Below are positions 1-64,000 of a stretch of DNA of 64,000 nucleotides, piece after piece. The DNA is from Picosynechococcus sp. PCC 7003 (lineage in GTDB: Bacteria; Cyanobacteriota; Cyanobacteriia; Cyanobacteriales; MRBY01), in contig NZ_CP016474.1 in the NCBI RefSeq assembly GCF_001693255.1, positions 1,568,661 through 1,632,660 on the forward strand, written 5' to 3'. The first letter of the stretch is position 1. Each line of letters opens with the position of its first letter. Below the pieces are notes generated by a model. The model saw only the letters and a list, made by a program, of their open reading frames with translations. It was not told the DNA's origin and made no database searches. A program made the position numbers and the translations under genes.

Positions 1-2
1 TT

Positions 3-122
3 GCTGTTTTTCGTCCAGAGCCTGGAACGACCTGTCCCAGTGCCGCGTTCATCCAAGCAGCCCAACGCCACGGAGAAGGACGGCTCAAGTCACCGCCAAC
101 GATTCAACTGCCAGCTTTCTAG
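3..122 (+). CDS. Possible 3' end of a gene cut by the window start
   Basis: A frame open from the first bases runs to a TAG at 120-122. It would encode about 39 C-terminal residues, rich in Pro, Ala and Gln and ending in QLPAF. I do not recognise it. It would converge on the arsS stop codon with an overlap of about two bases, which is a plausible arrangement, but two other frames here are also open, so the coding call is weak. The bases left of the window would settle it. Confidence 0.3.
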   Translation, partial: AVFRPEPGTTCPSAAFIQAAQRHGEGRLKSPPTIQLPAF

Positions 123-1117
123 CTCAAAGCACCACCACAACTCGAACCGCTCCCCGCTGTGCAACCATAGCAATAGGGCTTCGTTGCCACCGTTTTAATG
201 GCATCCAAAGAGTTGGCCTCTAGGAGATGCTGCACTGTAACAGGCTGACCGTCGGGAGTGCGAGCAGGGAGATTTTCCATCTGGTTAAAATCACAATCAA
301 AAATATTGCCTTGGTAATCCACAGAAAGCTGATTCCGACACATAAGGTTTGGCACCGTTTTCCCGTTGTGATGTGCCGCTAAAAAGCTGAGATAGGGTTC
401 ATAAAGCTCGTGGGCCTGGAGATAATTTTTAACCCGGCCAATGGGCAAATTCGTGATCGTAAACAGGTGATTAAACTGAATTTGAAAATGATTTTCCAAA
501 TAAGCTTTGTAATCCTGTTCTAGGGCCGCCTGATTGGGGGTAAGGGAAAAGTCCTGGTTCCGGGGCACGGGCGGATTGTAAACCAAATCCAAAACTAGGG
601 CTGGATCCCGACCGTAGCCCAGGGCATGTAATCGTTGTAGGGCCGCAATGGAATCTTGATATACCCCCGTACCCCGTTGGCGATCGACATTATCTTCCAA
701 ATAACAGGGTAGGGAAGCCACCACGCGCACCTGATTTTCCGCAAAATATCTGGGTAAGTCCTCATACCCAGGCACGAAAAAAATTGTGAGGTTTGAGCGC
801 ACAATGACATCTTTTCCCGTTTCCCGTGCTGCGGCCACCAGTTGCCGGAATCCGTAATGCATTTCCGGTGCTCCCCCAGTGAGATCCACCGTTTGAATTT
901 GGGGAAAGGTGCGAATCACTTGGATTAATTGGGCACAAATTTCCGGGCTGAGTTCCTCGGTGCGCTTCGGGCCAGCCTCGACATGGCAATGGGTGCAGGC
1001 GAGGTTACATTTTTTACCGAGGTTAATTTGGAGGGTACTGATGGGAGTTTTGCTGAGGGGCTGACCCAAGGTTTTCTGAAAAGCGGGGATGGCGGTTTGG
1101 GTAGGGGTTTGAACCAT
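119..1117 (-). CDS. arsS: Arsenosugar biosynthesis radical SAM protein ArsS
   Basis: Radical SAM enzyme thought to add the 5'-deoxyadenosyl group to dimethylated arsenic on the route to arsenosugars. From the ATG at 1117 the protein has 332 residues. The CxxxCxxC cluster motif is C37, C41, C44, followed by HVEAGP, which is typical of this subfamily. A conserved Cys-rich tail carries C316, C319 and C327; some relatives have selenocysteine in this tail, but here all are ordinary Cys codons. The frame extends to a TTG at 1156, but the ATG gives the usual N-terminus. It lies just downstream of arsM on the same strand, so the two are probably one transcript. Family assignment is confident; the substrate is inferred from the family. 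Confidence 0.92.
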   Translation of the reverse strand: MVQTPTQTAIPAFQKTLGQPLSKTPISTLQINLGKKCNLACTHCHVEAGPKRTEELSPEICAQLIQVIRTFPQIQTVDLTGGAPEMHYGFRQLVAAARETGKDVIVRSNLTIFFVPGYEDLPRYFAENQVRVVASLPCYLEDNVDRQRGTGVYQDSIAALQRLHALGYGRDPALVLDLVYNPPVPRNQDFSLTPNQAALEQDYKAYLENHFQIQFNHLFTITNLPIGRVKNYLQAHELYEPYLSFLAAHHNGKTVPNLMCRNQLSVDYQGNIFDCDFNQMENLPARTPDGQPVTVQHLLEANSLDAIKTVATKPYCYGCTAGSGSSCGGALS

Positions 1118-1157
1118 GGTGATTGGGAGAACAGAACAAGGATGAGTTTTAAGCAAT

Positions 1158-2345
1158 TTAGCAACAACTGTCGGGGCTGCAACAGGCGGAGTCTACGGTT
1201 AGTTGGGTCAGGTTATAATCTGCGCCTTTGGTCTCTTGGGGATCACGGCGGGCCTCTGGAGGACAGTTGAATGGAGCAGCGGCTTCCGAGGAAATTCCTT
1301 GGTAGGGGGCAACGGCGATAAATTGCCCAGCATAGGGGCCGTCGGGATTGGTTAGGCGTTGAAAGGTTTGATCACTAACGGCCATTCTTTCTCCCCGAAA
1401 ATAGGTGTGGCCCGCGTCGTCTTGGATCTGCTGCCAGGGGCCTTTATAAATAACTGCTTGGTGCCGTTCGCGACCAATGCCCACTTTGCCTTTGTAGGCC
1501 CGGACAGTCAAGGAGCGAAATTCGATGCCATCAATGGTTTGCCAGGGTTCAGCAGCGTAACTCAAGATTTCCACCCCATAAAAACCAGCATCCACAAACA
1601 TTTGCAAAAATTCGGCTTCGAGGAAAGCGCCAGCAATGCAACCACTCCATAGCTCTGGATCATTGAGGATTTTTTCGGTGGGTGTCTCGTCACAAACAAT
1701 GTCCGAGATAACGGCGCGGCCACCTTGTTTGAGTACCCGGTGGATTTCTTGGAACAGTTGTTGTTTATCGCTGGGTTTGACGAGGTTCAGAACACAGTTG
1801 GAAATCACCAGATCAATGCTCTCGTCGGCAATCAAAGGGGACTCTGCCCGGAGGCGATCGCCTTCTGTTTCATAGCGGGCGATATCTTCTAGGGTGGTAA
1901 TGGGATTAGCCTGGAGCCAAGCCTGGAGCGGATCGAGGGGGAGTTTGAGGTCTTGGATTTTCCCTTTGACAAATTCGGTATTGTGGAAGCCAATTTTGGT
2001 GGCGATCGCCCCTTGATATTTACGGGCGAGATTTAACATCACATCATTAAAATCAATGCCAATCACCTTCCCTGTCGGCCCCACTTTTTGGGCGACCATG
2101 TAGCAATTCTTGCCAGCCCCCGAACCGAGATCCAAGACGACATCCCCTGGTTTTGCATAGCGAGTCGGATCACCACAACCGTAATCCTTTGTCAAAATTT
2201 CATCGGGAATCACATCCAGATAATGGACATCCTGGTATTCCGTCGGACAACACAGGCTGGGTTCATGGGTCTCGGCTCCCGCTTGGTAGCGACTGAGAAC
2301 CGCATTCTCCACATCGTAGGTCGGTGTAATACTTTGTTCGGGCAT
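1158..2345 (-). CDS. arsM: Arsenite S-adenosylmethionine methyltransferase (ArsM, arsenosugar type)
   Basis: SAM-dependent methyltransferase expected to methylate trivalent arsenic and supply ArsS. Counted from the ATG at 2345 (395 residues), the SAM-binding motif I LDLGSGAG is at 71-78 and C81 follows it. Conserved cysteines C32, C33, C57 and C81 fit arsenic ligands. The last residues are very Cys-rich (a CC pair, then SCC at the end), typical of this family. An in-frame ATG at 2387 would add 14 residues; neither start has a strong ribosome binding site. The gene is transcribed away from ribD, with about 185 bp of shared upstream region. No arsR, arsB or arsC is visible nearby. Confidence 0.9.
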   Translation of the reverse strand: MPEQSITPTYDVENAVLSRYQAGAETHEPSLCCPTEYQDVHYLDVIPDEILTKDYGCGDPTRYAKPGDVVLDLGSGAGKNCYMVAQKVGPTGKVIGIDFNDVMLNLARKYQGAIATKIGFHNTEFVKGKIQDLKLPLDPLQAWLQANPITTLEDIARYETEGDRLRAESPLIADESIDLVISNCVLNLVKPSDKQQLFQEIHRVLKQGGRAVISDIVCDETPTEKILNDPELWSGCIAGAFLEAEFLQMFVDAGFYGVEILSYAAEPWQTIDGIEFRSLTVRAYKGKVGIGRERHQAVIYKGPWQQIQDDAGHTYFRGERMAVSDQTFQRLTNPDGPYAGQFIAVAPYQGISSEAAAPFNCPPEARRDPQETKGADYNLTQLTVDSACCSPDSCC

Positions 2346-2530
2346 TGGTGAGTTTAAACCCCAGATCAGCGCGTATGTGTTGATCATGATATCGATGATT
2401 TATGAAAATCACCTGAGTCAATGGCGCAAATACGGCCAAATCAACTGAATTTCCTCACCATCAGTTAACCTTTGCCCCTATGTCTGCCCTTCGGTTCTTG
2501 CCTACAATGGGAAAGAATTTTTAAGTTTAA

Positions 2531-3655
2531 ATGTTGCCTTCACCCATGACCTCAAACGCTGCCCCCGTTGGAACTGACTTTGATCGTGCCATGATGCAAC
2601 GCTGTATTACGTTAGCAAAGCAGGCAGCCGGAAAAACCGCCCCCAACCCGATGGTGGGAGCTGTGGTCGTTCAAGATCAAAAAATTATTGGCGAAGGATT
2701 TCATCCGGGGGCAGGTCAACCCCATGCAGAGGTGTTTGCTCTCCGGGAGGCAGGGGCAGCCGCTAAAGGAGCAACGCTCTATGTCAGCCTAGAACCCTGT
2801 AATCACCACGGCAGAACACCCCCCTGTAGTCAGGCTGTGGTCAAAGCGGGTGTTGCCAAAGTGGTGGTGGGCATGATCGATCCGAATCCTTTGGTGGCAG
2901 GGGGCGGTTTAAAAACCCTTACAGATGCGGGTATTGAGGTCGTAACGGGTGTTGAAGAGGCCGCTTGTCGTGCGTTAAATGCAGGCTTCATTTGGCGGAT
3001 GGTGCATCAACGTCCTTTCGGAATTTTGAAATATGCCATGACCCTCGATGGGAAAATTGCCACAACCACGGGCCACAGTGCTTGGATCACCCACCAGGAA
3101 ACTCGTAATCGAGTCTATGATCTTCGTTCTCAGTGTGATGCCGTGGTTGTCGGGGGAAATACGGTACGCTTGGATGATCCCTATTTAACGACTCACGGGA
3201 CTACTGACCATAATCCTTTGCGTGTTGTTGTGAGCCAGACTTTAACCCTGCCCCGCGATCGCCATTTGTGGGATGTGGCCGCTGCGCCGACGGTGGTTTT
3301 AACCCAGGCCACAGCAAACCCAGAGATGCAGGATTTCCTCCGGCAACGAGGAGTGGAAGTGGTGCACCTTGATCCGGTAGCCCCTGAGGGCGTGATGCAA
3401 TATCTCTACGACCGGGGTTGTTTGCAGGTGTTGTGGGAATGTGGCGGTACCCTCGCGGCGGCGGCGATCGCCTCTGGCAGTGTCCAAAAGGTAATGGCTT
3501 TTATCGCGCCGAAAATTATTGGTGGCCAAGGAGCACCGACCCCCGTGGGAAATTTAGGTTTAACGCTCATGGACGAGGCGATCGCCCTCGAAAATGTCAA
3601 GCTTCAATCCATCGGCCATGATTTTTTAATCGAAGGTCAATTATCCACTATATAG
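2531..3655 (+). CDS. ribD: Bifunctional riboflavin biosynthesis deaminase/reductase RibD
   Basis: Catalyses the second and third steps of riboflavin synthesis: deamination of the pyrimidine intermediate, then NADPH-dependent reduction of the ribosyl side chain. The N-terminal deaminase domain (about 18-160) has the zinc motif H65-A-E67 and PC at 89-90 with C99. The C-terminal reductase domain starts near FGILKYAMTLDGKIAT (about 163) and runs to the end. Its 374 residues are the normal length. The ATG at 2531 is chosen; an internal ATG six codons on (MTSN) is also possible. It stands alone, with the AT-rich island beginning right after its stop. Confidence 0.95.
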   Translation: MLPSPMTSNAAPVGTDFDRAMMQRCITLAKQAAGKTAPNPMVGAVVVQDQKIIGEGFHPGAGQPHAEVFALREAGAAAKGATLYVSLEPCNHHGRTPPCSQAVVKAGVAKVVVGMIDPNPLVAGGGLKTLTDAGIEVVTGVEEAACRALNAGFIWRMVHQRPFGILKYAMTLDGKIATTTGHSAWITHQETRNRVYDLRSQCDAVVVGGNTVRLDDPYLTTHGTTDHNPLRVVVSQTLTLPRDRHLWDVAAAPTVVLTQATANPEMQDFLRQRGVEVVHLDPVAPEGVMQYLYDRGCLQVLWECGGTLAAAAIASGSVQKVMAFIAPKIIGGQGAPTPVGNLGLTLMDEAIALENVKLQSIGHDFLIEGQLSTI

Positions 3656-3685
3656 ATTTTTATTGTTTGCTTAAATGAGGTTAAT

Positions 3686-5233
3686 TTGGTAACAATATTA
3701 AATATTTCTTTAGGTGATTTTTCAGCAGAAAATGACTTGAACCTCAGCGAATATTTTGTTGAAGACACCCCAGCTTATAGAGCTTCAGAAGACATAAATG
3801 ATGATCGGTACATATTGTTGGGGCGTACTGGTTCAGGTAAATCCGCAATATTATCACACATCAACAGCAAATTTAGAGATAATAGTAATTATATCTGTGC
3901 TTTTATTCGACCAGAAAAAAGCTATCTAGAAGCCATTATCCAAACAGATGAATTCTTTGAATTGAAAACAATAAAAGGGCTTGAAAAAATACTTTTTAAG
4001 CTGATATGGCAATATGTAATTATGATTGAGGTTCTCCGAGAAAAATATGGACATAATGGTCCAGCAAGAAAACTTAAATTATTGATTGGGAATGATCTAA
4101 AAGCTTATAAATTTCTAAATAAAGTCAATCAATTATCTAGAGAAAATCAAACGTTAGCTGACGTAATAATTAATTTATTGAAGGAAATAAAAATTCAAAT
4201 AAAGGATATTTCAGTTTCCGCAGGGAAAGACGCAAGATCGTCTTCTTACGAAGTTACTCATGGGCTCATTAAAGAGACCGAAAGTTTTCATAAAAATGGA
4301 TTTTGGGATGTGGTTGGTGGAGCAAAATTGTATCTTCTATTCGATGATTTAGATCTTGGATGGAATCCTGAAGATGAAAATCAACAACTACTTCTTGGTA
4401 GTTTGTTCATGGTTATGAAAGACTATGTTTATCGAGAAAGAGTAAAACCATTGATTGCATTGAGAACAAATATTCTTGAGGGGTTAGATTTACCTCAAAG
4501 AGAAAAATTTGACAACAATATACTACGAATCTCGTGGACTAAACCCAAGCTTGAAACCATGCTTCTACTACGTTTTATTAGATACTCTACTACTCGAAAA
4601 ATAGAAGGCATGAGTGACATCTTTGATTTAAGCTCTCAAGAAAATATAAATTCTCCTGTTGATTACATGATCAAAAGAACCCTCTATCGACCACGAGATT
4701 TATTAGCCTTTTGTATGCATGCGATCGAAGAAACAAGCAAAATTGGTTGTGGCAAGATTACAATTAAAAATGTTGTTGATGCCGAATCTCAATATTCCTT
4801 GAATAGAACACAGGCACTTGCAGATGAGTGGAAGTATCTATATCCTGATTTGGATTCTCTCGTTAAGCTTTTAATAAAAATTGCAAAAAACACTGGAAAC
4901 CTTGAATATATTTCTCCGAAAAAACTTAAAGAAATTTTAATCGAGGCAAAAGAGAGAATTTTAACTACGCCTGAGCCTAATCGTTTTTATGAAAATATTA
5001 AGTGGCTAGGTTCATATTTTCCTGACGACAATAGTCCTGGTGAAATTGTTAATAGATTATTTAAGTTAGGCATTATTGGGTATAAGCAACTTTCAGATAG
5101 CAGATATATTTTTTCGTATGAATTAGATAAACTACCAGACATCAATGAAAGTACATATTTTACTTTTCATCCAATGTTTGAAAAACTATCTACAAGTGAA
5201 CTAGCATTTGGAGACAGAAATCCTTGGGAATAA
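3686..5233 (+). CDS. P-loop ATPase of the Sll1717 family
   Basis: A 515-residue predicted ATPase resembling the family named after Synechocystis Sll1717; its function is not known to me. Walker A is GRTGSGKS at 46-53 and the Walker B-like stretch is LYLLFDDLD with D220 and D221. The remainder is mainly helical and Lys/Glu/Ile-rich, with no membrane segment or recognised effector domain. The start is a TTG at 3686, supported by GAGG five bases upstream. Base composition is clearly AT-richer than ribD or uvrA and no complete HIP1 site lies inside, which suggests acquired DNA. Together with the toxin-antitoxin pair downstream it forms an island between housekeeping genes. A defence role is only a guess from ATPase type and context. 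Confidence 0.85.
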   Translation: MVTILNISLGDFSAENDLNLSEYFVEDTPAYRASEDINDDRYILLGRTGSGKSAILSHINSKFRDNSNYICAFIRPEKSYLEAIIQTDEFFELKTIKGLEKILFKLIWQYVIMIEVLREKYGHNGPARKLKLLIGNDLKAYKFLNKVNQLSRENQTLADVIINLLKEIKIQIKDISVSAGKDARSSSYEVTHGLIKETESFHKNGFWDVVGGAKLYLLFDDLDLGWNPEDENQQLLLGSLFMVMKDYVYRERVKPLIALRTNILEGLDLPQREKFDNNILRISWTKPKLETMLLLRFIRYSTTRKIEGMSDIFDLSSQENINSPVDYMIKRTLYRPRDLLAFCMHAIEETSKIGCGKITIKNVVDAESQYSLNRTQALADEWKYLYPDLDSLVKLLIKIAKNTGNLEYISPKKLKEILIEAKERILTTPEPNRFYENIKWLGSYFPDDNSPGEIVNRLFKLGIIGYKQLSDSRYIFSYELDKLPDINESTYFTFHPMFEKLSTSELAFGDRNPWE

Positions 5234-5411
5234 TATGGAGTCAGTCATTATTATTATGGGATTTAGATGTTGAATACTAGGTTCTAGAATTGCAGCAATA
5301 CAGCGTTTTCCAGTCTAATGAGTCGTCAATGGGTGATCATTGGTTTACTTTAGATAATCTTAAGAGTATTGAAATGATACTTTTTTCAATTAAGCTATTG
5401 TCAAGATTAAT

Positions 5412-5759
5412 CTACGAAATATCGTCGTTTTCAAGCATAAGTTGAACGCAAGTTTGGAGAGAATTTAATTTTGTTGTCATAATGCTCCAAACGATTTTGG
5501 TATTCACACGAAAATATGTATGGGCAATAATATCCCTCAAGCCGGCAACCTTCCTCCATTCAATTTGTGGATATTGCTCACGTAGAGAATCGGGAATCTG
5601 TTTTGTTGCTTCGCCAATAATTTGCAAATTGTGGGCGATCGCATCAAGGGTATGACTGTCTTCACAAAGCTCTTCATAGGTTAAATTCTCAGCATAATTT
5701 TGAATTTTTGTAATGCTCTTGAGAATATCGGTGAGATAGAGACGAAGACTACGGGACAT
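5412..5759 (-). CDS. hepT: HepT-type toxin (DUF86, HEPN ribonuclease family)
   Basis: Small helical protein of the HEPN/DUF86 family, the toxin half of MntA/HepT modules. Its 115 residues contain the catalytic-type R-x4-H motif (R75 to H80) followed by the characteristic HxY (Y82). In studied members the toxin is an RNase or RNA-targeting factor, neutralised when the partner nucleotidyltransferase AMPylates a Tyr in this motif. The start overlaps the end of mntA by 11 bases, so the pair is probably translationally coupled. It is read opposite to the neighbouring ATPase gene. Confidence 0.9.
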   Translation of the reverse strand: MSRSLRLYLTDILKSITKIQNYAENLTYEELCEDSHTLDAIAHNLQIIGEATKQIPDSLREQYPQIEWRKVAGLRDIIAHTYFRVNTKIVWSIMTTKLNSLQTCVQLMLENDDIS

Positions 5760-6054
5760 AAATCACTTGTTTAAGGATATTTTCTCTGATTTGGGGTTTG
5801 AGATCTTCTTTGATGACAAGATCTACTTTGCGGTTAAATAGTTCCTCAAGAAAAAATTTCAAATCCATGTAAATATCAAATGTGAGTTCAGTATCAAACT
5901 CTACTAAAAAATCTAAATCACTATCGATAGTCGCTTCATCACGGGCAGTAGAACCAAATAGAGCGAGAGACTTTACCCCAAATTTTTCAAGCTGATTATG
6001 GTATTTTGCAAGGCTCGAAAGGACAAAACTTTGCTTAAGTATTTCGGGCTTCAT
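5749..6054 (-). CDS. mntA: MntA-type minimal nucleotidyltransferase antitoxin
   Basis: Minimal nucleotidyltransferase, antitoxin partner of HepT. From the ATG at 6054 it has 101 residues with a GS-x10-DxD active-site signature (G34, S35, D46, D48) and a later VDLVI strand supplying the third acidic residue. The ATG is preferred because an AGGT-type ribosome binding site precedes it by about seven bases; an in-frame GTG at 6114 would add 20 residues without such support. It is first in the mntA-hepT operon. The intact catalytic motifs suggest the antitoxin is active. Confidence 0.88.
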   Translation of the reverse strand: MKPEILKQSFVLSSLAKYHNQLEKFGVKSLALFGSTARDEATIDSDLDFLVEFDTELTFDIYMDLKFFLEELFNRKVDLVIKEDLKPQIRENILKQVIYVP

Positions 6055-6132
6055 AAAATTACCTACTGACAGCGACAAATTTTTTCTTGTAATTGTCATT
6101 ATTCTACTAAACACTTTGGCGATCGCCGTTTA

Positions 6133-8958
6133 TTATTTCTTCGTTAATAGCGGTTTGAGGAATTTACCTGTGTAGGATTCTTTGACCTTAATCAAATCTT
6201 CAGGTGTGCCCGTTGCAATAATCTCTCCGCCGCGATCGCCACCCTCTGGCCCTAGATCGATTAGCCAATCACTACAGCGAATCACATCCAAATTATGCTC
6301 AATGACGAGGACAGAATTTCCTTTGTCAACAAGCCGTTGCAACACATTTAATAGATGATGCACATCATAGAAAGACAGTCCTGTGGTCGGTTCGTCAATC
6401 AAATAAAGGGTTTTGCCCGTCGCCCGTCGCGACAGTTCCGAAGCCAGTTTTACCCGTTGTGCTTCCCCACCGGAGAGGGTTGGTGCCGGTTGCCCCAAGC
6501 GAATATAACCCAAGCCCACATCAACCAGGGTTTGTAGTCGATTTGCCGCCGTTGTGATATTTTCAAACACGCCCAACGCCTCTTCCACCGTCATATTCAA
6601 CACATCCGAAATGGAATAACCCTTAAATTTCACCTGAAGGGTTTCGCGGTTGTATCTTGCCCCCTTGCACACCTCACATTGCACATAAACATCCGGCAAG
6701 AAATTCATCTCAATCACATTCACCCCTTGACCACTGCACGCCTCGCAACGTCCCCCTTTTACGTTGAAGGAAAATCGCCCTTTTTTGTAACCTCTCGTTT
6801 TCGCTTCCACCGTTTCGGCAAATAGATTCCGAATGGGGTCAAAAATTCCGGTGTATGTGGCGGGATTCGAGCGGGGGGTTCTACCAATTGGCGATTGATC
6901 AATGACGATCACTTTATCAATGGACTTTAACCCTTTGACACCGCCCAACTCCTTTGGAAAAGGCACATTCCGATTCAGGCTATGTTGCAACGCCGGATAA
7001 AGCAATTCATTCATCAGGGTGGATTTGCCGGAACCGGACACCCCAGTCACGGACACCAATTTTCCGAGGGGAATTTCTACGGTGATATTTTTGAGGTTAT
7101 TTTTGGTGCAATTTTCAAGGCGTAATCTGCCGCCGTTGCCTTCCCGTCGCTCTGGGGGCGTTTCGATGGTACGTCTGCCGGAGAGATAAGCACTGGTGAG
7201 GGATTGTTTATTTTTGAGAAATTTGTCAAAGCTGCCCTGAAAGACGATTTCACCGCCATGCACCCCTGCTTTTGGCCCAATATCAACGATGTGATCGGCG
7301 GTGCGAATGGTGTCCTCGTCATGTTCTACGACGATCAGTGTATTGCCGAGGTCACGCAATTTTTCTAGGGTTTGCAACAATCGCTCATTATCTCGCTGGT
7401 GTAGCCCGATGCTGGGTTCGTCGAGTACGTATAAAACCCCTGTTAAGCCGGCACCGATCTGGGTGGCAAGGCGAATGCGCTGGGCTTCTCCCCCTGAGAG
7501 GGTCATAGCGGCACGGTCGAGGGTCAGGTAATCTAAGCCGACATCGAGCAAAAAATTTAATCTGGCGCGAATTTCTTTTAGGGCTAATTCGCCGATCAGT
7601 TTTTGGCGATCGCTTAACTCTAGATTTTCCACCCGTTCGAGGCAGTCCCGAATGGCAACGCTGGTCAATTCATCGATATTATATTGTCCTAAACGCACCG
7701 ACAAAGCTTCGGGTTTAAGTCGTTTTCCTTGACAGACTTCGCAGGGTTGATTAATTAAATATTTTTCAAGTTTATCTTTAATGGCATCGGAATTTGTGTC
7801 TTCATAATTGCGTTCTAATAGTTTTAAAATGCCGGAATAATGGCGATAGTAACCTTTGCCACCCCCATAGCGGGATTCTTCCTCAAACCAAATGGGTTCT
7901 TCTGTGCCGTGGAGTAAAATTTTTTGGTGTTCTTTACTGAGTTTTTCCCACGGAGTTTGGATCTCAAAACCAAAGTTTTGTCCGAGGTTATATAACAACG
8001 ATAAATAGTAGGTATTTTCCTTTTCTGACCAAGGGGCGATCGCCGCATAGAGGGGTTGTTTCGGATCGGGAATCACGAGATCAGGGGAAAAACGCCGATG
8101 ACTGCCTAACCCATGACAGGCGGGACAAGCGCCATAGGGGGAGTTAAAGGAAAACAAACGGGGGGATAATTCTTCCATCACCGCACCATGTTCGGGGCAG
8201 GCGAAATTTTCGGAAAAAATAATTTGTTCACCCGTCTCAATTAAATCGACGATCGCCGTCCCTTCAGAATGCTTTAAACAGGTGCTTAAAGAATCCACTA
8301 ATCGCTCTTGAATGCCCTCTTTTTTCACCAATCGATCCACCACAATTTCGATGGTGTGATAGTGATTTTTATTGAGGGAAATATTGTCACTGAGTTCGCG
8401 GGTTTCGCCATTAATTCTCACCCGTGCAAACCCTTCGGCGGCAATACTAGAAAGGGTCTTTTTGTGGGTTCCCTTTTGGTGCCGCACAATGGGGGAAAGT
8501 AACTGAAATTTGGTGCGCTCCGGCAATGCCAACACCCGATCACACATCTCATCGATGGTCTGGGGCGCAATCGGGCGATCGCAGTGGGGACAGTGGGGTT
8601 CACCCGCCCGCCCGAAGAGTAACCGCAGATAATCGGCAATTTCCGTGACGGTTCCCACCGTGGAACGGGGGTTATGGGAAGTGGATTTTTGGTCAATGGA
8701 GATCGCCGGACTCAGCCCTTCAATGGCATCCACATCGGGTTTATCCAACTGCCCTAAAAACTGCCGTGCGTAAGCACTGAGGGATTCTACATAACGGCGC
8801 TGTCCCTCCGCAAAAATCGTGTCAAACGCCAAGGACGACTTCCCCGAACCGGACACCCCCGTAAACACAATCAACTGGTTACGCGGCAAATCGAGATCCA
8901 CATTTTTTAAGTTGTGCTGTCTTGCGCCACGGATGCGGATTTGGTCGGATTTGCTCAT
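6133..8958 (-). CDS. uvrA: Excinuclease ABC subunit UvrA
   Basis: Damage-recognition ATPase of nucleotide excision repair, acting with UvrB and UvrC. It has two ABC-type ATPase halves. The first Walker A is GVSGSGKS at 34-41, a CPHC zinc-binding pair lies in the first insertion, and the first LSGGEAQR signature follows; a second Walker A, the CEAC...CEVC zinc module and a second LSGGEAQRVKL make up the C-terminal half. From the ATG at 8958 (941 residues) the protein begins with the usual IRIRGARQHNLKN. In-frame ATGs at 8973 and 8997 are possible; the latter has an AGG 10 bases upstream. It is complete, with no sign of damage. Confidence 0.97.
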   Translation of the reverse strand: MSKSDQIRIRGARQHNLKNVDLDLPRNQLIVFTGVSGSGKSSLAFDTIFAEGQRRYVESLSAYARQFLGQLDKPDVDAIEGLSPAISIDQKSTSHNPRSTVGTVTEIADYLRLLFGRAGEPHCPHCDRPIAPQTIDEMCDRVLALPERTKFQLLSPIVRHQKGTHKKTLSSIAAEGFARVRINGETRELSDNISLNKNHYHTIEIVVDRLVKKEGIQERLVDSLSTCLKHSEGTAIVDLIETGEQIIFSENFACPEHGAVMEELSPRLFSFNSPYGACPACHGLGSHRRFSPDLVIPDPKQPLYAAIAPWSEKENTYYLSLLYNLGQNFGFEIQTPWEKLSKEHQKILLHGTEEPIWFEEESRYGGGKGYYRHYSGILKLLERNYEDTNSDAIKDKLEKYLINQPCEVCQGKRLKPEALSVRLGQYNIDELTSVAIRDCLERVENLELSDRQKLIGELALKEIRARLNFLLDVGLDYLTLDRAAMTLSGGEAQRIRLATQIGAGLTGVLYVLDEPSIGLHQRDNERLLQTLEKLRDLGNTLIVVEHDEDTIRTADHIVDIGPKAGVHGGEIVFQGSFDKFLKNKQSLTSAYLSGRRTIETPPERREGNGGRLRLENCTKNNLKNITVEIPLGKLVSVTGVSGSGKSTLMNELLYPALQHSLNRNVPFPKELGGVKGLKSIDKVIVIDQSPIGRTPRSNPATYTGIFDPIRNLFAETVEAKTRGYKKGRFSFNVKGGRCEACSGQGVNVIEMNFLPDVYVQCEVCKGARYNRETLQVKFKGYSISDVLNMTVEEALGVFENITTAANRLQTLVDVGLGYIRLGQPAPTLSGGEAQRVKLASELSRRATGKTLYLIDEPTTGLSFYDVHHLLNVLQRLVDKGNSVLVIEHNLDVIRCSDWLIDLGPEGGDRGGEIIATGTPEDLIKVKESYTGKFLKPLLTKK

Positions 8959-9080
8959 GGGGGCGATCGCCATTATCGAGGAAAAGTGCTTAAACATTAT
9001 AGATAGACCTGTCGAGAATTTCAGAGCCCTGCCCTGGTCAGATCCTTAACCGCTAAGCCACAGCAATTTGCATCAAACAA

Positions 9081-9109
9081 TAAAAAACCACAGCCCGATG
9101 CCGTGGTTT
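9081..9109 (-). terminator. Rho-independent terminator after the fasciclin gene
   Basis: The arms AAACCAC (9085-9091) and GTGGTTT (9103-9109) form a stem of seven pairs, with two further inner pairs after a mismatch. On the minus strand the stem is followed by a T-rich run (TTTTTTATTG). It lies 50 bases past the fasciclin stop codon and so would end that transcript before uvrA. Confidence 0.75.
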
Positions 9110-9159
9110 CGCAGATAACCAAAATCGTTATAGTGTTAAATCACTTTACTGAAATCAAC

Positions 9160-9756
9160 CTAGAGATTTTCACTGGGTGTTTCTGTGGCGGCCAACAACT
9201 CAGGGGGCAAAATCACAGCATCGATCACATGGACAACGCCATTACTGGCAGGGATATCGGCCATCACAACATTCGCATTGTTGACTTTCACGCCATCATC
9301 GAGGGAGATCATCACATCACTACCTTCAACGGTGGTTACAGCCCCAGCACTGAGATCGCTAGACATGACATTACCGCTGACCACATGGTAGGTCAAAATC
9401 TGGGTGAGGAGATCTTTGTTCTCCGGAAGTAAAAGGCTTTCGAGCACACCATCGGGAAGGGCGGCAAAGGCATCATTGGTGGGGGCAAAAACGGTGAAAG
9501 GGCCTTCACCAGAAAGGGTCTCGACGAGGTCAGCCGCAGAAACTGCTGCCACGAGGGTCGAAAAAGCATCGTTGCTAGCAGCAATGTCCACAATGGTCGG
9601 TGCTGTCATTGCCGCCGCGGGTGCGGGCGCTTCAGCTTCGGTCATGGGTTTGGTTTTGTCACCGTAGCTACCATAGTCCCCTGCTTGGGCAACGGTACTG
9701 AAGCCAAGGGTGCTACCAAGGGCCAGACTGAGGGCGAGGGTTTTTGTAAAACGCAT
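9160..9756 (-). CDS. Secreted fasciclin (FAS1) domain protein
   Basis: Exported protein with one FAS1 domain, a fold associated with adhesion or matrix interactions. Residues 1-25 form a signal peptide (MRFTKT, a hydrophobic stretch, then VAQA before GDYG). A short Pro/Ala linker precedes the FAS1 domain (about 54-185), with [15 protein letters not shown] and the later YHVV and [13 protein letters not shown] blocks typical of the family. The ATG at 9756 is chosen because AGGAAG lies eight bases upstream and the signal peptide begins there; the frame extends further with no support. A perfect inverted repeat lies 53-72 bases upstream of the start. Surface location is inferred. Confidence 0.9.
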
Positions 9757-9808
9757 AGATACTTCCTGTATGTGAGCGAACAGTAAAAATGTTTCTTTTT
9801 GTGGTGTT

Positions 9809-9828
9809 TTGTAAAGCAAACTTTACAA
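9809..9828. promoter_or_regulatory. Operator-like inverted repeat upstream of the fasciclin gene
   Basis: TTGTAAAG and CTTTACAA form a perfect 8+8 inverted repeat around CAAA. It sits 53-72 bases before the fasciclin start, where a regulator of that gene could bind. No U-run follows, so it is not a terminator. The regulator is unknown. Confidence 0.4.
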
Positions 9829-9996
9829 TCTTCCTCACTGTAGCAAGTATTTTTTGTTTTGGCAGGAATTGTCTGGAAAGGTCTATTTATTGGGAAATGA
9901 TGGAACTTTCTTGGGTGAACAACGGTCTAGGAATAGTTATTTTCAGAATTTGTTGGCGATACCACAGGCCATAAAGATTAGAGCAGGCTTGACTTT

Positions 9997-10347
9997 TTAA
10001 GAGAGAACGCGTAGAGGATAAATCGTCCACATTTGCCCCGTAACCGTGGGGAGATGAATTTTAAAATTACGGCCATCGGTTACCAGTTTGGTCACAACTG
10101 CAAAGAGATCATTTATGAAAGGAGAAACATGGCGGAGGCGATCGCAACCATTTTGTACCAGCTTTAAACACCAGTGGCGCAACACATCGTACAAGACTTC
10201 TAAGCTAATGTAGATGGCGACTTTCTGGAGTTGACTAAGGTTGAGGGTCAGGGGCGAAAGGCAATAAAGCCAACATAGGAAACCAAATACAGCGAAGGTA
10301 AGGGCGAGTTTGAGGGAGTGATGACGGAAAAAAGTAGTAATAATCAT
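9997..10347 (-). CDS. Small hypothetical protein with an N-terminal membrane segment
   Basis: I do not recognise this 116-residue protein. Residues about 12-36 (LKLALTFAVFGFLCWLYCLSPL) look like a membrane anchor; the remainder has amphipathic helices and a basic, mostly hydrophobic tail. The ATG at 10347 is used; an upstream frame extension to 10428 has no support, and no strong ribosome binding site is seen for either start. The terminator of the repeat-protein gene ends about 80 bases upstream. It could be a chance frame, since nothing but its composition supports coding. Confidence 0.45.
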   Translation of the reverse strand: MIITTFFRHHSLKLALTFAVFGFLCWLYCLSPLTLNLSQLQKVAIYISLEVLYDVLRHWCLKLVQNGCDRLRHVSPFINDLFAVVTKLVTDGRNFKIHLPTVTGQMWTIYPLRVLS

Positions 10348-10426
10348 CGGACTGGCCTGCTCTGTTGTGGTACTGCTTGATAGTTGCCACGCCCCAGAAC
10401 AAATGCAGTATTTGGTTACCCACAGC

Positions 10427-10458
10427 AAAAGCCCCCTAACAGACTGGTCGTGTTAGGG
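10427..10458 (-). terminator. Rho-independent terminator after the repeat-protein gene
   Basis: CCCTAACA (10434-10441) and TGTTAGGG (10451-10458) form a perfect 8-bp stem with a 9-base loop. Read on the minus strand it is followed by GGCTTTTGC, a short T-run. It is placed to end the transcript that stops at 10544. Confidence 0.6.
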
Positions 10459-10543
10459 AAAAGATTGCGCTTATGGGTCAGGTCTCAGTCAAGGCGATGA
10501 TGTGCTTTGTGCCATCACACCACCACCTTGGCGATCGCCTTTT

Positions 10544-11023
10544 TTAGAAAGAGAAGATGGAGCTTTGGTTTTGAAAGCTGTTTTGGAAACTGCTGTTGTT
10601 GACGCTGTTGCCGAAGCCAATTCCCGCGCCTGTTTGGCTTGCACCCACCTGGGAGATACTGGCATTATTGCCGAATCCAAAGGCACCAGATTGTTGTTGA
10701 GTGCTGGACTGTCCTAAATTGTTGTTGACATTGTTGAAGAAGCCATCGGCAACGGCGGTTTGGGAGCCAATAATTGTGGACTGGGCGCCGTTGTCACCAC
10801 CACTAAAGAAACCGCTCTGGTTTTGGAAATTCGATTGGCCCATGCTGTTAGAGGTGGAGTTACCCACACCGACGGCGGCACTGGTCTGTTCAGAAATCAT
10901 GGTGCTGCTAGAAACATTATCAGCTTTAGCGGGTTGGGCGAGGCTGAGAACACCGAGGGCGAGGAGAGCACCAGCGGTAGCCAGCTTGAGGGATTGGGGA
11001 CGGGAGAAAGCGAAAGTAGTCAT
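10544..11023 (-). CDS. Secreted repeat protein with 42-residue Gly/Asn/Gln/Ser repeats
   Basis: A 159-residue exported protein of unknown function. Residues 1-34 are a signal peptide ending in PAKA. The rest is almost wholly repeats: 48-89 and 90-131 are full 42-residue units and 132-159 is a partial third. Each unit runs G-F/V-G-N-x-x-x-N-S-x-x-x-Q-S...Q-x-Q-S-G-x-F, and the two full units end in SQT. The pattern of Asn, Gln, Ser and Gly at regular spacing recalls curlin-like and other amyloid-forming beta-solenoid repeats, but the spacing is not that of CsgA. The ATG at 11023 has AGGT eight bases upstream. A terminator follows the gene. Charged residues are nearly absent from the mature protein. 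Confidence 0.8.
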   Translation of the reverse strand: MTTFAFSRPQSLKLATAGALLALGVLSLAQPAKADNVSSSTMISEQTSAAVGVGNSTSNSMGQSNFQNQSGFFSGGDNGAQSTIIGSQTAVADGFFNNVNNNLGQSSTQQQSGAFGFGNNASISQVGASQTGAGIGFGNSVNNSSFQNSFQNQSSIFSF

Positions 11024-11130
11024 TTGTTTTACCTGGTTGGCTTGATTGTGTGTTGCCAGGTGATAGTGACCAGAAATTTTGCTTATGCAGTTTTGAGCGC
11101 AACTTTTTTGCAATTCCCTACTATCAAAGG

Positions 11131-12318
11131 CTACAGGGTTTTCGGTAAAAGCTGACCATCTGCTTGAATCGTTAAAGGCGTCTCCGGAAAGTCCCGTTGG
11201 GTCAATTGTTGCATCCGCTTAATCGCCGTTCCCGTAGCATCGTAAAACGGAAATCCTTGGCCGTTGAGGCGCACAGGATGGAGTTTTCCCTTCAAAAAAC
11301 GCCCCTCACTACTCATCGAAACCTCTAAAACAACGCTTTCGGCAAGGGTACTGGCCACCGACAGAGCACCATCGGCAACGAAATTACCGAGGGAATAGGC
11401 GATCAAACGACCTTGGTAAAGTTCCACAGCCCGGAGTACATGGGGGCCATGGCCAACGATTAGATCGGCTCCGGCATCAATCAGCGTCCGGGAAAATTTA
11501 TGGAGGTCGCCACGGTTCTCGCCAAAAAACCATTCGGTACCAGGCCGGACGCGATTTGCCCCAGTACCCTCGGCACCAGCATGGACAGAGATCACGATAA
11601 TGTCGGCTTTGGCGTCGGCTTCCTTGACCAGGGCGACGGCGGCATTCAGGTCTTGAACCGTGTTGTGATACTGGTAGGTACTAAAACCGATGAGGGCAAC
11701 GGTAAGGTCTTTGTGTTGGTGGTAATGGATTTGATTTTTAACGCCAATGGGAGCAATGCCAGTGTCCGTGAGGGTCGCTTGGGTATCTTGAAAGCCTGTT
11801 GGGCCGTAGTCGAAGGTGTGGTTGTTGGCGATGCTGAGGGCTTGGAACCCGGCATCCTTGAGGAGATTGACGTAGCTGGGCGCTGTCCGAAAAGCAAAGA
11901 CATTGGGCCGACTAATATCTTTGGCGGCGTAGGGATGATTGGTGAGGGTGGTTTCTAGGTTGCCGATGAGGAGGTCACTCCAACCGAGCTGGCCTTCGAC
12001 TCCGGCGAACATTTGCATTTTTTGTTCGACTTGGGGGGTTTTCGAGTAACGAGTCCCTGGGGCCATATCTCCAACGGCCTTGAGGGTGATCACAGTCGTT
12101 TTTGTTTGAGGCGCAGGAAGCGTTGCCTTGGCCGCATCGGTGGTGATCGTGGTGAGGGTGCTGTTGCTGATGACGACGGAAGTGCTGCTAAAAGAAACTT
12201 GTTGTCGTTGATAATGACGGAACCCCAGAATGCCAAGGGAAGCGATGATCGTCAGGCCACCTAAACCCCAGGGCAACCAACGGCGCAGGGATGCAGGAGA
12301 TAAAGGAAACTGTGCCAT
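11131..12318 (-). CDS. CapA-family protein (poly-gamma-glutamate synthesis type metallophosphatase fold)
   Basis: Belongs to the CapA/PGA_cap family, with a calcineurin-like fold and a role, where known, in capsule or cell-envelope polymer synthesis. A single N-terminal membrane anchor (about 14-34) precedes a Ser/Thr-rich linker. The catalytic-type blocks are LKAVGDMAPG, GNLETTL, SIANNHTFDYG, SVHAGAEG and GHGPHVLRAVELY, in the usual order. Its 395 residues are a normal length. No other capsule genes are adjacent, so a poly-gamma-glutamate product should not be assumed. Confidence 0.88.
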   Translation of the reverse strand: MAQFPLSPASLRRWLPWGLGGLTIIASLGILGFRHYQRQQVSFSSTSVVISNSTLTTITTDAAKATLPAPQTKTTVITLKAVGDMAPGTRYSKTPQVEQKMQMFAGVEGQLGWSDLLIGNLETTLTNHPYAAKDISRPNVFAFRTAPSYVNLLKDAGFQALSIANNHTFDYGPTGFQDTQATLTDTGIAPIGVKNQIHYHQHKDLTVALIGFSTYQYHNTVQDLNAAVALVKEADAKADIIVISVHAGAEGTGANRVRPGTEWFFGENRGDLHKFSRTLIDAGADLIVGHGPHVLRAVELYQGRLIAYSLGNFVADGALSVASTLAESVVLEVSMSSEGRFLKGKLHPVRLNGQGFPFYDATGTAIKRMQQLTQRDFPETPLTIQADGQLLPKTL

Positions 12319-12483
12319 AGCAACGGACGCAAAAGTACCGCTTTATCGTACTGGATTTTTGGCGCTTCAATGTTTAGGAGACACAGAAAATAAATCATCG
12401 GTGGCGATCGCCTTTTTATCGCCTTTTCCTCGCCCGCCTGTCGTCTTTTTATTAACAAACTTTTGGGGCAGTTAAAAATGCCT

Positions 12484-12951
12484 TTACCAACGGGTGTCGA
12501 GGTAGATATTTTGGTCGTTGTGGTAGGTGGGGCGTTGCCAAGGATTGCGCTGCCAATAGGTGTTGAATTGGGGTGATGGAGCCGCCTCATTTTTCCAGGG
12601 CTGTTGCCAGTAGGGCTCATATTGCCAAGGGCGACTCTTTTTACTTTTGAAAGTATTGCTAAAAGAATAGGTATGACGGCTACTCGGCTGGCGGTAGTGG
12701 GCTGGTTTCCAATGGCGATCGCCCTGCCGTCGATAATTGCTAGACCCAGGATAATCACCATAGTAGGGAGAGCGGGAATAGTAGGCATGGCCGTTGATAA
12801 AAGTGTTGGGGCCAAAGGTCTGGATACTATACTGATTCCCCCGACCATCCTGGCAGGTGGTATAAAAATCGCTAATCCGGAGACAAGTTCCCTGGGCGGC
12901 GACGGGGATCGCCAGCCAGGAAATTCCCAAGGCCAAAATTAAAGCTTTCAT
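12484..12951 (-). CDS. Small secreted protein rich in Tyr, Trp, Pro and Arg
   Basis: Not recognised by family. The 155-residue protein begins with a clear signal peptide (MKALILALGISWLAIPVAAQG). A short conserved-looking segment with two Cys (CLRISDFYTTC) follows, then a low-complexity tail rich in Tyr, Trp, Arg, Pro and Gln. Such tails occur in cell-surface and matrix-associated proteins, but no function can be given. It is read on the same strand as the capA-like gene about 165 bp downstream. Confidence 0.65.
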   Translation of the reverse strand: MKALILALGISWLAIPVAAQGTCLRISDFYTTCQDGRGNQYSIQTFGPNTFINGHAYYSRSPYYGDYPGSSNYRRQGDRHWKPAHYRQPSSRHTYSFSNTFKSKKSRPWQYEPYWQQPWKNEAAPSPQFNTYWQRNPWQRPTYHNDQNIYLDTRW

Positions 12952-13022
12952 TTAGTTGATGCAGAGCGCTGAAACTTGCTTTCAGTATAGCCAAAGGATT
13001 TTTGAGTTTCTTGGCGTACACC

Positions 13023-13985
13023 TTACCAATTCCACAGGAGCGGATTTTCGTCTAAAGGATCAGTCACGGTTCGACCAATATGGTCAATGGCGTCGAGATC
13101 TTCAGCCGTTAACTCGACATCGATGGCCTGGGCATTGGCGATCGCCTGTTGGGCATTGCGCGCCCCGACAATGGCATTGGTTTGGGGCTGCCGAATCAGC
13201 CAGGCGATCGCCAGTTGGGCTAAGGTGCAATTTTTCGTCGTGGCGATCGGTTTCAGGAGTTCTAGGGCTGCTTGTACCCGCTGGTAATTTTCTGGGTCAG
13301 CGTACAGACGGTTGTGGGAGCGGTGATCTCCGGCTGCAAACTGGTGATCAGGGCCAAATTTCCCCGTGAGCAGCCCCTGAGCTAAGGAAGAGTAGGCGAG
13401 GATCGAAATCTGCTGGGCCGCACAAAACGGTTGAATTTCCCGTTCAATGGCTCGCCAGAACAGAGAGTAGGGCGGTTGAATACTATCGATTTGGCCGTGT
13501 TCCATGGCTTCCTGGAGCTGTGCGAGGGAAAAATTAGACACCCCAATGGCGCGAATTTTGCCCTGTTCTTTTAATTGATTCAGGGCGGTCATGGTTTCGC
13601 CAATGGGAACTAGGTCAGAATTCCAAGTGCCCGCTGGCCAGTGGATTTGATACAGATCGATATAGTCTGTTTGGAGTCTTTTGAGGGAATTTTCGCAGGC
13701 GGTGATCACCTGGTCATGGTGGAGATGATTTGCAAAAACTTTGGTCAGTAAAGTCACTTGATCCCGTTGGGGGGTGATCGCCTCGGCGACCCGACGTTCT
13801 GAATCCCCATCGCCATAAATTTCAGCGGTATCGATGGTCGCAATACCTGCATCTACGGCGGCACGGATCCCAGCAACAATTTCTTGGTCGTCAATATTTA
13901 CCCAATTGCGCTTTCCCGCTTGCCATGTGCCGAGAATAATCGGGGTAATTTGGACGGAACTTTTGCCTAGTTGTCTTGTTTTCAT
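13023..13985 (-). CDS. Aldo/keto reductase
   Basis: NADPH-dependent oxidoreductase of the aldo/keto reductase superfamily, cytoplasmic, with a TIM-barrel fold. The catalytic tetrad is visible: D52 (in TIDTAEIYG), Y57, K82 (LLTKVF) and H115 (YQIHWP). The GVSNFS block and the late NAIVGARNAQQ nucleotide-binding block are also present. Its 320 residues are the usual length. The substrate cannot be read from sequence. It is monocistronic by position, with an unrelated gene starting divergently about 115 bp upstream. Confidence 0.92.
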   Translation of the reverse strand: MKTRQLGKSSVQITPIILGTWQAGKRNWVNIDDQEIVAGIRAAVDAGIATIDTAEIYGDGDSERRVAEAITPQRDQVTLLTKVFANHLHHDQVITACENSLKRLQTDYIDLYQIHWPAGTWNSDLVPIGETMTALNQLKEQGKIRAIGVSNFSLAQLQEAMEHGQIDSIQPPYSLFWRAIEREIQPFCAAQQISILAYSSLAQGLLTGKFGPDHQFAAGDHRSHNRLYADPENYQRVQAALELLKPIATTKNCTLAQLAIAWLIRQPQTNAIVGARNAQQAIANAQAIDVELTAEDLDAIDHIGRTVTDPLDENPLLWNW

Positions 13986-14099
13986 AAGTTCGTTTTTTTT
14001 GGCGGGTCACTGGTTTCACTGTAGCTTGTTCCGTTGAGGAATTAATCTACACTCTCAGATTCGATAAGCTGGGGGGGCAAGGGTTGGAGGAAAACAAGT

Positions 14100-16622
14100 A
14101 TGACCATCCAGGAACGTTTGATTTGGTTACAGGAGCGCACCAGCCTCGGTTGTTTATCGATGGAAACCCTGGGGGCGATCGCCGCAGCACTCCAAAGGCA
14201 AACCCTCCCTCCCCAACAGGCCCTCAGCGAGATCGGCCAAGCGCCCCAAGGTTTATACATTTTGATTTCCGGGGAAGTGGTCTGTCACAATGCCGAGGCT
14301 GCACCGGAGACCAACTCCTTAACCAGAGGCAGTACCGTTAACCTGCGCTCCTTACTGCTGAATGAAGCTGCCCAAGAGGCGATCGCCACCGTCACCGAAA
14401 CAGAAGTGTGGTTTATGCCGCGCCAACAGTGGCAAGACATAATTCAAAACTATCCTGAAATTACCCAGGCCTTTTCCCAGGATCTCGCCCAGGAACTCGC
14501 AGAAGTCGCCCAAGCCCTCCAACAGGAACAGCAACAGCAGGAAATTTTGCGCCCCTACCTCGTCACCAAAGCAAAACGGGGCGTTGTGGGGAAAAGTCGC
14601 TATGCTAAACGCCTGCGGCAACAAATTCGTGAGGCGGGCACCCATGATCGATCCATTTATATTTTTGGAGAGCCGGGCTTAGAAAAAGATAATTTAGCCG
14701 CCTTGATTCACTATGGTTCACCCCGGCGGCGCCAGCCAATTATTAAGATCGATTGCAGCATTCTCCAAAAAAGTGGCGCTGAACTCTTTGGCCGCACCGA
14801 TGGCAAAAAAGGTCTCCTGGAATGGCTAGGGAAAGGCACCCTAATCCTCAACAAGATTGAAGAACTACCCCCGGAATTGATCGATAAAGTCGCCACTTTA
14901 ATCGAAACCCAGACCTATACCCCCATCAGTCGTCCCGGTGATCCAGAACCTGTCCCCCAACAAACTGCGGCAAAATTGGTGGCGATCGCCGAACGACAAC
15001 TCCCTGCCGTGGCCCGCCATTTTTCCGAAACGATCAAGGTGCCACCGCTGCGGGTCCGCAAAGCAGATCTAGCGGCCCAGGTGGAATATTACACCAGCTT
15101 ATTTTGCCGGGCGAAGGGCCTCGATAAACCGACCCTTACCCCCGAAGCTCTCCGTCGTCTCCAGTCCTACGACTTCCCGAACAATATCCGCGAGTTGCAA
15201 AACCTGGTGGAACGGGCCATTGTCCAATCGGATCAGGGGTCAATGCTCACCGAAGAAATTTTTTGGTCAGCCCAGGGGAAACAAAAACGATTTCGCCTCA
15301 ATTTACTCAATGCCTACCCTACCTTCCGGCGTTTTCTCCGGAGCCCTTGGTGGCCCGACCGCATTAACTATGGTTTTACGGCGATCGCCTTTCCGTTAAT
15401 TATTGCCGTTCTCTTTCTCGCCCCCCAAACCCGTGACCAAAACTTTGCCTTAAATTTCTTTTGGGCTTGGTGGTGGCCCCTGGTGCTCCTGGCGTTTCCC
15501 TTTGTCGGTCGTCTCTGGTGTGCCGTTTGTCCGTTTATGATCTACGGGGAAATCACCCAAAAAATTACCACCGAACTCCTGAAGCGAGACCTCAAACCCT
15601 GGCCCCGTCAGCAGGCCGAAAAATGGGGCGGTTGGTTTCTCTTTGGCCTTTTTGCCTTAATCTTTCTTTGGGAAGAACTGTGGGATTTACAAAATACCGC
15701 TTATCTCTCCGCTTGGTTACTGATTATCATTACCGCCGGGGCGATGATCTGTTCGGCGATCTTTGAACGGCGGTTTTGGTGTCGCTATCTTTGTCCCATC
15801 GGCGGCATGAATGGCCTCTTTGCAAAACTCTCGATGACAGAACTACGGGCGCAACAGGGCACTTGTTCGGCAGAATGTAGCACCTATCAATGTTACAAAG
15901 GTGGTCCCCAAAAGGGTGAAGGCTTAGAAACGGCGGGCTGCCCCCTATACTCCCACCCGGCCCAACTCGAAGACAACCGCGATTGTGTACTCTGTATGAC
16001 TTGTCTCAAGGCTTGCCCCCATCGGTCGGTGGCGGTCAACTTGCGGCCCCCAGCCATTGAACTCTGGACAACCCACCAACCCCGCGCCTATGAAGTGGCT
16101 CTTTTACTGTTACTGCTGGGGGGCATTTTTCTTCATCGGCTGCCGGAAATTAATCAAGTCCTGGGTTTAAATGTAGACCTCAGTCAATTTTGGCCCCACC
16201 TGGGGTTGGCGATCGCCGCCTTGGGAATTCCCGCTGGCTTGGTACTCCTCACGGGGGCAGCGGTGCAATTTTTAAATTCACCCCCCAAAGCAAAACCCTT
16301 TTTACAACTGGCCTATGGCTATCTGCCCTTGGTTTTGGGAGGCAGCCTTGCCCATTATCTCCGTCTCGGTTTAGGGGAAGCCGGCCAAATTTTACCCGTC
16401 ACCATGGCCACCTTCGGTCTCCAGGGCAGTACCTTACCGATTGTTGTCGCTCACCCTGCCGTCATTGCCTTTCTCCAAGGTTCTACCCTGATCTTCGGGA
16501 CGCTCTGCACCTTTGTGCTCACGAAAAAGATTAGTAAACAAGCCTGGCGATCGCTGTTGCCCCAGTACCTGACAAGTCTCGGTCTCACCTGGGCTATGGC
16601 TCAGATTATTGTCGGTTTGTAA
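14100..16622 (+). CDS. Fusion: cyclic-nucleotide-binding-like domain, degenerate sigma54-type AAA domain and NapH/NosR-like Fe-S membrane module
   Basis: An 840-residue multidomain protein. Residues about 1-140 resemble a cyclic-nucleotide-binding (CAP effector) fold. Residues about 160-390 align by eye with the AAA domain of sigma54 activators and end with the usual NIRELQNLVERAI block, but the ATPase motifs are lost: the Walker A position reads GEPGLEKD (190-197), the GAFTGA loop is absent after ELFG (228-231), and Walker B reads LILNKIEEL with N251 and K252 for D and E. From about 425 come membrane segments with C474-x2-C477-P, C561-x3-C565-P and a ferredoxin-type cluster C629-x2-C632-x2-C635-x3-C639-P. 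The C-terminal 180 residues are again hydrophobic. It is probably an inner or thylakoid membrane redox sensor or electron-transfer protein; its partner is unknown. Confidence 0.85.
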   Translation: MTIQERLIWLQERTSLGCLSMETLGAIAAALQRQTLPPQQALSEIGQAPQGLYILISGEVVCHNAEAAPETNSLTRGSTVNLRSLLLNEAAQEAIATVTETEVWFMPRQQWQDIIQNYPEITQAFSQDLAQELAEVAQALQQEQQQQEILRPYLVTKAKRGVVGKSRYAKRLRQQIREAGTHDRSIYIFGEPGLEKDNLAALIHYGSPRRRQPIIKIDCSILQKSGAELFGRTDGKKGLLEWLGKGTLILNKIEELPPELIDKVATLIETQTYTPISRPGDPEPVPQQTAAKLVAIAERQLPAVARHFSETIKVPPLRVRKADLAAQVEYYTSLFCRAKGLDKPTLTPEALRRLQSYDFPNNIRELQNLVERAIVQSDQGSMLTEEIFWSAQGKQKRFRLNLLNAYPTFRRFLRSPWWPDRINYGFTAIAFPLIIAVLFLAPQTRDQNFALNFFWAWWWPLVLLAFPFVGRLWCAVCPFMIYGEITQKITTELLKRDLKPWPRQQAEKWGGWFLFGLFALIFLWEELWDLQNTAYLSAWLLIIITAGAMICSAIFERRFWCRYLCPIGGMNGLFAKLSMTELRAQQGTCSAECSTYQCYKGGPQKGEGLETAGCPLYSHPAQLEDNRDCVLCMTCLKACPHRSVAVNLRPPAIELWTTHQPRAYEVALLLLLLGGIFLHRLPEINQVLGLNVDLSQFWPHLGLAIAALGIPAGLVLLTGAAVQFLNSPPKAKPFLQLAYGYLPLVLGGSLAHYLRLGLGEAGQILPVTMATFGLQGSTLPIVVAHPAVIAFLQGSTLIFGTLCTFVLTKKISKQAWRSLLPQYLTSLGLTWAMAQIIVGL

Positions 16623-16680
16623 CAGATTTTTGTTACAAAAACCCAGGGCTTAACATGATTTTTCCGCCCATTATTGCTCT

Positions 16681-16707
16681 ACCCCGATCCCCTGTAAGGA
16701 TTGGGGT
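16681..16707 (+). other. Strong hairpin after the Fe-S fusion gene
   Basis: ACCCCGATCC (16681-16690) pairs with GGATTGGGGT (16698-16707), ten pairs including one G-T wobble, around a seven-base loop. It lies 60 bases past the fusion-gene stop. The tract after it is TACTGCTGTTT, too weak for a confident terminator, so it may instead stabilise the transcript end. Confidence 0.4.
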
Positions 16708-16775
16708 TACTGCTGTTTGGGGCAAATGGCGGCGCAGAAAATTACACCCCAGAAAAATATTTTTCCGTCAATAGC

Positions 16776-16805
16776 TTGCAACATTTGTTTACAATCTGTT
16801 ATATT
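16776..16805 (+). promoter_or_regulatory. Putative HLIP promoter with overlapping HLR1 (RpaB-binding) element
   Basis: TTGCAA (16776-16781) and TATATT (16800-16805), 18 bases apart, fit -35 and -10 boxes. Overlapping them is TTTACAAT-CT-GTTATATT (16788-16805), which fits the HLR1 consensus of two octamers, each G/T-TTACA-W-W separated by two bases, with one mismatch (T for C in the second octamer). RpaB is known to act on hli genes through HLR1. Overlap with the -10 box would suit repression in low light. Read by eye, not tested. Confidence 0.55.
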
Positions 16806-16836
16806 TATTCATGTAAGCAAACACGAGGTTTCCTCA

Positions 16837-17046
16837 ATGGCTACTGGTTATACTTCCAACGAATTCGGTCAACTCAACAGCTTTGCAATCGAGCCTGAAG
16901 TTTACGTTGATGCAGAGCACACCGCCGGCTGGACAAGCTACGCCGAGAAGTTAAATGGCCGCCTGGCAATGATTGGCTTTGTGGCGCTCATCGCAACGGA
17001 ATTGATTGGTGGCGACACCCTCATCAATCTCCTGTTCCAACTCTAA
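16837..17046 (+). CDS. High light-inducible protein (HLIP, CAB/ELIP superfamily)
   Basis: One-helix thylakoid protein of the chlorophyll a/b-binding superfamily. It protects photosystem assembly and binds chlorophyll and carotenoid under high light. The 69 residues carry the signature E37-K-L-N40-G41-R42-L-A44-M45-I-G47-F48 followed by a hydrophobic helix (about 42-58); E37 and N40 are the expected pigment ligands. The ATG at 16837 has GAGG eight bases upstream; longer frames to the left have no support. An HLR1-type element covers the promoter region, which suggests control by RpaB. Which hli paralogue this is cannot be said. Confidence 0.95.
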   Translation: MATGYTSNEFGQLNSFAIEPEVYVDAEHTAGWTSYAEKLNGRLAMIGFVALIATELIGGDTLINLLFQL

Positions 17047-17095
17047 TTTTTAAAGTTTTTTCCCAGTTATTTGTCGTTTTACGAGGCTAGTTGCA

Positions 17096-17293
17096 ATGTT
17101 TGGTTCCCTGGTTATCTTGGTTCGCAAAGTAATGGGTACAGCCCGCTTTAACAAAACCCGTGGCAAGGTCATCGGTCTTCATTGCAAGACGATCTCCAAC
17201 TTCTGCAACGCCGTGGGCCTCGATGCAAAAACTCGACAAAGTCTGATTCGCCTCGCGAAATCCAATGGCCACCGCCTAGGTTTCATGGCCTAA
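17096..17293 (+). CDS. Small basic conserved-type protein of unknown function
   Basis: A 65-residue basic protein (predicted net positive charge) beginning MFGSLVILVRKVMG, with two Cys in the centre (HC and FC) and a basic tail (RLAKSNGHRLGFMA). I have the impression of a widely conserved cyanobacterial small protein but cannot name it with certainty. The ATG at 17096 is preceded by ACGAGG about 11 bases upstream. It starts 49 bases after the HLIP stop and 27 bases before the next gene, so the three may be cotranscribed. Function unknown. Confidence 0.75.
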   Translation: MFGSLVILVRKVMGTARFNKTRGKVIGLHCKTISNFCNAVGLDAKTRQSLIRLAKSNGHRLGFMA

Positions 17294-17320
17294 CCCCCGT
17301 TGCACTCTTAGGTACTCCAT

Positions 17321-17533
17321 ATGTCCCGTCAGCTCACCACCAAAAAACGAACCCCAACTTCTCAGAATGGGGGCATCATTGCAATTCTCTTCTTCTTAGC
17401 TGGTGCGCCCCACATCTACAGTTTTCTCAAACGCCGCTCTCAACAGGGGGCCAGCCTTGGGGCCTTAGCGATGAAAATCTTAGGGTTGCTTGGGACGGGT
17501 ACCATCGGGGCGATCGCCGTGAATGCCCTCTAG
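17321..17533 (+). CDS. Small membrane protein
   Basis: A 70-residue protein with two likely membrane helices (about 18-35, IIAILFFLAGAPHIYSFL, and about 47-68) joined by a basic loop KRRSQQG. The N-terminus is polar and basic (SRQLTTKKRT), so both termini are probably on the cytoplasmic side. No family is recognised. The start ATG at 17321 lies 27 bases after the previous stop. A terminator-like hairpin with seven T follows about 70 bases after the stop, so this is probably the last gene of the small cluster. Confidence 0.65.
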   Translation: MSRQLTTKKRTPTSQNGGIIAILFFLAGAPHIYSFLKRRSQQGASLGALAMKILGLLGTGTIGAIAVNAL

Positions 17534-17605
17534 GGTCATCTGTAATTTTCTCTAAGTTTGTCCAAGTTTTATTCTCCTCTACACGAGCAATCGTGATCAT
17601 CAACT

Positions 17606-17642
17606 CTAAAACTCCAGTGGGATGGGGCTTTAGGGTTTTTTT
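17606..17642 (+). terminator. Rho-independent terminator after the HLIP cluster
   Basis: CTAAA plus CTCC (17606-17615) can pair with GGGG plus TTTAG (17624-17633), interrupted by one A/C mismatch, and is followed by GG and seven T. It would end the plus-strand transcript of the small-protein cluster before the convergent coiled-coil gene. Confidence 0.65.
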
Positions 17643-17689
17643 ATCGGGGAAATTAAAGGAGAAAAGGTGCTCCCAATGGGTATCGATCG

Positions 17690-17989
17690 TTATGCCTTGA
17701 ATTGGGCGATCGCCTTTTGAACCGCACTTTGAAACTCATGCCAGGACTTCTGACAGCCTTCAGCCAGTTCTTGCCAAGCACTGTCTGTGCTATGTTTCAG
17801 ATGATTGACCTGTTCTTGCAACTTAACTTTTTGGGATTCTAGGGTGGCAATGTTCGCCTCAAAAGCAGATCTCGCTTCCGCCTTGGCAAGATTAGCTTGG
17901 AGCTTCAACTCATCGATATTGCGAGAGGCTTCGTCAATTTGCTGATGTAACTGGGTGACTAGCTCATCTTTGTTGCTGGGTAAATTCAT
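17690..17989 (-). CDS. Short coiled-coil protein
   Basis: A 99-residue soluble protein that is nearly all heptad-patterned helix (about 5-70, rich in Glu, Lys, Gln, Leu and Ala), ending in FQSAVQKAIAQFKA. No signal peptide or membrane segment is present. It looks like a small oligomerising or structural protein; function unknown. It converges on the HLIP cluster, and about 570 bp of non-coding DNA lies upstream. Confidence 0.75.
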   Translation of the reverse strand: MNLPSNKDELVTQLHQQIDEASRNIDELKLQANLAKAEARSAFEANIATLESQKVKLQEQVNHLKHSTDSAWQELAEGCQKSWHEFQSAVQKAIAQFKA

Positions 17990-18561
17990 GGCTTTCCTCT
18001 GGTTCGACTTAGCTGCAATTGTTGACCAAGGCAGGATAAATAAAGTCCGCTCATCGGCTGAACTTCGTTCTGTCGTGGTCAGATAGCGCTGTGTAGATCA
18101 CTACAGGCTGACTTAAGTATAGAAAAAATATTGAAGTTTTTGGTGGTCTTAATCCAAAGTTTCATGTCAGACTTATTTGTTTTAAACGGAACTCCAGGAC
18201 GTTATCCAGGCCTAGATTTTTTCCGGAAGTGGTTTTCTAATTACAGAGCAAAAATCAATCAAAGATCGATAAATTTAGATTAACAACTTGTAATCAATCT
18301 TTTAATTGAGCAAGTAATTGGGCCAGGGAATGGCCTTAAGGAATCTTAATCTTTTCCGTTGGGTTTTTGCGGGCAATTGCTTGGCGTCCTTCAGAAGTTA
18401 TGTCACAAAAAATGTAACCATCGTTGGGGTCAGAAAAATCCTGTTTAAGCTGGGGACATTAGTAAACGAAAAAAACTTTTTTGGCTTGGGACCGTCGGTG
18501 CATATAAATCGCCGAATTTTAAATCTGGTGAAGTCAGAAAGTTATCGTATAAGGTGTGATG
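17990..18561. other. Non-coding stretch of about 570 bp
   Basis: Both strands were read and no convincing gene, tRNA or repeat was found. The left part must carry the promoter of the coiled-coil gene (minus) and the right part that of the secreted protein at 18562 (plus). An A7C T6 run near 18468-18481 could form a weak hairpin. A small RNA cannot be excluded. Confidence 0.5.
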
Positions 18562-19458
18562 ATGAACAAAAAATTAGTTGGCAATTGTTTAATGATCGCT
18601 GGGGCGATCGCCCTTGGGGGCATTGGTATTTTGCGACAGTTACCGCCAGCCACCAGCCAAGGGGTTTGTCGGAATACGAATGATTTAAGCGCCGTTAGTG
18701 AAACCCGCATGGTTAAGTTCGAGCAATTTGGCATCGAATTGGAAATTCCCCGCAATTTTCGGACGATGCTCCGCAATGATGGCAGTATTTCGATTCTTAG
18801 GCCAGGGGATTTTAATTTGATTCGTTGCCTTGCCCAGGGAACCCCTGTGCTGGGGACAGACGCGATTTATCCCCAGACCCTCCGCCGGCAACCCAACCCC
18901 CAGAATTTAACCCTCCAAGAATTTGCCCAGAGGCGCACCGTGGGGCCGAATCCGAAGCTGAGTCGCGCGTCGATCAATGGCATTGATGTGGTTTTTGCCG
19001 AAATTCAAAGTCAGTTTGATGTGGCCTATGGTTGGTATGAAGCGCCGGATGTGCCGGGGATTGTTGAGGTGCAAAGCGTAAATAAGGCGTCTTTGATGAA
19101 TTTATTTGATCAAGCAACGTTATTGTCCCAGGCAACCGAGCCACTCTTACTTGCAAACAATGGGGCTGCCCAAGATCCGCTCATGGTGGCCTTGGCCACG
19201 GCAAGAAGCCTTGGTTACACTCCAGAGAGTTTCCGGGTGAGCATCGAGCGACAAAACGATACGGTAGAAAATCCCCAGCGTTCAACGGTGACCATTACCC
19301 AAGAAGGTCTGTTGGATGATTCGGTGCGGGGACAACGGTTCACGATTAGCCTCAATAAAAATGTCAATGGCACCTGGACGGTCAGCGATCGCCAAGTAAC
19401 CTGGCGCTGTCAACCGGGTCGGGGTTCCCAAACCTATTCACCGCAACTCTGTCTCTAG
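18562..19458 (+). CDS. Secreted hypothetical protein
   Basis: A 298-residue exported protein. A signal peptide or anchor covers residues 1 to about 30 (MNKKLVGNCLMIAGAIALGGIGIL). The mature part is mixed alpha/beta with three or four Cys, including CRNTND near the start and CQPGRG and PQLCL at the end, which suggests disulfides. No catalytic motif is recognised. GTG, ATG and ATG codons stand in a row at 18556-18564; the last is chosen because AAGG lies seven bases before it. It is followed 64 bases later by another secreted protein gene on the same strand. Confidence 0.75.
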   Translation: MNKKLVGNCLMIAGAIALGGIGILRQLPPATSQGVCRNTNDLSAVSETRMVKFEQFGIELEIPRNFRTMLRNDGSISILRPGDFNLIRCLAQGTPVLGTDAIYPQTLRRQPNPQNLTLQEFAQRRTVGPNPKLSRASINGIDVVFAEIQSQFDVAYGWYEAPDVPGIVEVQSVNKASLMNLFDQATLLSQATEPLLLANNGAAQDPLMVALATARSLGYTPESFRVSIERQNDTVENPQRSTVTITQEGLLDDSVRGQRFTISLNKNVNGTWTVSDRQVTWRCQPGRGSQTYSPQLCL

Positions 19459-19522
19459 CGTTTTTGTTGGCTGAAATTTTTGACTGAACTTTCAAAGTGA
19501 TTATCCAGGAGCCCTGCCGACC

Positions 19523-20704
19523 ATGCAAAAATTTTACTATTACACTCTCCCTGCCACGGCCTTTGTTTTCAGTGCGATCGCCGCCTATCAGTTTTTCGGG
19601 AAGCGCACCACCGCCAGTATTCAGCCCCCCGCTCCCCAACCGGGCTTCGGTGCTGTTTTAGAACAGACTCCCACTGAACCTGAGGCGAGTCTTCCCACCC
19701 CGCAACCGGAGATCACGCCGCCGATCTCAGTGGCGATCGCCCGCCCGGTGACTGGATCGGAAAAAGCCAGTATTTTTCAGCGGGTCGTGGATCAGCAAGC
19801 CAGCCTCGGCCTCTGCCTGGACAACGATAATTTGGCCGCCAATCTCGATGATGCGGCGATTTATCAACAGGGCGAGGATCGATATCTGGTAAGTGTGCTG
19901 TGCTTTATGGCGGCCTACCAGGGAGCTTATGAATTTGTTTACGTTGACGGTGAAACCATTACCCATTCGCGTTTAGCCCTCGCTGGCTTTCCCTCCTTTG
20001 ACCCAGAAACCAGCGTTCTCAGCAATGGCTATAAATTTAACGGGGCAGGGACTTGCCTAGAAGACTCTAAATATTATTGGGATGGCTATAGTCTGCGGCT
20101 TGTCTCTGCCAGTTTGATCGATGGTGTCCCCAATGGCTGTGCGGATCTCGGCGTGCGATCGCCCAGTGCAGACTATCTAATTACCAGCGAAGGGGTTGGG
20201 CCAGCTCGTCTGGGAATGACTTTTAGGGAACTCAAAGCCCAACTGCCCGCTGCGGCCACCTTTGAGGTTGTGCCTTTGGGGGTCGATCTGCCCACCGGCT
20301 GGCAAGTGAATCTCTACGGTGCGGCGCAGTTTGTGGTGGCCTTTGATGGGGACAGCGGTGAAAATCTCCCCGGCGATCAAGAAAAAATTAGCTGGATTAT
20401 GGTGGACAATCCCAGCTACCGTACCGCTGCCGGGGTTGGCCCTGGTACTCTTCTGGCTGAGGCGATCGCCGCATATGGCCCCGCGACCCTCAGCTACAGC
20501 ACAGAAAACGAAAGTCGAGAATTGATTCAATTTGCCGATTCCCCCTTCAATGACGATCAAAAATCCCGGCTCTTCTTTCGCTCTAATCAATGGACCCTAA
20601 GCGATTACGCTGGTATTTACCCCGATCGCCAAGTCAGTTATCAAACAACCACCCAATACGCAGACCATGCCGCCATCGGCTCCATTTGGCTGACCCAAGA
20701 TTGA
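19523..20704 (+). CDS. Secreted or membrane-anchored hypothetical protein with a DUF1176-like segment
   Basis: A 393-residue protein with an N-terminal membrane anchor (about 5-24), a Pro-rich linker (about 33-70) and two periplasmic regions. The first (about 80-210), with LCLDNDN, VLCFMAAYQGAYEFVYVD, GAGTCLEDSKYYWDGYSL and NGCADL, resembles DUF1176-type domains. The second (about 215-390) contains VGPARLGMTFRELKAQLP and GVGPGTLLAEAIAAYGPATL, two copies of a short motif seen in proteins that pair such segments. Function unknown. Its stop lies 8 bases from the convergent ABC permease stop. Confidence 0.75.
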   Translation: MQKFYYYTLPATAFVFSAIAAYQFFGKRTTASIQPPAPQPGFGAVLEQTPTEPEASLPTPQPEITPPISVAIARPVTGSEKASIFQRVVDQQASLGLCLDNDNLAANLDDAAIYQQGEDRYLVSVLCFMAAYQGAYEFVYVDGETITHSRLALAGFPSFDPETSVLSNGYKFNGAGTCLEDSKYYWDGYSLRLVSASLIDGVPNGCADLGVRSPSADYLITSEGVGPARLGMTFRELKAQLPAAATFEVVPLGVDLPTGWQVNLYGAAQFVVAFDGDSGENLPGDQEKISWIMVDNPSYRTAAGVGPGTLLAEAIAAYGPATLSYSTENESRELIQFADSPFNDDQKSRLFFRSNQWTLSDYAGIYPDRQVSYQTTTQYADHAAIGSIWLTQD

Positions 20705-20712
20705 TCAAAAGA

Positions 20713-23082
20713 TTACTCTTGAATTTTTAAGACGGTCACTAAATTTAGGGCCTGAAGCTGGGAATAAATAAGCAAGTTTGAGATGAGAGACGTGAAAATG
20801 ACGATCAAAGCCGTCAGCCCATAAATCCCCGTGTTTAGGGTTAACGGTAGGCGATAAAGCTCCGTATTGTAAGCTTGCACCAGTAGCCAGAGCAGCAGCA
20901 CCCCGAACCCCAAACCCAAGGGAATGGCGATGAGCGTCAGTAGGGTTTGTTCACCCAGGAGAATAAACGCTATTTCAGTTTGGGTAAATCCCATCACCCT
21001 TAGGGTCGCGAGCTCGCGGCTTCTCTCGGACAGGGCAATGCGCGCTGAATTGTAAACCACACTGAAGGTAATAATGCAGGCAAAGAGGACAATAATGCCG
21101 GTCATAATCTGGAGGCTTTCGCCACTAATGGCCTGGAAACTTTCTAGCAAGGCTTCCCGAAAGGCAATGCCTTCAATGGCTGGTAGTTGTTTGAGTGCTT
21201 GGTAAAGGGGGGCTTTCACTTGGGAGTCAATGAGGGCATAGACCCCGGAAATCACTCGACCTTCACCCAGCATCTGATTCAGCGCCTCTAAATTCATATA
21301 AGCAGATAGGCCAATTGGCTCATCCACTAAGCCCATCACCCAGGTTTCCGTCTGTTGGCGTTTCCCTTCAAGGACTTCGACCCAGAGGCGATCGCCGGGT
21401 TGAATATGTAGGATTTCCCCCAGCTTTGTGCCCAAGACGAGACCCCCCGGCGGTAAAGACACGGGTTGCAGGTGACGGTTAACGAGCTGTCGCAATTCCC
21501 CTTGGGGTTCTAGGCCAGTAATTGCCAGGCGATATTGATAATGGCCATGGCGTAATCGCACCGGCACCGAGCGGAAGACCTCTGTTTTGAGAATGCCTGG
21601 TAGATGGCGCAGGTGATAACGGCTGCGATAGGGCAGCAGTTGGTTAAACGTTAATGTGATGTCTTCGCGCTGGACGGTCTGGAATTGGATATCCATCAAA
21701 GTCGTCATCGACCCTTGGAGGCCAAACCCCGTCAGTAAAACAGCCACGGCCACAGCAATGCCCAAAACCGATAAACTGGCCCGGAGGGGACGACGTTCGA
21801 GATTACGCAGAATAATGCGTCCGGCTGGGGAAAAAAACCGTTGTAAGCCCAATCTTTCGACCACGGTGGCGCGAAATGTCACGGGTTGCTGCGGCCGCAT
21901 TCCCTCGGCTGGGGGCAAGAGAATCGCTTCCCGTACCGCCATTAATCCACCAATACAGGCCGCACCGCCACTAATGAGCAAGGCGGTGATGATGAGTAGG
22001 ACACTGGCCTCGTAACGCAGGAAGGGAAAATGAAAAAAGTCTGCGTACAGTTGGGTTAAGCTTTGTCCTAACCAAAGTCCCAGGGATACTCCCAAAACAG
22101 CACCACCACTAAAAACCAGCAACATGAATTTGAGGTAATGCCAACCCACTTGAACATTAGTATAGCCAAAGGCTTTGAGCACGGCGATTTGGCCCCTCTG
22201 GATGGCAATCAGACGGGAGATCAAAATATGGAGCAAAAAAGCGGCGATCGCCAAAAAGATTGTCGGGAGAATCGTGGCAGAGACCTCTAAACTCTTAATT
22301 TCATCGCTCACGATGCGGTGGGAAAATTGATCATGGCGACCATAGGCTCCTAAGCCGCCATACCGTTCGAGCAGATGATCTAACTGGGTAATCACGGCCC
22401 GTTCATTCGCCCCAGGAGTCAATGTGAGCACGATGCTATTAAAGGCCCCGTCGAGACCAAAGGCCTGACTTAAAGCGGTTTCGTTGGCCCAGAGAATGCC
22501 AAAGCGTTTATCGTCTGGATAAATATTGCCTCCAGAGACTGCATAGATATATTCAGGGCTGAGGGCAATGCCCGTGACCCGGAGGTCTTGCCAGCGACCA
22601 TTGAGAATTGCCCCTAGGCGATCACCCACTTGGATCTGATTGGCTGTCGCAAAGGCTTCACTGATGAGTACTTCCTCTGGGTGCTGGGGATCGGGAACGG
22701 TGCCTGGACTGCGCAAAAACAAACCATTGAGCATTCCCTCGCGCCTAGGGGGTAAGGAAATCAACCGGGCTGTAGCCGGTTCTAAAAGTCCTGTTACATT
22801 CAGGGTGACATCGGCGACAATCCGGGTTTGCACTTCCTTGACATTGCTGATAGCGGTGATTTGCGGTTGTAGGCTTTGGGGCGCGCGCTTCAGTTCGGCA
22901 AACACTTCTCCAAACCGGTAGCGTTCATAGTAGGCCGTCTGGGTGAGTACTAGGGAATGGTAAGCACTCATCATCATGACGAAACAAGCAATGCCACAGG
23001 CCACCACGAGGGCGATCGCCAAGAGTTGACCCCACTGGGCCTGTAGATCTCGCCATAACTTCCGATCCAGCGGTGCAATCAT
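20713..23082 (-). CDS. ABC transporter permease, FtsX/MacB type with two FtsX domains
   Basis: Inner-membrane permease of a MacB/LolC/DevC-like exporter. Its 789 residues contain an N-terminal membrane helix, a large periplasmic domain, an FtsX membrane block (about 270-390), a second helix and periplasmic domain, and a second FtsX block (about 660-785, with the SRELATLRVMGF motif). The ATG at 23082 is chosen because GGAG lies eight bases upstream; the GTG at 23091 would overlap that site. It begins 2 bases after the stop of the ATPase gene (TAA-GG-ATG), so translation is coupled. It is last in a three-gene minus-strand operon. Confidence 0.92.
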   Translation of the reverse strand: MIAPLDRKLWRDLQAQWGQLLAIALVVACGIACFVMMMSAYHSLVLTQTAYYERYRFGEVFAELKRAPQSLQPQITAISNVKEVQTRIVADVTLNVTGLLEPATARLISLPPRREGMLNGLFLRSPGTVPDPQHPEEVLISEAFATANQIQVGDRLGAILNGRWQDLRVTGIALSPEYIYAVSGGNIYPDDKRFGILWANETALSQAFGLDGAFNSIVLTLTPGANERAVITQLDHLLERYGGLGAYGRHDQFSHRIVSDEIKSLEVSATILPTIFLAIAAFLLHILISRLIAIQRGQIAVLKAFGYTNVQVGWHYLKFMLLVFSGGAVLGVSLGLWLGQSLTQLYADFFHFPFLRYEASVLLIITALLISGGAACIGGLMAVREAILLPPAEGMRPQQPVTFRATVVERLGLQRFFSPAGRIILRNLERRPLRASLSVLGIAVAVAVLLTGFGLQGSMTTLMDIQFQTVQREDITLTFNQLLPYRSRYHLRHLPGILKTEVFRSVPVRLRHGHYQYRLAITGLEPQGELRQLVNRHLQPVSLPPGGLVLGTKLGEILHIQPGDRLWVEVLEGKRQQTETWVMGLVDEPIGLSAYMNLEALNQMLGEGRVISGVYALIDSQVKAPLYQALKQLPAIEGIAFREALLESFQAISGESLQIMTGIIVLFACIITFSVVYNSARIALSERSRELATLRVMGFTQTEIAFILLGEQTLLTLIAIPLGLGFGVLLLWLLVQAYNTELYRLPLTLNTGIYGLTALIVIFTSLISNLLIYSQLQALNLVTVLKIQE

Positions 23083-23084
23083 CC

Positions 23085-23801
23085 TTACCACTCCAAAAGC
23101 AACGGCGATTTTTTGATCGCGTTCGTCTCAATCGCGACAATTTCCCCACTGCGCATCCGCAACACCCGGTCAGCCATGGCGGCAATCCCCGCATTATGGG
23201 TAATTACGGCGACGGTAGTGCCCAGGTCGCGATTAATCTGCTCAAGCACTTGCAGCACTCGTTTCCCGGTTTGAAAATCTAAGGCTCCCGTGGGTTCATC
23301 GCAGAGCAAGACCTCCGGTTGTTTGGCGATCGCCCGGGCAATGGCCACCCGTTGTTGTTCGCCCCCCGATAGCTGCGCCGGAAAATGATCTAGGCGATTT
23401 CCTAAACCCACTAAGGTCAGAGCCTCCGTGGGGGCCATGGCATGGGCAACCAGATCCGTTACCAAGGCAACATTTTCTGCGGCGGTCAGACTTGGAATCA
23501 AATTATAAAATTGGAAGACAAAGCCCACATGGTTTCGGCGATAGCGGGTAAGTTGCGCTTCATTGGCGGTGGTGAGATTTTTGCCCCGAAAAAAGATTTC
23601 GCCCGCACTCGGAACATCTAAGCCCCCCAAAATATTGAGCAGGGTTGATTTGCCGCTCCCCGAAGCCCCCAACAGCACGACAAATTCCCCCTCGTATAGT
23701 TCTAGATCAACGTTTTTGAGGGCTTGTACGGCCACATCGCCAATGTGATAAGTCTTGGAAAGGTGTTGGATCCAAAAAAGAACAAGGGGTGAGTCGGTCA
23801 T
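23085..23801 (-). CDS. ABC transporter ATP-binding protein, MacB/LolD/DevA type
   Basis: Cytoplasmic ATPase of the exporter formed with the neighbouring fusion protein and FtsX-type permease. Walker A is GASGSGKS, the signature is LSGGEQQR, Walker B with the catalytic Glu is [12 protein letters not shown], and the switch His is in VITHNAG. Its 238 residues are normal. The ATG at 23801 gives the usual N-terminus and starts 10 bases after the fusion-protein stop; an upstream ATG at 23831 with a good AGGT site would overlap that gene by 20 bases and remains possible. Confidence 0.94.
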
Positions 23802-23811
23802 ATATGGCTCT

Positions 23812-25203
23812 CTAGTTTGTCGGCGCTGCATGGTCTACCTGGGGCTGTACCCGACGCCCCGATTGAACTTCCCCGGAGGGATAAAGGATCACTTGATCAT
23901 TGGCGGCTAAACCATTTGTAACTTGGGCATTTTGTTCCGTCTTATAACCAATCTCCACCGCTACCGCCTGGGCCTGTCCCTCTTCTACCAGAAACACACA
24001 CCATTGCCCATCGCAACGAAATAAGGCGCTAAGCGGCACCTGCAAAACGTCTTCCGCTTGCCAAACCACGATCTGGGTTTCGACCCGATATTGATCGCCC
24101 AGGTTGGCGGGAATGTCATCGAGGCTAATCACCACATTCACGCGCTGTTCTTCGACGCCGAGGGCAGAAATTTTCGTGAAAGCCGCTGGTTCAATGCGTT
24201 TTACCCGGCCAGTTAATAGGCGATCGCCACCCCATTGCGCAATTTCAACGGGATTTCCGGGTTGAATCTGGGTCGCTTCACTGGAGAGCACATCCACCAT
24301 CACTGCCAAATTTTGCAAATTGCCAAGCTCCAGCAGGGGTTGCCCGGCCTCCAAGTATTGGTGATTCTTTTGATAGAGACGCAGCACTTGACCACTGATG
24401 GGTGCTTTAATTGCGGTGCGTTGAACTTGGTCGGTGCGGCTGGCGAGCTCTGCCTCTAAACTGCGAATCTGAGCATCATAAACTTCGAGTAAATAATCGG
24501 GATCCTGTTGGGCCGCCTGCAGTTCCTCCCGGGCGGCGATCGCCTCTTGCAGATTAGCCTTAGTCTGATTGATTCTTTGTTTTTCCACCTCTAAATTTTG
24601 GGCGATCGCCTGGGTATTCAGTTCTAGCGTTTCCAACGCCTGCTTCGAGATGGCCCCATTGCGATAGAGAAATTCCGCCCGTTGCTGTTCCTGTTGGGCC
24701 TGGATTAAACGAATTCTCAACTCCGTGGCGATCGCCTGATCTGCCGCAATTTCCGCTTCAACCGCCTTAATATTAGCTGCCGCCTGGGTCAAACTTTCCG
24801 TTTTGGGTCGGAGAGTAGCAACGCCTGTTTTTTCAGCTTGGAGGGCATTAATTTGGGCCAAGATTGCCGACGCCTCATTATCAAAGACGAGGGGATCGAT
24901 CTGGGCAATCACTTGATCCTGGCTCACCGGATCACCAACCTCAAGACTCAGGCGGGGTACATAACCCGTAACAGGGGTAGAAACCAGGTAGCGATCTTCA
25001 AGGTAGGTTTGTCCCTCTTCAATAATCATCACTTTCAAAGGCCCTGGTTGGATGGTCACCACTTCTACCGGAATCGGTTTTGGGCGAAATAGGACAACAC
25101 AAATTCCAGCGACCGCGATGATTCCCAAACCAGATAGCCACGGTTTGAACCGAATGTCTGAAAATTTTGAGGATTTCGACGATAAGGAAGGGTTTGTGGC
25201 CAC
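23812..25203 (-). CDS. HlyD/MacA-type periplasmic adaptor (membrane fusion protein)
   Basis: Adaptor linking the inner-membrane ABC exporter to an outer-membrane channel. The 463 residues hold an N-terminal membrane anchor (about 25-42), a lipoyl half-motif ([26 protein letters not shown]), a long coiled coil (about 105-260) and the second lipoyl half ([31 protein letters not shown]), then beta-barrel and membrane-proximal domains. The start is GTG at 25203. It is first in the operon with ATPase and permease. Members of this layout export lipids, peptides or antibiotics; the substrate here is unknown, and no TolC homologue is in view. Confidence 0.92.
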
Positions 25204-25753
25204 AACTAAATAGAACCTATCGAGTCAGGTTGTACGTCTGGGAGCCTACTTCCATCGTAGCCATTGCCGCTTGAATCAGACCGCTATAGTAATGTTTCGC
25301 TAACTCATGCCGAGATTGAGAACTTACTGCGATCAAAATTCCCCACAATGATTTGGCGATCGCCCGCTCCTGAGCCTGCTATATTCGCAAAACCGAAGGT
25401 CGGCAATAATCGCTATCCCCTGTTGCTTAAGGGGATAAAACTCTATCGAATTCAATTTAAAATTATCAATATAAGTTAATATTTATTGACCAAGAGATTA
25501 AGCTCTAAGATAAAAGCCTAAGCAATATTTATGGCCCTAAAACTCCTTGGGTACAATGAAAATAAGGGGAGAGCCAGGGAAAAGAAATCATTAAATTGTT
25601 AAACTAAAAAATAAATTTAGTGAGTGATTAAACTCGTTAAATCTCAACAAAAGAGCCCTTCTCCAAGCCCCAGGTAATTTATCCCAATCATCACCCGATT
25701 AGTTACCCGGAAGCAAATCGATTTACCCCAGTCTCAACGGAGGGGGAAAGCAA
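25204..25753. other. Non-coding stretch between divergent genes (about 550 bp)
   Basis: This holds the divergent upstream regions of the exporter operon (left) and the secreted paralogue (right). The right half is AT-rich and contains TACAAT-like hexamers near 25551, but no well-spaced promoter pair could be fixed. A 71-codon frame at 25264-25479 starts with TTG and shows no protein-like features. One HIP1 site is present. I see no RNA gene. Confidence 0.5.
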
Positions 25754-26596
25754 ATGAAAATTCAACAGGTCGTTCATGTTGGCGGACAGGCTTTTTTGCT
25801 TGGTATTTTATTGGTGATGCAGGGGACAACGCCCATGGCGGCGAATCCGAACCCCTTCGATGAAAACCAAAGGATCTGTTTGCCGGGGACATCATGTGGA
25901 CAATTTGAACCCTCATCCCAAGGAAATCCCGTAAAATCCCTCAGCTCTTGTCGCACTTACAATCTAAATTTTGAAGGGCCTTTGGAAGCAACGGCTTACC
26001 AATCAGTTTTGGATAACGGGGCCCGTAACCCTGGAGATTTTTATGTCGTTTTCTCAAGGATTACCCCAGAAATACGACCAAACTGGACAGAATACAACGG
26101 AACCTGGGAAGCAATAGGGCCTTTTACCCTAAAATCTGGCAGAAATCATTTATTTGAGTTTAATGGAACTCTCCCACAGCAGATCAAAATGCACGAAGGC
26201 TCTCTGCCCTACTACGTTGAAGGGACAGCGAGTTGGGTACAGGCCCAAAACACGGGTTGGATGAGCGGGTCCAATACGAGCTTTGCCTACTGTCTAGTCC
26301 CAGCTTCTCGATATCACGGCACAACCCAAACCTCCACATCATCTCAGCCAATCACCGAGGCGATCGCCATTCGACAGGTAATGACGATCCCAGACATTAC
26401 CCAATGGCAAGACTTACTGGCGGCGACGGCGCCCCAAAATAGTGCTCATATTGAGGTCGTCGAGCAGACCGACGCCTATTACCTCTTTCATGTCTATGAA
26501 GTTGTCAATAATCCTGGCGAACCCAGCCGTACCGTAACCTACAACTGGTACGAAGTGGATCGACAAACGGGCGAGATCTCCCCTATGTTCCCCTAG
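25754..26596 (+). CDS. Secreted protein, first of two tandem paralogues
   Basis: A 280-residue exported protein with signal peptide (about 1-30, ending PMAAN). Residues about 65-190 form a domain with two outer Cys (LSSCRTYNLNFEGPLEATAYQ to FAYCLVP) that is shared with the next gene: NPGDFYVVFSRIT, RPNWTEYNGTWE, LPYYVEGTASWVQ. The C-terminal 70 residues differ, ending in NWYEVDRQTGEI, the pattern of small PepSY-like or inhibitor-like folds. Function unknown. The ATG at 25754 follows GGAGGGGG at 25739-25746. It lies between two export systems, which may or may not be relevant. Confidence 0.78.
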   Translation: MKIQQVVHVGGQAFLLGILLVMQGTTPMAANPNPFDENQRICLPGTSCGQFEPSSQGNPVKSLSSCRTYNLNFEGPLEATAYQSVLDNGARNPGDFYVVFSRITPEIRPNWTEYNGTWEAIGPFTLKSGRNHLFEFNGTLPQQIKMHEGSLPYYVEGTASWVQAQNTGWMSGSNTSFAYCLVPASRYHGTTQTSTSSQPITEAIAIRQVMTIPDITQWQDLLAATAPQNSAHIEVVEQTDAYYLFHVYEVVNNPGEPSRTVTYNWYEVDRQTGEISPMFP

Positions 26597-26774
26597 TTTC
26601 GCATTAGAACAAAGAATCTACATACATTGCTCAGCAAAGAGTTTAGCTAAACCGATGCGGTACTTTTCAGAATTCAACACAAATACTTGATCTTAACTTG
26701 CCGTCTGTCGGGAAAAACAACTAGGCCTTGCTGCTTCCGTTTTATTGTTTTCGTTCTTAAGGTAGGAAGTGAAG

Positions 26775-28247
26775 ATGAATATTCAACAGGTTGCTAATTT
26801 TAGTGGTCGGACAGTTTTTTTAGGGGCCCTACTGCTGTTCCAAGGGGCAACCCTCACCGCAGCCAACCCATTCGATAATCTCGAAAATCGCTGTTTTGAG
26901 GAAGTTTGTGACCAATACAACTGTCGTCTTGTGGAAGTTCCCTGTAGCCAATCTAGTTCTCAAAATACGTCCCAAGAGGATGGCGGCGATGTGGCTCTTT
27001 CCTGTGGTAACTATGGTTTACCGTTTCAGGGGCCTTTAGAATGGACGCCCTACCAAGAAGCTCTCAATGATGGCGCCCAAAATCCTGGGCCTGTGTATGT
27101 CATTTTTTCGATGATCACCTCAGAAATGCGGCCTAACTGGACCCAAAATAATGGAATATGGGAAGTCGCTGGCCCCTTCGATCTGAGATCAGGCAAGGGT
27201 TATCTCTTGGAATTTGGCCCCCAAACGCGCCAAGTGCGAATGATCGAAGGCCCGCTGCCCTACTATGTCGAAGGAACCGCCAGTTGGGTACAGGTGCGAA
27301 ACACCGACACGTTCCGCAACAGCTACGCTTATTGCATCGTGTCAGCCAATAAATATAACAGCGCCACCGAGTCATCTGCACCGAGCCAGACCCAGACCCA
27401 AACGGGAGTCAATTCGAGGCAATGGCGAGGCACCTTAACAAGAAATAGTAAGGTTTTTGATGATGGGACATTTTACAATGCGCATCTATTTACAGCTCAA
27501 GCTGGAGATACGATTCAAATCACCTTAGAAACCCAAGCTTTTGATGGATTGTTGATTTTGGTTGATCCCCAGGGAGAAGCCATCGCACAAATTGATGATA
27601 ATTGGAAAGGAGAAAAAGAAACATTAGCCATTAAGCTACCTGATACCGGGGAATATACCATCGTTGTTAATAGCTATGAAGCCGGCGAAACAGGGGACTA
27701 TCTCCTCAGTCTCAGTCAAAATAATTCCGTTGTCCAAGCGCCAACAGCAACCCCAGAAGTTGCCCTTCAAGAAGTGACGCTTTTTGATAACAATAATATT
27801 TATGGTGTTCGTAATAATCCAAGTAGTGCCACACAGTTTTCTTTACCGAATGCGGCGCGGTTGACTTATTTCATGAACTACCACTGGAACGATGCCCAGG
27901 GTCAAACTCCAGGAACGATGTGGCTGACTCATCAGGATGGTACAACCTATGGCCCCTGGCAAGCGACAACCCAACCGGGTCAAGGGGGAGTGCCGAATGC
28001 CTATTGGATTGTGCGTCCGAATGTCATCTTAAAAGCAGGCAACTATACCATTGGCGATAGTCACCCGAGCAGTTGGGCGAATAATCAGCAATCGGGATTT
28101 AAGGGAATGTCGCTGCTCAAAGGGGTTGCGATCACCAGTTCTTCCGGGAATGCTGGGAACGGCACGATCGATTGCAGTCAATTGGAAGGACTAGACCGTG
28201 TTTTATGCGAACATGACCCACGCAATGACAAAAAAAGCAGCCTGTAG
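26775..28247 (+). CDS. Secreted protein, second tandem paralogue, with a PPC domain
   Basis: A 490-residue exported protein. The signal peptide (1 to about 30) and the following domain (about 75-200: CGNYGLPFQGPLEWTPYQ to SYAYCIVSANKY) match the preceding gene closely. It then has a bacterial pre-peptidase C-terminal (PPC) domain (about 220-325: WRGTLTRNSKVFDDGTFYNAHLF, FDGLLILVDPQGE, GEYTIVVNSYEAGETGDYLLSLS) and a last beta-rich domain (about 340-460) with repeated Trp/Tyr motifs. The start is the ATG at 26775 with AGGA seven bases upstream; a GTG two codons earlier is less likely. PPC domains usually accompany secreted enzymes, but no catalytic domain is recognised. Confidence 0.8.
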   Translation: MNIQQVANFSGRTVFLGALLLFQGATLTAANPFDNLENRCFEEVCDQYNCRLVEVPCSQSSSQNTSQEDGGDVALSCGNYGLPFQGPLEWTPYQEALNDGAQNPGPVYVIFSMITSEMRPNWTQNNGIWEVAGPFDLRSGKGYLLEFGPQTRQVRMIEGPLPYYVEGTASWVQVRNTDTFRNSYAYCIVSANKYNSATESSAPSQTQTQTGVNSRQWRGTLTRNSKVFDDGTFYNAHLFTAQAGDTIQITLETQAFDGLLILVDPQGEAIAQIDDNWKGEKETLAIKLPDTGEYTIVVNSYEAGETGDYLLSLSQNNSVVQAPTATPEVALQEVTLFDNNNIYGVRNNPSSATQFSLPNAARLTYFMNYHWNDAQGQTPGTMWLTHQDGTTYGPWQATTQPGQGGVPNAYWIVRPNVILKAGNYTIGDSHPSSWANNQQSGFKGMSLLKGVAITSSSGNAGNGTIDCSQLEGLDRVLCEHDPRNDKKSSL

Positions 28248-28305
28248 CCGCTTAACAAAACAGATAACCTAAGACAGGATGTTTTGCCTTGAAGATGTCA
28301 CGGTT

Positions 28306-28539
28306 TTAGAAGCCGTTGAAAATAGTAATTTCAGCGATCGAAGCAAAAATAACCCCGAATAAGAAGTAGTTCCAAAGCCAGCCTGTAACACGCTTTTTAC
28401 CAAGTTGACCCTCTGAAGTCCCGCCTGTAAAAAACAAAGACCAAGCCTGGGTCGCAGAGATTGTTGCATTGACGAAGCTGTCTTGGAAGACTACGGGAAT
28501 ATCAGTGGTTGTGGGAGTGTAGCTAAAACCTTGAGTCAT
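28306..28539 (-). CDS. Small protein with a C-terminal membrane helix
   Basis: A 77-residue protein: a polar N-terminal half rich in Thr and Ser (TQGFSYTPTTTD), a loop with GKKRVTG, then one membrane helix (about 55-72, WNYFLFGVIFASIAEITIF). The ATG at 28539 has AGGC eight bases upstream, and the frame is cleaner than the alternative on the same strand (28269-28469). I do not recognise the family; the tail-anchored shape is common for small thylakoid proteins. It is convergent with the secreted paralogue gene and divergent from the ABC-2 exporter operon. Confidence 0.6.
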   Translation of the reverse strand: MTQGFSYTPTTTDIPVVFQDSFVNATISATQAWSLFFTGGTSEGQLGKKRVTGWLWNYFLFGVIFASIAEITIFNGF

Positions 28540-28713
28540 GTTATTTGCCTATTGTGTGAGTGCCGCTTTGATCTTAACAAGATATTAATTTTTATGTAGG
28601 AATACTTGACTGAATGTCATGCATTAGAAACAAAAGTTTCTGGTATCTGTTTGTCGAAATACTACGAACTCAGCCATCCCTCCCAGCATCGCTTCCATAA
28701 TGAAAGGTAGTTG

Positions 28714-29994
28714 GTGCAACCGCTAACGCCTGTTGGGAATGGGATAACTGCCGCCACAATGACTCAAAAAAATAGCATGCCAAAAATCCTCAAGATTGTG
28801 CTGCCGATTGTATTGGTGGGAGGATTGGGCGTTGGTCTGGTGAATTATTTTCTGCGTCCAGAACCCACCCAAGGCCTTGAACTCAGCGGCAGAATCGAAG
28901 GCTATGAAACGGATGTTGGTGCGAAGGTTGGTGGAAAAATCGAGGCGATCGCCGTACGGGAGGGAGACAGGGTTACAAAGGGTCAAGTCCTTGTCACCCT
29001 TGACAGTGCAGAATTACGGGCTTCCTTAGATGGGGCACAGGCTCGGATTAACGCCGCCCAACAGCAGGTAAACCAAGCCCAACTGCAAATCACCGTCATC
29101 GAAAATCAGATCACCGAAGCCCAGCTAACCCAACAGCAGGCCCAGGGTGACACCGCCGGACGGGTCAATGCGGCCCAAGCGAATGTTGCCGCCGCCAAAG
29201 CCCAACTCGCCCAAGCCCAAGCGCAGGTGAAACAACTGGAAGCCGAACTCGCCCTTGCCAAAGCCGATGGCGATCGCTTTCAAAGCCTATACGATTCCGG
29301 TGTGGTTTCCAAGCAGCGATTGGAACAAGCGCAAACCCAATATTTATCGACGAAGGAAAACCTTGATGCCCGCCGTGCCGTGGTTGCCGCCGCCGCTGAA
29401 CAGGTGAAAACCGCCGAAGGCAATCTCACCCAAACCCAAGCCAGCCAATTTAATCCAGATATTCGCGCCGTCCAAGTGCAACGGCTCCAAACCCAACTCG
29501 CCCAAGCCCAATCCCAACTCAGTGCCGCCCAAGCCCAAGTGCAAAATGCCCAAGCCAATTACAACGAAATTGCGGCAAAACTCAAGGATTTAGAATTGGT
29601 CAGTCCCATCGATGGGGTGGTCTTAACCCGCACCGCCGAACCGGGGGAAGTGGTGGCAACGGGAAAAACGTTGTTAACCCTAGTGAATTTGGGGGAGGTG
29701 TATCTGCGGGGTTTTATTCCCGAAAAAGAGGTGGGGGCGATTCACATTGGGCAGGAGGCGGCGGTATTTTTGGACTCTGCACCGGAGGAGCCTTTAAATG
29801 CCACTGTGACGGCGATCGATACGGAGGCTTCCTTTACGCCGGAAAATATTTATTTTCGGGATGATCGGGTGACGCAAGTGTTTGGGTTGAAGTTGCAAGT
29901 TGAAAATGAAGCGGGTTTGGCGAAACCGGGGATGCCTGCGGATGCGACGATTTTGACGCAGGAAGCGGCGGCAACGAAAAAAGCACGACGCTAA
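28714..29994 (+). CDS. HlyD-family periplasmic adaptor, YbhG-like
   Basis: Adaptor of an ABC-2 type exporter. It has a membrane anchor (about 27-46), the lipoyl half-motif GAKVGGKIEAIAVREGDRVTKGQVLVTLD, a long Gln/Ala-rich coiled coil (about 110-285) and the second half LVSPIDGVVLTRTAEPGEVVATGKTLLTL, then a barrel domain. The start is uncertain: GTG at 28714 has AAAGG six bases upstream, TTG at 28711 is one codon earlier, and ATG at 28759 gives a more usual N-terminus but lacks a ribosome binding site. It is the first gene of a four-gene operon; the next start is 6 bases after its stop. Confidence 0.9.
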   Translation: MQPLTPVGNGITAATMTQKNSMPKILKIVLPIVLVGGLGVGLVNYFLRPEPTQGLELSGRIEGYETDVGAKVGGKIEAIAVREGDRVTKGQVLVTLDSAELRASLDGAQARINAAQQQVNQAQLQITVIENQITEAQLTQQQAQGDTAGRVNAAQANVAAAKAQLAQAQAQVKQLEAELALAKADGDRFQSLYDSGVVSKQRLEQAQTQYLSTKENLDARRAVVAAAAEQVKTAEGNLTQTQASQFNPDIRAVQVQRLQTQLAQAQSQLSAAQAQVQNAQANYNEIAAKLKDLELVSPIDGVVLTRTAEPGEVVATGKTLLTLVNLGEVYLRGFIPEKEVGAIHIGQEAAVFLDSAPEEPLNATVTAIDTEASFTPENIYFRDDRVTQVFGLKLQVENEAGLAKPGMPADATILTQEAAATKKARR

Positions 29995-30000
29995 AGGGGC

Positions 30001-31968
30001 ATGATGGCAGCAACGGCAATCAACCATAAAAATACTTTTGAGAATGGCTTACGCCACGGGGCAACCACAATTCAGGTGGCGGGACTGCGGAAAGATTACG
30101 GCGCGGTACAGGCGGTGCGGGGGCTGGATTTTTCGGTGAAGGCGGGGGAGATTTTTGGGTTGATTGGCCCCGATGGGGCGGGCAAAACTTCGACGTTTCA
30201 GATTTTGGCGGGGGTGATGGGGGCAACGGCTGGCTCAGTAACAATGCTTGGTAAAACGCCGCAGGAATCCCGTTTGGAGGTGGGTTATCTGACGCAACAG
30301 TTTTCGTTGTATCTGGATTTGAGTATTTTGGAAAATTTGCGCTATGTGGCGGGTTTGCGCAATGTGCCAGAGCAGATATTTGGCGATCGCCACCGTCATT
30401 TACTGCAGTTAATGAATCTGGATCAATTTCCCGATCGTTTGGCGCGGCAGTTGTCGGGGGGGATGAAACAGAAACTAGCATTATGTTGTGCGTTGATTGC
30501 CCAGCCGAAAATTTTATTGCTCGATGAACCGACGACGGGGGTCGATCCGGTGTCACGGCGGGAATTTTGGGATTTGCTGGCGGGAATTGCGGCGCAGGGG
30601 GTAACCATTGTCACGGCAACGCCCTATCTGGATGAGGCGGAACGCTGTCATCGCATCGCCCTGATTTATGACGGGGAAATTCAGCAGCTGGGTACGTTGG
30701 GGGAGTTGCAGCAGGATTTAGGCTTACATCGCTTGGAATTGCGAGCGAATGCTCTGGCGGCAGCGGAGGAATTGTTACGCAATCAGCCCCCCAAAACGGT
30801 GCTCGATGTGCAATCCTTTGGCGATCGCCTCGATATTTTGACCGCCGATATTAACCAAGCCCAGCAGGACATTACGCAAACCCTAGCCGCTGCAAACATT
30901 CAGGTACAAAGCTTAGAGACAAATGAACCAACCCTCGAAAATGTCTTTGTGAACCATCTGCGCCAGCAAGGGGCGGATCCGGTGTACAAAGCGTTTCCCT
31001 ATTACCGCAAACGGGGAGATTTAAAGCCAAAAGCCCCAAAAATCGCCATTTCTGCCCAACGACTGCAAAAAACCTTTGGGGAATTTCAGGCAGTGAAAAA
31101 TGTCACCTTCGATGTCCACTACGGCGAAATTTATGGACTCCTTGGCGCAAACGGTGCGGGCAAAACCACCACGATTAAAATGATCTGTGGCCTACTCCCG
31201 GCGACGGCGGGGGTGATGGCACTGGCGGGGGAAACGGAAAATCTCCATCGTTCGGAAGTGCGATCGCGCCTTGGGTACATGAGTCAAAAATTCACTCTCT
31301 ACGACGATTTAACGATTCAGCAAAATCTAGAGTTTTACTGTGGAGTGTATGGCATTCCGCGCAAATTACGGCGGGAAAAAATCGCCTGGGTGTTGGAAAC
31401 GTGTGGGTTGCTCGGTCGGGAAAAAATTACCACGGGCAGTTTACCGGGGGGTTGGAAACAGCGGGTCGCCTTTGGTGCCTCGGTGATGCACGAACCGGAC
31501 ATTTTATTTCTCGATGAACCGACTTCGGGGGTCGATCCGGTGGCGCGGCGGCAGTTTTGGCGACTAATTCGGGATTTTGCGCGGCAGGGGACGGCGATCC
31601 TCGTTACGACCCACTATTTAGAGGAGGCGGAAAACTGTAATCGGATGGCATTTATGGTGGCGGGGGAAATTGTGGCCCAGGGTTCCCCCACGGAAATTAA
31701 GGCGGCGCAACCGGGGGAATTGATCGAGTTTTGTACGAATCGGCTTCAACGGGCCTCGGATTTGCTCAAGGAAAATTTGGATCATTGGCGGGTGTCGATT
31801 TTTGGCGATCGCCTCCACCTGGTTTTAGATCATCCAGCCCAAGAATTAGCGTTTATTCAGCAAACTTTACAGCGGGAGGGGATTGAAATTTACAGTCAAC
31901 GCACCATTCCCTTTACCCTCGAAGATTCTTTTATCGGTACAGTCCAACGGGCGGAGGATGTACGCTAA
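30001..31968 (+). CDS. Double ABC ATP-binding protein, YbhF-like
   Basis: A fusion of two ABC ATPase domains in 655 residues, as in E. coli YbhF. The first half (about 25-240) has GPDGAGKT, LSGGMKQKL and ILLLDEPTTGVD. The second half (about 345-560) has GANGAGKT, SLPGGWKQRV (signature Ser replaced by Pro) and ILFLDEPTSGVD. In the first half the switch His position reads TATPYLDE rather than T-T-H; the second has TTHYLEE. The two sites are therefore probably unequal, one consensus and one degenerate, as is common in asymmetric ABC exporters. It works with the two permeases that follow. Confidence 0.93.
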   Translation: MMAATAINHKNTFENGLRHGATTIQVAGLRKDYGAVQAVRGLDFSVKAGEIFGLIGPDGAGKTSTFQILAGVMGATAGSVTMLGKTPQESRLEVGYLTQQFSLYLDLSILENLRYVAGLRNVPEQIFGDRHRHLLQLMNLDQFPDRLARQLSGGMKQKLALCCALIAQPKILLLDEPTTGVDPVSRREFWDLLAGIAAQGVTIVTATPYLDEAERCHRIALIYDGEIQQLGTLGELQQDLGLHRLELRANALAAAEELLRNQPPKTVLDVQSFGDRLDILTADINQAQQDITQTLAAANIQVQSLETNEPTLENVFVNHLRQQGADPVYKAFPYYRKRGDLKPKAPKIAISAQRLQKTFGEFQAVKNVTFDVHYGEIYGLLGANGAGKTTTIKMICGLLPATAGVMALAGETENLHRSEVRSRLGYMSQKFTLYDDLTIQQNLEFYCGVYGIPRKLRREKIAWVLETCGLLGREKITTGSLPGGWKQRVAFGASVMHEPDILFLDEPTSGVDPVARRQFWRLIRDFARQGTAILVTTHYLEEAENCNRMAFMVAGEIVAQGSPTEIKAAQPGELIEFCTNRLQRASDLLKENLDHWRVSIFGDRLHLVLDHPAQELAFIQQTLQREGIEIYSQRTIPFTLEDSFIGTVQRAEDVR

Positions 31969-31971
31969 ACC

Positions 31972-33078
31972 ATGAGCCTCAAACGTGTGTTGTCCCAAGC
32001 GAAAAAGGAACTGGCGCAATTTAGCCGCGATCGCCTGACCGTTGCCTTGGCGTTGGTGCTGCCCTTGGGAATGTTGTTAATTTATGGCTACGCGATTCGG
32101 TTGGAAACGAAAAATATTCCCCTCGCAGTGCAGGATTTCGACAATTCGCCCCTCAGTCGCAGCTATGTGGAACGACTTTTTGCCACCAATCAATTTATTC
32201 CGACCCCATTGGTCGACAGTTTGCCCTTATCTTCTCTGGATCGAGGCACAGCCAAAGCGACCATCGTCATTCCCCCAACCTTTGCTGAAGATGTCGCAGC
32301 GGGGAATGCCAAGGTACAAGCCCTGATCGATGGCACGGATGTGAATAATGCGCGGGTGATCCAAAACAGTGTGCGGGCGGTGACTAACTTTTTTATCCAA
32401 AGCCTACCCAATGCCCAACGTCCCGAGGGAATTCAGGCTAGGGTGCGGATTTGGTTTAATCCCGGTCGTGAGGAAGCCCTGTATATTGTGCCGGGGATTT
32501 TTGGGGTGGTGTTTTGGGTATTCCCCTCGATGCTGGCGGCGATCGCCGTGGTGCGGGAAAAGGAACAGGGAACCGCAATTCAGGTCTACGCTTCCGACCT
32601 CAGTGCTACGGAATGGCTGTTGGGTAAGGGGTTAGCCTACTGGCTGGTGGCGATCGCCGAAACCCTCGTGGTGATGACCATCTCCTTTGTCTTGTTCCAT
32701 ATCCGACTCCAAACCAGTCCCCTCCCATTAATTATTGGCACAGCTATTTACCTCGCAGCGGCGGTGTCCTTCGGGTTATTTATCGGCGCACGGGGCGGAA
32801 ACCAAAATGCCGCAGTCCAAGGCACGGCGATCGCCGGATTTTTGACCTCATTTTTGCTCTCTGGCTTTATTTACCGCTTAGAAAATATTCCCTTTCCCCT
32901 CTCTTTAATTGCCAACATTATTCCCGCCCGCTATTACATTTTGCTCACGAGAGATGCCTTTGTGCGGGGCAGTGGTTGGAGCAGTATTTGGTATGTACCC
33001 ATTGTTGTCGGCGTGATTGGTTTACTTCTCTTTAAAGCCGCTACAAAAATCATGGAAAAAATGCAGTTGTCGGAGTGA
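31972..33078 (+). CDS. ABC-2 type permease, first of pair (YbhS-like)
   Basis: Inner-membrane permease of the ABC-2 superfamily, 368 residues. One N-terminal membrane helix (about 22-40) is followed by a large external domain with the FDNSPLSRSYVERLFATNQF block, then five more helices (about 175-360), including the family block VPGIFGVVFWVFPSMLAAIAVVREKEQGT. It starts 3 bases after the ATPase stop and overlaps the next permease. Related E. coli systems export drugs or cations; the substrate here is unknown. Confidence 0.92.
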   Translation: MSLKRVLSQAKKELAQFSRDRLTVALALVLPLGMLLIYGYAIRLETKNIPLAVQDFDNSPLSRSYVERLFATNQFIPTPLVDSLPLSSLDRGTAKATIVIPPTFAEDVAAGNAKVQALIDGTDVNNARVIQNSVRAVTNFFIQSLPNAQRPEGIQARVRIWFNPGREEALYIVPGIFGVVFWVFPSMLAAIAVVREKEQGTAIQVYASDLSATEWLLGKGLAYWLVAIAETLVVMTISFVLFHIRLQTSPLPLIIGTAIYLAAAVSFGLFIGARGGNQNAAVQGTAIAGFLTSFLLSGFIYRLENIPFPLSLIANIIPARYYILLTRDAFVRGSGWSSIWYVPIVVGVIGLLLFKAATKIMEKMQLSE

Positions 33079-33089
33079 AAAATGAAGTT

Positions 33090-34220
33090 ATGAAAATTAA
33101 TTTTCTATATCGCTTTTTTGATAGTCGATTTTGGGCATTGACCCTCAAAGAAATCCGACAAATTTTGAAGAATCGCCAATCTATTTTTCTCCTGATTTTT
33201 CCGCCGACGATTCAATTATTAGTTTTTGGTTTAGCCCTCAGTCCCAATGTCGATCACCTCAGTTTAGGGTTAATTGATTACGCCAACTCTGTCCAAAGTC
33301 GTGAATTTGTTTCTGCCTTGACGGAAAATGACATCTTTCAAATTGAGTCAATCCCTAAAAATGAAGCCCAGTTACAGGAGCAGGTACGCAATGGAAAATT
33401 AACCGCCGGATTAATTATTCCGCCCAACCTTGATCGAGATTTAAACCAAGGCAATTCGACGGAAGTACAAGTTTTTATTGATGGAGTCGATGCTAATACC
33501 GCTGGCATTACAAACGGTTATATCAATCAAATTGTGAATCAATATACCCGCCAACAAAATCCTATTTTTAAAACGCCTCCCGTCGAAACCCAAAGCCGTT
33601 TTCTTTATAATCCGGGTTTAATTAGTAGCTGGTTTTTTGTGCCGGGGGTGATCGGTTTAGTGCTGACTTTAACGGGATCTCTCATTTCTTCGGTCACGGT
33701 CATTCGGGAAAAAGATGTGGGGACATTAGAGCAATTACTCATGACTCCAGCATCGGGCTGGGAAATTTTATTGGCGAAAATCGTGCCGTTGTTTATCCTT
33801 TTGATGGGTGATGTTTTGATTGCTTGCGGTATGGGAAAGTTTATTTTCAATTTACCGTTTCGGGGCAATTTTTTAATTTTCTATTCCCTTTCTGGACTGT
33901 ATGTGTTTGTGAGTATTGGTTTAGGGATTTTACTCGCCACCCTATCCCGTACCCAGCAGCAAGTGGTGCTTACTTCGTTCTTTTTTAATGCACCGATTAT
34001 CCAACTTTCTGGGGCGATCGCCCCGATTGAGAGTATGCCGAAATTTTTCCAGATTCTCTCGTGGTTTGACCCGCTGCGCCATTATGTGGCGATCGCCCGC
34101 AGTTTAATTCTCAAAGGTGTGGCGATTGACTCCCTGTGGCCGAATATTTTGGCATTGCTAGGGTTTGCGATCATTCTGTTGTCGGTTAGTGTGCATCGCT
34201 TCCGGGCGCAGTTGAATTGA
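33090..34220 (+). CDS. ABC-2 type permease, second of pair (YbhR-like)
   Basis: Second permease subunit, with the same architecture as its neighbour: one N-terminal helix, an external domain (LIDYANSVQSREFVSAL) and a C-terminal block of five helices with VPGVIGLVLTLTGSLISSVTVIREKDVGTLEQLLMTP. The ATG at 33090 gives 376 residues; a GTG at 33075 overlapping the previous stop would add five residues. Its last 35 bases overlap the convergent mnmD gene, so the two transcripts share a 3' end. It is probably the last gene of the exporter operon. Confidence 0.92.
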   Translation: MKINFLYRFFDSRFWALTLKEIRQILKNRQSIFLLIFPPTIQLLVFGLALSPNVDHLSLGLIDYANSVQSREFVSALTENDIFQIESIPKNEAQLQEQVRNGKLTAGLIIPPNLDRDLNQGNSTEVQVFIDGVDANTAGITNGYINQIVNQYTRQQNPIFKTPPVETQSRFLYNPGLISSWFFVPGVIGLVLTLTGSLISSVTVIREKDVGTLEQLLMTPASGWEILLAKIVPLFILLMGDVLIACGMGKFIFNLPFRGNFLIFYSLSGLYVFVSIGLGILLATLSRTQQQVVLTSFFFNAPIIQLSGAIAPIESMPKFFQILSWFDPLRHYVAIARSLILKGVAIDSLWPNILALLGFAIILLSVSVHRFRAQLN

Positions 34221-35076
34221 GGGCTAACCAGCGTTTTTTCCAGTGACTCGTGGATTCCCGCTGGCTGGATTGTTGTTCGTCCCGCCGCCGTTGCAAAATC
34301 GTGGCCGCATCGTCCTGGAGGGTCGGATCTCGGTAGGCGATCGCCGCATTGGTCAGAAGATGCTCCTGCTCCTGTTGGGAAAGGGGGATGAGATTATCGG
34401 GGATAAACCGCGCGAGGGTTCCGGGAGATTTGCGACCCACACCGGGAGTTTTTCCGAGCTGCAAACCTGCTGCCTGGAGGGCCACCCGAACCGCCGCCGC
34501 ACAGGAATAGGTCGCCAGATAACCGCTTGGGGTAAGGCATTGGGCCACTAAACCCAAAAATTCCACTGTCCAGAGTTGGGGACATTTAGGAGGCGAAAAG
34601 GGATCAAGAAAAATGGCATCGGCCTGGAAATTTACATCGATCACCCGTTGGATAGTCTGCCGTGCATCTCCTGTGAGTAATTGAGCTTTTAATCGGCTTG
34701 TTTCAACTTGAAGCGTTTCGCCCAGTTCCCGGAGTAGGGAAACCACTGTTTCGGGATAGGCAGCCAGAACATTTTGCTGAATGCTATCAAGGGCGATCGC
34801 CTGGTCTCTTTCGAGGGCAAATAATGTCACGCGACAGTGAGGATTGATCCGCCAAATTTCCGTGAGAGCCGCGGCGGTATTGTGACCCAAGCCATAGCAA
34901 ATATCCAAAAGTCGGAGTTGGGGTCGTTGGGCAAGTTCAGTGATCCGGCAGGGTCTGAGAAATTTTTCCTCGGCCTCCCGTTTCGCCCCCACCTGGGAGT
35001 GGAAATGCTCCTGAAATTCCTCAGAAAAAAAGGTGTAGGAACCGTCGGCGGTTAACTGGGGCACCAAGCTCGTCAT
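34186..35076 (-). CDS. mnmD: tRNA 5-methylaminomethyl-2-thiouridine methyltransferase, MnmD type
   Basis: Methyltransferase domain corresponding to the N-terminal half of MnmC, which completes the mnm5s2U34 modification of certain tRNAs. The stand-alone form lacks the oxidoreductase half. Features: DGSYTFFSEEFQEHFHS with GAKREAEEKF, SAM motif LLDICYGLGHNTAAAL, the acidic block ALERD, and the catalytic-site block DAIFLDPFSPPKCPQLWT. It has 296 residues; the C-terminal 60 are Gln/Arg-rich and variable. The start ATG is at 35076. It reads in the same direction as mltG, which ends 12 bases upstream. Confidence 0.9.
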   Translation of the reverse strand: MTSLVPQLTADGSYTFFSEEFQEHFHSQVGAKREAEEKFLRPCRITELAQRPQLRLLDICYGLGHNTAAALTEIWRINPHCRVTLFALERDQAIALDSIQQNVLAAYPETVVSLLRELGETLQVETSRLKAQLLTGDARQTIQRVIDVNFQADAIFLDPFSPPKCPQLWTVEFLGLVAQCLTPSGYLATYSCAAAVRVALQAAGLQLGKTPGVGRKSPGTLARFIPDNLIPLSQQEQEHLLTNAAIAYRDPTLQDDAATILQRRRDEQQSSQRESTSHWKKRWLALNSTAPGSDAH

Positions 35077-35088
35077 GGTCAGGCGTAA

Positions 35089-36183
35089 CTATTCTGTCTC
35101 ACCGTCGATGGCGGCGCGGATGCGTTGGGTAGCGGCTTCATGCTCGGCGAGGGTTTCACTGAAAACATGGGTGCCATCGTAATTGGCCACAAAAAATAAA
35201 AAGTCCGTCGCTTCAGGCTTGGATGTGGCGCGAAAACTGGCTAACCCCGGTGAGGCGATCGCCCCTGGTGGTAGACCTTCATTGAGATAGGTGTTGTAGG
35301 GGTTGGGGGTGCGCACCTGCTCGAGGGTAAGGGGTTGTTCCTTCGTTTGGCGAATGCCCAGGCCATATTCCACCGTCGGGTCTGTTTCTAGGCGCATCCC
35401 CTGTTCCAGGCGATTGACAAATACTCCAGCAATTAAAGGCCGCTCCTCAGGGATTACCGCCTCTTTTTCTACAATGCTCGCCAGGGTTACCCATTCCGCG
35501 AGGGACAAATCCAAAGGCACTGTTTCCGCATCGTAGAGGGGCAAAACCACCGCTTCAAATTGGCCCAACATCTGCTCAATGATCGCTGGGGGGCTAGGCT
35601 GGGCGTTATCGAGAAAATAGGTGTCGGGAAATAAAAAGCCTTCCAAAGACGTTAAATCTTCTGGCAACCAGGGAAATTGCTCACGAGGAATGGTCTGGGT
35701 CGCCGCAATAAATTCCGTGGCGGGGAAAAAACCCAATGCCTCAAAACGGTTGGCCATCTGTTGGATCGTCCAACCTTCGGGGATGGTCACGCTAGTCTGT
35801 ACCACATCCCCCGACCAAATTTGCTGGGCGATCGCCGGGAGATCTTGGTTCGGTGGAAATTGGTAGGTGCCTGCTTTTAGACTGCCGCCCCGATCCGTGA
35901 GCCTGAGCCATTTCACCCAGATCTGCCAGGCCTTAGGAGATTGGATTAAACCCAAAGTCGCTAAATCTTCGCCAATTTGTGCGGCGCCTGTACCAACCGG
36001 AATGTCGAGTTGCACCGTCTGGTCAGCATTTTCACCAGGGGCGATCGCCCACCGCCACCAGGCCCAACTCTGCCAAAAGGCGATCGCCACTGTCAGGGTC
36101 AGAATCCCAGAAAACCAAGGAAAACCCTGTTTCCGACGTGATAAGGGTTGCGTTTTTGGGGACGCATTAGTCGGCATCGGCAT
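35089..36183 (-). CDS. mltG: Endolytic murein transglycosylase MltG
   Basis: Inner-membrane lytic transglycosylase that cuts nascent peptidoglycan strands (YceG family). It has an N-terminal membrane helix (about 25-45), a LysM-like segment (about 60-130) and the catalytic domain with SLEGFLFPDTYFLD and the catalytic Glu in TLASIVEKEA, followed by GVFVNRLEQGMRLETDPTVEYGLG and LPPGAIASPGLASFRA. The ATG at 36183 (364 residues) overlaps the upstream DUF3727 gene by 17 bases; ATG 36177 and TTG 36204 are alternatives. The overlap suggests coupled translation. Confidence 0.94.
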   Translation of the reverse strand: MPMPTNASPKTQPLSRRKQGFPWFSGILTLTVAIAFWQSWAWWRWAIAPGENADQTVQLDIPVGTGAAQIGEDLATLGLIQSPKAWQIWVKWLRLTDRGGSLKAGTYQFPPNQDLPAIAQQIWSGDVVQTSVTIPEGWTIQQMANRFEALGFFPATEFIAATQTIPREQFPWLPEDLTSLEGFLFPDTYFLDNAQPSPPAIIEQMLGQFEAVVLPLYDAETVPLDLSLAEWVTLASIVEKEAVIPEERPLIAGVFVNRLEQGMRLETDPTVEYGLGIRQTKEQPLTLEQVRTPNPYNTYLNEGLPPGAIASPGLASFRATSKPEATDFLFFVANYDGTHVFSETLAEHEAATQRIRAAIDGETE

Positions 36184-36763
36184 CTTGGAGCAGGAGCGTA
36201 TCAACTAAACTTTGGATCATCGGATCCCCTGGTTCGAGGATCTCCATTTCTTCATCCTCGGTCACCTTCACAAAAATGGGAATCGGCTCTAGGGGCGTGT
36301 AGATGCTATACAGTTGATCGAGGTGGTAGAACCGCGCCAGTTCCTGTAATTCTTCAGCTTCTAGATCCTCGTCTTCGAAATTATCATCTTCAATTTCTAG
36401 GGAAAGAATTTTATCTTCCTCTAGGGGGGGCAATTCGCCACGGACGGTCATCACATGGGCCGTATCCTGCAAGATCAAATCATGTTCTGCCAAAACGGCC
36501 TTCGCATCGGGGAAAATTTCTGCGAGCTCCTCTGGATCTTCAACCAGTTCCGTTTCCGGTAAATCGCTCTCCTCGGCTTCATCTTCGTCCCAAGCGAGGA
36601 TTACCACCGGCTGGTCTACCGGCATCAGGAAATAGTACTCAGTGCCATCCTGGGTAATTTCATTCTCAACATAACAATCTAGCGATCGCCCCATGGCATC
36701 GGTGAGGGTAACGATGTCCTGAGCATCAAGCTCCCGTCCGGAATCAAAAGAAGGCGAAGACAT
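36167..36763 (-). CDS. DUF3727 domain protein
   Basis: A 198-residue strongly acidic soluble protein with the DUF3727 pattern seen in cyanobacteria and plastids. The N-terminal part (VTLTDAMGRSLDCYVENEITQDGTEYYFLMPVDQPVVIL) is beta-rich, the centre is rich in Asp and Glu, and the C-terminus has FYHLDQLYSIYTPLEPIPIFVKV. No enzymatic motif is present and the role is unknown. It precedes mltG with an overlap of 17 bases. Confidence 0.9.
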   Translation of the reverse strand: MSSPSFDSGRELDAQDIVTLTDAMGRSLDCYVENEITQDGTEYYFLMPVDQPVVILAWDEDEAEESDLPETELVEDPEELAEIFPDAKAVLAEHDLILQDTAHVMTVRGELPPLEEDKILSLEIEDDNFEDEDLEAEELQELARFYHLDQLYSIYTPLEPIPIFVKVTEDEEMEILEPGDPMIQSLVDTLLLQDADAD

Positions 36764-36895
36764 AGACAGTGGCTGGCAAAAAAGGAACAGAAATAATTTC
36801 TCTCAGAATATCACGCAGTGGGCCAAAGTTTTGATTTGTACAGGGCCCCTAAACTCCCACTATGATGTTTTCAATGCGCCCATTGTGATCTGCCC

Positions 36896-37243
36896 ATGTC
36901 CAAAGCCCCAATTACTGTCCAATCCGAGGTTACAGCCCCCCTCACAAAAACCGCCCAGGAACAAGAATTTGAAGAGAAACGCCTCCAGGATATGTTGCTG
37001 CTCATTGAAACCATGTTTTTGCGAGAAGAGACCACAGTCAAACTGGTTTTAGAATGCCTCTACGATATTGGCTCGGTTAATCTCATCAACAAAAAAGTCC
37101 GCCGTCGCCCCCTTAATCGCTTGGCGAAATATATTGCTCGATTTTCTAAGCCTATTTTTCGGATTTTAGCCTGGCGTTGGTTTATGAAAAATTGCCCGAC
37201 GTTGCTGGTAAATTGGCTCCATGGGAAGGTGTCTAAATTCTAG
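36896..37243 (+). CDS. Conserved-type hypothetical protein
   Basis: A 115-residue basic protein. The first 35 residues are polar; then LLLIETMFLREETTVKLVLECLYDIGSVNLINKKVRRRPLNR and a hydrophobic-basic C-terminus (FRILAWRWFMKNCPTLLVNWL). It may associate with membranes through the tail but has no clear transmembrane helix. It looks like a cyanobacterium-specific family, though I cannot name it. The ATG at 36896 is used. galE starts 62 bases downstream on the same strand, so cotranscription is possible. Confidence 0.75.
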   Translation: MSKAPITVQSEVTAPLTKTAQEQEFEEKRLQDMLLLIETMFLREETTVKLVLECLYDIGSVNLINKKVRRRPLNRLAKYIARFSKPIFRILAWRWFMKNCPTLLVNWLHGKVSKF

Positions 37244-37305
37244 AAAAGTCTTGATATTTCCATTAATGTTCTAGTGGTTATTCGGAGCACAACAGGGGAA
37301 CAGCC

Positions 37306-38298
37306 ATGGCAGAAAAAACAGTATTAGTCACGGGGGGAGCGGGTTACATTGGCTCCCAGGCAGTTTTAAGCCTCCAGCGGCGCGGTTATCGGGTGATCGT
37401 GCTGGATAACTTGGTTTATGGGCACCGGGATCTGGTGGCGTCGGTGCTCAAAACGGAATTGATCGTCGGAGACACGGGCGATCGCCCTTTGTTAGATCAA
37501 ATATTTGCAGACCACAAAATCGATGCGGTGATGCACTTTGCCGCCTATGCTTATGTGGGAGAATCGGTCACAGCGCCCGCCAAATACTATCGCAATAACT
37601 TGGTCGGGACTTTAACACTCCTGGAGGCGATGATAGCAGCGGGAGTCAAGCAGTTTGTCTTTTCTTCCACCTGTGCCACCTACGGTGAACCAAGCGAAAT
37701 TCCCATCCCCGAAGCTCATCCCCAAAACCCGATCAACCCCTACGGCATGAGCAAGCTGATGGTGGAAAAAATGCTCTGGGATTTTGACCGAGCCTATGGG
37801 CTGCGGTCAGTGATGTTCCGTTATTTCAACGCCGCCGGGGCAGACCCAGAGGGCAACCTCGGAGAAGACCACAATCCCGAAACCCACTTGATTCCCCTGG
37901 TACTCTTTGCAGCCCTTGGTAAACGAGACAGTATTTCAATTTTTGGCACCGATTACCCTACCCCCGACGGTACTTGCATCCGCGACTATATCCATGTCAG
38001 TGACCTCGCCGATGCCCATGTGCTTGGCCTGGAATATCTACTGCAAGGGGGCGCTACCGATGCTTTTAACCTCGGCAATGGTAATGGGTTTTCGGTAAAA
38101 GAGGTGATTGAAGCGGCCCGGAAAATTACTGGCCGAAATATTAAGGCGATCGCCACCGACCGCCGCCCCGGTGATCCTCCCAGCCTTGTAGGGAGCAGCG
38201 CCAAAGCCCGCACGATCTTGGGTTGGCAACCCCAATACGCCGACCTCGAAACCATCTTGCAACACGCTTGGCACTGGCACCAACGGCGTCATGGCTAA
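37306..38298 (+). CDS. galE: UDP-glucose 4-epimerase
   Basis: NAD-dependent short-chain dehydrogenase/reductase that interconverts UDP-glucose and UDP-galactose for envelope polysaccharides and galactolipids. The nucleotide-binding motif TGGAGYIG is at 9-16, the catalytic Ser lies in FSSTCATYGE, and the Y-x3-K pair is in NPYGMSKLMVE. Substrate-side blocks FRYFNAAGADPEGNLGE and DYPTPDGTCIRDYIHVSDLADAH are intact. Its 330 residues are a normal length. The ATG at 37306 has an AGGGGA site upstream. Confidence 0.95.
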   Translation: MAEKTVLVTGGAGYIGSQAVLSLQRRGYRVIVLDNLVYGHRDLVASVLKTELIVGDTGDRPLLDQIFADHKIDAVMHFAAYAYVGESVTAPAKYYRNNLVGTLTLLEAMIAAGVKQFVFSSTCATYGEPSEIPIPEAHPQNPINPYGMSKLMVEKMLWDFDRAYGLRSVMFRYFNAAGADPEGNLGEDHNPETHLIPLVLFAALGKRDSISIFGTDYPTPDGTCIRDYIHVSDLADAHVLGLEYLLQGGATDAFNLGNGNGFSVKEVIEAARKITGRNIKAIATDRRPGDPPSLVGSSAKARTILGWQPQYADLETILQHAWHWHQRRHG

Positions 38299-38433
38299 GG
38301 TGTAGAGTGAAAAAAAATCGGCGGTCGCCCAGCAGAAACTCCCGAATTGCGAAAGAGAAAGGAACTCAACCAGATAAAATAAAAAGCCACTACCCCGCTT
38401 GTCCACTTTCTAAACTCAAGAGGATATACAACA

Positions 38434-39687
38434 TTGTCTCGTCGTTATCTCTTTACCTCCGAATCCGTCACCGAGGGACATCCCGATAAAATTTGTGACC
38501 AAATCTCCGACGCAATTTTAGACGCGGTGTTGGCTGCTGATCCCACTAGCCGTGTTGCTGCTGAAGTTGTAACCAATACCGGTTTGGTGCTGATTACGGG
38601 TGAATTAACAACCCAAGCGAATGTGAATTTTATCCAGGTGGCTCGCCAGAAAATTGAAGAAATTGGCTATACCAATGCGGACAACGGCTTTTCTGCCAAT
38701 AGCTGTTCTGTGTTGATTGCCCTGGATGAACAGTCCCCCGACATCGCCCAGGGGGTAACTAGCGCCCAGGAGCAACGGCATCAACTCAGTGACGACGAAC
38801 TCGACGAAATTGGTGCCGGAGACCAAGGGTTAATGTTTGGCTATGCCTGCAACGAGACACCCGAATTAATGCCCCTCCCCATTAGCTTGGCCCATCGTCT
38901 GTCTTTGAAATTGAGCCAAGTGCGCAAAAACGGTGAACTGCCCTACCTCGGCCCCGACGGTAAAACCCAAGTCACGGTGATCTACGAGGACGGCAAACCC
39001 GTGGGGATCGATACGATTTTGATTTCGACCCAGCACACAGAGACCATTGGGGAACTGACAGACAACACGGAGATCCAAACCAAGATCAAGGCGGATCTTT
39101 TAGAAAAAGTTGTTAAACCCGTTTTTGCCGGCGCAACGGTAGGTTTAAGTGACAGTACGAAATTCCTCGTGAATCCTACTGGCAAGTTTGTCATTGGTGG
39201 CCCCCAGGGGGATTCTGGTTTGACGGGCCGCAAGATTATCATCGATACCTACGGTGGCTATTCCCGCCACGGGGGTGGTGCTTTCTCTGGCAAAGATCCC
39301 ACTAAGGTAGACCGCAGTGCTTCCTATGCTTGCCGTTATGTGGCGAAGAATATCGTCGCGGCGGGCCTGGCGGAAAAATGCGAGGTGCAGGTGAGTTATG
39401 CGATTGGGGTTGCCCGTCCAGTCAGTGTGATGATCGAGACCTTTGGCACTTGCACGGTAGATGAGGATCGGTTGCTGGAAGTGGTGCAGAAACATTTTGA
39501 ACTGCGTCCGGCGGGGATTATCCAGGCCTTTGATCTGCGCAATTTACCGAGCCAACGTGATGGGCGTTTTTATCAGGATGTGGCCGCCTATGGGCATTTT
39601 GGCCGGACAGACTTGGATCTTCCCTGGGAGCGTTTGGACAAGGTCGAAATCCTGAAACAGGAGCTAGCCACGGCCACCGTTGTCTAG
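38434..39687 (+). CDS. metK: S-adenosylmethionine synthase
   Basis: Makes S-adenosylmethionine from methionine and ATP. The 417-residue protein begins [29 protein letters not shown] and contains [36 protein letters not shown] and the [16 protein letters not shown] loop, with all metal- and ATP-binding residues in place. The start is a TTG at 38434 with AGAGGA nine bases upstream. The 135-base leader was inspected for a SAM riboswitch, but no known class could be recognised. It supplies methyl donors for arsM and mnmD among others. Confidence 0.97.
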
Positions 39688-39725
39688 TTTTCTTGCGTAC
39701 TGACGTCCTAAACCTAAAAAGCTAA

Positions 39726-40925
39726 TTAAATTTCCCCTGGTGCTTCCTCTGGCAGTGGGGGATTTTTGTTGAGTTGGCGATCTCCACGTTTGAGAGCATC
39801 CGCCAGCATGGCTTCGCCGATGACGACATTGAGCTGATCCCCTAGGAGCATCACCAGGGCACTGAGTTGGAGCCAGAGCATCAGGATAATCGCCGTCCCC
39901 ACAGCGCCATAGACACGGTTATATTGGCCAAAGTTGGCAACATAGAGGCGAAATAAAGAAGAGATAATCGCCCAGGAAACGGCCCCTAAAACGGCACCGG
40001 GGAGAATGGGCATCCCTTTAATCAGACGACTAGAACCCATGCTGTAGATAAAGGCAAAGGCAATGGAAACGATCGCCAAGGCAACGGGCAAACTCAAGAA
40101 ACGCCAGAGAATGACCAACAAATTTGCCAGATCGTAATTGATCTCCATATCGACGATTAGATTTTGGATAAAGAGAATCGAAAAACACAGAGCAAAAAAA
40201 GCAACAAGGGCGATCGCCAAGCCAAAGGACATTTGTTTGAGTTTGCGCAGGGGGTGACGCCGATCAGGGGGACTCGTCAGAATATTAACCACCATCGCAA
40301 TGATGCCCGTCCCTAACCCCAACGCTAAGGGGAAACTCAGCAATCGCCAGAGGGTGACCAGGACATTGACCCCCGTCGTATCCACGGGTAAACGCACAAT
40401 CAAATCTAGCCCCACTTTAATCACGCTATCGCCCACCAGCACCAGGAATGAGGCGAAAATCAACAGGGCGATCGCCCCCAGGGTGATAAAAATCGACATC
40501 AACTTAGCTTTCCAGAAAGGACGCCGTTGTTCCGGGGGGATTTCATGGATTTGATCGAGGGCATTCATCGCCGCACTCAGCGCCCCAGACGAGACCCAGA
40601 TCGTCGCCACAAAACTCACTGAAAATAAACTTTTACTGGGGGTTTTACTAATTTCCGCTGCGAACTCCCGCAGGAGCGTCCACACCGACACCGGCATTAC
40701 ATCTTCGTAATAGCTGGCCAACTGCAAAATTGTTTGATTATCTAGGGTAGCCGTAAATAACCCCAGGGCCGTCAATGCCATGATGATCGTGGGGAACAAA
40801 GACAGCATCACATTAAAAGCAATCTCTGCCGAAAGCCCCAGCAGTCGTCGCCGCAACGCCTGGCGGATTGTCCAATACAGCGTTCGGTGATTGAGAAATA
40901 AAAAAAATCGCAAAAAACGTTTCAT
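39726..40925 (-). CDS. YihY/BrkB-family inner membrane protein
   Basis: Polytopic membrane protein of the YihY (formerly called ribonuclease BN or BrkB) family; the biochemical role is unsettled. The 399 residues contain six or seven membrane segments and the family blocks LSAEIAFNVMLSLFPTIIM, FSVSFVATIWVSSGALSAAMNALDQIHE, MPILPGAVLGAVSWAIIS and FGQYNRVYGAVGTAIILMLWLQLSALVMLLGDQLN. The C-terminal tail is polar and Pro-rich. It converges on metK, whose stop is 38 bases from its own. Confidence 0.9.
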   Translation of the reverse strand: MKRFLRFFLFLNHRTLYWTIRQALRRRLLGLSAEIAFNVMLSLFPTIIMALTALGLFTATLDNQTILQLASYYEDVMPVSVWTLLREFAAEISKTPSKSLFSVSFVATIWVSSGALSAAMNALDQIHEIPPEQRRPFWKAKLMSIFITLGAIALLIFASFLVLVGDSVIKVGLDLIVRLPVDTTGVNVLVTLWRLLSFPLALGLGTGIIAMVVNILTSPPDRRHPLRKLKQMSFGLAIALVAFFALCFSILFIQNLIVDMEINYDLANLLVILWRFLSLPVALAIVSIAFAFIYSMGSSRLIKGMPILPGAVLGAVSWAIISSLFRLYVANFGQYNRVYGAVGTAIILMLWLQLSALVMLLGDQLNVVIGEAMLADALKRGDRQLNKNPPLPEEAPGEI

Positions 40926-41785
40926 CGCCAGACCGATCGGGGCAACATATTTTTTCGGGCGTGTCTACGCAGCTGCATTTGCTGAAACATTTTGAGATTC
41001 CAAGAAGTACAGTACCACTACCTATTAGTTTATCGGTCAAACCTGTTTTCGCAGCGGGGCAAGGCTCGTTTTGCCGTTAACCATATTCCGTCGGCGATCG
41101 CCTTGCTTCTCCCATGTACAAACGCACCAGAGCTGGGCCACTGCCACACTAATCAAGAATTATCTGGCGATCTAATCACATAACCAAGTCCCTTTTTATT
41201 GAAAAAATTGTTCCCAAAGTTTACCAATGAAAGAATATTTGATAGATTGCTTTTGAGAAAATTCCCTTTAGCCTTAATATAAATTAGCCACAAAATCTCA
41301 ATTGAGAAGCGTTTAAAACACGGCCTAAGATTTGCTATTTTCCTCCGAAGTTATCAATCTCTAAGCGGATGCTTAAAAAGTCTACTTTGCCCCCTAGTTG
41401 GGGGGAGATCACCTCGGTTTTTGGTTAAAAAAAGTTCCCCAAATTGCGTGATTCGGCGGACGACTTGACAACATTTGATACTTCTCAGATAACCTCTAAA
41501 AAGAGTCAAGTAATCCCTAAATGCAGGGGATCACCCCTCAACCCCATAAATTCAAGCTTTGGTTTCTAAAAGGAAATTTTTCGTTTGAGGTTCAAATCCC
41601 AAGCCCCTAGAGGTGACTCTCCTATTGAATAGTTTTCAAGTCGAGCCGAGTAAAAAAATAAAGAAAAAATTAAATCTTGCAAGCCATTGGTCATTACTTT
41701 TTATAAAAATAAGCCGTTGTTGCGGGGAAAAATAGCGACAATATGATTAGCCCTACATCACTTTTCGATGGTGGAGGTAACTGAT
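40926..41785. other. Gene-poor stretch of about 860 bp
   Basis: No convincing protein or RNA gene was seen. At 41390-41405 CCCCC-TAGTT-GGGGGG forms a hairpin followed by GAGATC and, about 30 bases on, AGTTCCCCAAATTGC. This order resembles part of the MITE-like element near 43685, suggesting a decayed relative. The right end contains a GGAGGT ribosome binding site for the next gene. The central AT-rich part has no recognised feature. Confidence 0.45.
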
Positions 41786-42322
41786 ATGTTACGCCCTACA
41801 ATGCATCAAACCCTGAGTCTGTTGCTGGTGCCCCTCGGCTTAGTCCTGGCCACAGCCCTAGGCCCTCAAAAAAATCTCAATGCCCAATCCTGCAATGTCT
41901 ACATGGGTCAAGCAGTGACTGGCGCGAGTGTCAACGTGGATCGCTGTTCTATCCGTCGAGCCAGTGAACGCAGTGTTAACTTCACTTACTACCTCGGCCA
42001 AATGAAAATTAATGCCCAGGCCCATTGTTGGGATAATACCTGGACGAGCTTCCATGATGGGGTGACCCATAGCCCCAGATCCACAGCCACGCAAAATATG
42101 TTGAACTTTGTCTGTGATGGCAACCCCGGTAATACAGGTGCAAACGATACCGCCTTTGTCTTTGCTCCCCCTTCTAATGTGCGAACCTATCCCAATGGGC
42201 CAATTTTGTGCACAGTGCGATCGCGCCAAACCATCAACCTCTACGGCAACCAGGGAAATTGGTTTTATACCGATGTCTGCGGTGGCATGGGGATGATCCA
42301 CTCTAGCCAAATTCGTTTCTAG
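41786..42322 (+). CDS. Secreted SH3-like domain protein
   Basis: A 178-residue exported protein with a signal peptide (1 to about 34, ending LNAQSC). The mature part is Cys-rich (six or more Cys), with a first region NFTYYLGQMKINAQAHCWDNTWTSFHDG and a C-terminal part (SNVRTYPNGPILCTVRSRQTINLYGNQGNWFYTDVCGGMGMIHSSQI) that has the pattern of bacterial SH3 (SH3b) domains, often used to bind peptidoglycan. The start is the ATG at 41786 with a strong GGAGGT site seven bases upstream, not the ATG at 41768. No catalytic domain is present. Confidence 0.75.
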   Translation: MLRPTMHQTLSLLLVPLGLVLATALGPQKNLNAQSCNVYMGQAVTGASVNVDRCSIRRASERSVNFTYYLGQMKINAQAHCWDNTWTSFHDGVTHSPRSTATQNMLNFVCDGNPGNTGANDTAFVFAPPSNVRTYPNGPILCTVRSRQTINLYGNQGNWFYTDVCGGMGMIHSSQIRF

Positions 42323-42469
42323 GGATTTATGGCGATACGCAATGTTGGACGCCTAGCTTTGGGCCGTTGGTGGGACATTTGTTGTCTTAGGTGGGAGCCT
42401 TGCTCAACGGAAAAATTATTTTGGTGATTTTTTGGCGGCTCCGTAAAAGATCAACAACGCGATGTAACA

Positions 42470-42510
42470 AACCCCAGGGGAGAGATACACTACAGGGTAG
42501 CGCTGGGGTT
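42470..42510 (+). other. Hairpin just before the SHOCT-like gene
   Basis: AACCCCAG (42470-42477) and CTGGGGTT (42503-42510) can form an eight-pair stem with a 25-base loop, followed by ATTTGATT. It ends 26 bases before the next start. It may be a weak terminator of the SH3-like gene or a leader structure; the U-tract is poor. Confidence 0.3.
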
Positions 42511-42535
42511 ATTTGATTCAATCAGTGAGGAAAGC

Positions 42536-43684
42536 ATGCCCATCAATAACGCATCACAATTAGAGCGTCTACTCTCTTTAGTCAAAGAAGGTCAGCTTAC
42601 CCAGGCGGAGTTTAATGTACTCCAGGCTCACTTTGACCTCAAAATATCCCCCATCCCCCAAGGCTCGCCGAATCAGACGACTACGACCCCAGAGTCTCCA
42701 TCGACGGAAGAAAAAACCGCCGATTCTTTTTGGAAGAAGCCAATTTTTGGCAACAAGAGCTTGGTGGAGAAGGTCACAAATTATTTTGCGAAGCCTGCGG
42801 TTCCCCCTTATTTTCTTGATCGCTATGGGCAGCTTTGGAAGCAGCTTGAAACGAAGGCAATCACCCTCCAGGGCTTAGAAAATCGAAAATTTGGCAATCA
42901 GGAATTTCTTGATTTCTTTCGGATTCGGATTTTAATCGATCTGAACATGGGCACCTTTAAAAATCTCAAGAATACGATTGATTTGTTTGAGGTGATGTTA
43001 TTTTCCCTCGAAAGTTTTGTGTTGATTAATGAGACCGAATTTCTGTATCGCAGCCCAACTCAGCTTAAGGTCTACGAGGCGATCGCCGATATTTTGGACA
43101 ACAACACAGACAGCACCGAGATTGTCCTGGAAATGAAAGCGAAGGTCACCCCTTTCCTCAAGGAATTTAAGACAGATGAGGGCTTGCGGGTTACTAAAAA
43201 CTATATTTTGGCGATTAAAGAGGTCAGCCGCTATAAAAGTGGTGTGAAGTTGCTGAATATTTTGAGAAACTTGAAATCACGCTATTCTCTACTATTGTCA
43301 ACCTTCAAACTAGCCCAGGAAGTGTTAACCCAGCCGATTGGTACGAACCTAGAGGTTTTGGAGCAGCGGGTTTTGGAGATCGAGGAAACTGTTTATACTC
43401 TGTGTTCGGCGATGGGGATGCCGAGGAATCAAAATAACCTTTTGGGCCACGTCAAAGTGTTTCACTTCCTGGCCTTGAACTACCGTAATAAAAATGCAGG
43501 GGCTGAGTTTAAGGCTCTCCTGGGGGATCTCAGAAAGTGGGAGCAAATTGCTGGAGAGTTGCAAAACATCAAAGATGCTTATCCTGCCAGTGACTATGAT
43601 GTACCAGATATCTTTAAGCAGGATTTCCCTGGTTTGCCCCTCTATCAGAAATACCAACGTTTCTTAAATATTCGCAAGACCTAA
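42536..43684 (+). CDS. Hypothetical protein with an N-terminal SHOCT-like segment
   Basis: A 382-residue soluble protein of unknown function. Residues about 7-33 (SQLERLLSLVKEGQLTQAEFNVLQAHF) fit the short SHOCT helix pair often found at protein ends and thought to aid oligomerisation. A Pro/Thr/Ser linker (about 38-62) follows, then about 300 residues of mainly helical sequence with no recognised motif, signal peptide or membrane segment. The ATG at 42536 has GAGG close upstream. The stop codon sits at the edge of a MITE-like element (43685-43830). Confidence 0.75.
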   Translation: MPINNASQLERLLSLVKEGQLTQAEFNVLQAHFDLKISPIPQGSPNQTTTTPESPSTEEKTADSFWKKPIFGNKSLVEKVTNYFAKPAVPPYFLDRYGQLWKQLETKAITLQGLENRKFGNQEFLDFFRIRILIDLNMGTFKNLKNTIDLFEVMLFSLESFVLINETEFLYRSPTQLKVYEAIADILDNNTDSTEIVLEMKAKVTPFLKEFKTDEGLRVTKNYILAIKEVSRYKSGVKLLNILRNLKSRYSLLLSTFKLAQEVLTQPIGTNLEVLEQRVLEIEETVYTLCSAMGMPRNQNNLLGHVKVFHFLALNYRNKNAGAEFKALLGDLRKWEQIAGELQNIKDAYPASDYDVPDIFKQDFPGLPLYQKYQRFLNIRKT

Positions 43685-43830
43685 GAGCCTGTTTATAAAG
43701 CCCCCCGGCCCCCCAGTTTGGGGGAGATTTTTAGGCAAATCAGTGGGTCAAAGTCCCCCAGCTTGCCGGAGCTTTAGTGAGGGGATTTAGGGGGCCAATC
43801 TAGGGATTTATTAACTTTATAAATGACCTC
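43685..43830. mobile_element. MITE-like palindromic element
   Basis: About 146 bp bounded by TTTATAAAG (43692-43700) and its exact inverse CTTTATAAA (43815-43823), with GAG and CTC at the outermost ends. Between them lie several G/C tracts able to form hairpins (CCCCCC-GG-CCCCCC, CCCCCAGTTTGGGGG, TCCCCC and GAGGGG). It holds no coding frame and fills the gap between two convergent genes. Related sequence appears around 41390. The pattern matches non-autonomous palindromic repeats common in cyanobacterial intergenic DNA; no transposase is in the window. Confidence 0.55.
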
Positions 43831-43859
43831 TAAAGGCGACGTTGCCAGCTTTTTTAGGG

Positions 43860-45119
43860 TTAAGCTTGCTCGATGTCTTTATGGAATTGACAAAGGGTGT
43901 GTTGGGCGATCGCCTGCCAGGATTTCCCGGTGTGTTGGGCGATCGCCTTAACGTCTTCGTATTCCGGTTGGACGTTATAAATTTTGTCGCCCCGGTAGCC
44001 GATTTTCAGTTGAATATCTCCGGCCGGGGTGGCAACGGTTGCAAAGCGCCGCTGGAGAATTGACCGGGTTTGGGTTTGGCGACGGATGCCGAGGGTACTG
44101 GTTTCGATAAACAAAATTTCTTCGCAAATCTCAACCAACGCAACGGGACAAATCACCGTTAAGAGAGTACCCAGCCGATTTTTCTTCATCGTGATCCCCT
44201 GGGTGAAAACGTCTAAGGCCCCAGCCGCTTGTAATTTTTCGCAGGCATAGGCGATCGCCTGGGGATTGAGATCATCAATTTGGGTTTCCAGGGTAACGAC
44301 AGTTTCCAGGTGAGGCGTTTCTGGCTGGTGACCGATCCAGAGCCGCAACAGATTGGGTAAAGGTAAATCAATGGTGCCGGAACCGAGGGCAATTTTTTCG
44401 AGGGTCATGGCTGGTGGCCGACAAAATTCCGTCGCTAACGTGGTGGCGATCGCCGCGCCAGTGGGGGTGACTAATTCTTTTTCGATGCCATTGCTATAGA
44501 CCGGAACTTGGCGTTGTTGCCAGAGTTGAAGCACTGCTGGTACAGGTACGGGCAAAATGCCGTGGGCTGCTTTCACTGTGCCGCCACCGGTGGGCATGGG
44601 CGCACAATACAATTCATCAATCTCCAGCCAATCGAGACCCAAACAAGTGCCCACAATATCCACGAGGGCATCGGTCGCGCCGACTTCGTGAAAATGTACT
44701 TGCTCTGGGGTTGTGCCGTGCACCGTTGCTTCGGCGATCGCCAAATTCTGAAAAATTGCCAAACTCCAGCGCTCAACCCGCTCTGGTAAGCCAGCCCCTT
44801 TAATCATGGCTTGAATTTCTGGCAAATGACGGTGGGGTGCATGGCCATGGTGATGGTGGTGATCTGGGTGATGGCCATGCTCCTGGGAATGGGAATGATC
44901 ATGGTGAGCGGACTCAGTTTTGAGATCCACAAAGACCTTTGTCGCCCGCTGTCCTTGACGAATCACCATTTCCGCCCGAAGATCGTATTCAGCGGCAATT
45001 CCCAAGCGATTTAGCTGATTTTTGAGGTATTCCAGCGGTACGCCCCCATCTACCAATGCACCGAGACACATATCCCCTGCAATTCCCGTCGGGCATTCAA
45101 GATAGGCAATTTTTTTCAT
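43860..45119 (-). CDS. larC: Nickel-pincer cofactor biosynthesis protein LarC
   Basis: Nickel insertase that completes the Ni-pincer nucleotide cofactor of lactate racemase-type enzymes. The 419-residue protein is a single continuous frame, unlike species where larC is split and needs a frameshift. Blocks: AYLECPTGIAGDMCLGALVDGG, then a His-rich metal-binding stretch (about 72-98) of more than a dozen His, VHFHEVGATDALVDIVG, ELYCAPMPTGGGTVKAAHGILPVPVPA and the C-terminal DUF111 core ending near GDKIYNVQPEYEDVKAIA. No larA, larB or larE is nearby. It diverges from the Sua5-like gene with only 13 bases between starts. Confidence 0.92.
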   Translation of the reverse strand: MKKIAYLECPTGIAGDMCLGALVDGGVPLEYLKNQLNRLGIAAEYDLRAEMVIRQGQRATKVFVDLKTESAHHDHSHSQEHGHHPDHHHHHGHAPHRHLPEIQAMIKGAGLPERVERWSLAIFQNLAIAEATVHGTTPEQVHFHEVGATDALVDIVGTCLGLDWLEIDELYCAPMPTGGGTVKAAHGILPVPVPAVLQLWQQRQVPVYSNGIEKELVTPTGAAIATTLATEFCRPPAMTLEKIALGSGTIDLPLPNLLRLWIGHQPETPHLETVVTLETQIDDLNPQAIAYACEKLQAAGALDVFTQGITMKKNRLGTLLTVICPVALVEICEEILFIETSTLGIRRQTQTRSILQRRFATVATPAGDIQLKIGYRGDKIYNVQPEYEDVKAIAQHTGKSWQAIAQHTLCQFHKDIEQA

Positions 45120-45132
45120 AGCGACAAAAACA

Positions 45133-45804
45133 ATGGCTAATTATTATTCTCTCCACCCCAAAAATCCCCAGCAACGGGATTTAGAGGCGATCGCCCAACA
45201 ACTCCGGGCCGGGGCCGTGATGTTATATCCAACAGATACAGTGTACGCCATTGGTTGTGATCTCACCGCAAAGCAAGCCGTGCAAAAAGTGCGCCAACTG
45301 AAGCGCCTCGCCAACGATAAACCCCTCACTTTCCTCTGCTCGTCCCTGTCGAATATTTCTGAATATGCCCTGGTCAGTGACGAAGCCTACCGGATTATGA
45401 AACGGGCAATTCCTGGCCCCTACACTTTCTTACTGCCTGCCACAAAACAGGTGCCGAAGCTAGTGATGAGCCCCAAACGCCGCAGCACCGGGATCCGCGT
45501 CCCCGATCACGCCATTTGCCAGGGTTTACTCCAGGCCCTCGGCAATCCGATTGTTTCTACCTCTGCCCACCTGCCAGACGAAGACGGTGAACCCTTTACC
45601 CTCGGCCTCGAAAAAGCGCGCCTGTTCGATGCCCTAGAACCCCTTGTCGATATCATCATCGATAGTGACAGCGAACCCGGCACCAAGACCTCTACAATTC
45701 TCGACTTTTGCGATCGCCAACCAACCCTTATTCGTAAAGGCCTCGGCTGGGATGCCCTTGAAAGCTGGCTCGATATCGTCGATCTCTCCGACGCCACCCA
45801 ATAA
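45133..45804 (+). CDS. Sua5/YciO/YrdC-family protein (threonylcarbamoyladenylate synthase-like)
   Basis: Member of the family that makes threonylcarbamoyl-AMP for t6A37 in tRNA. The 223 residues contain the hallmark YPTDTVYAIGCDL with KRLANDKPLTFLC, the IPGPYTFLLPAT block and IRVPDH...GNPIVSTSAHL. It is closer in feel to the YciO branch, whose exact role is less sure, than to full Sua5, since the C-terminal Sua5 domain is absent. The start ATG is at 45133. It is followed by a tandem-repeat cluster. Confidence 0.88.
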   Translation: MANYYSLHPKNPQQRDLEAIAQQLRAGAVMLYPTDTVYAIGCDLTAKQAVQKVRQLKRLANDKPLTFLCSSLSNISEYALVSDEAYRIMKRAIPGPYTFLLPATKQVPKLVMSPKRRSTGIRVPDHAICQGLLQALGNPIVSTSAHLPDEDGEPFTLGLEKARLFDALEPLVDIIIDSDSEPGTKTSTILDFCDRQPTLIRKGLGWDALESWLDIVDLSDATQ

Positions 45805-45814
45805 ACCCACTATC

Positions 45815-46005
45815 CTTCCCTGGGGAAGGTGGCCGCTAGGCCGGAAGGGGTTCTTCCCTGGGGAAGGTGGCCGCTAGGCCGGAAGGGGTTCTTCCCTGGG
45901 GAAGGTGGCCGCTAGGCCGGAAGGGGTTCTTGTTCTTCCCTGGGGAAGGTGGCCGTTAGGCCGGAAGGGGTTCTTCCCTGGGGAAGGTGGCCAATCTTCT
46001 CCCCT
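45815..46005. repeat. 38-bp tandem repeat cluster
   Basis: Five units start at 45815, 45853, 45891, 45935 and 45973, with a 38-base period except for one six-base insertion (TTGTTC-like) between units three and four. Units are nearly identical (one C-to-T change in unit four); the last is partial and runs into different sequence after GGTGGCC. Each full unit contains two palindromes, CTTCCC-TG-GGGAAG and GGCC-GCTA-GGCC. The cluster lies between convergent genes. It has no protein-coding character. Confidence 0.9.
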
Positions 46006-46007
46006 TC

Positions 46008-46060
46008 AGGGGAGCTAGAGGGGTGTAGGTGTTTCTCAAAAAGGGAACTAGAGGGGTGTC
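46008..46060. repeat. Short direct repeats and hairpin after the tandem array
   Basis: CTCCCC-TTCA-GGGGAG forms a perfect six-pair hairpin (46009-46024 region), and AGCTAGAGGGGTGT is followed about 30 bases on by AACTAGAGGGGTGT. These are typical fragments of short palindromic intergenic repeats in cyanobacteria. They lie just before the phoU stop. Confidence 0.5.
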
Positions 46061-46067
46061 ATTCTCG

Positions 46068-46736
46068 CTAGCCCCGTTGCCCGGTGATGATATAAGAAAC
46101 ACGTTGGGCAATATTTGTGGCGTGGTCTGCCATGCGTTCTAAATCCCGAATAATCAACGCCATTAAAATAAATGGTTCCATAACCCCAGGCTGATTTTGC
46201 TGCTGGGCCAAGGCCGCATAAATGCGGTCATAATCATCATCGACCCGGTCATCCAATCTTTTTACATAGGCGCCTGCATTGGGGTCTAGATCCGCTAAAG
46301 CCACCAAGCTTGTGGACAACATCAACTGGGCGTGCTCCGACATCCCTTCAATATCCGCCATCAGAATGTGGGTCGAATAGGGGACTAAACGCATTGACTT
46401 TTCTGCTAAATCCTCCGCATAATCAGCGATCCGTTCCAAATCTCGCACTAACTGCATAAACGCACTCACAAACCGACAATCTTGACTCACTGGGGCCTTC
46501 AAGGTGAGCATTGCCGAGCAATCAGCTTCAATCTGGCGATAGTAGCGGTCAATCTCTTTATCCAAGGCCCGGAGCGTTTCATAGGCCTCTAAATCTTCTT
46601 TAAACAGACAGTTATGACCCAAACGAAAGGCTTGCTCGACCAGCGCCCCCATCCGTAAAACCTCTTGTTCTAAACGTTGTAAAGAACGTTCAAATTGCGT
46701 TCGTTCTCTTTGGGGCGACTGATGAAATAATTGCAT
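46068..46736 (-). CDS. phoU: Phosphate signalling/transport regulator PhoU
   Basis: PhoU-family protein that damps the phosphate-starvation response and modulates the Pst transporter and its sensor kinase. The two three-helix PhoU domains carry the metal-binding type motifs: VRDLERIADYAEDLAE in the first and IRDLERMADHATNIAQ in the second. The ATG at 46736 gives 222 residues; a GTG at 46787 would add 17 basic residues. No ribosome binding site is obvious for either. The upstream region has a triplet repeat resembling a Pho box. No pst genes are adjacent. Confidence 0.93.
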   Translation of the reverse strand: MQLFHQSPQRERTQFERSLQRLEQEVLRMGALVEQAFRLGHNCLFKEDLEAYETLRALDKEIDRYYRQIEADCSAMLTLKAPVSQDCRFVSAFMQLVRDLERIADYAEDLAEKSMRLVPYSTHILMADIEGMSEHAQLMLSTSLVALADLDPNAGAYVKRLDDRVDDDYDRIYAALAQQQNQPGVMEPFILMALIIRDLERMADHATNIAQRVSYIITGQRG

Positions 46737-46804
46737 AGATTTTAAATTACGTTTCTTTATATCGTTTTTTATAGAGACTATTCTCACATTATAATTCCAA
46801 AGCT

Positions 46805-46834
46805 TAAAAAAGATTAAGTTATAGTTTGGTTAAC
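46805..46834 (-). promoter_or_regulatory. Possible Pho box (SphR/PhoB-type) upstream of phoU
   Basis: On the minus strand, GTTAACCA-AAC-TATAACTT-AAT-CTTTTTTA gives three octamers spaced by three bases, the layout of cyanobacterial Pho boxes (consensus Y-TTAA-Y-Y-W). By eye the three octamers match 7, 7 and 6 of 8 positions. The site lies about 70-100 bases before the chosen phoU start. AT-richness makes chance matches possible. Confidence 0.4.
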
Positions 46835-46895
46835 AATTTTTCTGAGGGGTTTTCTTCGTCAAGGGGGCACTTTATGGGCAAAATCAAGGAAGATT

Positions 46896-48410
46896 TTAGT
46901 CGTCAGTAAGCTCTAAATGTGGTGGGTGTTTTGGTGGTTTAGAATCCTCCAGAAAGTCGACTTTATAAGGATTATGGGCTTCTGCTGCCCGTGGCAAATT
47001 GCGCTTTGAATTTATGGAGGTAAGCGGTTGCTTTATTTGGTTAAAGGCAGAACGTCGCCGTTGGGAAAGTTGCTCTTCGTTTGTATTTTTTGCTACCAAT
47101 TCGTACAAAAGAGCTAACTTTGTCGATGATTTGCCTTTGCGTAGAATTCGCCCTAAACGTTGTACATATTCTCGACTCGAACCGCTGCCGGAGAGAATAA
47201 TTGCCACTCTAGCATTGGGAACATCAACCCCCTCATTTAAAACATGGGAAGTCACCAGGATATGGTATGTTTCGCGACGAAATTTTTCGAGGATTTGATG
47301 GCGTTCTTTGACGGGGGTCTGGTGGGTAATGGCAGGAATTAAAAAGTCTTGGGAGATGCGATAAACGGTGGCGTTATCGTTGGTAAAAATAAGAATTTTT
47401 TCAGGGTAGTGACGTTGGATTAACTGGGCGAGGGTGCGCAGTTTTCCAGCAGTGCCAGCGGCGATATCTTTGGCTTGACGGTGAGCCAACATGGCGCGGC
47501 GACCCGCAGCGGAACGACAACTGATGGCGACAAAATTTTGCCAACCTTCGAGGGAACCCAAATAAATATTATTGTCCCGCAGAAATTGATTGCGGGTAGC
47601 AATGAGCTGTTGATATTGTTCGGCCTCGGTGGTGCTTAGGGGAATTTTAAGTTGAACAATTTGGTGCTCGGCCAGGGCCTTCCCAGAGAGGGAACTGGGG
47701 GTGCGGTCATACACAACGGGCCCAATGAGGTGTTTGAGATCTTGCTCGCGGCCATCGCTCCGGTCGGGGGTGGCGGTTAAACCGAGACGATAGGGGGCAA
47801 TGGAATATTCGGCGATCGCCCGGAAAAAGTCGCTGGGTAAATGGTGACATTCATCGAAAATAATCAGGGCATATTGGTTTCCTAGGGTTTCCGCGTGGAT
47901 CGCAGCGCTGTGGTAGGTGGCGATTAGGATCGGTGTGCGATCGCGGGAGCCGCCCCCCAATAACCCCACGTCAATGTTGGGAAAAGCGGTGGTGAGCTGG
48001 GCATACCATTGGTGCATCAAATCGAGGGTGGGCACCACGACCAAGGTTGTGCGGGGGGTGCTGGCCATGGCCAGTTGGGCGAGGTAGGTTTTTCCGGCGG
48101 CGGTGGGTAAGACCACAACTCCTTGGCGATCGCCTTTTTTCCAGGCCAATAATGCTTCCTGCTGGTGGGGATAGGGTTCGAGGGAAAAGGTTGGCTCAAA
48201 AGCTAGGGGAGAAAATTGTTGGGCCGCATCGATAAAATCTACCCCTTCGTCCCGTAACCGTTCCACGAGGGGGCGATAATCCTGGGCAGAGAGTCTAAAT
48301 TTTTCAATGCGATCATCCCAGGTGACGAAATCTAGCCAAGCTTTCCCCCGGGGCGGGGGATGGAGGATCAGGGTGCCCCGGTCATAGGTGAGCTTAGGTC
48401 GTCGTCTCAT
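46896..48410 (-). CDS. XPB/Rad25-like SF2 DNA helicase
   Basis: Superfamily 2 helicase related to eukaryotic and archaeal XPB. The 504 residues start with an N-terminal region (1-75) typical of XPB-like proteins, then motif Q-like YPHQQEALLAW, motif I LPTAAGKTYLA, motif II DECH in IIFDECHHLP, motif III LTATPDRSDGRE, and the second RecA domain with TSHVLNEGVDVPNARVAI and QRLGRILRKGK. The C-terminal 60 residues are basic and variable. Its first 17 bases overlap the end of the RNase H gene, so the two are probably made together. Likely roles are DNA repair or R-loop processing; this is inferred. Confidence 0.92.
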   Translation of the reverse strand: MRRRPKLTYDRGTLILHPPPRGKAWLDFVTWDDRIEKFRLSAQDYRPLVERLRDEGVDFIDAAQQFSPLAFEPTFSLEPYPHQQEALLAWKKGDRQGVVVLPTAAGKTYLAQLAMASTPRTTLVVVPTLDLMHQWYAQLTTAFPNIDVGLLGGGSRDRTPILIATYHSAAIHAETLGNQYALIIFDECHHLPSDFFRAIAEYSIAPYRLGLTATPDRSDGREQDLKHLIGPVVYDRTPSSLSGKALAEHQIVQLKIPLSTTEAEQYQQLIATRNQFLRDNNIYLGSLEGWQNFVAISCRSAAGRRAMLAHRQAKDIAAGTAGKLRTLAQLIQRHYPEKILIFTNDNATVYRISQDFLIPAITHQTPVKERHQILEKFRRETYHILVTSHVLNEGVDVPNARVAIILSGSGSSREYVQRLGRILRKGKSSTKLALLYELVAKNTNEEQLSQRRRSAFNQIKQPLTSINSKRNLPRAAEAHNPYKVDFLEDSKPPKHPPHLELTDD

Positions 48411-49275
48411 TACCGATAATGCGGTCGAGTTGCCAGAGGATCTGATTACCCTCTCGTTTTACCCGGGAGACAATCCAATTGCGCCAAGTCCATTCTTGGC
48501 CTCGACTGGTGACGGCACTGGCATTCACATCCATGAGATCTGCCAACTCCGAGCTACTAATAAAATAGCCATGTTCGGCAATTTCGTCGGCGATGCGGAG
48601 ACTTTCGATAAGGTCTGTTAACCGCTTGACTCGTTCATGGTAGGACAGGGTGATGTCTTCAGGGGCAATGCTGGTGAGATCTGTCATGGGCTCTTGGGGA
48701 GATGGATTCGGCGTTATAACGTTAGATTTTTGGTAATCTATTGTCAATTGTGGCGGGCTATCGGTGGCCATACCTCTAGATTTTGGTAGATCTTTGGGGC
48801 CGTTGGTGGTGCGCAGGCTGGGGACTTGGCCCCGGGCAAATCCATTGGCGATCGCATCAGCCCGTTCATTCCCCGCCTCACCGCTATGACCTTTGACATG
48901 ACGCCAAGAGATGATCGGTTGGTTCAGTTGGTTCAGCTGCTGCCAGAGATCTTGATTTAAAACGGGGTTGCCGGTAGCGGTTTTCCAGCCCTTTTTTTGC
49001 CAGCCTTTAATCCATTTGGTGATGCCGTCAATGATGTATTTACTGTCGGTAAAGAGGCGCACCGGTTCCTGCTGAGGACAATCTCGGACAAATTCGAGGG
49101 CCTGGATTGCGGCTTGCATTTCCATGCGGTTATTGGTGGTTTCGGGTTGGCGATCGCCCATTTCCAGAACGGTGCCATCGGTAAACTGGATCACCACTCC
49201 CCAGCCACCGGGGCCAGGATTGCGAATACAGCCACCATCGGTGTAAATGCGGTCAATTGTGCGTTGTTGTGCCAT
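48394..49275 (-). CDS. rnhA: Ribonuclease HI with an extra C-terminal DNA-binding-like domain
   Basis: RNase HI removes RNA from RNA-DNA hybrids. The catalytic core (about 1-150) has all acidic residues in their usual blocks: IYTDGG, NRMEMQA, LFTDSKY and GNERAD. A linker of about 55 residues, rich in Pro, Ser and Thr, leads to a C-terminal domain (about 212-288: YHERVKRLTDLIESLR, YFISSSELADLMDVNASAVTSRGQEWTWRNWIVSRVKREGNQILWQL) that looks like a helix-turn-helix fold. The 293-residue length is about double the usual. The frame continues into an overlap with the XPB-like helicase. Confidence 0.93.
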   Translation of the reverse strand: MAQQRTIDRIYTDGGCIRNPGPGGWGVVIQFTDGTVLEMGDRQPETTNNRMEMQAAIQALEFVRDCPQQEPVRLFTDSKYIIDGITKWIKGWQKKGWKTATGNPVLNQDLWQQLNQLNQPIISWRHVKGHSGEAGNERADAIANGFARGQVPSLRTTNGPKDLPKSRGMATDSPPQLTIDYQKSNVITPNPSPQEPMTDLTSIAPEDITLSYHERVKRLTDLIESLRIADEIAEHGYFISSSELADLMDVNASAVTSRGQEWTWRNWIVSRVKREGNQILWQLDRIIGNETTT

Positions 49276-49329
49276 GAAATGCGAGAAAAGAATAATGGAG
49301 ACGGTGAAAATAGCAGTGGCAAAGCTTGA

Positions 49330-50478
49330 TTAGTCAGCCCAAGGATCCGACGACAGCGGTGAAGATGGGGCATTGAGCACTGCGTCTATGGCCTCTAAAC
49401 GTTCCTGGGCCTGGGTAAAGTCCGGAGTAAGGTGCAACACGCGGCGGTAGTTAATTTGGGCGTTTTCTAGTTTGTTGAGTTGTTCTAGGGTAAGGCCCCG
49501 CTGGTACCAAGCTTCGGCGAGGTCTTCTTGCAATTCGATGGTGGTATTCCAGCTCTTGAGGGCCGCCTGCCATTGTTCAAGGGCCATGAGTACATAACTG
49601 TGATCGCGCCAAATGAGAACGTTATCGGGAGCTAACAGAATTGCTTGCTTGAGGGATTCGAGGGCTTGGTCATATTGCTTGAGGCGACCAAAGGCACTGC
49701 CCCGGTTATGCCACACTGCAGAAACCGTTGGATTGAGTTCAATCACTTGATCCCAGGCGGCGATTGCCCCCGCAAAATCTCCCTGATCGGCTTTTGTTAG
49801 ACCAGCCTGAAACAACGATTCAATGGTTTTGGAAGTGTCCTCAGTTGTGGTTTCCGTGATTTCTTGGGTAGTTTCCTCTGGTATCTCTTCGATCGGCGTT
49901 TCTGATTCCGCTGGATTGATCGTTTCCGGCATTTCAGGCAGGGGTTCCGCCGCCGTTTCCACTTCGGAGATGACGACCGGTTCCGCTAGTTCCGGAGATG
50001 CTTCTTGGGAATGTTCTAGTACTGGGATATTATCTGGAGCCGTTTCTAGTTCAGCGAGTTGATCCGCACCGTTGTATTCCCAAATTTCAATGGTAATTTT
50101 CCCGCGTCCCGTAACTAATTGTTGCCCTGTATCCCCGAAAGCACGGGCGAAACGTTGTAACTTCGGCGAATTTTTAAAGGCGTTACTGATGTAGAGCAAT
50201 CGTGTGCCGATTTGTTGTTGTTGGGGAGGCTGTGCCTGTGCTAGTATTTGTGTACTGTAGCGTTCTAGCCATGCTTCCCAGGCGGTGACTTTGCCGCGAA
50301 TCCCCAAATCAGCGATAAATACTTCTAGGCGGTCAGGCTGCCACCCGCGAGAGATACCCTGGAGGAGCTGCGCCAATAAAAATTCAAAATCTGCGTCGGT
50401 GAGGGGGGGAAGGTCTACGGTGGGTGTTTGGCCCCGACCCTGAGAGGGAGAAAATAGCTTTTTTAACCAACCCGCCAT
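49330..50478 (-). CDS. TPR-repeat protein
   Basis: A 382-residue soluble protein. The N-terminal part (about 20-150) is helical and unrecognised, with WQPDRLEVFIADLGIRGKVTAWEAWLERY. An acidic Glu/Pro/Thr-rich linker follows (about 155-220). The C-terminus has at least four tetratricopeptide repeats (about 222-355), seen in LFQAGLTKADQGDFAGAIAAWDQVIELNPT, AVWHNRGSAFGRLKQYDQALESLKQAILLAPD and the next two. It probably acts as a protein-protein scaffold; partner unknown. The ATG at 50478 is chosen over a GTG at 50523. It is the first gene of the minus-strand run through rnhA and the helicase. Confidence 0.85.
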   Translation of the reverse strand: MAGWLKKLFSPSQGRGQTPTVDLPPLTDADFEFLLAQLLQGISRGWQPDRLEVFIADLGIRGKVTAWEAWLERYSTQILAQAQPPQQQQIGTRLLYISNAFKNSPKLQRFARAFGDTGQQLVTGRGKITIEIWEYNGADQLAELETAPDNIPVLEHSQEASPELAEPVVISEVETAAEPLPEMPETINPAESETPIEEIPEETTQEITETTTEDTSKTIESLFQAGLTKADQGDFAGAIAAWDQVIELNPTVSAVWHNRGSAFGRLKQYDQALESLKQAILLAPDNVLIWRDHSYVLMALEQWQAALKSWNTTIELQEDLAEAWYQRGLTLEQLNKLENAQINYRRVLHLTPDFTQAQERLEAIDAVLNAPSSPLSSDPWAD

Positions 50479-50648
50479 ATCCTTAATAATCCTTTTACTT
50501 GCTCTGGTCGTTCTTGTACTCACCCATTTTATGTTGTTAACCCCCAGATATTAGACATTGGACGTTAGATATCGATTCTTTATCGTTGCTGCTGGATCCA
50601 TAACTGTTTACTGATCGCCGTCCTTTATCGAATTTTTCGTTGTTTCCC

Positions 50649-52895
50649 ATGGCCTACGAACCGCTCCACCACAAATATCGTCCCCAGACTTTTGCGCAGT
50701 TGGTTGGCCAAGAGGCGATCGCCACAACTTTAAGTAATGCCCTCGAACAGCGACGCATTGCCCCAGCCTATTTGTTCTCAGGGCCACGGGGGACGGGGAA
50801 AACCTCCAGTGCGCGGATCTTGGCCAAGTCTCTGAATTGTCTAAATGCGGCCCAACCAACGCCCCACCCTTGCGGCGAGTGTGAAGTTTGTCGGGCGATC
50901 GCCAACGGGTCAGCCTTAGATGTGATTGAAATTGACGCGGCGAGTAATACAGGCGTCGATAATATTCGAGAACTCATCGAGCGATCGCAGTTTGCTCCGG
51001 TGCAATGTCGCTACAAAGTTTATGTTGTTGACGAATGCCATATGTTGAGTGTAGCGGCGTTCAATGCCCTCCTGAAAACCCTCGAAGAACCGCCTGCCCA
51101 CGTCGTCTTTGTCCTCGCAACCACTGATCCGCAGCGGGTTTTACCCACGATTATTTCCCGCTGCCAACGGTTTGACTATCGGCGTATTCCCCTCGATGCG
51201 ATGGTGGCCCACTTGCGGAAAATTGCCCATTTAGAAAATATCGATATTCCCCTCGAATCGGTGACGTTAATTGCGCAAATTGCCAATGGGGGTCTGCGGG
51301 ATGCGGAAAGCTTGTTGGATCAACTGAGTTTGTTGTCCGGTGAAATTACCCCTGATAAGGTCTGGGATTTGGTGGGGGCCGTGCCAGAACGGGATTTATT
51401 GCAATTACTCCAGGTGATTCACAGCAATGATCCAGAAGCAGTCATTCAACAATGTCGGAGCCTGTTAAATCGAGGCCGGGAACCTCTGGTCGTTCTACAA
51501 AATTTAGCAAGTTTTTATCTAAATTTACTCATCGCAAAAACAGCCCCCCAACGGGGAGATTTGATCGCTGTGACCCAACCGACTTGGGAAATCCTTTGCC
51601 AGGAAGCAAGCCAGTGGGACCTTGCCACTATTTTGCAGGGACAGCAACACCTCAAAGAAAGCGAATATCAACTTAAAAATACGACCCAACCGCGTCTGTG
51701 GCTGGAAATTACCCTTTTGGGATTGCTCCCCGCCGCTTTGGGGCAGACCCAAACAACGCAAACAGCGGCCACTCCTTTAAATATTCAAACCAATCTGCAA
51801 CCGCCACCTACGTCGAAACCACCAACTTCTCCGCCACCCCCACAGGAAATTCCCCATCCCTTCGGGGAAACACCCACTGCGACCAATGGCCATGGTTCTG
51901 GAACGTCCCTCGCTGCGGTAGAACCTCAAGTCCCCCAATCTCCCCCTGAACCCGCAGTTCCCCAAGTTCCGGCCCCTGTACCAGACGTAAACGCGCCCCC
52001 TCAATCTCCGCCGCTCCAGGATGTCACGCCCCCAACGGCGCAAAATCGCGAACAACCCAATGGCGATCGCCCCCTCTCACCACCACCTTCTGCAACCACC
52101 AGCCCGACAATTTCAGCCCTGGAACGGGAAGAACTGTGGCAAGGCATTGTGCGCCAACTGCCCTTGTTGAGCCAGTCTTTGTTCCGAGACCATGGCAAAC
52201 TGCTCCAGCTCACGGAGCACACCGCCCTCATCGGCATTAAAAGCGCCAATTTACTCAAAATTGCCAAAAATAAAACCCCCCAGCTTGAGGCTGCCTTTGG
52301 AAAAATCTGTGGCAACCCCCTTAAGGTGACCTTGCAAGTGGGCCATGGTTTGGAAAATGGTCAGGGGGGAGCATCAGTAACCCCGGTTTTCTCTACATCT
52401 GTACCAACCCCCACGGCTGTTCCCCCGGCGCAAAGTGCTGTCGTGGTGCCGCCCCCCCCGGTCGTTGAAACCCCGAAGCCCATGACTCCACCGCTCTCAG
52501 GGGAGCCAACAAGACCCGCACCAGCCCCAAATCCGCAACCTCCGGAACCGATACCAACAGCGCACCACAAAGCGGATCTCGGAGAGAGCGCCTCGCTATC
52601 CCCGGAGGGGCCCCCAAGGGTTGAGCCAGAGTCAGCACCGAATCCCGCAGTTACAGAAAACATCCCCGAAGCTGCTGATGATATCCAGGCGATCGCCCAA
52701 CAGTTTGCAGAATTGTTTGACGGAGAGGTGATCGAACTGACCCACTTTGTGCTCCCAGAAGAAACGGATGTTCAGGTTGTGCTTCCTGCTGAATCCGAAA
52801 AACCTCCAGCACCTGCTCCCGAACCGCCGACCATACCCACTGTTCAAGGTCGCCCGCCTGTCCCAGTTGCCCCGGACGATGAGATTCCGTTCTGA
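50649..52895 (+). CDS. dnaX: DNA polymerase III tau/gamma subunit
   Basis: Clamp-loader ATPase of the replicative polymerase. The N-terminus (1-370) holds LHHKYRPQTFAQLVGQEAI, Walker A GPRGTGKTSSARILAK, four zinc-ligand Cys in CLNAAQPTPHPCGECEVC, Walker B VYVVDECHML and the SRC arginine-finger motif (TIISRCQRF). It then has a very long Pro/Thr/Gln-rich region (about 375-490 and again about 575-690) around a tau-like segment (ALEREELWQGIVRQLPLLSQSLFRDHGKL). There is no intein, although some cyanobacterial dnaX genes carry one. The ATG at 50649 is chosen over a TTG three codons upstream. Confidence 0.95.
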   Translation: MAYEPLHHKYRPQTFAQLVGQEAIATTLSNALEQRRIAPAYLFSGPRGTGKTSSARILAKSLNCLNAAQPTPHPCGECEVCRAIANGSALDVIEIDAASNTGVDNIRELIERSQFAPVQCRYKVYVVDECHMLSVAAFNALLKTLEEPPAHVVFVLATTDPQRVLPTIISRCQRFDYRRIPLDAMVAHLRKIAHLENIDIPLESVTLIAQIANGGLRDAESLLDQLSLLSGEITPDKVWDLVGAVPERDLLQLLQVIHSNDPEAVIQQCRSLLNRGREPLVVLQNLASFYLNLLIAKTAPQRGDLIAVTQPTWEILCQEASQWDLATILQGQQHLKESEYQLKNTTQPRLWLEITLLGLLPAALGQTQTTQTAATPLNIQTNLQPPPTSKPPTSPPPPQEIPHPFGETPTATNGHGSGTSLAAVEPQVPQSPPEPAVPQVPAPVPDVNAPPQSPPLQDVTPPTAQNREQPNGDRPLSPPPSATTSPTISALEREELWQGIVRQLPLLSQSLFRDHGKLLQLTEHTALIGIKSANLLKIAKNKTPQLEAAFGKICGNPLKVTLQVGHGLENGQGGASVTPVFSTSVPTPTAVPPAQSAVVVPPPPVVETPKPMTPPLSGEPTRPAPAPNPQPPEPIPTAHHKADLGESASLSPEGPPRVEPESAPNPAVTENIPEAADDIQAIAQQFAELFDGEVIELTHFVLPEETDVQVVLPAESEKPPAPAPEPPTIPTVQGRPPVPVAPDDEIPF

Positions 52896-52938
52896 GAACC
52901 TCGTATATTAGTGTTGATGTCTCTTAGATGAAGCTCCT

Positions 52939-54030
52939 ATGACTTTGCAACGCACGCCCCTCCATGATCTTGCCATTGCAGCTGGTGCCAAATTTGTGCC
53001 CTTTTCCGGTTGGGAGATGGCCGTGCAATACAAAGGCTTAAAGGTGGAGCATCAGGCGGTGCGCACAGAAGCGGGGATGTTTGATATTTCCCACATGGGC
53101 AAGTTTCAGTTGGCTGGGGAAAACCTCATCGCAGCAATGCAAAAACTGGTGCCTTCAAATCTGGCGCGACTCGACCCAGGCCAAGCGCAATATACAGTGC
53201 TGCTCAATAACCATGGCGGTATCATCGATGACGTGATTTATTATCACCAGGGCGATCGCCAGGGCTTTTTGATTGTGAATGCGGCCACCACCCAGAAGGA
53301 TTGGGATTGGTTGACGGGCCATTTATCAGACCAGGGGATCACCTTAACCGATGTCTCCCAAGAAAATATCTTGCTGGCGATCCAAGGCCCAAAGGCAGAG
53401 GAAATCTTGCAACCTGTGGTGGAAAATTTAGACTTGGCGACCCTAAAGCTGTTTAACCACGGCCAAGGGCAAATCTTTGGGGAAACGGCCTTTATTGCGC
53501 GAACTGGCTACACCGGCGAGGATGGTTTTGAGGTGATGGTCGCACCCATGGCCGGGAAAAAACTTTGGGACTCCTTAATCGAGGCGGGGGTGATGCCCTG
53601 TGGTTTGGGGGCACGGGATACGCTGCGACTGGAGGCCGGGTTACACCTCTATGGTCAGGATATGGATGACGACACAACCCCCCTGGAAGCGGGTTTGGGG
53701 TGGCTGATCCACTGGCAAGAAAAAGACGAGTTTATCGCAAAAGATATTTTGCAGACCCAAAAAGCAGTAGGCATTCAACGGCGTTTAGTGGGCCTAGAGA
53801 TGCAAGGGCGTGGTATCGCTCGCCACGACTATCCTGTTCTTGTGAATGGTGAAGCAGTGGGCCTTGTCACCAGCGGGACGATGTCCCCCACCCTCGAAAA
53901 GGCGATCGCCTTAGCTTATCTACCACCAGCATTGGGCAAAGTCGGTCAGGCGGTCACCGTCGAAATTCGGGGCAAACAGTACCTAGCCCAGGTAGTGAAA
54001 AAACCTTTTTATCGTGCAGACAAAAAATAG
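52939..54030 (+). CDS. gcvT: Aminomethyltransferase (glycine cleavage T protein)
   Basis: T protein of the glycine cleavage system, important in photorespiration. It transfers the aminomethyl carbon to tetrahydrofolate and releases ammonia. The 363-residue protein has PFSGWEMAVQYKG, AGMFDISHMGKF, DDVIYY, the folate-domain RTGYTGEDGFEVM, LGARDTLRLEAGLHLYGQD and SGTMSPTLEKAIALAYLP. All family blocks are present, including the catalytic Asp block near VLLNNHGGIIDD. It stands alone, with the second toxin-antitoxin pair inserted after it. Confidence 0.95.
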   Translation: MTLQRTPLHDLAIAAGAKFVPFSGWEMAVQYKGLKVEHQAVRTEAGMFDISHMGKFQLAGENLIAAMQKLVPSNLARLDPGQAQYTVLLNNHGGIIDDVIYYHQGDRQGFLIVNAATTQKDWDWLTGHLSDQGITLTDVSQENILLAIQGPKAEEILQPVVENLDLATLKLFNHGQGQIFGETAFIARTGYTGEDGFEVMVAPMAGKKLWDSLIEAGVMPCGLGARDTLRLEAGLHLYGQDMDDDTTPLEAGLGWLIHWQEKDEFIAKDILQTQKAVGIQRRLVGLEMQGRGIARHDYPVLVNGEAVGLVTSGTMSPTLEKAIALAYLPPALGKVGQAVTVEIRGKQYLAQVVKKPFYRADKK

Positions 54031-54037
54031 CTGAACC

Positions 54038-54063
54038 GTTAGCGATATTTTTTTAGCAGATTT
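54038..54063. repeat. Left direct repeat (copy of the terD 3' end)
   Basis: These 26 bases match 54814-54839 at 24 positions and in the same orientation. On the minus strand this copy spells the same seven terD C-terminal residues, NLLKKYR, and TAA, with only synonymous changes, but a stop lies five codons further upstream, so no gene is attached. Together with the right copy it brackets mntA-hepT. Confidence 0.7.
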
Positions 54064-54105
54064 GTGATCTTAGTTTAAAAAATGATTCAAAAATGACCAA
54101 ATATT

Positions 54106-54426
54106 ATGGGTAGCCAAGTTCCTTTAATTGATACTCTAACAATAGAACTTCTTAATGCCCTTTGCCAACAATGGAAAATTCAAGAGTTCTCAGTTTTTGG
54201 GTCTATTGTACAAGGAGGTTTTAGTCAAGAAAGCGATGTTGATTGCTTGGTAAGATTTTCAGAAGATGCTGAATGGGATTTACTGGATGTTATCCAACTG
54301 AAACAGAAACTTTCTGATCTTTTTGGTAGACCAGTTGATCTTATTGAACAAGAAAGCATTTCTAATCCTTTCATTCTAAGATCAATAAAAGAGAATCATC
54401 GAGTTCTTTACTCCAGCCATGGATAG
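54106..54426 (+). CDS. mntA: MntA-type minimal nucleotidyltransferase antitoxin (second module)
   Basis: Minimal nucleotidyltransferase of 106 residues with the GS-x10-DxD active site (G32, S33, D44, D46) and a later VDLIEQ strand. It is expected to inactivate the HepT toxin encoded next. The sequence is clearly different from the mntA at 5749-6054 (SVFGSIVQGGFSQESDVD against ALFGSTARDEATIDSDLD), so the two modules came separately rather than by local duplication. Its stop overlaps hepT by eight bases. The gene is AT-rich and contains no HIP1 site. The start is ATG at 54106. Confidence 0.9.
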   Translation: MGSQVPLIDTLTIELLNALCQQWKIQEFSVFGSIVQGGFSQESDVDCLVRFSEDAEWDLLDVIQLKQKLSDLFGRPVDLIEQESISNPFILRSIKENHRVLYSSHG

Positions 54427-54757
54427 AAATTATGCTCACCTGTGGGATATGTATGAGGCATGCAGACAAATTGAAAAATTCACTCAAGGCTTAACCTGGG
54501 AAGAGTATCGTCAAAATGAATTGGTGCAAAGTGCTACAGAAAGACAATTGGAGATCCTAGGAGAAGCCGCCCGGAGAGTATCTGTAGAGTTTCAAAAAAG
54601 TCATCCTGGAATTCCATGGAGTGCACTTATCGGTCAGCGAAATGTTATTTCCCATCAATATGAAAAAGTCAGTCACAAACGAATTTGGTTAACAACACAA
54701 AAATCCCTCCCGCCACTAATGGCAGATCTAAAAAAGTTAATTCCCAACTTGGAATAA
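54419..54757 (+). CDS. hepT: HepT-type toxin (DUF86, second module)
   Basis: A 112-residue HEPN/DUF86 protein with the R-x4-H motif (R74 to H79) and the HxY tyrosine (Y81) that is the AMPylation target region in studied HepT proteins. It overlaps mntA by eight bases. Its sequence differs from the HepT at 5412-5759, and the gene order (mntA first) is the same. Its stop is 56 bases from the right direct repeat, which is the end of terD. Confidence 0.9.
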   Translation: MDRNYAHLWDMYEACRQIEKFTQGLTWEEYRQNELVQSATERQLEILGEAARRVSVEFQKSHPGIPWSALIGQRNVISHQYEKVSHKRIWLTTQKSLPPLMADLKKLIPNLE

Positions 54758-54813
54758 ACGGGCAATCACACCAGTTGATGTATTTTTTGTTGGTAGCCTA
54801 TGAAAACTAGGCA

Positions 54814-54839
54814 GTTAGCGATATTTTTTGAGTAGATTT
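54814..54839. repeat. Right direct repeat (functional 3' end of terD)
   Basis: Second copy of the 26-base repeat at 54038-54063, differing at two positions. Here it is the real last codons and stop of terD (minus strand). The two copies are 776 bases apart and flank only the mntA-hepT pair. Confidence 0.7.
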
Positions 54840-55423
54840 TCAGAATCCTGGGGGTCGAGGCCATCACCGAGGGCCGTCATCGCCCAGCCGTTTTCCTCCC
54901 GACGTAACTCGGCCATCAACATCCCGGTTTTGCCTTGGTAGGTTTCGCCGGATAGTTTGTAATGGGCGATCTCTTGGTTGTTACTCAGGTCAACGAGGCG
55001 CACAAAGGCATTGCTGATCTGGCTAAATTCCTGGCCCCGTTGTCTGCCTTGGTAAATGGTGACAGTAAACAGCAGACTTTGGATCGCCGCAGGGACTTGC
55101 TCTAAATCGACAAAAATTTGTTCATCATCTCCTTCTCCCGCGCCGGTGAGGTTGTCCCCTTGGTGGGCGATCGCCCCGGATTGGTGATGGAGATTGGCAT
55201 AGTACACAAAATCACTGGCGCTATTGAGCTTCCCTTGGGAATCTAAGCACAGCACCCCGGAGTCGAGGTCAATGCTGCCTGCGGGCTTTTTAAAGATGCC
55301 GAGGAAACCGCCCCCTGAGTTACTGGTTGCCATGTCCCAGCCGAGGCCCAGCATCACTTTTTTGAGGCCGGGGGCTTCTTTTTTGAGGGAAATGCGGTTG
55401 CCTTTTTTCAGTTGAATTGCCAT
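54815..55423 (-). CDS. TerD-family protein
   Basis: Calcium-binding stress protein of the TerD family, linked to tellurite resistance and general stress in other bacteria. It has 202 residues: QLKKGNRISLKKEAPGLKKVMLGLGWD, then SIDLDSGVLCLDSQGK, the acidic block GDNLTGAGEGDDEQIFVDLEQVP and the AFVRLVDLSNNQEIAHYKLSGE core. The usual acidic calcium-site residues (DLDSG and GEGDDE) are present. It lies 21 bases downstream of prfC. Other ter genes are not in view. Its last codons are duplicated beyond the mntA-hepT pair. Confidence 0.9.
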   Translation of the reverse strand: MAIQLKKGNRISLKKEAPGLKKVMLGLGWDMATSNSGGGFLGIFKKPAGSIDLDSGVLCLDSQGKLNSASDFVYYANLHHQSGAIAHQGDNLTGAGEGDDEQIFVDLEQVPAAIQSLLFTVTIYQGRQRGQEFSQISNAFVRLVDLSNNQEIAHYKLSGETYQGKTGMLMAELRREENGWAMTALGDGLDPQDSENLLKKYR

Positions 55424-55444
55424 AGGTTTTTACCACGCGAAACA

Positions 55445-57061
55445 TCATTTAACAGAAGAACCAATGGGGGCGATCGCCGACAATTTTAGGTGCGGGTGAT
55501 CCCCTTGGATTTGGTGGAGATTCCATTCATTTTTAAAGAGAATCACGGGCCGTTCCCAGAGATCTTTGACGATCATTGTATTGAAAATTTTGCCCGCCTT
55601 TTCTAGGGCTTCCCAACCGTTCGTCACCCAACGCGCCACACTGTAGGGAATCGGTTCGAGCTTGCTATCTACGCCATATTCACTCTGGAGACGGTGTTGC
55701 ACCACCTCAAATTGCAGTTGTCCCACCGCAGCGAGGATTGGTTCCCGCTTAAATTCATCAGCGGAATACATAATCTGCACTGCGCCTTCCTCTTGGAGTT
55801 CTTTGACCCCTTTTTGGAATTGTTTAAACTTCGAGGGGTTGGGATTTTTTAGGTAGGCAAACAGCTCTGGCGAAAAGCAGGGAATGCCTTCATATTCGAG
55901 TTTTTTGCCACAATAAATCGTATCGCCAATGGCAAACACCCCTGGATTGTTTAAACCGATCACATCGCCGGCATAGGCCTCTTCGAGGGATTCACGGCCC
56001 TGGGCAAAGAGCTTTTGGGGACGGGATAGGCGCACTGTTTTTCCGGTTCGGGCATGGCTGACGGTCATATCCTTTTCAAATTTCCCGGTACAAACCCGCA
56101 CAAAGGCGACGCGATCGCGGTGTTTGGGGTCCATATTCGCCTGGAGTTTAAAGACAAACCCAGTAAATTCGGGGTAGGTGGGCTCTAAATCTCCCAGGGT
56201 AGAGGCGCGGGGTTCCGGCTTCAGGGCATATTCTAGGAACGCACTGAGGAAGAGTTGCACCCCAAAATTAGTCATCGCACTGCCGAAGAAAATGGGCGTT
56301 TGCTTGCCTGCGTGGATTGCTTCTAGGTCAAAGTCGGCGCCGATTTCTTCGAGAATTTCTAATTCTTCTTTTAGTTGTGTGAAAAGTTCAGGATCCAGAA
56401 TGGCTTCGAGGGCCGGATCATCGATTTTATAAATGGTCTCCGTGGCAGCCTTGGTACCGTGGGCCGTCCGTTCAAATAAGTGCACTTCTTCAAGGCGGCG
56501 ATCATAAACCCCTTGGAATCGGTCTCCCATGCCGATGGGCCAATTTACCGCGTAGGTTTGCAGGCCGAGTTCCTGTTCAATTTCATCGAGGAGTTCGAGG
56601 GGTTCCCGCCCAGGCCGGTCTAACTTGTTGATAAAGGTGAAAATCGGTAGCGATCGCAGTTTGCAGACTTCAAATAACTTGCGGGTTTGCGTCTCCAGAC
56701 CCTTGGCCGCATCCACCAACATCACCGCATTGTCCGCCGCCGCGAGGGTACGGTAGGTATCTTCACTAAAGTCCTGGTGACCAGGGGTATCGAGCAGATT
56801 AATTTGATAGCCATTGTATAAAAATTGCAGCACCGTCGAGGTAATGGAAATCCCCCGTTGTTGCTCCATCTCCATCCAGTCAGAGGTGACTTTGCGCTGT
56901 TCCCGGCGGGCTTTAACGGCTCCGGCCTCGTGAATGGCACCTCCGTATAACAAAAGTTTTTCGGTGAGGGTAGTTTTACCCGCGTCGGGGTGGGAGATGA
57001 TCGCAAAATTCCGTCGCAAGCGGACGGCTTCTTCTAGCTCTGTGTGCAATTCTGTCGCCAT
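55445..57061 (-). CDS. prfC: Peptide chain release factor 3
   Basis: GTPase that recycles release factors 1 and 2 from the ribosome. G1 is [10 protein letters not shown]2 lies in [11 protein letters not shown]3 is DTPGHQDF, and G4 is [10 protein letters not shown]. Full-length family domains follow, including [12 protein letters not shown] and the C-terminal [19 protein letters not shown]. Its 538 residues are a normal length. It is first of a likely operon with terD. The start ATG is at 57061. Confidence 0.95.
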
Positions 57062-57102
57062 AAATCTGGTCTGGGGTTTGTGCTTCTGGATGAATGGTGC
57101 GT

Positions 57103-57870
57103 CTACAATTGTACTGCTTTGATCTCCCCCAGAAAGTCCTCTAGGCTTTTCCCGGCGAGAAAATCTAGGGTTTCAACCTCGGAAAAATGCTGATGGGGTG
57201 GGCAATGGGAACAAGTTTGGCGATCGCCGTGGTGCAGAGGCGTGCCGTCTTGAAAGTATTGATCTAGATCCTGTTGCAGTTGGGTCAGCAGGGCGGCAAG
57301 TTCGGTTTGGATTTGCTGATGCCAAGTTTGATTATATTGAAACGTTAGGGATTGCGGTGTTTCGCTTGGGGCGATAAACCAATAGGTCATCGCGAGTTGC
57401 TCCGGCTGATAACCCGTGGTCTCGGCCATGACGTAAAGATACAGCTTCGTTTGCCAGTGGTCTTTTAATTCCTCGCTTTGACGGGGTTGACGGTAGGTTT
57501 TCCAGTCATAAATCTGGAGAGTGTCGGCACCAAAATTGATCCAGTCACAAATAATGGTGAGCAGAAAATCGTCCATCATCAAAGTGCGGCGATATTCGGC
57601 GGCGGTTTGTTGCTGTTGTTGGTCGAGGAGCTGGGGTTGGGCGGTGAGCAGATCCTGGAGACTCTGATGGAGATTCGGGTCTATGGTAATTTGCGCCGGG
57701 GACAAGCCTAGCTGGAGTTGCTGCATCGCCTGGTGAAATCGGATCCCCCATTGCTGATTTTCCAGGTAATTGGGGTCGTTAGGAGCCGTTAGTTGCTCTA
57801 GGTAAAGGGCTTGGAATGTTGGTGGGCAGCGCTGGAAGCGTTCAAGGTGGGCTTGGGAGAGATAGAACAT
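57103..57870 (-). CDS. PD-(D/E)XK nuclease-superfamily protein
   Basis: A 255-residue protein resembling the RecB/Cas4-type PD-(D/E)XK family. Visible blocks: [16 protein letters not shown] at the start, [10 protein letters not shown] with the family His, the catalytic-like [23 protein letters not shown] with the D-x-K pair, and [11 protein letters not shown] (the QxxxY helix). A CSHCPP cysteine pair near the end may be a metal site. A stand-alone nuclease with single-strand or exonuclease activity is plausible but not shown. It precedes prfC by about 40 bases on the same strand; no cas gene is near. Confidence 0.82.
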
Positions 57871-57935
57871 GGAAAGTTTGAAGATTTTTTGAGGGCGATC
57901 GCCTTTTCCCTAGATTACAAAACTGGGGATGAATT

Positions 57936-58523
57936 TTATGGGAAAAGATTAGCCCAGCGATTGAGGGCCGGATCCTGCTGACAAATGGCGATCGCCTGGG
58001 CGCGCACATTGCGGATATCGTTGATCGTGCCTGTTGCGGGGTTTGTCCGCACATCCATGCAAGCGCACCCATAGCCATAACTGCCCACATTGGTCACTAC
58101 CCACTGATCCGGCGCAAAATTTGGCCAGTCCCAATCCGTCGCTACCTGGTGCCCCCCTTGGACACCAATGATCCATTCCCGGTCGGCATCATAGAGGGAA
58201 ATATTGCCTGGGGTCGGATTCGAGAACCAGCCACAGCGAGTTTCAAAGCTAGTGGAAGTTTGGGCAATGGGTTGTGGTGGTGATTGGGGTTGTACCGGGG
58301 GTTGCGGTGCCGTCGGTCTCGATGTTGCGATGCCGCCACCAGTGCCCGTTGTAGCAACCCCCTCATCACTGGCCCCGGAACGGGTTGCTGTATTGCCTGG
58401 TGGATCTTGGGTGGCCACATCTTCTGCTGGGGGAGTTTGCGGATCAGATCCAATGGTTACTTCACAGGCGCTCAAAGCCAATAACACAGCGACAGTTCCT
58501 AGCCGATAAAGGTGCTTCACCAT
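57936..58523 (-). CDS. DUF4087 lipoprotein
   Basis: An exported lipoprotein of 195 residues. The N-terminus is a signal peptide with lipobox LSAC (Cys at about residue 20). A low-complexity linker rich in Pro, Thr, Ser and Gly (about 25-90) follows. The C-terminal domain (about 93-195) has the DUF4087 pattern: ETRCGWFSNPTPGNISLYDADREWIIGVQGG, DQWVVTNVGSYGYGCACMDV and AIAICQQDPAL. Function unknown. It is probably anchored in the outer or inner membrane facing the periplasm. Confidence 0.85.
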   Translation of the reverse strand: MVKHLYRLGTVAVLLALSACEVTIGSDPQTPPAEDVATQDPPGNTATRSGASDEGVATTGTGGGIATSRPTAPQPPVQPQSPPQPIAQTSTSFETRCGWFSNPTPGNISLYDADREWIIGVQGGHQVATDWDWPNFAPDQWVVTNVGSYGYGCACMDVRTNPATGTINDIRNVRAQAIAICQQDPALNRWANLFP

Positions 58524-58722
58524 GGGTAATCTTCTCCAACGCTTCCAGTGATTGATGAAAAACTGTCTACTTCAAAAAGTGATCCTTTAATTATCCATCA
58601 TCAACTAAGTTTCTTTCAAATGAATTTTTATTTAATTTTTTGCAATCAAAAAGATGAACTATCCAAGTCCTTTCTAAATTGTTCAATCATGAGCGGTCAG
58701 ATTGTAAATATAAAAATCAAAA

Positions 58723-58890
58723 TCATACCTGGCCTAGAATAAAAGGCATTTCCCAGGGGCATTCTTTTGGCAAGTTACGTGCTGCGGTTTTATGCTCTTT
58801 TCTAAGAATTTTGATTGCGCCTTGATAAGCGGGTTTTAATTGTATCTCTATTCCCTCTAGATCTGACCCATGAGAGTCTAGTCTACCCAT
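58723..58890 (-). pseudogene. Detached C-terminal reading frame next to the DUF1232 gene
   Basis: A 55-codon frame from ATG 58890 to TGA 58723. Its end, AYQGAIKILRKEHK followed by LPKECPW, resembles the C-terminus of DUF29 proteins (AY-x-A...LP-x-ECP). It overlaps a 19-base tandem duplication; with one copy removed, this frame joins that of the DUF1232 gene at RLDSHG without a stop. It is either a lost tail of that gene or a remnant of a DUF29 gene. Confidence 0.45.
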
Positions 58891-58903
58891 GAGAGTCTAG
58901 TCT
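58866..58903. repeat. 19-bp perfect tandem duplication
   Basis: ACCCATGAGAGTCTAGTCT occurs at 58866-58884 and again at 58885-58903. The second copy encodes the last codons of the DUF1232 gene (RLDSHG) and the junction makes its TAG stop. Since 19 is not a multiple of three, the duplication shifts the frame. Confidence 0.9.
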
Positions 58904-59389
58904 TTTGATTTCTTGGATTTTCTTGCGAGTGAAATCAATAATTACTTTAAGATTATCAAGATCTGGATCAAGTCCGTATTCTACTTTTAACAAAGCGACT
59001 AATAAAACCTGTAAATATTGCTGCAATTCTTGCTGTTTCAATGTCGCTGATTCATCCCGGACAAACCACTGATCCAATTTCTCTTGTGCGGCGATTCGAT
59101 GTTCTGGTTTGATATGTTGAAAAAATGTTCCGAGGGTGACAATGAGGGCGCTGAAATCATCCCCGTAACCAACCGCTGGCAGAAAATCGGTGACAACATC
59201 CAGGGGCATGACGAAATAAGCCAACACCGCAATGATTGCCCCTTTAATCTGAAAGGGGGTTTCTGGATCTTTTAAGCAAAAATACAAAACCAAGGCATTT
59301 TCCAGGATGGGCTTGCCGATGTTATGGGGGTGTTTCTTGATCTTTGCCCAAAAGGAAGGTTCATCAAATTGGCGATCGCTTGGCGGCAT
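58883..59389 (-). CDS. DUF1232 membrane protein, possibly truncated
   Basis: A 168-residue protein. The DUF1232 core (about 30-110) contains ALVLYFCLKDPETPFQIKGAIIAVLAYFVMPLDVVTDFLPAVGYGDDFSALIVTLGTF, with two membrane-associated hydrophobic stretches and the typical P-x-D-x-x-x-D-x-x-P motif. The C-terminus is helical and polar. The start ATG at 59389 has GGAGG five bases upstream; further in-frame starts up to 59521 lack this. The stop codon is formed at the junction of a 19-base tandem duplication, so an ancestral form may have been about 48 residues longer. It diverges from leuS. Confidence 0.85.
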   Translation of the reverse strand: MPPSDRQFDEPSFWAKIKKHPHNIGKPILENALVLYFCLKDPETPFQIKGAIIAVLAYFVMPLDVVTDFLPAVGYGDDFSALIVTLGTFFQHIKPEHRIAAQEKLDQWFVRDESATLKQQELQQYLQVLLVALLKVEYGLDPDLDNLKVIIDFTRKKIQEIKRLDSHG

Positions 59390-59548
59390 CTCTCCTCCCG
59401 TGGCCCTATTGTCCATTGTGCCCGATCTTTTTCCAAGGCGAGAACAAAGGCGATCGCCCCTAAAAAAATCCCTGGCCCTCCTAGGCAGCAACCCATCCAT
59501 TCGGGGGTTAAAATAAGCCACTGACCCTTACAACACGGAGAACCAAGA

Positions 59549-62107
59549 GTGGAAACGCGATACAGTGCCGCTGATATTGAAGCGAAATGGCAACAACAAT
59601 GGCTAGAGCTTGGCTTAGACAAAACCCCTAGCCAAAGTGACAAGCCAAAATTCTACGCTCTGTCGATGTTTCCCTATCCCTCCGGCAAGCTCCACATGGG
59701 TCATGTGCGCAACTACGTGATCACCGATGTCATTGCTCGCTACAAGAGAATGCAAGGCTATCGGGTGCTCCATCCCATGGGTTGGGACGCTTTCGGGCTA
59801 CCCGCAGAAAATGCGGCGATTGATCGGGGCATTCCCCCGGCAAAGTGGACGTATCAAAATATTGCCCAGATGCGGGAGCAGCTTAAACAGTTGGGTCTTT
59901 CTATCGACTGGGATCGAGAAGTCGCCACCTGTTCCCCCGACTATTACAAATGGACGCAATGGCTTTTTTTGCAGTTCTACAAAGCTGGCCTCGCCTACCA
60001 AAAAGAAGCCGCAGTGAACTGGGATCCCATTGACCAAACGGTACTAGCCAACGAACAAGTAGACGCGGAAGGCCGCTCCTGGCGATCGGGGGCGATCGTT
60101 GAGAAAAAATTGCTGCGCCAATGGTTCCTGAAGATCACCGACTATGCTGAAGAACTCCTCCAGGATCTTAATACCCTCGACGGTTGGCCAGAGCGAGTGA
60201 AATTAATGCAGGAAAACTGGATCGGCAAATCCACCGGGGCGCACCTGGAATTTCCCGTTGTGGGCAGCGATGAGAAAGTGGCAGTCTTTACCACTCGCCC
60301 GGATACGGTCTTTGGGGTCACCTATGTTGTCCTGGCGCCGGAACATCCCCTCGTGGCTCAGGTGACAACCCCCGAACAAAAAGCTGCCGTAGATGCGTTT
60401 ATCGCTGAGGTGAGTCAAGAAAGCGAACAGGATCGTACCGCCGACGATAAGCCGAAGAAGGGTGTCCGCACTGGGGGCTGGGTGACCAATCCCTTTACCG
60501 GAGAAGAAGTGCCGATTCTGATCGCGAACTATGTGTTGTATGAATATGGCACAGGGGCAGTGATGGGGGTGCCCGCCCACGATAGCCGTGACTTTAAGTT
60601 TGCCAGCGAAAATGATTTACCGATCAAAACGGTGATTATCCCGGAAGGGGGCGACGCGACGGCGGCACTCACAGAGGCTTACACCGATGCGGGCATTATG
60701 GTGAATAGCGGTCAGTTTGATGGCTTGGTTTCTACCGAAGGGAAAAAGGCGATCGCCAAATTTGCGGCAGAAAACGGTTTTGGTCGAGAACAAATTCAAT
60801 ATCGCCTGCGGGATTGGCTCATTTCTCGACAACGGTATTGGGGTTGCCCGATTCCGATGATCTACTGTGACGACTGTGGGGTGGTGCCCGTGCCAGACAG
60901 TGATCTCCCTGTCGTATTGCCTGAAGATGTGGAATTTTCCGCGCGCGGTGGTTCACCCTTAGCCCAAATGGCAGACTGGCAAGCGGTGGATTGCCCCTGT
61001 TGCGGTAAAGCGGCCCGTCGGGAAACCGACACCATGGATACCTTTATTGATTCGTCCTGGTATTTCCTGCGCTATACCGACGCCAACAATACCGAAAAAC
61101 CCTTCGCCCTCGATCCAGTTAACGATTGGATGGCAGTAGATCAGTATGTGGGCGGCATTGAACACGCGATTCTCCACTTGCTCTACTCTCGTTTCTTTAC
61201 AAAGGTGGTGCGCGATCGCCAACTGGTATCTGTGGATGAACCCTTTAAGCGACTCCTGACCCAGGGAATGGTACAGGCGCTGACCTACAAAAATGCCCGC
61301 ACGAATAAATACGTGCCCGCCGATCAAGTTGACCCCAATGATCCCAAAGATCCAGAGACCGGCGAAGCACTCGCAGGCTTCTACGAAAAAATGTCGAAGT
61401 CAAAATACAATGGCGTCGATCCGGCGTTGGTCTTGGACAAATACGGTGCAGACACAGCGCGGATGTTTATCCTCTTCAAAGCGCCCCCCGAAAAGGATCT
61501 AGAGTGGGATGATGCGGATGTGGAAGGGCAATTCCGCTTCCTGAACCGCATTTGGAATTTGGTCGCCGCCTATGAAGTAGCAGAGACTAACGTTAAGGCG
61601 ACAGGAGAACTCTCTAAGGAAGAAAAAGATCTACGTCGGGCCGTTCACACTGCGATTAAAGAAATCCAAGAAGACCTCGAAGGGGACTATCAATTTAATA
61701 CGGCGATCGCCGAACTGATGAAGCTCAACAATGCGATCAAAGATGTTAAATGCGTCGATTCCCCCGTGTATCAAGAGGCGATCGAAACGCTGATTTTGCT
61801 GCTGGCTCCCTTTGCGCCCCACATCGCCGATGAGCTTTGGTCAAATCTCGGTCACAGTGAATCGGTCCATACTGTTCCTTTCCCACAGTTGGATGAAGCG
61901 GCCCTGACCGTGGACGAAATCACCATCGTGATCCAAATCCTCGGTAAGACCAGAGGCACGATTCAAGTTCCGGCAGGCATTAGCAAAGCTGACCTGGAAA
62001 AAATGGCGACTGCCTCGGATCTCGCCCAACGTTATATTGCAGGCAAAGACATTAAAAAAGTGATCGTTGTCCCCAATAAATTGGTGAACTTTGTGGTGAC
62101 ACCCTAG
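59549..62107 (+). CDS. leuS: Leucyl-tRNA synthetase
   Basis: Class I aminoacyl-tRNA synthetase for leucine. The 852-residue protein has the HIGH-type motif in [16 protein letters not shown], the CP1 editing domain (about 220-410) with [20 protein letters not shown] and the [15 protein letters not shown] block, a zinc-type CDDCG, and KMSKSKYNG. The C-terminal domain ends in [12 protein letters not shown] and [10 protein letters not shown], typical of the bacterial enzyme. The start is GTG at 59549 with GGAG eight bases upstream. A terminator-like hairpin follows the gene. Confidence 0.97.
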
Positions 62108-62131
62108 ATAAAAGACGCGCGCGCATCTATT

Positions 62132-62173
62132 GGGGGGGGGTGATTTTTAACCCAGGCTTCCCCCTTTTCTTTT
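62132..62173 (+). terminator. Putative terminator after leuS
   Basis: A nine-G run (62132-62140) can pair with CCCCC (62160-62164), giving a stem with a roughly 19-base loop, followed by TTTTCTTTT. It lies 25 bases past the leuS stop, after an alternating CGCGCGCG stretch. The long loop lowers confidence. Confidence 0.4.
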
Positions 62174-62225
62174 CGTCCGCTAAAAACAAGCTCTACAATA
62201 GCAAGGACTCCACCAGCCGCCGCCC

Positions 62226-62759
62226 ATGACCCAGACCGTTATCGAAATTTTGTCTGCCGAAGAGATGCGCCGCACCATCACCCGGCTCGCTTCTCAAATT
62301 GTCGAAAAAGCCGGAAACTTAGGAGATTTAGCACTCCTGGGCATCCATACCCGTGGCGTCCCTTTGGCAGAAAATATTGCCAAGCAGATTGAAACCCTCG
62401 AAGGTATTGCGGTGCCCGTCGGTGCCCTCGATATCACGTTTTATCGCGATGACCTCGACCAAATTCGGGTACGGACGCCCTCAAAAACAGATATTCCCTT
62501 TGATCTCAATGGCAAGAATCTCGTCCTAATCGATGATGTGATTTACAAAGGTCGCACCATCCGCGCTGCCCTCAATGCGGTGAATGATTATGGTCGCCCA
62601 GAAGTGATTCGTCTAGCCGTTCTTGTAGACCGGGGCCACCGCCAACTGCCAATCCAGCCGGATTTTACCGGGAAAAAGCTCCCCACCGCCAAAGAGGAAA
62701 AAGTCAAAGTCTATCTCCAGGATTTAGATGGCCGCGATGCCGTGGAACTGATCAAATAA
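62226..62759 (+). CDS. pyrR: Bifunctional PyrR (pyrimidine regulator/uracil phosphoribosyltransferase)
   Basis: Phosphoribosyltransferase-fold protein. In Gram-positive bacteria it regulates pyr operons by binding RNA and has weak uracil phosphoribosyltransferase activity; the role in cyanobacteria is less certain. The PRPP loop is [16 protein letters not shown], preceded by [10 protein letters not shown] and DITFYRDDL. Its 177 residues match the family. No anti-terminator leader was seen in front of a pyr gene here. It converges on purH, with the stop codons about 65 bases apart. Confidence 0.94.
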
Positions 62760-62823
62760 ACAGCAAAAAAGGTGCATCGCAATTTCTACAACACACCTTC
62801 TAAATTCATTTTAAAAAGAAATC

Positions 62824-64000
62824 CTAGTGGAGGAAATGGCGGGAACCGGTGAACATCATGATTAGGCCCAATTCATTGGCGGCCTTGATCGAATCTTCAT
62901 CGCGGATGGAACCACCCGGCTGGACGATCGCCTTGATCCCGGCCGCTGCCGCACTACGCACAGAATCATCAAAGGGGAAGAAGGCATCGCTCGCCAGATA
63001 AGCCCCTTGAGCTTTTTCGCCCGCCTGTTCAAAGGCAATTTTTGCGGCGCCGACCCGGTTCATCTGACCAGCACCCACACCGACGGTGGCCCGATCCTTG
63101 GAAACAAGAATCGCATTGGATTTCACGTGCTTACAGAGCTTCCAAGCGAAGAACAATTCCGCTAGATCGGCCTCGCTGGGTTGCTTCTCGGTGACGCACT
63201 GCCAATTTGCAGGATCTTCAATTTGAACATCAGCATCCTGGGCCAAAAAGCCACCGGCGATCGCCTTTAGGGTTTGGGTGGGGCCAGTGAGCAGATCAGG
63301 AAGGGTCAAGACCCGCAAATTCTTCTTCTTCGCAATGATTTCCCGCGCTTCTGGGGTACAGTCAGGGGCAACCACACATTCTAAAAAGACTTTCCCCATT
63401 GCCTCAGCCGTCGGGCCATCGAGGGGTTTATTTAGGGCGACAATGCCCCCAAAGGCAGACACAGAATCAGCGGCAAAGGCTTTTTCGTAGGCTTCTTGTA
63501 ACGTTGAACCCAGGGCGACACCACAGGGATTGGTGTGCTTGAGAATGGCTACAGCAGGATCCCCATCGGGAAATTCCGCAATGATCCGTCGCGCCGCTTC
63601 GAGATCTACGAGGTTGTTGTAGCTGAGTTCTTTCCCCTGGAGTTTTTCGGCGGCAGCCCAACCACTGGCCTGGGTGCCGGTCTTGTACCAAGTGGCTTTT
63701 TGGTGGGGGTTTTCGCCGTAACGGAGGGTTTGCACTGCTTCGCCACTGATCCCTAGCCGTTGGGGTAAGTCGGCATCTGCATTGACGGTGCTGGCAAAAT
63801 AGCTGGAAATTGCCTGGTCATAGGCATAGGTGAGAGCAAAAGTTTCCCCGGCCATGCGCTGCCGGAATTCAAGGGTTGCGGTGCCGCTGTTATTGCGCAG
63901 TTCCGTTAAATATTCGTCGTAATAGCGGGGGTTGGAAATCACCGTGAGGCTACCAAAGTTTTTCGCCGCTGCCCGGAGCATCGCGGGGCCACCAATATCA
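62824..64000 (-). CDS. purH: Bifunctional AICAR transformylase/IMP cyclohydrolase PurH (5' end beyond window)
   Basis: Catalyses the last two steps of IMP synthesis. The window holds about 392 C-terminal codons; the frame is open to base 64000 (DIGGPAMLRAAAKNF at the visible start) and the true start lies outside. Visible blocks: LRYGENPHQKATWY, KELSYNNLVDLEAA, the transformylase KHTNPCGVA, DSVSAFGGIVALNK, TVGVGAGQMNRVGAAKIA, SDAFFPFDDSV and the end FTGSRHFLH. No frameshift is seen in the part present. Confidence 0.95.
   Translation of the reverse strand, partial: DIGGPAMLRAAAKNFGSLTVISNPRYYDEYLTELRNNSGTATLEFRQRMAGETFALTYAYDQAISSYFASTVNADADLPQRLGISGEAVQTLRYGENPHQKATWYKTGTQASGWAAAEKLQGKELSYNNLVDLEAARRIIAEFPDGDPAVAILKHTNPCGVALGSTLQEAYEKAFAADSVSAFGGIVALNKPLDGPTAEAMGKVFLECVVAPDCTPEAREIIAKKKNLRVLTLPDLLTGPTQTLKAIAGGFLAQDADVQIEDPANWQCVTEKQPSEADLAELFFAWKLCKHVKSNAILVSKDRATVGVGAGQMNRVGAAKIAFEQAGEKAQGAYLASDAFFPFDDSVRSAAAAGIKAIVQPGGSIRDEDSIKAANELGLIMMFTGSRHFLH

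What the first reader, a model, noticed from the sequence alone, without database searches (positions are those of the whole stretch)
54038..54839. Second MntA/HepT module bracketed by a direct repeat of the terD 3' coding end, as in an attachment site
Seen: a 26-base direct repeat (24 matches) at 54038-54063 and 54814-54839 flanks only mntA-hepT. The right copy is the real end of terD; the left copy spells the same last seven residues and stop with synonymous differences but has no gene attached. Known: elements that integrate into the 3' end of a gene often bring a replacement 3' end, leaving a direct repeat. Inference: this toxin-antitoxin pair may have entered as a very small element at a terD 3' site, or a tandem terD copy was lost around it. 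No integrase is present.
Basis: partly seen in the sequence, partly recalled or inferred. Interest (0 to 1): 0.72.

Follow-up and report, generated by a model that had tools for sequence, protein, structure and literature searches.

The report
Toxin–antitoxin cassette between duplicated gene ends
A two-gene poison-and-antidote pair has inserted, alone, beside the terD gene of a marine cyanobacterium and a second copy of that gene's tail now lies on its far side; the same kind of scar brackets about one in ten such pairs in other cyanobacteria.

Summary
A 26-nt direct repeat (24/26) brackets a 750-nt insert that holds only an intact MntA/HepT toxin–antitoxin operon. The right copy is the true 3' end of terD; the left copy spells the same seven residues plus stop and has no gene attached. 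Picosynechococcus sp. PCC 7117 carries the empty site: gcvT, 11 nt, one terD end, no module.

The 'attachment site' reading is not supported: no integrase, no terminal inverted repeats, and no such repeat at this genome's other modules. In a survey of 109 cyanobacterial MntA/HepT modules, 12 (11%) sit between non-dispersed direct repeats of 24–326 nt that copy whatever lies next door (gene 3' ends, 5' ends, intergenic DNA). Single ORFs give 1.1%, ORF pairs 2.8%, random positions 0.3%; ParE/RelE modules give 8%.

Coding parts of the copies differ mostly at synonymous sites (pooled pN/pS 0.30), favouring import of an already diverged flank by homologous recombination over a target duplication made on the spot. 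I propose that bare addiction cassettes enter by insertion-duplication and persist because deletion between the repeats is punished; that last step is inferred.

The parts
52939..54030 (+). gcvT (aminomethyltransferase), left native flank
   Evidence: ORF; Pfam GCV_T 6e-88
54038..54063 (.). left, detached repeat copy; reads NLLKKYR* on the minus strand
54064..54813 (.). insert absent from PCC 7117 (750 nt); insert plus one repeat copy = 776 nt
   Evidence: against window sequence
54106..54426 (+). mntA, antitoxin; GSIVQGGFSQESDVD fits GSX10DXD
   Evidence: Pfam NTP_transf_2 5e-17; motif as in PMC7641770
54419..54757 (+). hepT, RNase toxin; RNVISHQY fits RX4HXY; overlaps mntA by 8 nt
   Evidence: Pfam HepT-like 1.3e-24
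54814..54839 (.). right repeat copy: the real 3' end of terD and 1 nt beyond its stop
54815..55423 (-). terD, right native flank
   Evidence: Pfam TerD 9e-64

Best explanation
A bare MntA/HepT toxin-antitoxin cassette entered the gcvT-terD junction after this lineage split from PCC 7117 (shown by the empty site). It came in as an insertion-duplication: incoming DNA carried the module next to a copy of the terD end and recombined with the resident terD end by one crossover or by alternative pairing, for example during natural transformation, giving flank-repeat-module-repeat-flank (inferred). Deletion by recombination between the two copies would remove the module, but losing the antitoxin while HepT persists would be punished, so the arrangement is kept while most repeat-flanked DNA is not (inferred). 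The same anatomy recurs around MntA/HepT and ParE/RelE modules in other cyanobacteria (shown).
For: Empty site with one terD end in PCC 7117. The insert holds essentially only the operon. Survey: 12/109 HepT modules have non-dispersed flanking direct repeats against 5/475 single ORFs (p=3e-6), 3/106 ORF pairs (p=0.017) and 3/901 random positions (p=5e-10); ParE 6/75. Clear cases with copied gene ends: L220 (3' end of a 298-aa gene), L221 (speB 3' end, 140 nt, 137 identical), L225 (3' end of one gene plus 5' end of the next, about 320 nt), L274, L282, L115 (nifS-like 5' end), L234 (cmr4-like 5' end). Coding parts of the copies: 44 synonymous and 38 non-synonymous differences, pooled pN/pS 0.30, below neutral (p=8e-8) and below a mixture expected for duplication followed by free decay of one copy (p=0.002). 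L260/L261: two genomes share the insertion; the module differs at 1/703 and the inner repeat copy at 1/228, the outer copy at 11/228, and near-identity stops inside the outer repeats. Similar modules at different loci share DNA only from about the mntA start to the hepT stop in most pairs. Transformation-driven duplication between repeats is documented in pneumococcus (PMC3784515).
Against: In the window only two differences separate the copies, and each copy carries one of them as a derived base relative to NIES-970, which an exact duplication followed by drift explains equally well. No circular or linear donor was found. The pooled pN/pS rests on 11 short stretches, is uneven (L260 alone is above 1), and the mixture test assumes omega 0.15 for the attached copy. 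About 90% of modules show no repeat. The size-matched ORF-pair control is only moderately lower, and not significantly so when dispersed repeats are included (p=0.065) or for ParE modules (p=0.11). In L260/L261 the sequence left of the outer repeat is also about 99% identical, so the tract boundary is not clean.
Confidence: 0.45

Rival explanations
1. Target-site duplication: the module was captured as a linear fragment at a staggered break or pair of offset nicks; filling in copied the target, giving repeats whose length equals the offset.
For: Repeat length varies from locus to locus (24-326 nt); in the window each copy has one derived base relative to NIES-970, as expected for an exact copy that drifted; L234 copies are 99% and L221 copies 98% identical.
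Against: Pooled pN/pS of the coding copies is 0.30, lower than expected if one copy decays freely; offsets of 200-300 nt are long; the outer and inner copies in L260/L261 have different histories.
Confidence: 0.3
2. Site-specific integration: a tyrosine recombinase supplied in trans integrated a 776-nt circle into an attachment core at the terD 3' end.
For: 26-nt near-identical core at a gene 3' end, with a replacement 3' end that keeps the protein sequence; single core in the empty site.
Against: No integrase in the insert; no other module of the genome uses such a core; repeats elsewhere are unrelated in sequence and length and often not at 3' ends; no viral contig carries the repeat.
Confidence: 0.1
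3. Remnant: a larger repeat-flanked island once sat here and decayed until only the addicting pair was left.
For: Addiction would preserve the operon while the rest is lost; L221 still carries a truncated TPR gene beside its module inside the repeats.
Against: No trace of other genes in the 750 nt; most bracketed modules in the survey are equally bare, although the survey only looked within 300 nt of the module.
Confidence: 0.1
4. Loss of a full tandem terD copy around an older module.
For: The left copy ends exactly like terD.
Against: PCC 7117 has one terD end and no module; nothing of terD beyond 26 nt remains on the left.
Confidence: 0.03

Closest known systems
HepT/MntA (HEPN/MNT, type VII) toxin–antitoxin
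   Same: Pfam families, gene order, overlap, GSX10DXD and RX4HXY motifs
   Different: Nothing unusual in the proteins; the setting between duplicated flanks is what was not described in the papers found
Integrative elements that replace the 3' end of a target gene
   Same: Direct repeat made of the gene's 3' coding end, one copy per side
   Different: No integrase, 750 nt only, repeats not shared between insertions
Merodiploids / insertion-duplications from transformation (PMC3784515)
   Same: Duplicated resident segment made by recombination with incoming DNA
   Different: Those are about 100-900 kb and experimental; here the duplicated segment is tens to hundreds of nt

Membership tests
HepT/MntA toxin–antitoxin | PF01934 toxin beside PF01909 antitoxin | tested here: met
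HepT/MntA toxin–antitoxin | RX4HXY in HepT and GSX10DXD in MntA | tested here: met
   RNVISHQY and GSIVQGGFSQESDVD in the translations; definition from PMC7641770
HepT/MntA toxin–antitoxin | AMPylation of HepT neutralises toxicity | not testable with these tools
   needs expression
Integrase-borne integrative element | recombinase gene in the element | tested here: not met
   only mntA and hepT in 54064-54813
Integrase-borne integrative element | direct repeat core flanking, single in the empty site | tested here: met
Integrase-borne integrative element | same core used by related insertions | tested here: not met
   other modules have none or unrelated repeats
Transposon or IS derivative | terminal inverted repeats and fixed-length target duplication | tested here: not met
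   no inverted pair at the insert ends; repeat length varies widely

The most novel reading that the evidence does not exclude
Bare toxin-antitoxin operons are a general class of recombinase-free mobile cassette in cyanobacteria: they move with a piece of the target's own flank, insert by homologous recombination that duplicates it, and lock the unstable duplication in place by addiction.
Probability: 0.3. Interest if true: 0.78.

Novelty: new variant of a known kind. Interest (0 to 1): 0.55.

Why it matters
How chromosomal toxin–antitoxin pairs spread without transposases is an old open question: they are called mobile because of their patchy distribution (PMC2701414), not because a route was seen. 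An insertion with a precise empty site, and a countable signature (flank duplication) around about a tenth of such modules, makes the route testable. It also suggests a role for addiction on chromosomes: keeping repeat-flanked DNA from being deleted.

Tried and rejected
Plasmid (blastn) search for the window stretch: no match; HepT relatives on plasmids are at most about 40% identical. Viral contigs: no HepT relative, no copy of the repeat. Rfam: nothing. Promoter and terminator scans: nothing clearly above shuffles. Repeats around the other modules of this genome: none at the window's strength; the module at C1:966909 is also absent from PCC 7117 but replaced a stretch of intergenic DNA without a repeat. 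Dispersed repeats (L199, L110 and others) were counted apart so that they do not inflate the survey. A whole-genome search for the 26-mer in the own genome was not run. Literature searches for toxin–antitoxin modules between direct repeats or target duplications found no description of this pattern; the library lacks most subscription papers.

Full report
What is there. The window lies in a Picosynechococcus chromosome (G000, contig 1, 1568661-1632660). Between the copies are mntA and hepT, overlapping by 8 nt, both with Pfam matches and with the motifs that define the functional pair (PMC7641770). Both copies encode NLLKKYR* on the minus strand and differ at two synonymous sites.

Empty site. 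In PCC 7117 (L032 and L003; the two flanks about 90% identical) gcvT is followed by 11 nt and then a single terD end, with no module. NIES-970 has gcvT and terD apart. Thus the module plus one repeat copy, 776 nt, was gained by this lineage, or less likely lost cleanly by PCC 7117. Compared with NIES-970, each copy in the window has one derived base, so the window alone cannot tell whether the copies were identical at birth.

Is it unusual? Five other HepT modules of the genome lack a comparable repeat. But a scan of HepT loci in the genus turned up a second clear case, L090/L221: a module between two 140-nt copies (137 identical) of the 3' end of a speB-like gene. I therefore collected 100 regions, mostly about 9 kb, around HepT genes of the order, found 112 modules including those of the window's genus and tested them against controls.

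Survey. With both copies within 300 nt of the module, at least 24 nt and 82% identity, and excluding sequence repeated elsewhere in the fetched part of the same genome: HepT 12/109, ParE/RelE 6/75, single ORFs 5/475, ORF pairs 3/106, random positions 3/901 (looser versions). L260 and L261 are one orthologous insertion, so HepT has 11 independent events. Several bracketed 'control' ORFs are themselves toxin genes or likely partners (PIN, PemK/MazF, DUF2442), so the controls are conservative. The ORF-pair comparison is the weakest (p=0.017, or 0.065 with dispersed repeats counted; for ParE 0.11).

What the repeats are. They are partial copies of neighbouring sequence: gene 3' ends (window, L220, L221, L274, L282), 5' ends (L115, L234, L260) or both with the intergenic region (L225). 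Lengths run from 24 to 326 nt. A fixed attachment core or a transposase footprint does not fit.

How the copies relate. Over 326 codons of duplicated coding sequence, differences between copies are 44 synonymous and 38 non-synonymous (pN/pS 0.30). A detached copy decaying freely would give more amino-acid changes. This favours copies that had been under selection in different genomes before they were brought together. In L260/L261 the module and the inner repeat copy are nearly identical between two genomes while the outer copies differ, and the near-identical tract ends inside the outer repeats; sequence further left is also similar, so this is suggestive only. That locus also holds two different toxin modules in a row, separated and bounded by three copies of the same repeat.

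Unit of movement. Most pairs of similar modules at different sites share DNA from about the mntA start to the hepT stop and little more. The thing that spreads is the operon.

Mechanism. I favour insertion-duplication by homologous recombination with incoming DNA, followed by persistence through addiction. Shown: insertion, duplication, bareness, recurrence, enrichment, constrained differences. Inferred: the donor molecule, the crossover, and the protective role of addiction. Transformation-driven duplication between repeats is known in pneumococcus (PMC3784515); its relevance to cyanobacteria is inference. Target duplication at a staggered break remains a serious rival, and the two could act at different loci.

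Novelty. The proteins are an ordinary member of a known family. The association of toxin–antitoxin operons with flank duplications was not found in the papers searched, which is only weak evidence of novelty.

Noticed in passing
window 5442-5726 (minus): The window's other HepT gene (C1:1574102-1574386) has a relative at the corresponding place in NIES-970, but PCC 7117 has about 0.7 kb of other sequence there instead of 2.5 kb; no bracketing repeat.
   Followed up: partly
L104 7814-8566 (G000:C1, about 966813-967565): Another bare MntA/HepT pair absent from PCC 7117; it replaces intergenic DNA and has no direct repeat.
   Followed up: partly
L260 3880-6148: Two different toxin modules (MntA/HepT, then a PIN toxin pair) in a row, separated and bounded by three copies of one repeat; a second 90-94% copy of the PIN pair lies at 7817-8380.
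   Followed up: partly
L234 4429-5294: MntA/HepT inserted inside what looks like a type III CRISPR (Cmr) operon between 91-nt repeats that are 99% identical.
   Followed up: no
L237 4067-5145 and L275 4291-5370: Two copies of one MntA/HepT module in the same genome, 94.6% identical over 1084 nt, at distant sites.
   Followed up: no
L221 5160-5444: A truncated TPR-repeat gene lies inside the speB-end repeats next to the module, as if part of the incoming DNA.
   Followed up: no
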